This document shows, piece by piece, positions 1-32,306 of a stretch of 32,306 bases of DNA (positions within the stretch are counted from its first letter, which is position 1; every line of letters starts with the position of its first letter). This DNA is from an uncultured Bacilli bacterium (lineage in GTDB: Bacteria > Bacillota_I > Bacilli_A > RF39 > UBA660). The stretch covers positions 1-32,306 of the forward strand of contig CALWAK010000008.1 in NCBI GenBank assembly GCA_944373095.1, given 5' to 3'. A program made the translations under genes and the position numbers. The notes under the pieces are model-generated. The model saw nothing but the letters and a program-made list of their open reading frames with translations. It did not search any database and was not told the DNA's origin.

Positions 1-31
1 TATCAAATTTATGTCTTTTTATATTAAATAA

Positions 32-66
32 AAATAGTATTGGTAAATTATTCACCAACACTATTT
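32..66. repeat. Imperfect hairpin, 12-bp stem
   Basis: An inverted repeat pairs 32-44 with 54-66 (7 + 5 bp around one A/C mismatch). It has no T-run of its own and lies just ahead of the terminator at 84-107, so it may be the 3' end of an upstream transcript. Function not established. Confidence 0.45.
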
Positions 67-83
67 ATAATACAACCGATTAT

Positions 84-107
84 AAACCCTTTAGGGGTTT
101 TAATTTT
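84..107 (+). terminator. Rho-independent terminator of upstream transcript
   Basis: A short stem AAACCC (84-89) / GGGTTT (95-100) is followed by TAATTTT. It would end a gene lying left of the window and insulate the infC promoter that starts 13 bases later. Confidence 0.6.
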
Positions 108-119
108 GTGTTATTTTAC

Positions 120-147
120 TTGACAACTAAATAAAATATGGTAGAAT
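120..147 (+). promoter_or_regulatory. Vegetative promoter of infC operon
   Basis: A perfect -35 box TTGACA (120-125) is separated by 16 bases from a -10 box TAGAAT (142-147). Transcription would start near 154, leaving a leader of about 150 bases before infC. Confidence 0.8.
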
Positions 148-153
148 AATGTT

Positions 154-305
154 GTTATTAAAAAGGAAAGAAATTTGTATCCACAAATTCACCTGATTTC
201 TTTGAAGAAATAGGTTAAAAGCCAGTTATATTAAATAATATATAATTAACTTTTGAGGGTGGATACTATGTATCTATCTTTTTAATTGTATGGAGGTGTG
301 TTTAT
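154..305 (+). ncRNA. Structured infC-rpmI-rplT leader (L20-leader type)
   Basis: The untranslated leader can form a long-range stem GTATCCAC (177-184) with GTGGATAC (259-266). This encloses a hairpin at 192-214 (CCT...AGG with a TTTC/GAAA stem) and an AT-rich hairpin around 226-246. The 5' arm is also part of a competing local hairpin, AATTTGT (172-178) / ACAAATT (183-189), so two exclusive folds are possible. Firmicutes infC operons are known to carry an L20-binding autoregulatory leader at this position. The match here rests on position and architecture, not on a covariance-model search. Confidence 0.65.
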
Positions 306-830
306 ATAGCAAATCTAAAAAACGAAGTGCCTATAAATAATCAAATTAAGGTTCCAGAAATGATGATTATTGGTCCAAATGGTGAGCAAATGGGGGTAAA
401 AAAAAGAAGTGATGCTCTAACTCTAGCAAATTATGCTGGTTTAGACTTAGTTCTTATGAATGCAAATTCAACTCCTGCTGTTGCTAAAATTATGGATTAC
501 AATAAATATCGTTATGAAAAGCAAAAAAAACTTAAAGAACAACAAAAGAAACAAAGAGAAAGTAACAAAGAAGTTAAAGAATATCAACTTTCTGTTACTA
601 TCGATATCGGTGATTTTAATACTCGTAAAAAAAATGCTTATGATTATCTATTAAAAGGTCATAAAATAAAAGCATCTATTAGATTTAAGGGTAGACAAAT
701 GGCTCATACTGAACTTGGACTTGAAGTTTTAGAACATTTTGCAAGTGAATTAAGTGATGTTGCAGTAATAGAGGAAAAACCTAAATTAGAGGGCAAGAAT
801 ATGTTTATGCTATTAGCACCAAAAAAATAG
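306..830 (+). CDS. infC: Translation initiation factor IF-3
   Basis: IF-3 binds the 30S subunit, blocks premature 50S joining and proofreads start codon and initiator tRNA. The protein has the N-terminal IF3 domain (LMNANSTPAVAKIMDYNKYRYE), the lysine-rich helical linker (KKLKEQQKKQ) and the C-terminal domain ending in the IEEKPKLEGKNMFMLLAPK region. An AUA codon at 306 is chosen as start: it lies 9 bases after a strong GGAGG (292-296) and is in frame. The next candidate, GTG at 327, is 30 bases from that site and has none of its own. Non-canonical AUU/AUA/AUC starts are a known feature of infC because IF-3 discriminates against them, giving autoregulation. First gene of an infC-rpmI-rplT operon. 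Length about 174 residues is normal. Confidence 0.95.
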   Translation: MANLKNEVPINNQIKVPEMMIIGPNGEQMGVKKRSDALTLANYAGLDLVLMNANSTPAVAKIMDYNKYRYEKQKKLKEQQKKQRESNKEVKEYQLSVTIDIGDFNTRKKNAYDYLLKGHKIKASIRFKGRQMAHTELGLEVLEHFASELSDVAVIEEKPKLEGKNMFMLLAPKK

Positions 831-863
831 TTAGCGTTATAATTAAGAAAGGAAGTTAATATA

Positions 864-1058
864 ATGGCAAAATCAAAACAAAAAACACATAAAGCAAGTA
901 GTAAAGTTTTAAAAATTAAAAAGAATGGTACAGTTACTTATAAAAAGAGTAATGGTAATCATAAAACAGCAAAAGATACTAGTAAACAAACAAGACAAAG
1001 AAGAAATAAAGGCGTATTAAATAATGGATTCGCTAAACGTTTAAAGGATGTAATATAG
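864..1058 (+). CDS. rpmI: 50S ribosomal protein L35 (bL35)
   Basis: A 64-residue, very basic protein with the L35 pattern: [10 protein letters not shown] near the N-terminus, where the family has KTHrgaaKR, and a C-terminal [13 protein letters not shown]. Length is that of the family. It lies between infC and rplT as in nearly all bacteria and is preceded by a GAAAGGAAG ribosome binding site. It is a structural component of the large subunit and shares the infC transcript. Confidence 0.95.
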
Positions 1059-1071
1059 TAAGGGTGGTATC

Positions 1072-1617
1072 ATGACAAGAGTTAAAGGTGGAAGTGTTTC
1101 TAAAACACGTAGAAGAAAAGTTTTAAAAGCTGCTAAAGGATATTTTGGATCTAAGCATAGATTATATAAAACTGCACAAGAACAAGTTTTCCATAGTGGT
1201 AATTATGCATTTAGAGATAGAAAACAAAATAAGAGAAATTTTAGAAAATTATGGATTGTTAGAATTAATGCTGCGTGTAGAGAAAATGAAATTTCTTATT
1301 CTAAATTCATTAATGGTTTAACTAAAGCTGGTATTGCAGTTAATAGAAAAATGTTAGCAGAACTTGCTATTGATAATCAAGAAGGATTTAAATCTTTAGT
1401 TCAAATTAGTAAAGATGCATTAGCTGGTAAAGAATATAAACCAGTTGCTGAAGTTAAAAAATCATTAGAAGTAGTTGCTGCTGAGAAGAAAACTACAACT
1501 AAAAAGTCTACTACTAAAGCTAAAAAAGAAGTTGCAGAAGAAACTACAAAAAAAACTACTAAAACTACAACTACAAAAAAATCAACTTCTAAGAAAACTA
1601 CAAAGAAAGAAGATTAA
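1072..1617 (+). CDS. rplT: 50S ribosomal protein L20 with Lys/Thr-rich C-terminal tail
   Basis: Residues 1-~118 are canonical L20 ([21 protein letters not shown] at the start, [22 protein letters not shown] in the middle, [11 protein letters not shown] near the end). L20 is an early 23S rRNA assembly protein and, in Firmicutes, represses its own operon through the leader RNA. The family usually stops near residue 118. This protein continues to 181 with a low-complexity tail built of TTKK, STTK and KKT units plus a few acidic residues. The tail is probably disordered and RNA-binding (inference). The gene ends the operon and is followed by a strong terminator. Confidence 0.95.
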
Positions 1618-1622
1618 TAATT

Positions 1623-1649
1623 TACACCATTTTAGATGGTGTATTTTTT
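1623..1649 (+). terminator. Terminator of infC operon
   Basis: The stem TACACCAT (1623-1630) / ATGGTGTA (1636-1643) is followed directly by six T. It lies 5 bases after the rplT stop codon. Confidence 0.85.
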
Positions 1650-1651
1650 AT

Positions 1652-1677
1652 AAAAAAAGCAACTAATCAGTTGCTTT
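1652..1677 (-). terminator. Terminator of the convergent HTH gene
   Basis: AAAGCAACT (1656-1664) pairs with AGTTGCTTT (1669-1677). Read on the minus strand the stem is followed by a run of T (1652-1658). The stop codon of the HTH gene sits inside the stem. Confidence 0.8.
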
Positions 1678-1920
1678 GAAAAAATTAGCGATTTCAACGT
1701 TTAAAGCTTCTGCAATTCGACCTAATTTAGCAGTACTAAGATGTTTATTTCTACTTTCATTTTCAATATCACAAATATATTCTCGTGATATATCTGTCTT
1801 ATCTGCTAAATATTGTTGTGTAAGATTTTTTTCTAATCTTAATCGCTTTATGTTTTTTCTTATAATTGAGTAGTAATATTCATTATCATGAATATAAGCT
1901 TTTTCTTTCTTACATACCAC
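1663..1920 (-). CDS. XRE/Cro-type helix-turn-helix regulator
   Basis: A stand-alone 85-residue DNA-binding protein. The HTH core runs from IIRKNIKRLRLEKNLTQQYLADKTDISREYICDIE to LGRIAEALNVEIANFF. This is the five-helix HTH_3 fold, with TQQYLADKTDIS as helices 2-3 and FF near the end as usual for this family. There is no effector or dimerisation domain beyond it. It is convergent to the infC operon and divergent from the rimP operon, so it may control itself or rimP (inference). The start is a GTG at 1920 without a clear ribosome binding site, and no in-frame ATG exists, so the N-terminus is uncertain. Confidence 0.85.
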   Translation of the reverse strand: MVCKKEKAYIHDNEYYYSIIRKNIKRLRLEKNLTQQYLADKTDISREYICDIENESRNKHLSTAKLGRIAEALNVEIANFFKATD

Positions 1921-1959
1921 CAGCCCATATATATTCTTCCCTAAAATCGCAAAATTATA

Positions 1960-1971
1960 TATAGGCCTATA
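1960..1971. promoter_or_regulatory. 12-bp perfect palindrome, candidate operator
   Basis: TATAGGCCTATA is a perfect dyad located 40 bases upstream of the HTH gene and directly beside a minus-strand TATAAT (1954-1959). Position over a possible promoter of a small HTH gene suggests an autoregulatory operator. This is inference. Confidence 0.4.
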
Positions 1972-2078
1972 GCCACATTTACGCTTTTGCTGGTCTAATT
2001 GTAGTTTCTAATTTTATTTTTTTGCATAAAATAATAAGTACATTATATAATGTTTAATATATATTTTACGTAAAAAAG

Positions 2079-2106
2079 TTGCAATTACTTAGTTTTATGT
2101 TATAAT
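2079..2106 (+). promoter_or_regulatory. Extended -10 promoter of rimP-truB operon
   Basis: A consensus -10 TATAAT (2101-2106) preceded by TGT (2098-2100) makes an extended -10. A partial -35 TTGCAA (2079-2084) is 16 bases upstream. The start of transcription is expected near 2113. Confidence 0.75.
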
Positions 2107-2120
2107 TAAATTGCAGATTT

Positions 2121-2145
2121 AAGTGGGCATAATTCCCACTTTTAT
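2121..2145 (+). promoter_or_regulatory. Leader hairpin before rimP, attenuator-like
   Basis: AAGTGGG (2121-2127) pairs with CCCACTT (2135-2141) and is followed by a short T-rich run (TTTATTG). It would be the first structure of the rimP transcript. It resembles a weak terminator and may attenuate the operon. Hairpins of this kind before rimP operons are common in Firmicutes as I recall, but the match was not tested. Confidence 0.5.
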
Positions 2146-2169
2146 TGTTATTTAGTATTAAGAGAGGTA

Positions 2170-2427
2170 ATGATGAAAGAAAAACTTGAATTAATAAAAA
2201 ATAAAATAATGGAACCATTAGCTAAGATTGATATTGTTATAACTGATATAAATTATCATACTGAAGGTAAATATAATTTTTTAACAATTGAATTAAATAA
2301 AATTAATGGAATTGATTTAGATGAAATTGTTAATGCCACAAATATTATTAATCCAATAATAGATGAATTTGATTTTGTTGATGATTCTTATATTTTAGAT
2401 GTAATAAGTAAAGAAAGAGGTAATTAA
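2170..2427 (+). CDS. rimP: Ribosome maturation factor RimP, N-terminal domain only
   Basis: RimP acts in 30S subunit assembly. The 85 residues match the N-terminal alpha/beta domain: DIVITDINYHTEGKYNFLTIEL corresponds to the family's beta-strand pair, GIDLDEIVNATNIINPIIDE to the GIDLDDCe..S..i...LD helix, and YILDVISKERGN to the conserved YxLEVSSPGLDRPL. The usual protein is about 150 residues and continues into a C-terminal SH3-like domain, which is missing. The reading frame ends just where the SSPGLDRPL motif should be, one base before nusA. Identity is supported by operon position. AGAGAGG (2161-2167) precedes ATG at 2170; ATG at 2173 is an equal alternative. Confidence 0.85.
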   Translation: MMKEKLELIKNKIMEPLAKIDIVITDINYHTEGKYNFLTIELNKINGIDLDEIVNATNIINPIIDEFDFVDDSYILDVISKERGN

Positions 2428-2428
2428 A

Positions 2429-3541
2429 ATGAATGGAGAAGAATTTTTAAAAGCATTAAATAATATTACAGAAGAAAAAAATATTGATAAAAATTTAGTA
2501 ATTGAAGCTGTAAAACAGTCTCTTGCTACAGCTTATAAAAAAAATTATAAATCAAAAACTAATGTAAGGGTTGATTTTGACCCTATAACTGGTCAGTTTA
2601 AGGTAATGTCATTTTATGTTGTAGTAGATGATTATATCGATTCAACATTTGAATATGACGATGAAGGAAAAGAAATTGAAATACCTCCTGAAATTAATCC
2701 TGATGCTCAAATATTATTAGAAGATGCTAGAGAAATGATTCCTAATATAAATGTTGGTGAATCTTTTGAAGTTGAAGTTACACCAAAAGATTTTGGCCGA
2801 GTTGCTGCTGGTGCTGCAAAACAAGTTGTAACACAAAGAATTAGAGAAGCAGAAAAAGAAGCTATCGTTAAAGAATTTGGCGATAAACAAGATGAAATGT
2901 TGGTTGGTTTACTTGCAATGGAAGATCAAAATAATTACTATGTTGATTTAGGACGTGCAAGGGGAATTCTTCCTAAAAAAGAAATGATACCTGGTGAAGT
3001 AGTAAAAATGGGTTCTTCAATAAAAGTTTATGTGACAAAAGTTGAAGCAGGAAGTAAAGGACCTTTAATTCTTTTATCAAGAAAACATTATGGGTTTGTA
3101 AAAAGACTTTTTGAATCGGCTATACCAGAATTTAGTGATGGCACAATTATTATGCAAGGTGTTGCTCGTGAGGCTGGAGTAAGAAGTAAGGTGGCAGTCT
3201 ATTCAACAAATCCTAATATCGATCCAGTAGGAGCTTGTATAGGTGCTAAAGGTACTAGGATCGCAAGCATTTTAAAAGAATTAAATGGTGAAAAAGTAGA
3301 TTTAGTAAAATATAGCGAAGATGCTTCTGAATTTATTAAAAACGCGTTATCACCTGCAAAAGATGTTATAGTTTCTATAAAAGATAATGTAAAACACGAA
3401 GCTCTTGCGGTTGTAAATAATGAAAATCTTTCACTTGCAATTGGCAAAAAAGGAATTAATATTAAATTAGCTTCTAAACTTACTAAATATAAAATTGAAG
3501 TTAAAACTATGGAAGAAATAGAAAAAGAAGGAAATAAATAA
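2429..3541 (+). CDS. nusA: Transcription termination/antitermination factor NusA
   Basis: NusA binds RNA polymerase and nascent RNA and modulates pausing and termination. Domains in order: N-terminal RNAP-binding domain (residues 1-~130, NGEEFLKALNNITEEKNIDK), S1 domain (~135-200, with YYVDLGRARGILP), KH1 (about 230-300, with GACIGAKGTRI) and KH2 (about 300-365, with LAIGKKGINIKLA). At 370 residues it is the short Gram-positive form without the acidic repeats of E. coli NusA. It starts one base after rimP and its stop overlaps the ylxR start (TAATG), so it is tightly coupled to both. Confidence 0.96.
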   Translation: MNGEEFLKALNNITEEKNIDKNLVIEAVKQSLATAYKKNYKSKTNVRVDFDPITGQFKVMSFYVVVDDYIDSTFEYDDEGKEIEIPPEINPDAQILLEDAREMIPNINVGESFEVEVTPKDFGRVAAGAAKQVVTQRIREAEKEAIVKEFGDKQDEMLVGLLAMEDQNNYYVDLGRARGILPKKEMIPGEVVKMGSSIKVYVTKVEAGSKGPLILLSRKHYGFVKRLFESAIPEFSDGTIIMQGVAREAGVRSKVAVYSTNPNIDPVGACIGAKGTRIASILKELNGEKVDLVKYSEDASEFIKNALSPAKDVIVSIKDNVKHEALAVVNNENLSLAIGKKGINIKLASKLTKYKIEVKTMEEIEKEGNK

Positions 3542-3792
3542 TGAAGAAAATTCCTACGCGTACTTGTGTTGTAACTCATACTAAAGCAGAAAAAAAAGAT
3601 TTATTAAGAATAGTTAGAACTCCTCTTAAAGAAATTTTAGTAGATACAACTGGCAAACTAAATGGTAAAGGCGCATATATTTTAAAAGATTTAGAGGTTT
3701 TAGAAAAAGCAAAAAAGACTAAGGCTTTAGAAAGAGCGTTAGATATAGATATTCCTGAAAGTGTGTATGAAGAAATAAAAAAATATATTTAA
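3541..3792 (+). CDS. ylxR: YlxR/RnpM family RNA-binding protein
   Basis: A small 83-residue protein with the YlxR signature: RTCVVTHTKAEKKDLLRIVR near the N-terminus and DTTGKLNGKGAYI in the middle (family pattern RxCvvt...LiRiVr...D..gKl.GRGAYi). Bacillus YlxR/RnpM has been reported to bind RNase P RNA and modulate it. The start codon overlaps the nusA stop. In Bacillus an L7Ae-like gene (ylxQ) usually follows; here infB follows directly. Confidence 0.92.
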   Translation: MKKIPTRTCVVTHTKAEKKDLLRIVRTPLKEILVDTTGKLNGKGAYILKDLEVLEKAKKTKALERALDIDIPESVYEEIKKYI

Positions 3793-3812
3793 AGAAAGGA
3801 TTGTGCTAGTTT

Positions 3813-5924
3813 ATGAAAGTTTATGAATATGCAAATGATACAAATCACTCAGTTGCTGAAATATTAAAAAAATGTCAAGAATTAGGCATTAATGTCAAAG
3901 ATAAGGATAGTTTTTTATCTGATGATGATATCATTATTTTAGATAATACTATTAATTTAATTTCTACTGCTAGTGATACTACTATTGAAGAAGATGAGGT
4001 AATTGATGAAGCAGTTGAGGATATGTTAGAAAAGACTAATATTGGTAAAAATTTTAATACATTTGCTAAAAAACAGAAATTAAAGAAAAAACAAGAATTA
4101 GTAGCATCTAAAAATGAGTTTTTATCTAAGAAAAAAGAAATGTATAAAAACAAATCTAAATTGAAAAAGAATAAAATTGAAGACAATGTCGTTTTATATC
4201 ATGATGATATGACTGTAAAAGAATTTAGTGAAGTATTAGGAGTTAGTGGCGCTTCTTTAATTACTAAATTAATGAGTCTAGGTGTTATGTGTAATTTAAA
4301 TATGACTATTGATTATGAAACTGCATCTTTAGCAGCTTTAGATTATAATAAAGTATTAAAAAAAGACACTACTCAAGATATTACTAATTTTGAAGAATAT
4401 GAAATTGCTGATGCTGCTGAAGATTTAGTTAATAGACCTCCTGTTGTTACAATAATGGGGCATGTAGATCATGGTAAGACTACTCTTTTAGATAAATTAA
4501 GAAATTCAAGAGTAGTTGATACTGAAGCTGGTGGTATCACCCAAGCAATCGGTGCTTACCAAATTGTTCATGATGGAAAGAAAATAACATTTATAGATAC
4601 TCCAGGACATGCCGCTTTTACTGAAATGCGTGCTAGAGGTACTAGTGTAACTGATATTGTTATTATAATTGTGGCTGCTGATGATGGTGTTATGCCTCAA
4701 ACTAAAGAAGCAATCGATCATGCTTTAGCAGCAAATGTTCCAATAATTGTTGCTATTAATAAAATTGATAAACCTGATGCTAATCCAGATAAGATTATGG
4801 AAGAAATGGCAGCTTTAAATATTACACCTGAAGCTTGGGGTGGAAAATATCCATTTGTTAAAATTTCTGCGATTACTGGAGAAGGTATTGATGAACTTTT
4901 AGAAACTATTGTTTTAACAAGTGAAATTTTAGAATTAAAAGCTAATCCAAATCGTTATGCAGTTGGTTCTGTTATTGAATCTAAATTAGATAAACATATT
5001 GGTGGTGTTGCTTCAATACTTATTCAAAATGGTACTCTACGTTTAGGAGATCCAGTAGTAGTTGGAACTATTTATGGAAAAGTTAGAACAATGAAAAATG
5101 ATTTAGGTATAGATATCGTTGAAGCTGGGCCATCTACTCCAGTAGAAATTACTGGATTACAAGGAAACCCTAAAGCAGGAGACCGATTTATGAGTTTTGA
5201 ATCTGAGAGTATTGCTAAAGATGTTGCTGATAAAAGAGCTTTACAAGAAAAAGAACAGAAATTTAAAAAAGAATCTTTATCACTTGATTCATTATTTAAT
5301 GCAATTGATTCTGGAATAAAAGAAATAAATGTTGTTTTAAAAACTGATGTAAGAGGATCTGAAGAAGCAGTAAAAAGTGCTTTACAAAAAATTAATGTTG
5401 AAGGTGTCAAAGTAAAGGTAATCCGTAGTGATATAGGGACAATTAGTGAATCTGATGTAGTTTTAGCTAATGCTTCAAATGCTATTATTATTGGGTTTAA
5501 TGTTTCTCCATCTTCAAGAACAAAAGAAATTGCTAAAGAATATGGTGTTGAAATAAGATTATATAATATTATTTATAAAGCAATTGAAGATATTGAAGCT
5601 GCGATGAAAGGAATGCTAGATCCTGAGTTTGAAGAAAAGGCCCTTGGTACTGCTGAAATTAGAAAGATATTTACTTTTTCTAAAGTAGGTAAAATTGCAG
5701 GATCATATGTTACAAATGGTATTATTAAAGGTCATTCTAATATTAGAGTTGTTCGAGATGGAATTGTTATTCATGATGGTAAAATTGCTGGTCTTCAAAG
5801 AGGAAAAGATTCTGTTAAAGAAGTTAAAAAAGGGTATGAATGTGGTATTACTTTAGAATCTTATTGTGATTTAAAAGAAGGCGATATTCTAGAGTGTTAT
5901 GAAATTGTTGAGGTTAAAAGATGA
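3813..5924 (+). CDS. infB: Translation initiation factor IF-2
   Basis: IF-2 is the GTPase that brings fMet-tRNA to the 30S subunit and promotes 50S joining. An N-terminal IF2_N-like segment ([20 protein letters not shown]) is followed by a charged lysine-rich linker (about 85-125) and a second IF2_N segment ([18 protein letters not shown]). The GTPase domain carries G1 GHVDHGKT (216-223), G3 DTPGH (262-266), G4 NKID (316-319) and SA as G5. Domains II-IV follow ([44 protein letters not shown]...[11 protein letters not shown]). At 703 residues it is close to Bacillus IF-2. It is preceded by AAAGAAAGGA and its stop overlaps rbfA by four bases. Confidence 0.97.
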
Positions 5925-6268
5925 ATTTAATTAAACAAAAAAGAATATCTAGTGATATTAATAAAGCTTTATGTGAGATTATAAACGAAGAAAGTCACGA
6001 TAATCTTTTAAAGAATATTACTATTACTGGTTGTGATGTAACAAATGATTTATCTTTTTGTAAAGTTTATTTTACTTCTTTATTAGATGCTGATATTAAA
6101 ACTATAGAACGAGAATTAAATGATTCTACTGCTAAATATTTAAGAGGTAGATTATCTGATAAAGTGAATATTAGACATACTCCAAAGTTAGTCTTTAAAT
6201 ATGATGAATCTATTAAATATGGGGATAATATAGAAAATATTATAAAAAGAATACATGAGGAAGAATAA
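5921..6268 (+). CDS. rbfA: 30S ribosome-binding factor RbfA
   Basis: RbfA binds the immature 30S subunit near helix 1 of 16S rRNA and is a late assembly factor. The 115-residue protein begins with the typical KQKRISSDINKALCEIINEE and contains TITGCDVTNDLSFCKVYFT, the conserved strand pair (family itd.VevS.DLs.AkVyvs). It ends in the RHTPKLVFKYDESIKYGDNIENII helix, where the family has R..P.l.F..D.S...g..i..ll. Start and stop overlap infB and truB, so it is translationally coupled. The ylxP gene often found before rbfA in bacilli is absent. Confidence 0.93.
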   Translation: MNLIKQKRISSDINKALCEIINEESHDNLLKNITITGCDVTNDLSFCKVYFTSLLDADIKTIERELNDSTAKYLRGRLSDKVNIRHTPKLVFKYDESIKYGDNIENIIKRIHEEE

Positions 6269-7116
6269 TGATTTTAAATGTTTATAAAGAACCTTTTATG
6301 ACATCTCGAGATGTAGTAAATATTATATCAAAACATTTTAAAACAAAAAAAGTTGGTCATACAGGGACATTAGATCCAATTGCATCTGGTGTCCTTGTTA
6401 TTTGTACTAAGGAAGATACTAAACTTGTAGAAGTATTAACTAGTAGTAGTAAAGAGTATATAGCAACAATAAAATTAGGTATTAAAACAGATACAATGGA
6501 TATTACTGGAAAAGTTATTGAAGAAAAAAATTATGATTTTACTAAAGATAAACTTACTATTATTTTAAAAAGTTTTTTAGGTAAAAGTATTCAAACAGTT
6601 CCTAAATATTCTGCAGTTAAAATAAATGGTAAAAAATTATATGAATATGCTAGAAATAATATTGAAATCGAATTGCCAAAAAGAAATATTGAAATTTATG
6701 ATATAGAACTATTAGAATATAATAATGATATTATTAAATTTAGAGTAGTTGTATCTAAAGGAACTTATATAAGAAGTTTAATTGATGACATATGTACTAA
6801 ACTTAATACAGTTGGAACAATGCAAGATTTAATAAGAACTAAACAAGGTAATTTTTCTATTGTAGATTCTAATAAATTAGATGATATAGTAAATGATAAA
6901 TATACTTTAATCGATTATAAAACTTTATTTAAAGATTATAGGATAATAGAATTAGATTATAATGATTATATAAAGGTATTTAATGGTTGTAAAATGCATT
7001 TTGATTGTAATGAAGAAAAAGTTGTTTTAACATATAAAAATAATTTTGTTGCGATATATAAATTAGATAATGGTATTTATAGAATGCTTAAATATTTGAT
7101 AAATAGGAATAAATAG
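6268..7116 (+). CDS. truB: tRNA pseudouridine(55) synthase TruB
   Basis: TruB isomerises U55 in the T-loop of tRNAs. The catalytic motif GHTGTLDPIASGVL holds the nucleophile Asp36. KEPFMTSRDVVN at the N-terminus, VPKYSAVKINGKKLYEYAR and VSKGTYIRSLIDDIC are the other family motifs. The C-terminal ~60 residues are divergent, AT-biased sequence where a PUA-like domain may sit. 282 residues is slightly short of the family. Last gene of the rimP operon, followed by a strong terminator. The ribF gene that often follows is not here. Confidence 0.95.
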   Translation: MILNVYKEPFMTSRDVVNIISKHFKTKKVGHTGTLDPIASGVLVICTKEDTKLVEVLTSSSKEYIATIKLGIKTDTMDITGKVIEEKNYDFTKDKLTIILKSFLGKSIQTVPKYSAVKINGKKLYEYARNNIEIELPKRNIEIYDIELLEYNNDIIKFRVVVSKGTYIRSLIDDICTKLNTVGTMQDLIRTKQGNFSIVDSNKLDDIVNDKYTLIDYKTLFKDYRIIELDYNDYIKVFNGCKMHFDCNEEKVVLTYKNNFVAIYKLDNGIYRMLKYLINRNK

Positions 7117-7120
7117 TCTA

Positions 7121-7148
7121 AAATTGCTTGACGAAGCAATTTTTTTTA
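7121..7148 (+). terminator. Terminator of rimP-truB operon
   Basis: A 9-bp stem AAATTGCTT (7121-7129) / AAGCAATTT (7134-7142) with a GACG loop runs into a T-run. The -35 box of the next promoter lies inside this hairpin. Confidence 0.88.
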
Positions 7149-7157
7149 TGATATGAT
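7128..7157 (+). promoter_or_regulatory. Promoter of rplS, overlapping truB terminator
   Basis: -35 TTGACG (7128-7133) falls in the end of the stem and loop of the truB terminator. The -10 TATGAT (7152-7157) is 18 bases downstream. Transcription would start around 7164. Confidence 0.7.
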
Positions 7158-7159
7158 AC

Positions 7160-7256
7160 TAATGCTTCGGGATAAAACCTGTAGAAAATCCGCTTACTTT
7201 TTAATAAATTAATAAGTAATGATTTTAAGTGATTATGATATAGAAAGGATGTTATT
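7160..7256 (+). ncRNA. rplS leader (L19-leader type)
   Basis: About 95 untranslated bases before rplS can form a GGAT/ATCC pairing (7170-7173 with 7188-7191) and a TTACTT/AAGTAA hairpin around 7195-7220. A conserved L19 leader is known upstream of rplS in Firmicutes and probably mediates autoregulation. The assignment is by position and rough fold only. Confidence 0.5.
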
Positions 7257-7598
7257 ATGACTAATTTAGTAGACAAAATTAATGCTAAACAAGTAAGAAA
7301 AGATATTCCTGAAATTCGTGTAGGTTATACTGTTAGAGTTAATGTTTGGGTAAAAGAAGGTAAAAAAGAACGTATTCAAGCATTCGAAGGTTTAGTAATT
7401 GCTAAAAAAGGTGGAAGCGTATCTGAAACAATTTCTGTACGTAAGAAATCTGGTAGCGTTGGTGTAACAAGAATTTTCCCTGTAAATGCCCCTACAATTG
7501 ATTCAATTGAAGTAGTTAAAAAAGGTAAAGTTCGTCGTGCTAAACTTAATTTTATAGCTCACATGAGAGGCGAGTATAAAGTTAAAGAAGGAAAATAA
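7257..7598 (+). CDS. rplS: 50S ribosomal protein L19 (bL19)
   Basis: L19 lies at the 30S-50S interface. The 113-residue sequence shows the family signatures VGYTVRVNVWVKEGKKERIQAFEG (family GDTVrV.v.v.EG.keRiQ.FeG), ISVRKKSGSVGVTRIFPVNAPTIDSIEVVKKGKVRRAKL and the terminal YKVKE. Single-gene transcript with its own promoter, leader and terminator. The ribosome binding site AGAAAGGA lies just before the ATG. Confidence 0.97.
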   Translation: MTNLVDKINAKQVRKDIPEIRVGYTVRVNVWVKEGKKERIQAFEGLVIAKKGGSVSETISVRKKSGSVGVTRIFPVNAPTIDSIEVVKKGKVRRAKLNFIAHMRGEYKVKEGK

Positions 7599-7624
7599 AG
7601 TTAAGTTTATCTTAACTTTTTTTG
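7597..7624 (+). terminator. Terminator of rplS
   Basis: A 9-bp perfect stem, AAAGTTAAG (7597-7605) / CTTAACTTT (7611-7619), ends in seven T. It overlaps the rplS stop codon. Confidence 0.88.
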
Positions 7625-7637
7625 TTTAGGGGGATAT

Positions 7638-9149
7638 ATGGATAAAGAATTAAAAAATTATTTAAGAAAAGCTCTAAAAAATCGAAAAGTTTTATTTGAA
7701 GAATTTAGTGAAAAAGTGGCAGAGGCAACTGATTTAAATGGTGTAAGTATTTTTGAGACTGACAAAAAAACTAGTTTTACTTTAGTACTTAAAAATGGTT
7801 CAAAGAAAGATATAAAAAATACTAATGCTGAAGAAGTTATAAAAAAATATGAACAAGTAGAAGAAGAGTTGATTTTGTTAAAAAATTTAGAAGACGTCTT
7901 GATAAATAATAGTACAGATAAAATATTAGATTGGCGTTTTTTAATATTTTCTTTAATAAATATAAAAGATAATATTGTCTTATCTAGTAACTTAATTAAT
8001 TTAATTATTCAAATTATAAAAAAAGATAATAATTATTATTTCTTATACAATGATTTTTTTCATAAAAAAGAAAGAAGATTAAGAACTTTAATTGTTAATA
8101 ATAAAATTGTATCTTTAGAGGAATTTTCTCAAATGTTAGGCGATATGTTATTTGATTATTTCAACAAGTTTTTTCTCTTGTATCCAATAGAAGAAATAGA
8201 ACTATTAGAAGCAACTAGTGTAATTTATATGATTTTACAAAATATTGAAGCAAATAAAGTAAGTGAAATATTAGATAATAAATTAAGGATTGTTGATTCT
8301 GATAAAGAAAAAATTATAAGTAATAATAGAAATTTTGATATAAAAAGATTAATAGATGAAGAATTTAAAAAATATAGTTATTTGTTTACTAATATAAACA
8401 ATGTTGAATATTTTATAGAGTACTTAAAACAATTAACTAGTGATGAATTATTAATTAGTACGTATAGAGAAAAGGCGTTAAAAAAATATCATAGTTTTAT
8501 AGAAGAACAAAAAGAGTATACGTTACAAGATATATATAAAGAAGATTATCAAGTTATTAAAGATAGTAAATCTTTAAATATACCTGAAATAAATTCTTTA
8601 ATTGATGATATTTATATTATGGCTGATATGTATTTAAATAGTAATAAGGAAGATAAATTATATTTATTAGAAGAATTTAAAAGATATATGATAAATTTAA
8701 AAGAACTATTTAATAAATATAGTAAAAAAGAAGAAAAAAGAGTTTCTAACGTAATATACTATACTTATAAAAATGAAGTAGTTGTATATGAACAATTAAA
8801 AGTATTAAGAAAAGATAGTTATTTTGATTATTATAATAATATTAATAAACTAATAAGCAATAAAATAAGAGGTCGTGAGTTACTAGGAACAAATTATGGT
8901 GAACCAGTATATTATATTGGAAAGGATAATAGAGTTTTTTATACTTTTGTGTATGATATTCCTGTTATTATAAATATTGGGGAATTTAATGATGCTATAA
9001 AAATTGTTAATTCGAGGGAGTTTAAAGAATTTATAAATAATGTAAAAAATAATATTGAGTTATATTTAGAAAGTGATGAAGATAATTCGATAATTATGAA
9101 TTTATTGAATAGTTCTAAAAAAGTAGCTAGAAAGTTAAGTAATGAATAA
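7638..9149 (+). CDS. Unrecognised 503-residue protein
   Basis: Not recognised. It has a convincing start (AGGGGG just before ATG), no signal peptide and no membrane segment, and is rich in Lys, Asn, Glu, Ile and Leu. Most of it looks alpha-helical. The first ~90 residues look like a separate domain (KALKNRKVLFEEFSEKV, then a SFTLVLKNGS strand pair). The segment near residues 430-470 (NYGEPVYYIGKDNRVFYTFV) looks like a small beta-sheet and is the best-ordered part. Its last bases overlap the next unknown gene, so the two form a unit between rplS and miaB. Cytoplasmic location is likely. Could be lineage-specific. Confidence 0.85.
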   Translation: MDKELKNYLRKALKNRKVLFEEFSEKVAEATDLNGVSIFETDKKTSFTLVLKNGSKKDIKNTNAEEVIKKYEQVEEELILLKNLEDVLINNSTDKILDWRFLIFSLINIKDNIVLSSNLINLIIQIIKKDNNYYFLYNDFFHKKERRLRTLIVNNKIVSLEEFSQMLGDMLFDYFNKFFLLYPIEEIELLEATSVIYMILQNIEANKVSEILDNKLRIVDSDKEKIISNNRNFDIKRLIDEEFKKYSYLFTNINNVEYFIEYLKQLTSDELLISTYREKALKKYHSFIEEQKEYTLQDIYKEDYQVIKDSKSLNIPEINSLIDDIYIMADMYLNSNKEDKLYLLEEFKRYMINLKELFNKYSKKEEKRVSNVIYYTYKNEVVVYEQLKVLRKDSYFDYYNNINKLISNKIRGRELLGTNYGEPVYYIGKDNRVFYTFVYDIPVIINIGEFNDAIKIVNSREFKEFINNVKNNIELYLESDEDNSIIMNLLNSSKKVARKLSNE

Positions 9150-10008
9150 TAGTGTAAAAAAAGAATTTTGTAATGAATTAGATATTATTATAAAAAATTT
9201 TAGGGTTTGTTTAAATAATTTAAATAATATAAAAGAAAAGATTAAAAGAATGGGTGTTTCAAAAGAAGTACCAATTTATTTAGGGGTTATTCCAAAATTT
9301 ATTGGAAAAGATATTATAGATTTATTTTCATATGATGACATCGATAATATATATGAACAAACTAGTCAAGTCTATTTTAATTTAATAGATATATTAAATA
9401 GTATTAAAAATAATGAAAATATACCTATTAGTGATTTACGTATATTTATTGCATTAAGTTTTGTTTTAGATGCTAATTTGTATGAAAAAATTTTTAAATA
9501 TTTCTTGGAATTAATAAAAAATAATGCAAAATTTTATATTAATAATTTTTCTAGAAATCATCTAATAGAAAGAAAAATAGCCAATTTAATAGGTGAAGGA
9601 AATTTTATAAGTGATGATTATAAGTTTATTTCTTATATAAGAGAGTGGTTATTTTCTTTTTATAGTGAATATCCATCTCTTATAGATTATGAAGTATTAA
9701 ATCTACTTTTAAATGATTCCATGTTTATAATTGATGCTCTTATTAAATTTGAGGTTAATAAAGGTTATTATTTAGTAGATAATGAAGAAGTTAGACCATT
9801 ATATAGTGGTTTATCTAAGGTAGTTGCAGATAATTTAGAGAATGAATTTAAGATGGCAAAGATAAGAAATAATGATGAATATATTGAATTTATGAAAACT
9901 GTAAGTAAAATAACTAATAATGAACTAGTTATTCAAATTTATGATGCTAGATGTCGTTTTAAAATGGATTTAAATAAAGGTGTTTTAAGAAAATTAAAAA
10001 AAATATAG
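9142..10008 (+). CDS. Unrecognised 288-residue protein, coupled to preceding gene
   Basis: Not recognised. The ATG lies eight bases inside the end of the preceding gene (ATGAATAA), which implies translational coupling. The protein has no signal peptide and no clear transmembrane helix. It looks almost wholly alpha-helical, with repeated Ile/Leu/Asn-rich helices. It ends in a basic tail (GVLRKLKKI). miaB starts 15 bases downstream with its own strong ribosome binding site. The pair may form a complex (inference from overlap only). Confidence 0.82.
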   Translation: MNNSVKKEFCNELDIIIKNFRVCLNNLNNIKEKIKRMGVSKEVPIYLGVIPKFIGKDIIDLFSYDDIDNIYEQTSQVYFNLIDILNSIKNNENIPISDLRIFIALSFVLDANLYEKIFKYFLELIKNNAKFYINNFSRNHLIERKIANLIGEGNFISDDYKFISYIREWLFSFYSEYPSLIDYEVLNLLLNDSMFIIDALIKFEVNKGYYLVDNEEVRPLYSGLSKVVADNLENEFKMAKIRNNDEYIEFMKTVSKITNNELVIQIYDARCRFKMDLNKGVLRKLKKI

Positions 10009-10023
10009 TAAAGGAGTGGTAGT

Positions 10024-11433
10024 ATGAATTTACCTAATTTAAAGGAAGCTGCTAAAAGAAGTAAAAATTCTGTTGAAGTAGTATATTTAGATAAAAATAA
10101 GAAAGAAAATATAAATAATAAGAAATATTTTTTAAGAACTTATGGATGTCAAATGAATGTTCATGATTCAGAAGAAATTAAAGCTATATTAGAAAATTTA
10201 GGATATACATTTACCGAAGAATTAGATAATGCTGATATAGTTGTATTAAATACTTGTGCTATTAGAGAAAATGCTCATGATAAAGTATTTGGCTATTTAG
10301 GAAGATGTAAACATTTAAAACAAAGTAAACCTGATTTAATTGTTTGTTTAGGTGGATGTATGGCTCAGGAAGAAGTAGTTGTAAATGAAGTGTTAAATAA
10401 GTATCCATACGTTGATATTGTATTTGGTACACATAATATTCATGAGTTAACTACAATGATTTTAAATTGCAAGCATAAACAAGATATTAATGTTTATTCG
10501 ATTGAAGGTAAAGTATATGAAAATATTGATTATAAAAGAGATTCTAATATAACTGCTTGGGTAAATATTATGTATGGGTGTGATAAATTTTGTACTTATT
10601 GTATAGTACCTTATACAAGGGGAAAACAAAGAAGTAGAAGAAGTAGAGAAATTATTAACGAAGTTAAATCTTTAGTAGAAAAGGGATATAGTGAAGTTAC
10701 TTTGCTAGGTCAAAATGTTAATGCTTATGGTAAAGATTTGAGTGATGAATTATCTTTTGCTAGGCTATTAGAAGAGGTTTCTAAGACTGGTATTAAAAGA
10801 GTTAGATTTGTTACTTCTCATCCGTGGGATTTTACTGATGAAATGATTGATGTAATTGCTAAATATGATAATATTATGCCATATATTCATTTGCCACTTC
10901 AATCTGGGTCTTCAAGAATTTTAAGATTAATGGGAAGACGTTATACAAAAGAAGAATATATAAAATTATTTGATAAAATGAAGGAAAAAATACCTAATGT
11001 TGCTATTTCTACTGATATAATTGTTGGTTTTCCAGGAGAAACTGAAAGTGATTTTGAAGAGACTATTGATGTTGTAAATCATTGCAAATACGATGGAGCT
11101 TATACTTTTATATTTTCACCACGTGAGGGAACACCAGCTGCTAAAATGCAAGATGATACTTCTTTAGAAGAAAAAGAAAATAGGCTATATCGTTTAAATG
11201 AAATAGTAAATAAATATTCTTTAGAAAATAATAAAAAGTTAATAAATAAAAATGTAAAAGTGTTAATTCTTGGAGTATCTGAAAAAGATGAAAATAAATT
11301 ATATGGATATACTGATACTATGAAACTTGTTAATATAGTAGGAGATAAAAAATTAATTGGTCAAATAGTAGATGTTTTAATTACTGATGCTAAGAGTTTT
11401 AGTTTAGATGGTAAGGTGTTGAAAAGTAACTAA
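10024..11433 (+). CDS. miaB: tRNA methylthiotransferase MiaB
   Basis: MiaB is a radical-SAM enzyme that converts i6A37 to ms2i6A37 in tRNAs reading UNN codons. The N-terminal UPF0004 domain supplies three cluster ligands, Cys42 (TYGCQMN), Cys78 (NTCAIRENA) and Cys112 (GGCMAQEE). The radical-SAM motif CDKFCTYC gives Cys186, Cys190 and Cys193. A TRAM-type domain fills the C-terminus (about 400-469). RVRFVTSHPWD and MPYIHLPLQSGSSRIL are strongly MiaB-like, separating it from MtaB and RimO. A clear AAAGGAG precedes the ATG, and a terminator overlaps the stop codon. Confidence 0.96.
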   Translation: MNLPNLKEAAKRSKNSVEVVYLDKNKKENINNKKYFLRTYGCQMNVHDSEEIKAILENLGYTFTEELDNADIVVLNTCAIRENAHDKVFGYLGRCKHLKQSKPDLIVCLGGCMAQEEVVVNEVLNKYPYVDIVFGTHNIHELTTMILNCKHKQDINVYSIEGKVYENIDYKRDSNITAWVNIMYGCDKFCTYCIVPYTRGKQRSRRSREIINEVKSLVEKGYSEVTLLGQNVNAYGKDLSDELSFARLLEEVSKTGIKRVRFVTSHPWDFTDEMIDVIAKYDNIMPYIHLPLQSGSSRILRLMGRRYTKEEYIKLFDKMKEKIPNVAISTDIIVGFPGETESDFEETIDVVNHCKYDGAYTFIFSPREGTPAAKMQDDTSLEEKENRLYRLNEIVNKYSLENNKKLINKNVKVLILGVSEKDENKLYGYTDTMKLVNIVGDKKLIGQIVDVLITDAKSFSLDGKVLKSN

Positions 11434-11449
11434 ATAGGTTACTTTTTTT
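11422..11449 (+). terminator. Terminator of miaB
   Basis: AAAAGTAAC (11422-11430) pairs with GTTACTTTT (11438-11446), with the miaB stop codon in the loop, and a T-run follows. Confidence 0.88.
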
Positions 11450-11468
11450 GTTTATTAATTTATAAATT

Positions 11469-11478
11469 ATGTTATAAT
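11469..11478 (+). promoter_or_regulatory. Extended -10 promoter of Tad-like locus
   Basis: ATGTTATAAT contains TGT plus a consensus TATAAT (11473-11478), 27 bases before the CpaE-like gene. No good -35 box is visible at 16-18 bases. Confidence 0.65.
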
Positions 11479-11504
11479 GTTTATAAGAATATAGAGGGAT
11501 ATAT

Positions 11505-12284
11505 ATGGGAAAAACTACAAAAAAAGCAGTTAGTATTTGCATTACAAGTGCAAAGGGTGGTGTTGGTAAAACTACACTTATTTTAAATCTTGCTGGTATA
11601 TATGAAGTCTTAGAAAAAAAAGTTTTATTAATAGATTTAGATGTTACTAATGGAGGATTAGCATTATCACTTAATAAACCTTATAAAAAAAATATTTATT
11701 CTTTATTTGAAGATATTTCATTGAATATTCATAATAATTTTTCAGAGTATGTGACTAAATATGATAATTATATAGATGTTTTACCATGTTTTACTGATCC
11801 AAGAAGTGCTGGTAAAATAAGTAATTCACTAATTGAAGAAATAATAGATAGAGCAAGTTTTTTATATGATGTGATATTAATTGATACAACACATCTATTG
11901 AATGAGTTAAATTTATATACATTAGATGCAGTAGATAAAATATTATATATTATTGGAAATGATGCAGTTAACTTAAAAAATATGAAATCTATCATTAAAA
12001 TATTTAATGATTTAAAAATAGATAAATATAAGATATTACTTAATAATTCTTATAATCCTTATAAAGATTATTTTAGTTTATATGATATAAAAAATATTAT
12101 TAAAACTAATATAGATTATTCTTTATCTAGTCAATTTTTTATACCTAATATAGATTCTTATGTTATGAATGGGAAGATTATAACTCTAGATAAAAAAGTT
12201 CCTAAAGTATATGGTAAAGATTATGAATCTTTATTAAATATTGCAACTGATTTATTAGTGAGAGGAGATGATACTAATGAGTAA
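11505..12284 (+). CDS. CpaE/MinD-like P-loop ATPase
   Basis: A 259-residue ParA/MinD superfamily protein. The deviant Walker A is KGGVGKTT (17-24), followed by VLLIDLDVTNGGLALSL, the switch I/A' region with the LDxD pattern. DVILIDTTHLLNE is the Walker B-like segment. In Tad systems the CpaE/TadZ protein helps localise the machine; the receiver-like N-terminal domain of CpaE is absent here, so it is the ATPase core only. First gene of a five-gene cluster, overlapping the CpaF-like gene by eight bases from its preferred start. A general ParA role cannot be excluded, but the neighbours argue for Tad. Confidence 0.82.
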   Translation: MGKTTKKAVSICITSAKGGVGKTTLILNLAGIYEVLEKKVLLIDLDVTNGGLALSLNKPYKKNIYSLFEDISLNIHNNFSEYVTKYDNYIDVLPCFTDPRSAGKISNSLIEEIIDRASFLYDVILIDTTHLLNELNLYTLDAVDKILYIIGNDAVNLKNMKSIIKIFNDLKIDKYKILLNNSYNPYKDYFSLYDIKNIIKTNIDYSLSSQFFIPNIDSYVMNGKIITLDKKVPKVYGKDYESLLNIATDLLVRGDDTNE

Positions 12285-13497
12285 TTTAGTTAATCATTTT
12301 AATTTAAAACCTGATAATTTAAGATATGAAAAAGATTATGAAATATTTAAGGATAAAGATGAATTAGAAAGATTAAAAAATATACTTATTGAAAGTATTA
12401 TAGATTCTGCTAATAAAGAAATAAATAGTAGTTTAATAGTCGAAAAATTAGATTTAGTTACTAAAGATATGAATTTATCTGCTGTAGAAAGAAGTTATTT
12501 ATATAATTTAGTAGATAATGAAATAAATGGCAATGGACCAATTAGTGCAGTATTAAAAGATAATGCTGTATCTAAAATAATGGTAAATAATTGTAAGGAT
12601 ATATATATAGAAACTAGAGATGGTATTTTAAAAGATAATAGTATTTCATTTATTAATAATGATCATATTATTAATACTATTTATAAGTTATTAAATAATA
12701 ATAAATGTTATTATGATAAAAATTCTTCTATTATTAATGCTAAGTTAATGGATGGAAGTACATTATTTGCATGTTTACCACCTAGTGTTAATAATCCTAT
12801 ATTTACTATAAAAAAATATAATGCGAATGTTACTTCTTTTAATGAACAAATTAGATTAGGGTCTTTAACTCCGTATATGGCAAGATTTTTAGAAGCATGT
12901 GTTCTTGCTAAGTTAAATATATTAGTATGTGGCTCATCCGATTCAGGTAAATCGACATTTCTAAATACTTTTATTAATACTATACCAGAAGAAAATAGAG
13001 TAGTTATTTATGATAATGATAATTCTATAAATATAAATAAGTCTAATGTATTAAATATTAATAATATTAATGTTAATGATTTAAATAATTTATATCCTGA
13101 TAATATAGTATTATCTTCGATAGATAATAATTTATTAGAAAATATTATGTATATGAATAAATTTAAAGGTATTATAGCATCTTATACTACTAATAATATA
13201 GATTATTTAGAAGATATTAATAAAGAAATATTAGTTACTAATCCTTTATTAGAAAAAGAATTAATTAATTATTATATATTAAATTCTATTGATATTATTG
13301 TTTATTTAGAAAAGATGCCTGATAATAAAAGAAAAGTAATAAGTATTAAAGAAGTAAATAATAATAGTTTAAAGACTATATTTGAATATAAAAATGATGA
13401 ATTTATATTATATTCTCATATTCCTAAATCTTACAATAAAATAAAAAGTATGGGTATAAATTTAATAGATGATATATTTAATGGAGTAATAAAATGA
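12277..13497 (+). CDS. CpaF/TadA-like secretion ATPase, catalytically degenerate
   Basis: About 406 residues matching the CpaF family in order: an N-terminal three-helix region, NEINGNGPISAVLKDNAVSKIMVN, AKLMDGSTLFACLPP and LGSLTPYMARFLEACVLAKLNILV. A P-loop GSSDSGKST follows. Downstream, the conserved catalytic elements are replaced. The Asp box (family IEDTAEL) reads IYDNDNS, the Walker B VGEVRG reads LSSIDN, and the His box THANS reads SYTTNN. The fold continues normally (NSIDIIVYLEKMPDNKRKVISIKEV). ATP binding is possible but hydrolysis is doubtful. The start at 12277 is chosen because AGAGGAG (12261-12267) is nine bases before it; an ATG at 12268 touches that site. Confidence 0.82.
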   Translation: MSNLVNHFNLKPDNLRYEKDYEIFKDKDELERLKNILIESIIDSANKEINSSLIVEKLDLVTKDMNLSAVERSYLYNLVDNEINGNGPISAVLKDNAVSKIMVNNCKDIYIETRDGILKDNSISFINNDHIINTIYKLLNNNKCYYDKNSSIINAKLMDGSTLFACLPPSVNNPIFTIKKYNANVTSFNEQIRLGSLTPYMARFLEACVLAKLNILVCGSSDSGKSTFLNTFINTIPEENRVVIYDNDNSININKSNVLNINNINVNDLNNLYPDNIVLSSIDNNLLENIMYMNKFKGIIASYTTNNIDYLEDINKEILVTNPLLEKELINYYILNSIDIIVYLEKMPDNKRKVISIKEVNNNSLKTIFEYKNDEFILYSHIPKSYNKIKSMGINLIDDIFNGVIK

Positions 13498-14483
13498 ATA
13501 GAGCTATTTTACAAGTAATTTTATTTATTATTATTCTTTTATTTATAATATTTATATTTAGAATATTTATAAGTTTAAAAAAAGAAAAACGAATAGCTAA
13601 GTTTGCTTTAGAAAATGATATTAATAATGTATTTATATTTTCTAATTTATATATTAAATTTTGGAAATTTATTCATACATTAAGTAAAGATTTAGGTAGT
13701 TATGAATTAATTAATAAAATATCTAAAAAATACGATAAATATATTTTAAAAACTGAATATAAGTATAAAAAAAATATAGATTATTTTACTATAAAAATAG
13801 TATTTATTATTTTAGTTTTAATATTAAATATTATTGTTATGTGTTTTAATTTATTACCTGTTAATATTATTACTTTATCTTTAAGCGTTATTATTGCTTA
13901 TTTTATTCCTGATTTATTTTGGCAGTATACGTTTCAAAAAAAAGTTAATAAAGTAAATAAAGATTTATTTTTAAGTATTAGGTGTATTAATTTTTCTTTA
14001 AATAATAATAGCAGTATTAAAGAAGGTATATGTTATGCTAGTAAAATGATTAATACTTCTATTAAAGATGAATTAGATAAAATAAATGATGATTTAGAAC
14101 ATGGGTTATCTTTAGCTAATGCGTATAAAAGATTTTATAAAAGATGTAAATTAAGAGATATATTATATATTTATTTAATTATTAACTATGGGGAAAAACT
14201 AAATATAAGTTATAAAGATATATTTAATAATATCTATAATTATTTAAAAGAAAAATATGATCACAAGGATAAATTTATTAAAGAAACTGATATTTATAAT
14301 TATTTATTTTTAATAGCACTTATAATACCTTTATTATTATATATATTTATAGTATTTTTAAAACCTAATTATTTTAATAAGTTATTTACTGGTTTAGGTA
14401 TATTTATATTAATAAGTATAATAATTATTTACACATTATTTATTTATATAGTTAGAAATTTATTGGAGGTTAAAGATGAATAA
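13494..14483 (+). CDS. TadB-like inner-membrane platform protein (T2SSF)
   Basis: A 329-residue membrane protein. TM1 is near residues 5-25 (LQVILFIIILLFIIFIF), two adjacent TMs lie around 102-145, and two more are at the C-terminus (LIALIIPLLLYIFIVFL and GLGIFILISIIIIYTLFIY). A cytoplasmic helical segment between TM3 and TM4 contains CYASKMINTSIKDELDKINDDLEHG, typical of the T2SSF domain of TadB. It overlaps the CpaF-like gene by four bases (ATGA) and its end overlaps the TadC-like gene, so the order CpaF-TadB-TadC is that of Tad loci. It would form the platform moved by the ATPase. Confidence 0.78.
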   Translation: MNRAILQVILFIIILLFIIFIFRIFISLKKEKRIAKFALENDINNVFIFSNLYIKFWKFIHTLSKDLGSYELINKISKKYDKYILKTEYKYKKNIDYFTIKIVFIILVLILNIIVMCFNLLPVNIITLSLSVIIAYFIPDLFWQYTFQKKVNKVNKDLFLSIRCINFSLNNNSSIKEGICYASKMINTSIKDELDKINDDLEHGLSLANAYKRFYKRCKLRDILYIYLIINYGEKLNISYKDIFNNIYNYLKEKYDHKDKFIKETDIYNYLFLIALIIPLLLYIFIVFLKPNYFNKLFTGLGIFILISIIIIYTLFIYIVRNLLEVKDE

Positions 14484-15141
14484 TGTTGTATCTTTTATAT
14501 ATCCTAAAAGTTATATAGATAAAATAGATAATAAGATAAAAAGTTTAGGTTATTCTAATAAATTAACTACAAGTAGTTTTATTATCACTAGATTAATAAT
14601 AGAATGTATTATATTCTTAGTATTTATATTAGTACCTGTATATGGCTTAATACTTAGTATATTATTTGTGGTATTATTTCATTTTGTATATGAGGATGTA
14701 CTTATTAATTCTAAATTAATTAGTAGAAATAATAAAATTATGAATGATGCTTTATTATATTTTAATATGTTATTATTAAGTATTAATAGTTATAAAAGTA
14801 TAGATGATTTATTATTAATTAGTAGTAATAGTATAAATAATAGTTTTACTAAAGAATTAAAAGTTGCTATTAAAGGAAAGAATTATCAAAATGCTTTATT
14901 AGATTTAGGTAATTATATTCCAAATAGTATTATAAGTGAATATCTTAAAGATATGAGTATTTGTAAAAATATCAATGAATTAGAAAGTATTATAAATAAT
15001 TTATTAGTTGAATTAGATAGAATAAAGGATGAGGAAATTACAAAGAAAATTAATATTTTACCATTTAAATTTACTATACTAATGATTTTATTTTTAGTAG
15101 TTGTAATAACTTTATTAATTGTTGTACCAAAATATTTATAA
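14476..15141 (+). CDS. TadC-like membrane platform protein
   Basis: A 221-residue protein with a hydrophobic pair at about residues 35-75 (IIECIIFLVFILVPVYGLILSI and following), a helical soluble region with ALLYFNMLLLSINSYKSIDDLLLI and a C-terminal TM (FTILMILFLVVVITLLIVV). This is the T2SSF-like layout of TadC, shorter than usual (about 300). It overlaps the TadB-like gene by eight bases and has GGAGG at 14463-14467. TadB and TadC normally form a heteromeric platform. Assignment rests on hydropathy, order and weak sequence likeness. Confidence 0.7.
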   Translation: MNNVVSFIYPKSYIDKIDNKIKSLGYSNKLTTSSFIITRLIIECIIFLVFILVPVYGLILSILFVVLFHFVYEDVLINSKLISRNNKIMNDALLYFNMLLLSINSYKSIDDLLLISSNSINNSFTKELKVAIKGKNYQNALLDLGNYIPNSIISEYLKDMSICKNINELESIINNLLVELDRIKDEEITKKINILPFKFTILMILFLVVVITLLIVVPKYL

Positions 15142-15201
15142 GATATTGCCAAGTATTAATAATTTATGGTATTCTATATATAGAAAGAATAGAGGTGTGT
15201 T

Positions 15202-15690
15202 ATGAAAGACTTTATGATTAAATTATATAGTAATGAAAATTTTCCTATTATATTATTTTCTGTAATAGGTATTCTACTTCTTTTATTTATAATAACTCTT
15301 ATTTTAGCATTAAATGATACTAAAAAGAAAAAAGATAGTATTGTTAATGAAAATAAAGATGATAGTACTATTGAAAATCCTGATAATAAGATAGTTATTG
15401 AAGAAGATAAACCATTAGTAAATGAAGTAAAAGAAGAAGAAAAATCTATTATAGAAGATTTTTCATTTGATGATATAGTTTTACCTAATACTTCTAAAAT
15501 TGAAGAAGTACCAGTAAAAGAATCTACTATAGTACCTGATTTAAATAGTAATAAAGTAGTTAGTGAAGAGGATATTGAATTACCAAAAACTAATGATTTA
15601 AATACTTATAACAAAGTAGTAAATTCTTCATCAGGATTAAATGTTAAATCATTAAATGATATTCCTGAAGAAGAGTATCGTATTAGATAG
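15202..15690 (+). CDS. Single-TM acidic protein of the Tad-like cluster
   Basis: Not recognised. The 162-residue protein has one N-terminal TM (about 14-36, PIILFSVIGILLLLFIITLIL), a short basic stop-transfer patch (DTKKKK) and then a long acidic, Asp/Glu/Asn-rich, probably disordered cytoplasmic tail. The tail carries two related short segments, DDIVLPNTS and EDIELPKTN. It sits 60 bases after the TadC-like gene, with a possible promoter TTGCCA (15146-15151)/TATTCT (15170-15175), and is followed by a terminator. The tail resembles a docking or scaffold linker (inference). Confidence 0.75.
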   Translation: MKDFMIKLYSNENFPIILFSVIGILLLLFIITLILALNDTKKKKDSIVNENKDDSTIENPDNKIVIEEDKPLVNEVKEEEKSIIEDFSFDDIVLPNTSKIEEVPVKESTIVPDLNSNKVVSEEDIELPKTNDLNTYNKVVNSSSGLNVKSLNDIPEEEYRIR

Positions 15691-15716
15691 AAGTAACTTT
15701 AAATACTTCTTTTTTT
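15689..15716 (+). terminator. Terminator after acidic TM gene
   Basis: AGAAGTA (15689-15695) pairs with TACTTCT (15704-15710), followed by a run of T. It ends the Tad-like cluster 27 bases before holA. Confidence 0.78.
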
Positions 15717-15742
15717 ATGGTAATATTTTATTGGTGATGAAA

Positions 15743-16654
15743 ATGATTTATCTTATAGTAAATAATAGTTATCATATTATTGATGAAGAAATTAAGAAGT
15801 TAGTAGATAATAATAAATATGAAGTTATTGATTATTTAAAAAGTAGTTTAGAAGATATAGTAATGGAAGCTAATTATACAGATCTTTTTTTATCTAAAAA
15901 AATAATGGTTATAAAAAATGCAGTATTTTTAAGTACTAAAAGTGATACTAAAGTATTAGATAAGTATTTAGAAAATCCTAATTTAAATACTGATATTATA
16001 TTTACATGTGAGGAAGTAGATGAAAGATTAAAAATTGTTAAAACTATTAAAGATAAGTTTCATTATAATATAATTAAACCTTTATACCAAAAAGAAATAG
16101 TAAGTAGATTACTTGATATAGCTAAAAAAAATGGATATGTTTTAAGTATAGAAAGTGCTACATATATTAGTAAGAGTTCTCTAGATAATTATGATATTGC
16201 CTATAATAATTTAGAAAAAATTTTTTTATATTATAGTAAACCATGTAAAATTGAAGATAACGATGTAATTAACTTAGTATCTATGTCTTTAGAAGAGAAC
16301 AATTTTAAATTTATAGATGCTGTTATAAATAAGAATATAAATGAGTCTTTTAGAATATTAAATGATTTAAAAATAAAAAAAATAGAGCCATTAAGTCTAT
16401 TTAATTTACTGGCTCGTGAATATAGGTTGATGCTTATTGTAACAGAAGAATATCGAAATAAAAGTAAAAGAGAATTATTAAATGTATTGAATATTAAAGA
16501 TTGGCAATTAGATAAATTATTAAAAAATGCTTCTTGTTATACTTTGGAAGAATTAGAGAAAAAAATTATTTTATTAGCCGATTATGATTATGATATTAAA
16601 GTTGGTAAAATTGATAAATGGTTGGCTTTAGAAATGTTTATATTAACTATTTAA
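15743..16654 (+). CDS. holA: DNA polymerase III delta subunit HolA
   Basis: The delta subunit opens the beta clamp as part of the clamp loader. The sequence follows the HolA pattern: MIYLIVNNSYHIIDEEIKKL at the start (family lYllyG.E.yl....i), EANYTDLFLSKKIMVIKNAVFL (family a.t..lFs.kRlV.v...), VNLVSMSLEENNFKFIDAV, LLAREYRLMLIVTEEYR and the C-terminal LADYDYDIKVGKIDKWLALEMFI. The arginines and P-loop-like motifs of active AAA subunits are absent, as expected for delta. The ATG at 15743 is chosen (15737 is possible); an earlier in-frame ATG at 15656 lies inside the previous gene and its terminator. Its 3' end overlaps rnhC tail to tail by 12 bases. Confidence 0.92.
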   Translation: MIYLIVNNSYHIIDEEIKKLVDNNKYEVIDYLKSSLEDIVMEANYTDLFLSKKIMVIKNAVFLSTKSDTKVLDKYLENPNLNTDIIFTCEEVDERLKIVKTIKDKFHYNIIKPLYQKEIVSRLLDIAKKNGYVLSIESATYISKSSLDNYDIAYNNLEKIFLYYSKPCKIEDNDVINLVSMSLEENNFKFIDAVINKNINESFRILNDLKIKKIEPLSLFNLLAREYRLMLIVTEEYRNKSKRELLNVLNIKDWQLDKLLKNASCYTLEELEKKIILLADYDYDIKVGKIDKWLALEMFILTI

Positions 16655-17572
16655 TTTATCAGTATTTTTAAAATTAAATTTAACATATTTTTTTAGGTTA
16701 TTAATACCTATTTTAGATACTAAAGTACTAGCATATTTATCGACATCGGTACCTGCTCCTAGTGGAACTTGACTATTAAGTTCTGTACTCATCTTTTTCA
16801 TTTCTTTTAAAAATATATATCTACTTATAATAGATGAGGCTGCAACTGACATAACTTTATCTTCAGCTTTAGTCATAAATGTAACATTAGTTATTTTTTC
16901 TTTACAATTACTTATATGTTCATAAAACTTTTTAGGATATACAAATTGATCGATAACTATTTTTTTATATGGATAGTTATCTTTTTTTATTAACGAAGTT
17001 AATACTTTATTATGTAATATAGCTTTTATTTTATTCATATTCTTATCTTCTTCTTTTAAATTATTATAAGAAGTATTATCTAATATATAAGTAACATAGG
17101 GTATTTTTGCTATTATTTTAGGTGCTATATCAATTATTTTTTCATCGGTTATTTTTTTAGAATCTCTTACCCCTAAAGATTTTAAAAAAGTTATGTTTTC
17201 TTTAGATACAAAAGTAGCTGTTACAACAATTGGTCCAAAATAATCACCTGTACCAACTTCATCAGAACCAATAGTATCTGTATCGTAAAATACTTTAGTA
17301 TCTTCTTTTTTCTTTTCTTTTCCATCTATTGATATAATACGATTATTTAATATTCTTTCTTGTTCAATCCACATACTAGCTTCAATATCGGCAGATAATC
17401 CTTGAAACATTACTTTACCTGATTCATATAATGTAATGATTGTATCATAGTTAATAGCTTGAAATACAGCATATGGTGGGGTCTTTCTAGCTGGATATTT
17501 CATATAATAATTAATTAATTTTTCTTTTAAATTATCACTTATTTTAAATACAATATATTTATTATTATTCAT
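16643..17572 (-). CDS. rnhC: Ribonuclease HIII
   Basis: RNase HIII cleaves the RNA strand of RNA-DNA hybrids, removing R-loops and primer RNA. The N-terminal ~85 residues form the TBP-like domain that distinguishes HIII from HII (TPPYAVFQAINYDTIITLYESGKVMFQG). The catalytic domain holds GSDEVGTGDYFGPIVV with Asp104 and Glu105, LGVRDSKKI, VIDQF with Asp208, and the helix KAEDKVMSVAASSIISR with a likely fourth acidic residue near 237-238. 309 residues matches Bacillus RnhC. The minus-strand start has AGAGGT upstream and a good promoter further up. Confidence 0.95.
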   Translation of the reverse strand: MNNNKYIVFKISDNLKEKLINYYMKYPARKTPPYAVFQAINYDTIITLYESGKVMFQGLSADIEASMWIEQERILNNRIISIDGKEKKKEDTKVFYDTDTIGSDEVGTGDYFGPIVVTATFVSKENITFLKSLGVRDSKKITDEKIIDIAPKIIAKIPYVTYILDNTSYNNLKEEDKNMNKIKAILHNKVLTSLIKKDNYPYKKIVIDQFVYPKKFYEHISNCKEKITNVTFMTKAEDKVMSVAASSIISRYIFLKEMKKMSTELNSQVPLGAGTDVDKYASTLVSKIGINNLKKYVKFNFKNTDKLNS

Positions 17573-17598
17573 AGTTCGACCTCTTTTAAGTTATGCTC

Positions 17599-17627
17599 AT
17601 TCTAGCATATTTTACTTTATTTTTCAA
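17599..17627 (-). promoter_or_regulatory. Promoter of rnhC
   Basis: On the minus strand, -35 TTGAAA (17622-17627) and -10 TAGAAT (17599-17604) are separated by 17 bases. TGC directly precedes the -10, making it an extended -10 promoter. It lies 27 bases upstream of the rnhC ATG. Confidence 0.75.
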
Positions 17628-17664
17628 TCAAATTGATTTATACTAAACTAAAGGATGTGATATA

Positions 17665-18375
17665 GTGGTAAGCATAGTAGATGCTATTATTATAGTATTA
17701 TTACTATTTGGAGCTTTAGTAGGTTTTAAAAGGGGAGTTATTAAAAGTACTGTATCATTTTTTGGTACATTACTTGTAATAATATTAGCATTTAGTTTAA
17801 AAAATCCTCTATCAGAATTAATGTATACTTATTTACCATTTTTTAATTTTTCGGGAAAACTTGCTGGTATAAGTGTCTTTAATATTCTTATTTATGAAGG
17901 TATAGCATTTTTAATTATTTTTTCTATATTAGAAGTACTTTTAAAAGTAGTTATATTTGCTAGTGGTATATTAGAAAAAATATTAAGATTAACAATAGTA
18001 TTTGGTTTATTCTCTAAAATACTAGGTTTAATATTTGGTTTTATAGAATATTATTTAATCATCTTTGTTTTCTTATTTGTATTTTCTAATTTAAGTTTTT
18101 CAGCACCACTAATTAAAGAAAGTGATTTTGCTAATAAAATACTTATGGGTACACCATTTTTAGGGGATGTTATTAAAGATGAAGCAACTGCTGTTAAAGA
18201 AATATTAGAACTACAAAATAAGTATAAAGATGATAAAGAAGGATATAATAAAGAAGCATTTGAAATTTTAGTTAAATATGATATATTAAGTGAAGAAATG
18301 GCTGAGAAATTAATTAATAAGGATAAACTAAATATTGATGGTGCTATGGATATAATTAATAAATATAGAAAGTAG
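17665..18375 (+). CDS. CvpA family membrane protein
   Basis: 236 residues with four hydrophobic segments in the first ~155: VDAIIIVLLLFGALVGFKRGVI, TVSFFGTLLVIILAFSL, NILIYEGIAFLIIFSILEVLL and a fourth around 105-145. The opening aiDiiilvill..a..GfkrG.i.....l is the CvpA/colicin V production signature. A soluble acidic C-terminal tail of about 80 residues follows. The family has been linked to colicin V production in E. coli and more broadly to envelope maintenance; the biochemical role is unknown. It starts with GTG at 17665 after AAAGGA (17650-17655). trxA follows six bases after its stop codon. Confidence 0.85.
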   Translation: MVSIVDAIIIVLLLFGALVGFKRGVIKSTVSFFGTLLVIILAFSLKNPLSELMYTYLPFFNFSGKLAGISVFNILIYEGIAFLIIFSILEVLLKVVIFASGILEKILRLTIVFGLFSKILGLIFGFIEYYLIIFVFLFVFSNLSFSAPLIKESDFANKILMGTPFLGDVIKDEATAVKEILELQNKYKDDKEGYNKEAFEILVKYDILSEEMAEKLINKDKLNIDGAMDIINKYRK

Positions 18376-18381
18376 GTAAAT

Positions 18382-18666
18382 ATGATTAAACATTTAGAAA
18401 ATGAAGATTTTAATAGTGAGTTAAAGGGTAAGAAAGTATTAGTAGATTTTTATGCTGATTGGTGTGGTCCATGTAAAATGATGGGAAAAGTTTTAGAAGA
18501 TGTTAACTTTGATATTTTAAAAGTTAATGTTGATATTCATAGTGATATTGCAAGGAAATTTGGTGTTATGTCTATCCCAACATTAATATTATTTGATGAT
18601 ACTAAACCAGTAAAGAAAAATATTGGCTTTATGACTAAAGATGATTTAGAAGATTTTTTGAAATAA
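18382..18666 (+). CDS. trxA: Thioredoxin
   Basis: A cytoplasmic dithiol oxidoreductase of 94 residues, slightly short of the usual 105. It has the redox motif WCGPC (27-31) preceded by VLVDFYAD, and the cis-proline loop VMSIPTLILF. The N-terminal helix is shortened. It is preceded by AGGTAAAT and transcribed with the cvpA-like gene. A terminator overlaps the stop codon. Confidence 0.93.
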   Translation: MIKHLENEDFNSELKGKKVLVDFYADWCGPCKMMGKVLEDVNFDILKVNVDIHSDIARKFGVMSIPTLILFDDTKPVKKNIGFMTKDDLEDFLK

Positions 18667-18686
18667 GACTTTTTAGTCTTTTTTTT
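18665..18686 (+). terminator. Terminator of trxA
   Basis: AAGACT (18665-18670) pairs with AGTCTT (18675-18680) and is followed by six further T. Confidence 0.82.
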
Positions 18687-18696
18687 ATGTTATAAT
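18687..18696 (+). promoter_or_regulatory. Extended -10 promoter of U32 gene
   Basis: ATGTTATAAT directly follows the trxA terminator, with TATAAT at 18691-18696 and TG at 18688-18689. No -35 match is evident. Confidence 0.65.
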
Positions 18697-18718
18697 CTCT
18701 AATAAGAAAGGAGTACTT

Positions 18719-20824
18719 ATGAAAAAAATAGAATTGTTATGTCCAGCAGGGTCAATGGAAGCTTTAAAGCTAGCTGTTATGGCTGGATGTGATGCGGTAT
18801 ATTTAGGTGGTAAAAGTTTTGGTGCACGAGCATTTTTAACAAATTTTACGAATGAAGAAATAGTTGAGGCTATAAAATATTGTCATTTATATGGAGTAAA
18901 AGTATATATTACTTGTAATACTTTAATATTTGAAGATGAAGTAGAGGACTTTTTAAATTATGTAAGATTTTTACATCAAAATAATGTTGATGCTATATTA
19001 CTTCAAGATATCGGTATGTTAGACTTACTTCGTAAAAAGTTTCCTAACTTAGAAATTCATTCGTCTACCCAAATGCATATCCATAATTTAGATGGTGTAA
19101 AATTAATGGAGAGCCTTGGTGTTAAAAGAGTAGTATTAGCTAGAGAAACAAGTTTAGATACTATAAAATATATAAAAGAAAATACTAATCTTGATTTAGA
19201 AGTATTTGGCCATGGTTCTTTATGTATGTCTTATTCAGGAGAATGCTTAATGTCTTTTTTCTTAGGCGGTAGAAGTGGCAATAGGGGTGAATGTGCTGGT
19301 TCTTGCAGACTTAATTACGACGTTATAAGTAATAATAAAGTATTAAATCCTACTGATAAATATCCATTATCATGTAAGGATTTATGTAGTATATATGATA
19401 TAGATAAACTAATTGATGCAGGTATATCTTCTCTAAAAATAGAAGGTAGAATGAAATCACCTTATTATGTATATATAGTTACTAAATTATATAGAGATAC
19501 TATAGATAATTATTATAGAACTGGTAAAGTAGTTGTAAATGAAAAATTACTTAATGATTTAAAGAAATTATTTAATAGAGAATATACTAGGGGTTACTTA
19601 TTTAATAGTACGGATATAATTAATCCTAAAAGACCTAATAATACTGGGGTATTAATAGGTAAAGTTATTAATGCATTTAAAAATAATATAATTATAAAAT
19701 TAGTAGATGATATTCATATAGGTGATGGCCTAAGAATAGTAGGTAGTAAAGATGTTGGGGTTATAGTTAATGATTTTTATAAAGATAAAAAACTAGTAAA
19801 AGAAGCTAAAAAAGATGAATTAATAACTATAAAAGTAAAAGATAATGTAGATATAAATTCTAATGTATATTTAACTAGTTCTAAATATATTAATAATTCT
19901 ATTGGTGAATATATAAATAAATATCCTAGAAAAGTTAAAATAGATATGATATTTAATGCATTTATAAATAATAATATATCTTTAGAAGTTAGTGATGGTA
20001 TAAATAATGTTAAAGTATTAGGTAATGTAGTTGATAAAGCTAATAATATTAGTACTACTAAAGAAGATATATTATTAAAACTAAAAAAGATAGGTAATAC
20101 TGTTTATGAAATAAATAATATAAAAGTAAATATAGATAATAATATATTTATTCCTTTAAAAGAAATTAATGAATTAAGACGAAATGTTTTAAATAAGTTA
20201 GATACTTTAAGAATAGGTAAAAATAATTTTAAAGAAGAAGAATATTATATTGATTTAAAAGATTATCCAGTTAATAATGAAAAAACTTGTTTATTATTAA
20301 ATAATAATAAAGTAAGTAATGAATATGATAAAACTTATATCTTAAATAAGAATTATTACTTACCTGTTATGAATAAATATAATAGTATACCCAATGGTTC
20401 ATTAGTTAGTGAATTAGGAGCATTAAATATTAATACTAATGTAGATACTGATTATACATTTAATGTATGTAATTCTTATGCAGTAGCTTTTTTACATAGC
20501 CTAGGAGTTAATAAAGTTACTTTATCTTTAGAATTAGATTATGAAAAAATTAAATATTTAATTAGTAATTATCATAATAGATATCATAAACATCCTAATA
20601 TCGAAGTAATAAAGTACTATAATCCTATTTTAATGATAACTAAATTTAACTTTAAGAATTATTATAATAAAGATAATTTATTCTTAAAAGATAGATATAA
20701 TAAGTATTATAAAATATTAAGACTAGATAACATTAGCTTAATTATAAGTAATAAAGTTATTAATAATATTTATAATTACTATACAATAGGAGTTAATTCA
20801 GTTAGAGATAATATAATTTTATAA
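18719..20824 (+). CDS. Peptidase U32 family protein, RlhA/TrhP-like
   Basis: A 701-residue U32 family protein. The N-terminal barrel carries ELLCPAGSMEALKLAVMAGCDAVYLGG, IHSSTQMHIHN and EVFGHGSLCMSYSGECLMS. The cysteine set continues with GNRGECAGSCR, the likely Fe-S ligands of this family, and SLKIEGRMKSPYYV. Although called peptidases, several members are RNA hydroxylases: RlhA (23S rRNA C2501) and TrhP (tRNA U34, from prephenate). The length with a long C-terminal half fits the RlhA/DUF3656 architecture better than the shorter TrhP. The C-terminal ~350 residues are Asn/Lys-rich and divergent. Single-gene transcript with GAAAGGAG before ATG. Confidence 0.85.
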   Translation: MKKIELLCPAGSMEALKLAVMAGCDAVYLGGKSFGARAFLTNFTNEEIVEAIKYCHLYGVKVYITCNTLIFEDEVEDFLNYVRFLHQNNVDAILLQDIGMLDLLRKKFPNLEIHSSTQMHIHNLDGVKLMESLGVKRVVLARETSLDTIKYIKENTNLDLEVFGHGSLCMSYSGECLMSFFLGGRSGNRGECAGSCRLNYDVISNNKVLNPTDKYPLSCKDLCSIYDIDKLIDAGISSLKIEGRMKSPYYVYIVTKLYRDTIDNYYRTGKVVVNEKLLNDLKKLFNREYTRGYLFNSTDIINPKRPNNTGVLIGKVINAFKNNIIIKLVDDIHIGDGLRIVGSKDVGVIVNDFYKDKKLVKEAKKDELITIKVKDNVDINSNVYLTSSKYINNSIGEYINKYPRKVKIDMIFNAFINNNISLEVSDGINNVKVLGNVVDKANNISTTKEDILLKLKKIGNTVYEINNIKVNIDNNIFIPLKEINELRRNVLNKLDTLRIGKNNFKEEEYYIDLKDYPVNNEKTCLLLNNNKVSNEYDKTYILNKNYYLPVMNKYNSIPNGSLVSELGALNINTNVDTDYTFNVCNSYAVAFLHSLGVNKVTLSLELDYEKIKYLISNYHNRYHKHPNIEVIKYYNPILMITKFNFKNYYNKDNLFLKDRYNKYYKILRLDNISLIISNKVINNIYNYYTIGVNSVRDNIIL

Positions 20825-20853
20825 ATACTAAGATAAAACACTTAGTATTTTTT
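20823..20853 (+). terminator. Terminator of U32 gene
   Basis: A 10-bp stem AAATACTAAG (20823-20832) / CTTAGTATTT (20841-20850) runs into a T-run and overlaps the stop codon. Confidence 0.85.
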
Positions 20854-20900
20854 ATGTAAATAATAATACTTTTACTCATAAAATATATTGGGGGAATTTT

Positions 20901-21899
20901 ATGGGTTGTTTAGAAAGAAATACTAACTTTTGCTGTGCTCCTTGTATGCGTTTATATCCAGTAACAGGTCCGACCGGCCCAGCAGGAAATGATGGATTAC
21001 CTGGGGATATTGGGCCAACCGGTCCAACTGGTCCACAAGGAATACCTGGTGAACAAGGTATTCCAGGAGTAACTGGTCCAACTGGTCCAAGTGGTGCAAC
21101 CGGACCAACCGGACCAACAGGCCCAACCGGTACACAGGGATTAATTGGCCCTACTGGAGCAACCGGACCCACTGGTCCAGCTGGGAGCATTGCAGCAAAC
21201 CCATATAATTTGTACGTTTTATCTAGTGCCGCTCTTGGTGGTGATGGTAGTCAGGAAAATCCTTTTCAAACCATTAGTGAAGCCTTAGCAGTGGCTAAAC
21301 CTAATAGTACTATAAATGTACTTCTTGGAACTTATCCAATTAGTAATCAACTTAATTTAAATATTCCAGGACTAACCTTAAAAGGGTATCGAGGCAGTAA
21401 TATATTATTAGAAAATTCAATTGTTCCTTTTTTAGTTAGTGCTGATAATGTAACTATTAAAGGGTTTAATATGACAAGTAATAATCCTTATCCTGTAGAA
21501 TTTATTCAAGTTGCAGGAAATAATGATCAAATTTTAGATAATGAAATATATGGTCCAGAACAAGCTGGTGATTCTTCAACTTGGGTAGTTAATAGGGGAT
21601 TTGTTACACAATTAGGAGCAACTAACTTATTAGTCCGTAATAATATATTTTATAATTTGCGTCAACCAGCTTATTTAAATCCTAATTCAACCGGAATTAT
21701 AATGAATAATGTATGTTTTAATACAAGAGGATATGTAGTAGATAATGCTGTATTTCAATTTTCTGGTAATTCTTGGGGAATACCAGAAAATGCTGTAGAT
21801 ATAGCTTTGTTATCCAGTACTAAAACTGGTGCACCATATGATCCAACCAGTGCTTTATCAGCAAGCAATAGTAGTGCAACGATTAGTGACCAACGCTAA
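20901..21899 (+). CDS. Collagen-like GPT-repeat protein with beta-helix C-terminus
   Basis: The 332-residue protein has a short Cys-rich N-terminus (Cys3, 11, 12, 15). Twenty-four uninterrupted Gly-X-Y triplets, mostly GPT (residues 23-94), follow. The C-terminal ~230-residue domain has the pectate-lyase-like/DUF1565 pattern ([57 protein letters not shown]). Collagen stretches make trimeric stalks; GPT-rich ones are known from exosporium BclA-type proteins, where Thr is glycosylated. No Sec signal, TM or sortase motif is visible, so its route to the surface is unclear. Codon use is unlike the neighbours (ACC, GGA and CCA frequent). GGGGG precedes ATG. A membrane glycosyltransferase follows. 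Confidence 0.88.
20967..21182 (+). repeat. Collagen triplet repeat DNA
   Basis: This segment encodes the 24 Gly-X-Y triplets and consists of degenerate nonamer units related to GGTCCAACT and GGACCAACC. It is much richer in G+C than the flanks. Such tracts are prone to slippage and length change. Confidence 0.85.
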
Positions 21900-21906
21900 T
21901 ATAACC

Positions 21907-21924
21907 TTTACAAAAATTTGTAAA
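21907..21924. repeat. 8-bp inverted repeat before glycosyltransferase
   Basis: TTTACAAA (21907-21914) and TTTGTAAA (21917-21924) form a perfect dyad with a 2-base spacer. It begins 8 bases after the collagen-like gene and 11 bases before a TATAAT (21935-21940). It could be a weak terminator or an operator over the glycosyltransferase promoter. Confidence 0.5.
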
Positions 21925-21964
21925 AAGGGTACAATATAATTGTGAATTAGTAAGGATGTTTGTA

Positions 21965-23200
21965 ATGATACAATTTATTTATTATGTGTTTTTTGGTTTA
22001 ACATTATTTTATGGTTTATATTATTCAATTACTGGTATTTATGGCTTTATAAGGCCTAAAAAATTTCGAATTATTCCCCATGATCCAAAGAAAAAGTTTG
22101 CTATTATAGTAGCAGCACGTAATGAAGAACAAGTAATTGGTAATTTAGTTACTTCATTATTAGAATGTAATTATCCTAAAAATCTTTATGATGTTTATGT
22201 CGCTGTAAATAACACTACAGATAATACAGCTAAAGTAGCACGTGATGCTGGTGGAATTGTAATTGATGTTAAGAAGAAAGTAAAATCTAAAGGTGAAGTT
22301 TTAAGATATGTTTTTGATATTTTAAAAAAAGATAAATCAATTGATGCTTATATAATTTTTGATGCTGATAATATAGTTCATCCTGATTTTTTAAGAAGAA
22401 TGAATGATGCCTTATGTTGTGGGTATCGTGTTGCTCAAGGATTTCGTGATAGCAAAAATATTTCTGATAACTGGATAAGTGGTTCTTATTCGTTGTATTA
22501 TTATATGCAAAACTTTTTCTTTAATCGTGCTCGTATGGCAATGTCTCAATCAGCCTCAATAAATGGAACAGGTTTTATGGTAAAAAAAGAGATTATTGAC
22601 GAATATGGTTTTGATACTCATACTTTAACTGAAGATATTGAGTTTACCGCTTTATGTGCTCTAAGAGATGAACGAATCGCATTTGTTGAATCAGCAGTTA
22701 CTTATGATGAACAACCAGTTGATTTTGTTGCTAGTTGGAAACAAAGAAAAAGATGGAGTGTTGGTTGCTTACAATGCTTAAAATTATATTGGAAAGATTT
22801 ACTTGGTCATTTTTTAAAAACTGGTAATCAACCATCATTTGATATGTTTATGAATTTTGTTGCTCCAGTTGTCCAAGTAATATGTTTATTAGAATTTATT
22901 GCCTTAATATTCTTTAGAGTATTTAATATTCGTTTATATGATTTATTTTCAGCGTTATTTTCATCTGGAGCATTCTTCTTTATATTAACTTATATAGGTG
23001 GAATATTTGTTAGTGTATTTGTTTTAAAATATAATAAAAGAAAAGCTAAAAATGTATTAAGTGCTATCGCATTATTTGCTTTATTTATATTAACTTGGAT
23101 CCCTATTAATGTGGTATGTTTATTTAAAAAAGATATGGTATGGGAGGAAATTAAGCATAATAGAGGTATTAAAACTTCAGAGCTTAAATTTAATAAATAA
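21965..23200 (+). CDS. Membrane GT2-family glycosyltransferase
   Basis: A processive-type glycosyltransferase. Residue numbers here count from an upstream in-frame ATG at 21956. TM1 is at about 6-32, then the GT-A domain: FAIIVAARNEEQVIGNL, the UDP/metal motif DAD (136-138) in IIFDADNIVHPDF, NGTGFMV, TED (225-227) and QxxRW (263-267, QRKRW). Three or more C-terminal TMs follow. The DxD, TED and QxxRW set is that of cellulose-, hyaluronan- and poly-GlcNAc-synthase-like enzymes that extrude a polysaccharide. The ATG at 21965 lies eight bases after AAGGA; the one at 21956 overlaps that site. Substrate unknown. Being next to the collagen-like gene, it could modify the surface (inference). Confidence 0.9.
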   Translation: MIQFIYYVFFGLTLFYGLYYSITGIYGFIRPKKFRIIPHDPKKKFAIIVAARNEEQVIGNLVTSLLECNYPKNLYDVYVAVNNTTDNTAKVARDAGGIVIDVKKKVKSKGEVLRYVFDILKKDKSIDAYIIFDADNIVHPDFLRRMNDALCCGYRVAQGFRDSKNISDNWISGSYSLYYYMQNFFFNRARMAMSQSASINGTGFMVKKEIIDEYGFDTHTLTEDIEFTALCALRDERIAFVESAVTYDEQPVDFVASWKQRKRWSVGCLQCLKLYWKDLLGHFLKTGNQPSFDMFMNFVAPVVQVICLLEFIALIFFRVFNIRLYDLFSALFSSGAFFFILTYIGGIFVSVFVLKYNKRKAKNVLSAIALFALFILTWIPINVVCLFKKDMVWEEIKHNRGIKTSELKFNK

Positions 23201-23421
23201 TGTTAAAAAATGTTAATAATATCTTAATTAATGAAGATGATATAAAAACATTAAAAAGATACAATATAGATATAAATAAATGTCATAATATTAGAGAAGT
23301 TCAATTATTAATAGAAAGAATAATAGATAATACTGACTTATTAGATGAAGAAATAGACTTATTAGATAATACAAGTAGTAATTTACAAGAAATACATTAT
23401 TATAAAGATACAAATAAGTAA
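23200..23421 (+). CDS. Unrecognised 73-residue protein
   Basis: Not recognised. The start overlaps the glycosyltransferase stop (TAATG), so it is translationally coupled. The sequence is acidic and helical, with a heptad-like Leu/Ile pattern (VQLLIERIIDNTDLLDEEIDLLDN), suggesting a short coiled coil. No signal or TM is seen. A terminator overlaps its stop codon. It may be an accessory subunit of the transferase (inference from coupling). Confidence 0.65.
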   Translation: MLKNVNNILINEDDIKTLKRYNIDINKCHNIREVQLLIERIIDNTDLLDEEIDLLDNTSSNLQEIHYYKDTNK

Positions 23422-23447
23422 ATCTAAGAAATTAGGTTTCTTTTTTT
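23420..23447 (+). terminator. Terminator of glycosyltransferase operon
   Basis: AAATCTAA (23420-23427) pairs with TTAGGTTT (23432-23439) with one G-T pair, then C and seven T. Confidence 0.75.
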
Positions 23448-23526
23448 GTAAATTAAAACTTTCTCAAAATGTAAAATAAAAATTGCTTTTTTTGTAAAGT
23501 TAATATATTTTTAAATATGTAAATAC

Positions 23527-23551
23527 CTCTAAAATAGATAATATTTTAGAG
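23527..23551. promoter_or_regulatory. 10-bp inverted repeat at ABC promoter, candidate operator
   Basis: CTCTAAAATA (23527-23536) and TATTTTAGAG (23542-23551) form a perfect dyad with spacer GATAA, ending 10 bases before TATAAT (23562-23567). It covers the -35 zone of the ABC transporter promoter. A regulator site is plausible. The T-rich flank (TATTTTATTG) also allows a weak terminator. Confidence 0.5.
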
Positions 23552-23589
23552 TATTTTATTGTATAATTAATGAGTAGATAGGAGAAGTT

Positions 23590-26145
23590 ATGTTAGAGTT
23601 AAAAAATATTACGAAAGTATATGAAGTAGCTGATAGCAAACAAGTAGCATTAAAAAATATAAATATAAAATTTAGAAAAAATGAATTTGTTTCTATTTTA
23701 GGCCAAAGTGGTAGTGGTAAGACTACTTTGTTAAACATTATTGGTGGTTTAGATAAATATACATCTGGTGATTTAATTATAAATGATATTAGTACTAAAA
23801 ATTATAAAGATCATGATTGGGATGTTTATCGTAATCATCGTGTAGGGTTTGTCTTTCAAAGTTATAATTTAATACCTCATCAAACAGCACTACAAAATGT
23901 TGAATTAGCCTTAACTTTATCAGGAATATCAAAAGAAGAGCGAAGAAAAAGAAGTATTGCTATTTTAAAAAAAGTAGGATTAGAAGCCCAGATACATAAA
24001 AGACCTAATCAAATGAGTGGTGGCCAGATGCAAAGGGTTGCTATTGCAAGGGCCTTAGTAAATGACCCAGATATCTTACTTGCGGATGAACCAACCGGAG
24101 CATTAGATTCCGAAACTAGTATTCAAGTTATGGAATTATTAAAAGAAATAGCAAAAGATAAATTAGTTATTATGGTTACTCATAATCCTGATTTAGCAGA
24201 TAAATATTCTACTAGAATAGTTAAATTATTAGATGGAGAAATAACTCATGATTCTAATTATTTTGATGGTATAGAAGATAATACTAATAAAAATACTTCT
24301 AAGAGTAATAAAACATCTATGAGTTTTAGAACAGCTTTATCATTAAGTTTAAATAATTTAATGACTAAAAAAGGGAGAACTATATTAACAGCATTTGCTG
24401 GTTCAATAGGAATAATTGGTATAGCATTAATACTATCTTTATCTAATGGTATTCAAAATTATATAGATAAGACTGAAGAAGAAACACTAGCATCATATCC
24501 ATTAAGTATTCAAAAAGAAAGTATTGATATGTCTGGATTATTAAGTTCTATTGTAGGAAGTAAAGAAGAAGTAGAATATAATGATGATTTAATTCATTCT
24601 GTTAATGTAATGGGTGATGTATTAACTTCAATGACACAGGAAGTAAAGAAAAATGATTTAAAGAAATTTAAAGAATATATAGAAAGTAATCAAACTAATA
24701 TAAAAGATTATACTTCTAATATAGAATATACTTATGATATAGATTTAAATTTATATAAAGCTGATACAAAAGATAAAATAGTTCAAGTTAATCCAACTAC
24801 GGTATTTGATGCGATTGGTATGTCTACATCAGGTATTTCTAGTGCCTATAGTGGTTATATGTCTAATTATGATGTATTTTATGAATTATTAGATAATGAT
24901 GAATTTAATAAACAAACATATGACTTAGTAGATGGAGTATGGCCAAGTAATTATAATGAAGTAGTATTATTAGTAGATAAGAATAATCAAATATCTGATT
25001 ATACATTATATTCCTTAGGTATTTTAGATCAAAGTTATTTAAAAGAACAATTTAATAATATGGTAAATGGTAAAGAAGTATTATTTGAAAATACCTCTTA
25101 TGAAACTAAAGATTTACTAGGATTAACTTTTAAATTAGTATTAAATACTGATTATTATAAAAAAGAAAATGGGTTATGGGTTAATATGAAAAATGATACT
25201 ACCTATATGAAAGATATTATAAGTAAAGCAGTAGATATTAAAATAGTTGGTATTATAAAACCTAATGATGAAGCAGTTACTACTAATGCTTCTACGGGAA
25301 TGGTAGGATATACTCATGATTTAGTAGAATATGTAATAAATGAAATAAATGATACACAAATAGTAAAAGAACAACTAAGTAATCCTAATATTAATGTATT
25401 TACTAATAGTGAATTTAGTACTTCTGAAGAATTTGATATGAGTAAATTAACACCTGAACAATTAAAATATTTAGAAAGTTTATCAGAAAGTGAATTAGCT
25501 GAATTTATTAAAAATTATACTGAAAATTCTAGTTCTAGTTATGAAGAAAACTTAAATAAATTAGGGGTTGCTAATTTAGATGATCCAGATGGTATTAATT
25601 TATATCCTAAAGATTTTGATTCTAAAATAGAAATAGAAAATATAATAGATAAGTATAATGAATCATTAAGTGAAGAAGAAAAAATTAAATATACTGATGT
25701 AGTAGGTATAATGATTGATTCAGTATCTACTATTGTAAATGTAATAAGTAGTGTCTTAATAGCATTTGTAGCAATAAGCTTAGTAGTATCTAGTATAATG
25801 ATTGCTATTATTACTTATATATCTGTTATAGAAAGAACTAAAGAAATAGGTATCCTACGTGCGATGGGGGCATCTAAAAAAGATATTTCAAGAGTATTTA
25901 ATGCTGAAACATTAATTGAAGGATTAACAGCCGGTATATTTGGTATAGTGGTTACTTTATTACTTAATATACCTATAAATATAATTATTAAAAGTATAGT
26001 AAATATAAGTAATATATCTATGTTACCTTTAGTAGGTGCTATAGTATTAATAATAATAAGTATCTTACTTACAGTAATAGCAGGATTTATACCAGCTAAA
26101 ATAGCTAGTAAAAAAGATCCAGTAGTAGCATTAAGAACAGAGTGA
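23590..26145 (+). CDS. MacB-like ABC transporter, fused ATPase and FtsX-type permease
   Basis: One 851-residue chain. The N-terminal ATPase has Walker A GQSGSGKT (38-45), Q-loop VFQSYNLIP, signature SGGQM (143-147), Walker B LLADEP (163-168) and H-loop His198. It is of the LolD/MacB subfamily (RVGFVFQ, NPDLADKYSTRIV). A linker leads to TM1 near 265-285 (SIGIIGIALILSLSNG), a large extracellular domain of ~420 residues, then three C-terminal TMs (about 715-840) with IERTKEIGILRAMGASKKDI, the FtsX signature. Type VII transporters of this kind work on envelope substrates or peptides by mechanotransmission rather than transport through a channel. A VanY-type gene starts four bases after it. Confidence 0.92.
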   Translation: MLELKNITKVYEVADSKQVALKNINIKFRKNEFVSILGQSGSGKTTLLNIIGGLDKYTSGDLIINDISTKNYKDHDWDVYRNHRVGFVFQSYNLIPHQTALQNVELALTLSGISKEERRKRSIAILKKVGLEAQIHKRPNQMSGGQMQRVAIARALVNDPDILLADEPTGALDSETSIQVMELLKEIAKDKLVIMVTHNPDLADKYSTRIVKLLDGEITHDSNYFDGIEDNTNKNTSKSNKTSMSFRTALSLSLNNLMTKKGRTILTAFAGSIGIIGIALILSLSNGIQNYIDKTEEETLASYPLSIQKESIDMSGLLSSIVGSKEEVEYNDDLIHSVNVMGDVLTSMTQEVKKNDLKKFKEYIESNQTNIKDYTSNIEYTYDIDLNLYKADTKDKIVQVNPTTVFDAIGMSTSGISSAYSGYMSNYDVFYELLDNDEFNKQTYDLVDGVWPSNYNEVVLLVDKNNQISDYTLYSLGILDQSYLKEQFNNMVNGKEVLFENTSYETKDLLGLTFKLVLNTDYYKKENGLWVNMKNDTTYMKDIISKAVDIKIVGIIKPNDEAVTTNASTGMVGYTHDLVEYVINEINDTQIVKEQLSNPNINVFTNSEFSTSEEFDMSKLTPEQLKYLESLSESELAEFIKNYTENSSSSYEENLNKLGVANLDDPDGINLYPKDFDSKIEIENIIDKYNESLSEEEKIKYTDVVGIMIDSVSTIVNVISSVLIAFVAISLVVSSIMIAIITYISVIERTKEIGILRAMGASKKDISRVFNAETLIEGLTAGIFGIVVTLLLNIPINIIIKSIVNISNISMLPLVGAIVLIIISILLTVIAGFIPAKIASKKDPVVALRTE

Positions 26146-26149
26146 TATT

Positions 26150-27280
26150 ATGAAAAGAAGAAAAAAAAGAATTAGAAAAAGTATATGTATTATATTAATA
26201 TTAGTAATTATTATAGTATTAATTTTAATATTTAAAAAAGATAAAATTAATATAGAATTAATAGATAACTTAAATATAGAAGTTAATAGTACTATTACTA
26301 ATTTAGATTTAATTAAAAATAATAATAATTATAAAATATTATCTAAAGAAGAAGTTATAGATACTTCTAAACTAGGTAATAAAGATATTAATATATTAAT
26401 AGAACATAATAATAAAGAATATAATTATAATATAAATATTAATATAGTAGATACTACAATACCTACTATAGAATATAAAGATTATTTAACTACTACTTTA
26501 GGTAATGAAATAGATTTATTAGAAAATGTATCAGTAACAGATAATTCTAATGAAGATATAGATGTATCTATTGAAGGAGATTATAGTTTTGATAAAGTAG
26601 GTATATATAAATTATATTATGTAGCTAAAGATAGTAGTGGTAATGTTTGTAAAAAAGAATTTACTCTAGAAGTAGAAGATTCTAATATGGTAGATAATAA
26701 TACTGATGATATAATAGAATTTACTACTTCTAAAGGATTTAGTGGTATTACTAAAAATGGTGTTACTTATATAGATGGAGTATTAGTAGTAAATAAAACT
26801 TATTCTCTACCAGATGATTATGGTAATGGTTTAACTAGTACTACTACTAATGCATTTTATAAGATGCAAGCAGCATCTAAATTGGAAAACTTAAATATCT
26901 ATTTATCTAGTGGTTTTAGATCATATAGTACTCAAGATAGAATTTATAATAATTATGTAGCAAGAGATGGTAAGGAGGCTGCTGATACTTATTCAGCACG
27001 ACCAGGATATTCGGAACATCAATCAGGTTTAGCTTTTGATGTTAATCAAATAAATAGTACTTTTGATGATTCAGAAGAAGCTATATGGTTATCTAATAAC
27101 TGTTATAAATATGGTTTTATCTTAAGATATCCTAAAGGTAAAGAAGATATTACAGGGTATAAATATGAATCATGGCATTTTAGATATGTAGGTGTTGATT
27201 TAGCAACTAAGTTATATAATAATGGTGATTGGATTACTCTAGAAGAATACTTTGGTATAACTAGTTCATATGAAGAATAA
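26150..27280 (+). CDS. VanY-type D-alanyl-D-alanine carboxypeptidase
   Basis: A membrane-anchored cell-wall peptidase of 376 residues. A basic N-terminus and TM (about 11-29) are followed by a bacterial Ig/DUF5011-like domain (about 101-177, ending VGIYKLYYVAKDSSGN). The VanY domain (about 210-365) has SGFRSYSTQ, the SxHxxGxAxD motif with His290 and Asp297, Glu340 and the third zinc ligand His343 in ESWHFRYVG. All four catalytic/zinc residues are present, so it should be active in trimming the terminal D-Ala of peptidoglycan stems. It is co-transcribed with the ABC transporter; the pair may form an envelope-stress unit (inference). Confidence 0.92.
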   Translation: MKRRKKRIRKSICIILILVIIIVLILIFKKDKINIELIDNLNIEVNSTITNLDLIKNNNNYKILSKEEVIDTSKLGNKDINILIEHNNKEYNYNININIVDTTIPTIEYKDYLTTTLGNEIDLLENVSVTDNSNEDIDVSIEGDYSFDKVGIYKLYYVAKDSSGNVCKKEFTLEVEDSNMVDNNTDDIIEFTTSKGFSGITKNGVTYIDGVLVVNKTYSLPDDYGNGLTSTTTNAFYKMQAASKLENLNIYLSSGFRSYSTQDRIYNNYVARDGKEAADTYSARPGYSEHQSGLAFDVNQINSTFDDSEEAIWLSNNCYKYGFILRYPKGKEDITGYKYESWHFRYVGVDLATKLYNNGDWITLEEYFGITSSYEE

Positions 27281-27299
27281 CAAACTAAGTTATTCTTTT
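27273..27299 (+). terminator. Terminator of ABC-VanY operon
   Basis: AAGAATAAC (27273-27281) pairs with GTTATTCTT (27289-27297) around a 7-base loop, ending in a short T-run. The stop codon lies in the stem. Confidence 0.72.
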
Positions 27300-27302
27300 A
27301 TT

Positions 27303-27384
27303 TTGGAAAAATGTGTAAAATAGGTCTAAAATGATTGGAATTTTGTGTAAAATAAGTTTGAAATAGCTGGAATTTTGTGATAAG
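27303..27384. repeat. 32-bp tandem repeat, about 2.5 copies
   Basis: Units begin at 27303, 27335 and 27367 with exact 32-base spacing. The second and third share GGAATTTTGTG, and the first and second share TGTGTAAAATA. The array occupies the promoter region of the ATPase gene and ends 20 bases before its ATG. Too few copies and too tightly packed for a CRISPR. Confidence 0.7.
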
Positions 27385-27403
27385 ATTAATTTAGGTGAGT
27401 AAA

Positions 27404-28741
27404 ATGAGTAGATTAAGAAGAAAAATAGATAAATATTTAATAGATTGGAAAAACTCTAAAGATAAATTACCGTTAATAGTTAAAGGAGCAAGACAAATTG
27501 GTAAAACAGATTCAATAGAAAATTTTGCTAAAAATAATTATAAATATTTTGTAGAAATAAACTTTGCATTACAACCTGAGTATAAAACTATTTTTGATAA
27601 TGGTTTTAATGTTGATAAAATAATAAGTAATATTTCAATGATAAATCCAAATTTTATATTTGAACCAAAAGAAACATTAATATTTTTTGATGAATTGCAA
27701 GATTGTATAAATTGTGCTACTTCACTAAAGGCTTTTAATATTGATAAAAGATTTGATGTTATATGTTCTGGTTCGATGATGGGAATTGATTATAAAGAAA
27801 TAGAATCTAATAGTGTAGGAAATAAACAAGATTATATTATGTATTCAATGGATTTTGAAGAATTTTTATGGGCTAAAGGCTATAAAGATAATCAAATAGA
27901 AGAATTATATACATATATGAAAGAGTGTAAGCCACTACCTAATACTATATTTGAGGTAATGATGATGAATTTTAAAGATTATATGATATTAGGAGGAATG
28001 CCTGCTATTGTTAATAAATATATTGAAAATAAAAATTTTAGTGGCGTTTTAAATATGCAAAAACAAATTTTATTAGATTATGAAGAAGACATAGCTAAAT
28101 ATGCTTTCGGATTAGATAAAGCAAGAATATTAAATGCATATAGAAAAATAGCAGTATTTTTAGGAAATGAAAATAAAAAATTTCAAATATCTAAAATAGC
28201 AGATGGAGCTAGAAATAGAGAATATCGAGGAGTATCAGATTGGCTATCTGATGCTGGTATAGTAAATATTTCTTATTGTCTAGAAGAATGTTCTTTGCCT
28301 TTAAAAGGAAATTATAATCCAGAAAATTATCGATTATATTTTGCAGATACTGGGCTTTTAATTGCATCATTAGATGAAGAAGCTCAAGATGATTTAAGAA
28401 AAAATAAAAATTTTAATACTTATAAAGGGGCTATATATGAAAATATTATAGCAGATATGTTAGTAAAAGAAGGTTATAATTTATATTTTTATAAAAATGA
28501 AAAAGGTACTATTGAAATGGATTTCTTTATAAGAAATAAAGATTCTTTAATACCTTTAGAAGTAAAAGCTAATGATAATTCTACTATATCCTTAAATAAT
28601 TTAATAGATAGTAATAACTATAAAGATATTAAATATGGTATTAAATTATGTAATAAAAATATAGGCTTTAATAATAAATTTTATACATTTCCATATTTTT
28701 TAACTTTCTTATTAAAAAGATATCTAAAAGATACTAAATAA
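27404..28741 (+). CDS. AAA ATPase with DUF4143 (PD-(D/E)XK-like) C-terminus
   Basis: A 445-residue protein of the AAA_14/DUF4143 family, which is frequent and multicopy in gut bacteria and functionally uncharacterised. The Walker A is GARQIGKT (28-35), the Walker B TLIFFDELQDC, and sensor-like ICSGSMM follows. The DUF4143 region holds NYRLYFADTGLLIASL and ends in GAIYENIIADMLVKEG. The nuclease-like set is EMDFFIRN...LIPLEVKAN, a PD-(D/E)XK pattern of Glu-Asp-Glu-x-Lys. The ATG at 27404 follows AGGTGAG; the in-frame GTG at 27395 overlaps that site. All motifs are intact, in contrast to the two decayed relatives downstream. Possible roles range from defence to mobile-element regulation; none can be chosen from sequence. 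Confidence 0.88.
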   Translation: MSRLRRKIDKYLIDWKNSKDKLPLIVKGARQIGKTDSIENFAKNNYKYFVEINFALQPEYKTIFDNGFNVDKIISNISMINPNFIFEPKETLIFFDELQDCINCATSLKAFNIDKRFDVICSGSMMGIDYKEIESNSVGNKQDYIMYSMDFEEFLWAKGYKDNQIEELYTYMKECKPLPNTIFEVMMMNFKDYMILGGMPAIVNKYIENKNFSGVLNMQKQILLDYEEDIAKYAFGLDKARILNAYRKIAVFLGNENKKFQISKIADGARNREYRGVSDWLSDAGIVNISYCLEECSLPLKGNYNPENYRLYFADTGLLIASLDEEAQDDLRKNKNFNTYKGAIYENIIADMLVKEGYNLYFYKNEKGTIEMDFFIRNKDSLIPLEVKANDNSTISLNNLIDSNNYKDIKYGIKLCNKNIGFNNKFYTFPYFLTFLLKRYLKDTK

Positions 28742-28768
28742 AATTTAAGCGTAATAATTCTATAAAAA

Positions 28769-28802
28769 GTAAAGTTATTACGGTTAACCGTAATAACTTT
28801 AC
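28769..28802. repeat. 34-bp perfect palindrome
   Basis: Each arm is 17 bases (28769-28785 and 28786-28802), with centre GGTTAACC and no spacer. There is no T-run on either side, so it is not a standard terminator. It lies between the intact ATPase gene and the 5' edge of an ATPase remnant, at what may be a recombination junction. Confidence 0.85.
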
Positions 28803-29072
28803 AAAAATAATAAAAAATTACATTACACAAATATAACCCAAAATGGTGAAATTGATTTTTTAGTTAAAAAAAGTGGCTTAATAAAGTATATACAAGTAAG
28901 TTATGAATTATATGGTAATGATAGTGCGATTGAAAGAGAATTTGGGGCATATAGATATATTGATGATAATTATCCTAAATATGTTAGATCACTTGATAAA
29001 ATAGATTTATCTCGTAATGGAATTATCCATTTAAATTTAATAGATTTCTTATTAGATGATAAATTATTATAA
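28797..29072 (+). pseudogene. C-terminal remnant of a second DUF4143-type ATPase
   Basis: An open frame without start codon runs from just after an in-frame stop (28794) to TAA at 29070-29072. Its product contains NGEIDFLVKK, KYIQVSYELYG, IEREFGAYRYIDDNYPKYV, RSLDKIDLSRNGIIHLNLIDFLL. This is the characteristic C-terminal end of an AAA_14/DUF4143 subfamily (EIDF...YIQV...REF..L..I.DNYPKYVLSLD...). The ATPase and most of DUF4143 are missing. It belongs to a different subfamily from both the intact gene before it and the pseudogene after it. Confidence 0.8.
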
Positions 29073-29075
29073 AAA

Positions 29076-29116
29076 TATTAAATATACCACGTCTTTTGGA
29101 CGTGGTATATTTAATA
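29076..29116. repeat. 18-bp-stem perfect hairpin
   Basis: Bases 29076-29093 pair perfectly with 29099-29116 around loop TTTTG, with GC-rich top CCACGTC/GACGTGG. It begins 3 bases after the ATPase remnant. No T-run follows, so it could be a symmetric terminator, an RNA-stabilising structure or a mobile-element end. Confidence 0.8.
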
Positions 29117-29122
29117 ATAATT

Positions 29123-29161
29123 CTACAAATAACCGAATGAAATTGCTACAAATAACCGAAT
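29123..29161. repeat. 23-bp direct repeat, two copies
   Basis: CTACAAATAACCGAAT occurs at 29123-29138 and 29146-29161 with period 23. The pair lies ~50 bases upstream of the decayed ATPase gene, in the same relative place as the 32-bp repeats before the intact one. Confidence 0.75.
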
Positions 29162-29212
29162 AGCATTAAAAAACATGCTTCTTTATGGTAAACTTTTAAT
29201 AAGGTGATGAAT

Positions 29213-30472
29213 ATGAAAGAATCTAAAATGCGAATTGCAGATAAATTACTTGAAAAAAAATTAAAAGGAAAAGGTGCAGTACTCATACAAGGAGTTAAAT
29301 GGTGTGGGAAGACAACACCTGCAAAACATTTTGCCAATAGCCTCTTATATATAGCTAATCCTGAAGATGTGAACCAAAATATTTCATTGGCGGATATAAA
29401 TCCTAGTATTTTACTAGCTGGAAAAACTCCTAGATTAATAGACGAATGGCAAATTGCTCCTAAGTTATGGGATGCATTTAGATTCGAAGTGGATCATCGA
29501 GGAGTTGAAGGCTAATTTATTTTAACTGGATCATCAGTTCCTGCTAATATGCAAAATGTTTTTCATACTGCGACTGTTGATTTAGTTGGCTTTTAATGCA
29601 ACCAATGAGTTTATATGAGTCTGGTGAATCAACAGGAGAAGTTAGTTTATTGAGTTTATTTGATAGTTCAAAAAAAATAAGTGGTATTAATAAATATAAT
29701 TTAGAAGATATAGCATATTTATGTTGTAGAGATGGTTGACCAAGAAGTATAGATATGGATAAAGAGATTCTTTAGATCAAGCATATGATTATTATGAAGA
29801 GTTTTAATTCTGATATTTCAAGAGTAGATAATGTAACTAGAAATCCAAAAAAGAGCAAAACACTTAATGAGAAGTTATGCTAGAAATATTGGAAGTCAAG
29901 CATCTAATGAAACATTAAGAAATGATATGATTTCTAATGATTTAAATACATTAGATACTGATACAGTATTATCTTATATAAATACTTTAAAAAAATGAAG
30001 ATGCAGTAGCATGGAATCCTAATTTAAGAAGTAAAACTGCAATAAGAACATCTGATACAAGATACTTTGTAGCCCCATCAAAAGAGTGGCCTCCCTAGGT
30101 TTAGGGCCAAATGATTTAATTAATGATTTACATACTTTTGGGTTAATATTTGAATCATTATGTATAAGAGATTTAAGAGTTTATGCCGATAGTATTAATG
30201 GTAGTGTATATCACTATAAAGATGCATCTAATCTAGAATGTGATGCAGTTATTTATTTGAGAAATGGTTCTTATGGCTTAGTAGAAATAAAATTAGGTGG
30301 AGATAACTTAATAAATGAAGCAGCAAATAACTTAATTAAATTAAAAAATAAAATAGATACTGATAAAATGAATAATCCAGCATTTTTAGTGATACTAGTA
30401 GCATCAGGCAAATATGCTTATAAAAGAGAAGATAATATCTTAGTAGTACCAATAACTTGTTTAAAACCATAA
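29213..30472 (+). pseudogene. Decayed full-length DUF4143-type ATPase
   Basis: The conserved protein can be followed across three frames. The N-terminus has GAVLIQGVKWCGKTT (Walker A, Thr/Lys present), LIDEWQIAPKLWDAFRFEVDHRG (Walker B) and ILTGSS. The middle has PMSLYESGESTGEVSL, ISRVDNVTRNP, MRSYARNIGSQ, AWNPNLRSKTAIRTSDTRYF. The C-terminus has GLGPNDLINDL, LCIRDLRVYAD, VYHY, LECDAVIYLRNGSYGLVEIKLGG (PD-(D/E)XK-like). It is broken by in-frame stops at 29513 (probably Gln to TAA) and 29737 (probably Trp to TGA) and by about six frameshifts (near 29590, 29765, 29803, 29850, 29993, 30085). The start ATG at 29213 keeps its AAGGTG site, so decay is fairly recent. Neighbouring genes are intact, which argues against sequencing error. 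Confidence 0.88.
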
Positions 30473-30497
30473 AAATTATTATATATTTTTTAATCTC

Positions 30498-30507
30498 ATG
30501 TTATAAT
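30498..30507 (+). promoter_or_regulatory. Extended -10 promoter of the surface-protein gene
   Basis: ATGTTATAAT with TATAAT at 30502-30507 and TG at 30499-30500, 20 bases before the ATG at 30528. AAAGGATAGG is the ribosome binding site. Confidence 0.7.
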
Positions 30508-30527
30508 AGAGTAAGAAAGGATAGGAT

Positions 30528-32018
30528 ATGAAAAAATATATATTAATATTTATTACTTCTTTAATAATAAGTATATCTTTAATAAGTTTAACTATTATAG
30601 ATAAGAAGAAATTAATTGAAACTCCATTAGATGAAGAATATATGGCGTTCTTTGTAGATGGAAAAGAAACAGATACAATTCCTGAAAAAGGTAATTATTA
30701 TGTATCAACAGTTTGTGATAAGGGTGCTAATGCTATCTGGAATTATGATAACTGGGCAATAACAATATATAATGCTACACAAACAGGCACAAGATGTAGT
30801 GTCACATTTACTACAAGATATCAAGACAGTACTGGTGCAACAGCACCTGAGTTATATGCTGGTTTAATACCAATCACATATGATGATTCAAATAACATAT
30901 TAGTAGCAAATGTATCATCTGAATGGTATAACTATAATAATCATGAGTGGGCCAATGCCATTTTAATCGATCAAAACAATTCCTCAATAAAGGCGAAATA
31001 CATAAATGAAAATGGCTCATTTAAAAGTGGTACAACAGTAAGTATATCAGATGTTCTACAAATGTACGTATGGATACCAAGATATAAGTATAAATTATTT
31101 AATGCCGAAGGTAATACTGGTACAACCGCTCAAATGATCGAAGTAGAATTTGAAAGTAATGATACTGCAAAATCAACTGGTTCATCAAATGGAGAGTGGT
31201 TAACTCATCCAGCATTCACATTTGGTACAACCGAATTAAATGGAATATGGGTAGGAAAATTTGAATCAAGTGGTTCAACTAGTGATGTAACTATAATACC
31301 AAATGTATCAAGTTTAAGAAGTCAAACAGTAAGTGCAATGTTTAATGCATCCCGTGCGATTGAGTCAACTACTAAACTAGGTTTATCTGCATCAGAAGTA
31401 GATACCCACATGATGAAGAATATGGAATGGGGAGCAGTAGCATACCTAACCAGTTCAAAATACGGAATATATAAAGATGCATCAACTTGCATGAATGCTG
31501 ATTGCGAAGTATGGACAAATCCAAATAGTAACTATACCACTGGTTGCGCTGGTGATAAAGTATCCGCAACATCTACAACATCTTGTAATCAATGGAATAC
31601 TTCAACTGGCGTCAATGCTTCAACAACAGGTACTATTTATGGTATCTATGATATGAGTGGTGGTGCATGGGAGTACGTCATGGGTAACATGACTGATTCA
31701 TCCGGTGCCTTTTACCCACGTTATTTTGGTTTATCTCAACCTGATTCCAAATATTATGATTCGTACACATATGGAACCAGTTACAATGATTATTCAAGAG
31801 GACATTTAGGAGATGCTACTAAAGAAGTCATTGCCAATAGTGGAAGTTACCTAGCCTGGAATAACGATTACGCGGACTTTGTCAATTCGTCTAGTCCGTG
31901 GTTCTACCGCGGTGGCTTCTGCGGCAATGGTAGCCTTGCGGGGGTCTTCAGCTTCGCCTACTACAGTGGTGGTGCGAATTCCAGCACTTCGTGGCGGGTT
32001 GTGTTGTCCTCCGAATAG
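30528..32018 (+). CDS. Anchored surface protein with C-type-lectin/FGE-like, probably DGR-diversified C-terminus
   Basis: 496 residues. A short basic start and one TM or signal-anchor (about 4-24) lead into a small cysteine-containing beta module (about 40-100, FFVDGKETDTIPEKGNYYV). A long Ser/Thr/Asn-rich exported region with YVWIPRYKYKL and HPAFTFGTTELNGIWVGKFE follows. The C-terminal domain carries MMKNMEWGAVAYL, the FGE/C-type-lectin signature GIYDMSGGAWEY (372-383) and the closing RGG...AGVF...WRVVL pattern (461-494). From about residue 445 base composition switches to GC-rich and adenine-poor. The putative variable positions (464-486) are all NNC or NNT codons. This is how targets of diversity-generating retroelements look. 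Likely role: surface ligand binding (inference). No retroelement enzyme is in the window. Confidence 0.85.
   Translation: MKKYILIFITSLIISISLISLTIIDKKKLIETPLDEEYMAFFVDGKETDTIPEKGNYYVSTVCDKGANAIWNYDNWAITIYNATQTGTRCSVTFTTRYQDSTGATAPELYAGLIPITYDDSNNILVANVSSEWYNYNNHEWANAILIDQNNSSIKAKYINENGSFKSGTTVSISDVLQMYVWIPRYKYKLFNAEGNTGTTAQMIEVEFESNDTAKSTGSSNGEWLTHPAFTFGTTELNGIWVGKFESSGSTSDVTIIPNVSSLRSQTVSAMFNASRAIESTTKLGLSASEVDTHMMKNMEWGAVAYLTSSKYGIYKDASTCMNADCEVWTNPNSNYTTGCAGDKVSATSTTSCNQWNTSTGVNASTTGTIYGIYDMSGGAWEYVMGNMTDSSGAFYPRYFGLSQPDSKYYDSYTYGTSYNDYSRGHLGDATKEVIANSGSYLAWNNDYADFVNSSSPWFYRGGFCGNGSLAGVFSFAYYSGGANSSTSWRVVLSSE
31860..32018 (+). other. Candidate DGR variable region (VR)
   Basis: By hand count, 31908-32009 is about 61% G+C with 11 adenines in 102 bases, against about one quarter G+C in the window. 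Framework codons are AGG/GCG/CGG/GTG-type, not used elsewhere in the gene. Positions such as 464-466, 470, 475, 477-482 and 485-486 carry F, C, G, L, S, A, Y and others in codons ending in C or T. This is what adenine-specific mutagenesis of AAC/AAT template codons gives. The constant 3' end TCGTGGCGGGTTGTGTTGTC would be the initiation-of-mutagenic-homing segment. The template repeat was looked for in the window and not found. Confidence 0.6.
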
Positions 32019-32035
32019 CTGTGAAACAGCTATTC
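32013..32035. repeat. Hairpin over the stop codon, DGR cruciform-like
   Basis: GAATAGCTGT (32013-32022) and ACAGCTATTC (32026-32035) form a perfect 10-bp stem with loop GAA. The TAG stop lies in the 5' arm. Hairpin/cruciform structures just 3' of the variable region are known to promote DGR homing. No T-run follows, so it is not a standard terminator. Confidence 0.7.
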
Positions 32036-32121
32036 TGCACATTTGCACAGAAATACCCATTTGACGAGGAAAAAGAATAAAATGTTAAGAAAAAAATAAT
32101 TTACGAGAAGAAAACCAAGAC

Positions 32122-32153
32122 GGGTGCCCACCACAATAGTTTTGTGGGCACCC
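32122..32153. repeat. GC-rich 10-bp-stem hairpin downstream of VR gene
   Basis: GGGTGCCCAC (32122-32131) pairs with GTGGGCACCC (32144-32153) around a 12-base loop. It is the strongest GC stem in the window and has no T-run after it. It may be part of a structured RNA or a DGR-associated element. Function unknown. Confidence 0.7.
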
Positions 32154-32306
32154 ACAGGTTTGGAAATATGTTTGGCTTCTTTAGATGTAAATGGTAAAAT
32201 AAAATGTAGGAAATCGGTAATTTAACTTGTGGTTCTTTGTCAAATAGTGTTGGTGACAATAAATTTGATAAATGAATTAATATAAATGGGTGATTTTAAA
32301 TCACTC
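32154..32306. other. Non-coding stretch with gene debris, right end of window
   Basis: No complete gene is seen after the hairpin. Short overlapping open stretches read like eroded coding sequence: one frame gives ASLDVNGKIKCRKSVI before a stop, and another gives EIGNLTCGSLSNSVGDNKF and then a stop at 32272. Bases 32288-32306 can form a terminator-like hairpin (GGGTGAT/ATCACTC) that is cut off by the window edge. Confidence 0.35.

Follow-up and report, generated by a model that had tools for sequence, protein, structure and literature searches.

Variable region of a multi-target diversity-generating retroelement in a predicted membrane-anchored protein gene of an uncultured Bacilli bacterium

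Diversity-generating retroelements (DGRs) have been described in phages and in bacterial chromosomes. In the DGR of Bordetella phage BPP-1 (mtd, avd, brt), the target requires a hairpin or cruciform located behind the variable region (VR) (PMC3240598). The chromosomal DGRs of Treponema denticola and Legionella have surface lipoproteins as targets (PMC4891356). More than one template repeat (TR) per DGR has already been reported (PMC6642488), and cellular targets with a membrane anchor are frequent (PMC8144416). The system reported here, with several templates and membrane-anchored cellular targets, belongs to this known kind, and the presence of two templates was rejected as a novelty since DGRs with several TRs have been published (PMC6642488). 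The only element that may be new, and that is observed in part, is a reverse transcriptase (RT) gene apparently interrupted by sequence from a group II intron.

The window, i.e. the whole stretch of DNA analyzed (32,306 nucleotides), is the entire contig C8 of a draft genome of 1.08 Mb (72 contigs, 89.9% complete). Its last gene, an open reading frame (ORF) of 496 aa, is the DGR target (Table 1). When positions 31840-32080 were searched against the genome, contigs C46 and C1 each yielded two additional copies, four in total. One of the C46 copies, TR1 (6998-7138, minus strand), is located directly downstream from an RT gene and outside any plausible gene. TR1 and the window VR differ at 23 of 146 positions, comprising 22 of the 41 template adenines and a single one of the 105 other bases (p = 7 × 10–14). 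The earlier note had read the end of the gene as a DGR variable region and had proposed a search for a near-identical repeat differing at adenines and for a DGR-type RT; all three elements, namely the template, the RT, and the adenine-confined differences, were found in the same genome. The interval proposed in that note (31860-32018) was close, the actual VR being slightly shorter (Table 1).

Table 1. Features of the right end of the window.
Feature	Position	Strand	Basis
DGR target gene, 496 aa, FGE/C-type-lectin-like C-terminal domain	30528..32018	+	ORF, anchor helix, model, fold matches
N-terminal transmembrane anchor (predicted), residues 6-24	30543..30599	+	Kyte-Doolittle hydrophobicity
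Variable region (VR), core about 31870-32009, residual identity to TR1 up to 32015	31870..32015	+	Alignment to TR1 of contig C46
3' VR stretch without change from TR1 (TCGTGGCGGGTTGTGTTGTCC), expected IMH position	31989..32009	+	TR1/VR alignment
Inverted repeat GAATAGCTGT (GAA) ACAGCTATTC, 10-bp stem, 3-nt loop, overlaps stop codon	32013..32035	+	
Contig-end repeat, also ending C39, C19, C5, and C1 (74-75 identical bases)	32230..32305	.	

Two compositional claims made from the sequence of the gene were borne out by measurement. The switch from AT-rich to G+C-rich, adenine-poor DNA corresponds to 57.7% G+C and 11.7% A at positions 31872-32008, versus 33.7% G+C and 37.1% A in the upstream part of the ORF. 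The variable codons do have the form NNC or NNT, as every changed VR codon ends in C or T. The changed codons derive from AAC, AAT, or TAC codons of the template, with the single exception of AAA to TAC at position 31905. From position 31872 onward, TR1 contains 19 adenine-containing codons, of which one is able to give a stop codon, and the number of protein sequences reachable from this template was computed to be about 10^21.

Comparison with a second species of the same genus, G002, led to the same conclusion. The orthologous target gene of G002 displays 77% identity in its upstream part and the same downstream flank, with a different VR. The VRs of the two species differ at 23 of 41 TR-adenine sites and 7 of 105 other sites (p = 4 × 10–10). 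Thus, the comparison suggested for strains, performed here between species, gave differences concentrated at template adenines. TR1 and the window VR have almost no non-adenine differences, whereas the upstream part of the gene shares only 77% identity with the G002 orthologue, a contrast that suggests recent copying. Together, these results indicate that the end of the window gene is almost certainly a DGR variable region rewritten from the C46 template by the C46 RT. Rewriting would proceed by retrohoming, and the DGR may be active at present.

The second C46 copy, TR2, is a tandem template with its own downstream spacer. Of the 14 differences between TR1 and TR2, none falls on a TR1 adenine. 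TR2 fits the two target genes of contig C1 better than TR1 does, with changes at 25 of 40 adenines and 5 of 96 other positions (p = 2 × 10–12). The system is a genuine multi-target DGR with two templates and at least three VR genes. The VRs of the two C1 genes (C1a and C1b; L011, 6212-9611) are identical, and two G002 VRs at different loci (C2 and C27; L046, 2625-4325, and L047, 5335-7047) are nearly identical, being the same over most of their length. Such identity within one genome suggests copying between VRs, or duplication, in addition to retrohoming.

The RT adjoining TR1 was classified as a DGR-type enzyme by profile comparison, the BPP-1 DGR RT (8ub7) matching at 4 × 10–64, against 3 × 10–29 for the highest-ranking group II RT. 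Its best 80 relatives from reference genomes are 47-68% identical and originate from Bacilli, Clostridia, and similar metagenome-assembled genomes. In the operons of relatives, the gene order is MutS-like domain, Avd, and RT, and Avd is present in the G050 and L099 operons. The avd gene anticipated by the earlier note was thus seen in relatives, as well as in the second DGR of the same genome (contig C10), whereas neither avd nor a MutS-like gene was seen beside TR1, because contig C46 terminates within that RT gene. IMG/VR contained no close viral relatives of the C46 RT or template, and among the best-listed phage records RT identity was at most 42%. The Rfam RNA RT-14 (RF02921) was found just downstream from the template repeat in L071 (6759-6889) and L097 (7164-7305), and seems to represent the spacer RNA of both DGRs; further matches were detected in L099 (8989-9147) and, weakly, in L010 (6405-6505). 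Two additional RTs of the genome, on contigs C58 (L012, 1109-2119) and C16 (L013, 5448-6407), have a retron-like appearance.

No naming family was found for the target protein in Pfam or NCBIfam, and the family was named by a fold search. The AlphaFold model (pLDDT 85, alignment of 36 homologues) was compared with solved structures by Foldseek. The first four matches were DGR variable proteins, TaqVP (three chains; 5vf4, 3 × 10–9) and TvpA (2y3c, 3 × 10–4), followed by FGE-type enzymes. The FGE/C-type-lectin fold claimed for the end of the protein is accordingly supported by a predicted model that matches TaqVP and TvpA before all other structures, and this fold is located at the VR-bearing 3' end, the VR forming the last 49 codons of the ORF. 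The protein has one hydrophobic helix, which is N-terminal, with a Kyte-Doolittle value of 2.6 over 19 residues, the best value elsewhere in the protein being 0.75. The target is a membrane-anchored protein, as deduced from this predicted helix; the remainder would be displayed outside the cell, where the C-type-lectin face may bind a ligand. Seventeen of the 36 homologous DGR targets (alignment A3, loci L063-L142) start with a type IV prepilin-like signal, of the form GFTL[IV]EL or AFTLIEL in nine and GITL[IV]AL in eight. These homologues are pilin-like proteins with a DGR-variable C-terminus; the window target is devoid of a prepilin-like signal. Directly upstream from the target gene lies a broken ATPase-type gene (29204-30472; fragments 29204-29515 and 30086-30472), whose homologue in G002 is also broken.

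At its 3' end, the VR contains a stretch identical to TR1 that may be the initiation-of-homing (IMH) sequence, by analogy with BPP-1 (PMC3240598). The inverted repeat that follows is absent behind TR1 in the TR1/VR alignment. Both C1 target genes harbor an inverted repeat at the equivalent place, in which compensated changes preserve the stem (GAATAGTTGC, loop GAA, GCAACTATTC), and perfect stems of at least 7 bp were found in 13 of 36 homologous targets, versus 1.2% of shuffles. The inverted repeat of the window is the counterpart of the hairpin or cruciform of the BPP-1 target.

The window VR gene and the C46 templates are on separate contigs in the draft assembly. In G002, homologues of the right part of the window (to position 29951) and of C46 are contiguous. 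For this reason, the VR gene and the templates probably belong to a single locus, with a repeat and the absent beginning of the RT gene lying in the gap between the contigs; contig C8 itself ends in a 75-bp repeat common to four other contig ends. Mis-binning of C46 was considered and rejected, since C46 and the window show the same divergence from G002 (86.5% and 84-86%, respectively) and are linked by synteny. G002 retains a copy of TR2. In another sister species, G001, two TR1-type templates follow an RT end with 99.5% DNA identity to its C46 counterpart (contig C68; L050, 1-1260), and this cassette occupies a different chromosomal site, next to rnc and smc. Since the RT end and templates are 95-99.5% identical between the two genomes, versus 74-85% for core genes, the cassette has probably moved recently.

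The C46 RT lacks its first approximately 65 residues. In their place stands the 3' end of a group II intron, whose domains V/VI match RF00029 with 33.8 bits (below the gathering score of 40, the match being cut by the contig end). The same 76 bases of intron end contigs C46 and C26, a pattern expected when an assembly is interrupted by a repeat. Nearly all copies of the intron family share the 3' end ..CTACTYRAT followed by T in the exon, and maturase genes are present in related copies from the same bacterial family. A limited literature search found no description of a DGR RT interrupted by a group II intron. In-frame splicing of the RT is plausible, as the boundary falls exactly at the expected codon, homologues read through this point, and the 3' exon agrees in frame and DNA; the 5' exon is missing from the bin. 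Expression of the C46 RT would probably require the intron to be spliced out. We put forward tentatively, as a possibility short of probable, that the RT is made only after self-splicing of the intron from the mRNA, so that one retroelement would reside inside, and gate, the hypermutation enzyme of another.

The main alternative to splicing is truncation of the RT gene, or recombination between intron copies. The DGR would then have been active recently and now be off, with the present VR frozen, following either insertion of the intron with loss of the 5' part or such a recombination. This scenario is a serious one that we nevertheless hold to be somewhat less than probable. It is consistent with the enzyme perhaps not being made at present, as the N-terminal residues are missing in the assembly: the 5' exon was not found there with the N-terminus of the nearest homologue or with the intron 5' end as query. 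The latter search detected contig C51 only, where the intron lies behind a terminator with no RT nearby. This sole other traceable copy in the genome (C51/C26) illustrates the habit of such introns, in light of which a site within a coding sequence is unusual. In G002, moreover, the RT is reduced to a remnant and the VR genes persist. However, the exon begins at precisely the codon and base needed for in-frame splicing, reading TAGGTAAGTATCG immediately after the intron; the nearest homologue reads ..C and then TAGGAAAGTATCG at the same point of the same codon, with identical first bases. The junction is read straight through in 79 of 80 homologous RTs, the remaining one containing a frameshift. 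In addition, the rest of the C46 RT is intact and retains the 99.5% DNA identity to its G001 counterpart, and TR1 and the VR are almost free of non-adenine differences, all of which argues against this scenario. Two further candidates were discarded in this analysis. The L099 RT, the only other one without an in-frame N-terminus, was rejected as a second intron case on account of a frameshift, and the contig-end repeat of C8 was dropped as the intron 5' end since it does not match a full-length intron region.

The same genome contains a second DGR on contig C10 (L014, 5947-8204, minus strand). It is complete, comprising an ORF similar to MutS domain I, TR3 (C10:19660-19788), avd (Pfam bAvd, PHROG Avd), and an RT. 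TR3 follows the adenine rule: the VR at C10:22114-22224 is changed at 14 of 32 adenines and none of 79 other positions, and the VR at C24:2606-2714 at 18 of 32 adenines and 4 of 79 other positions. A complete system obeying this rule might serve the C46 templates in trans through its MutS-like protein, Avd, and RT. We consider this improbable, since the C10 RT is only 34% identical to the C46 RT and TR3 has no sequence match to TR1 or TR2; DGR RTs are moreover believed to be specific to their own structured template RNA. Finally, that the repeats are silent cassettes exchanged by gene conversion without adenine mutagenesis, as in pilin antigenic variation, would account for several near-identical VRs per genome (C1a and C1b, C2 and C27) but is scarcely credible, being refuted by the confinement of mismatches to template adenines, by the untranslated nature of the copies beside the RT, and by the independent adherence of the C10 system to the adenine rule.

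Returning to rewriting of the window VR from TR1, we propose that the TR1 RNA would be copied by the DGR RT with errors at adenines and that the resulting cDNA would replace the 3' end of the target gene (mutagenic retrohoming), TR1 itself remaining unchanged. The recipient would be marked by the invariant 3' stretch of the VR together with the inverted repeat that overlaps the stop codon. The product would be a membrane-anchored protein with a C-type-lectin face rewritten at up to 19 codons, and TR2 would serve the two further target genes on contig C1. An uncultured Bacilli lineage with a small genome would thus use two templates to write membrane-anchored, lectin-like proteins that are hypervariable, and it maintains a second, independent DGR alongside the first. 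Because the cassette is found intact, duplicated, or decayed in sister species, gain, loss, and movement of the DGR can be traced. If the RT intron splices, this locus offers a testable case of one retroelement controlling the mutator enzyme of another.

The locus resembles the BPP-1 DGR in its TR/VR pair with adenine-specific changes, in the position of the VR at the 3' end of a gene encoding a C-type-lectin fold, in the inverted repeat directly behind the VR, and in its RT family. It differs from it by its cellular, membrane-anchored targets, by several VR genes, by two tandem templates downstream from the RT, by the intron sequence cutting the RT, and by a GAA triloop in place of the GRNA tetraloop of the phage. 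Like the DGRs of Treponema denticola and Legionella, it is chromosomal and diversifies several surface-type proteins (PMC4891356), and Treponema TvpA is the second protein matched by the fold of the window target. The anchor is an N-terminal helix here and a lipobox there, and the accessory genes are Avd and MutS-like in relatives of the window system and HRDC in these bacteria. In contrast to the multi-template DGRs previously described (PMC6642488), the two TRs here have separate spacers and separate sets of VRs, told apart by non-adenine differences. The intron shares domains V/VI and the conserved 3' end with the maturase-encoding, terminator-associated group II introns of the family, but the C46 copy is located within the coding sequence of a DGR RT, whereas the other traceable copy is located behind a terminator.
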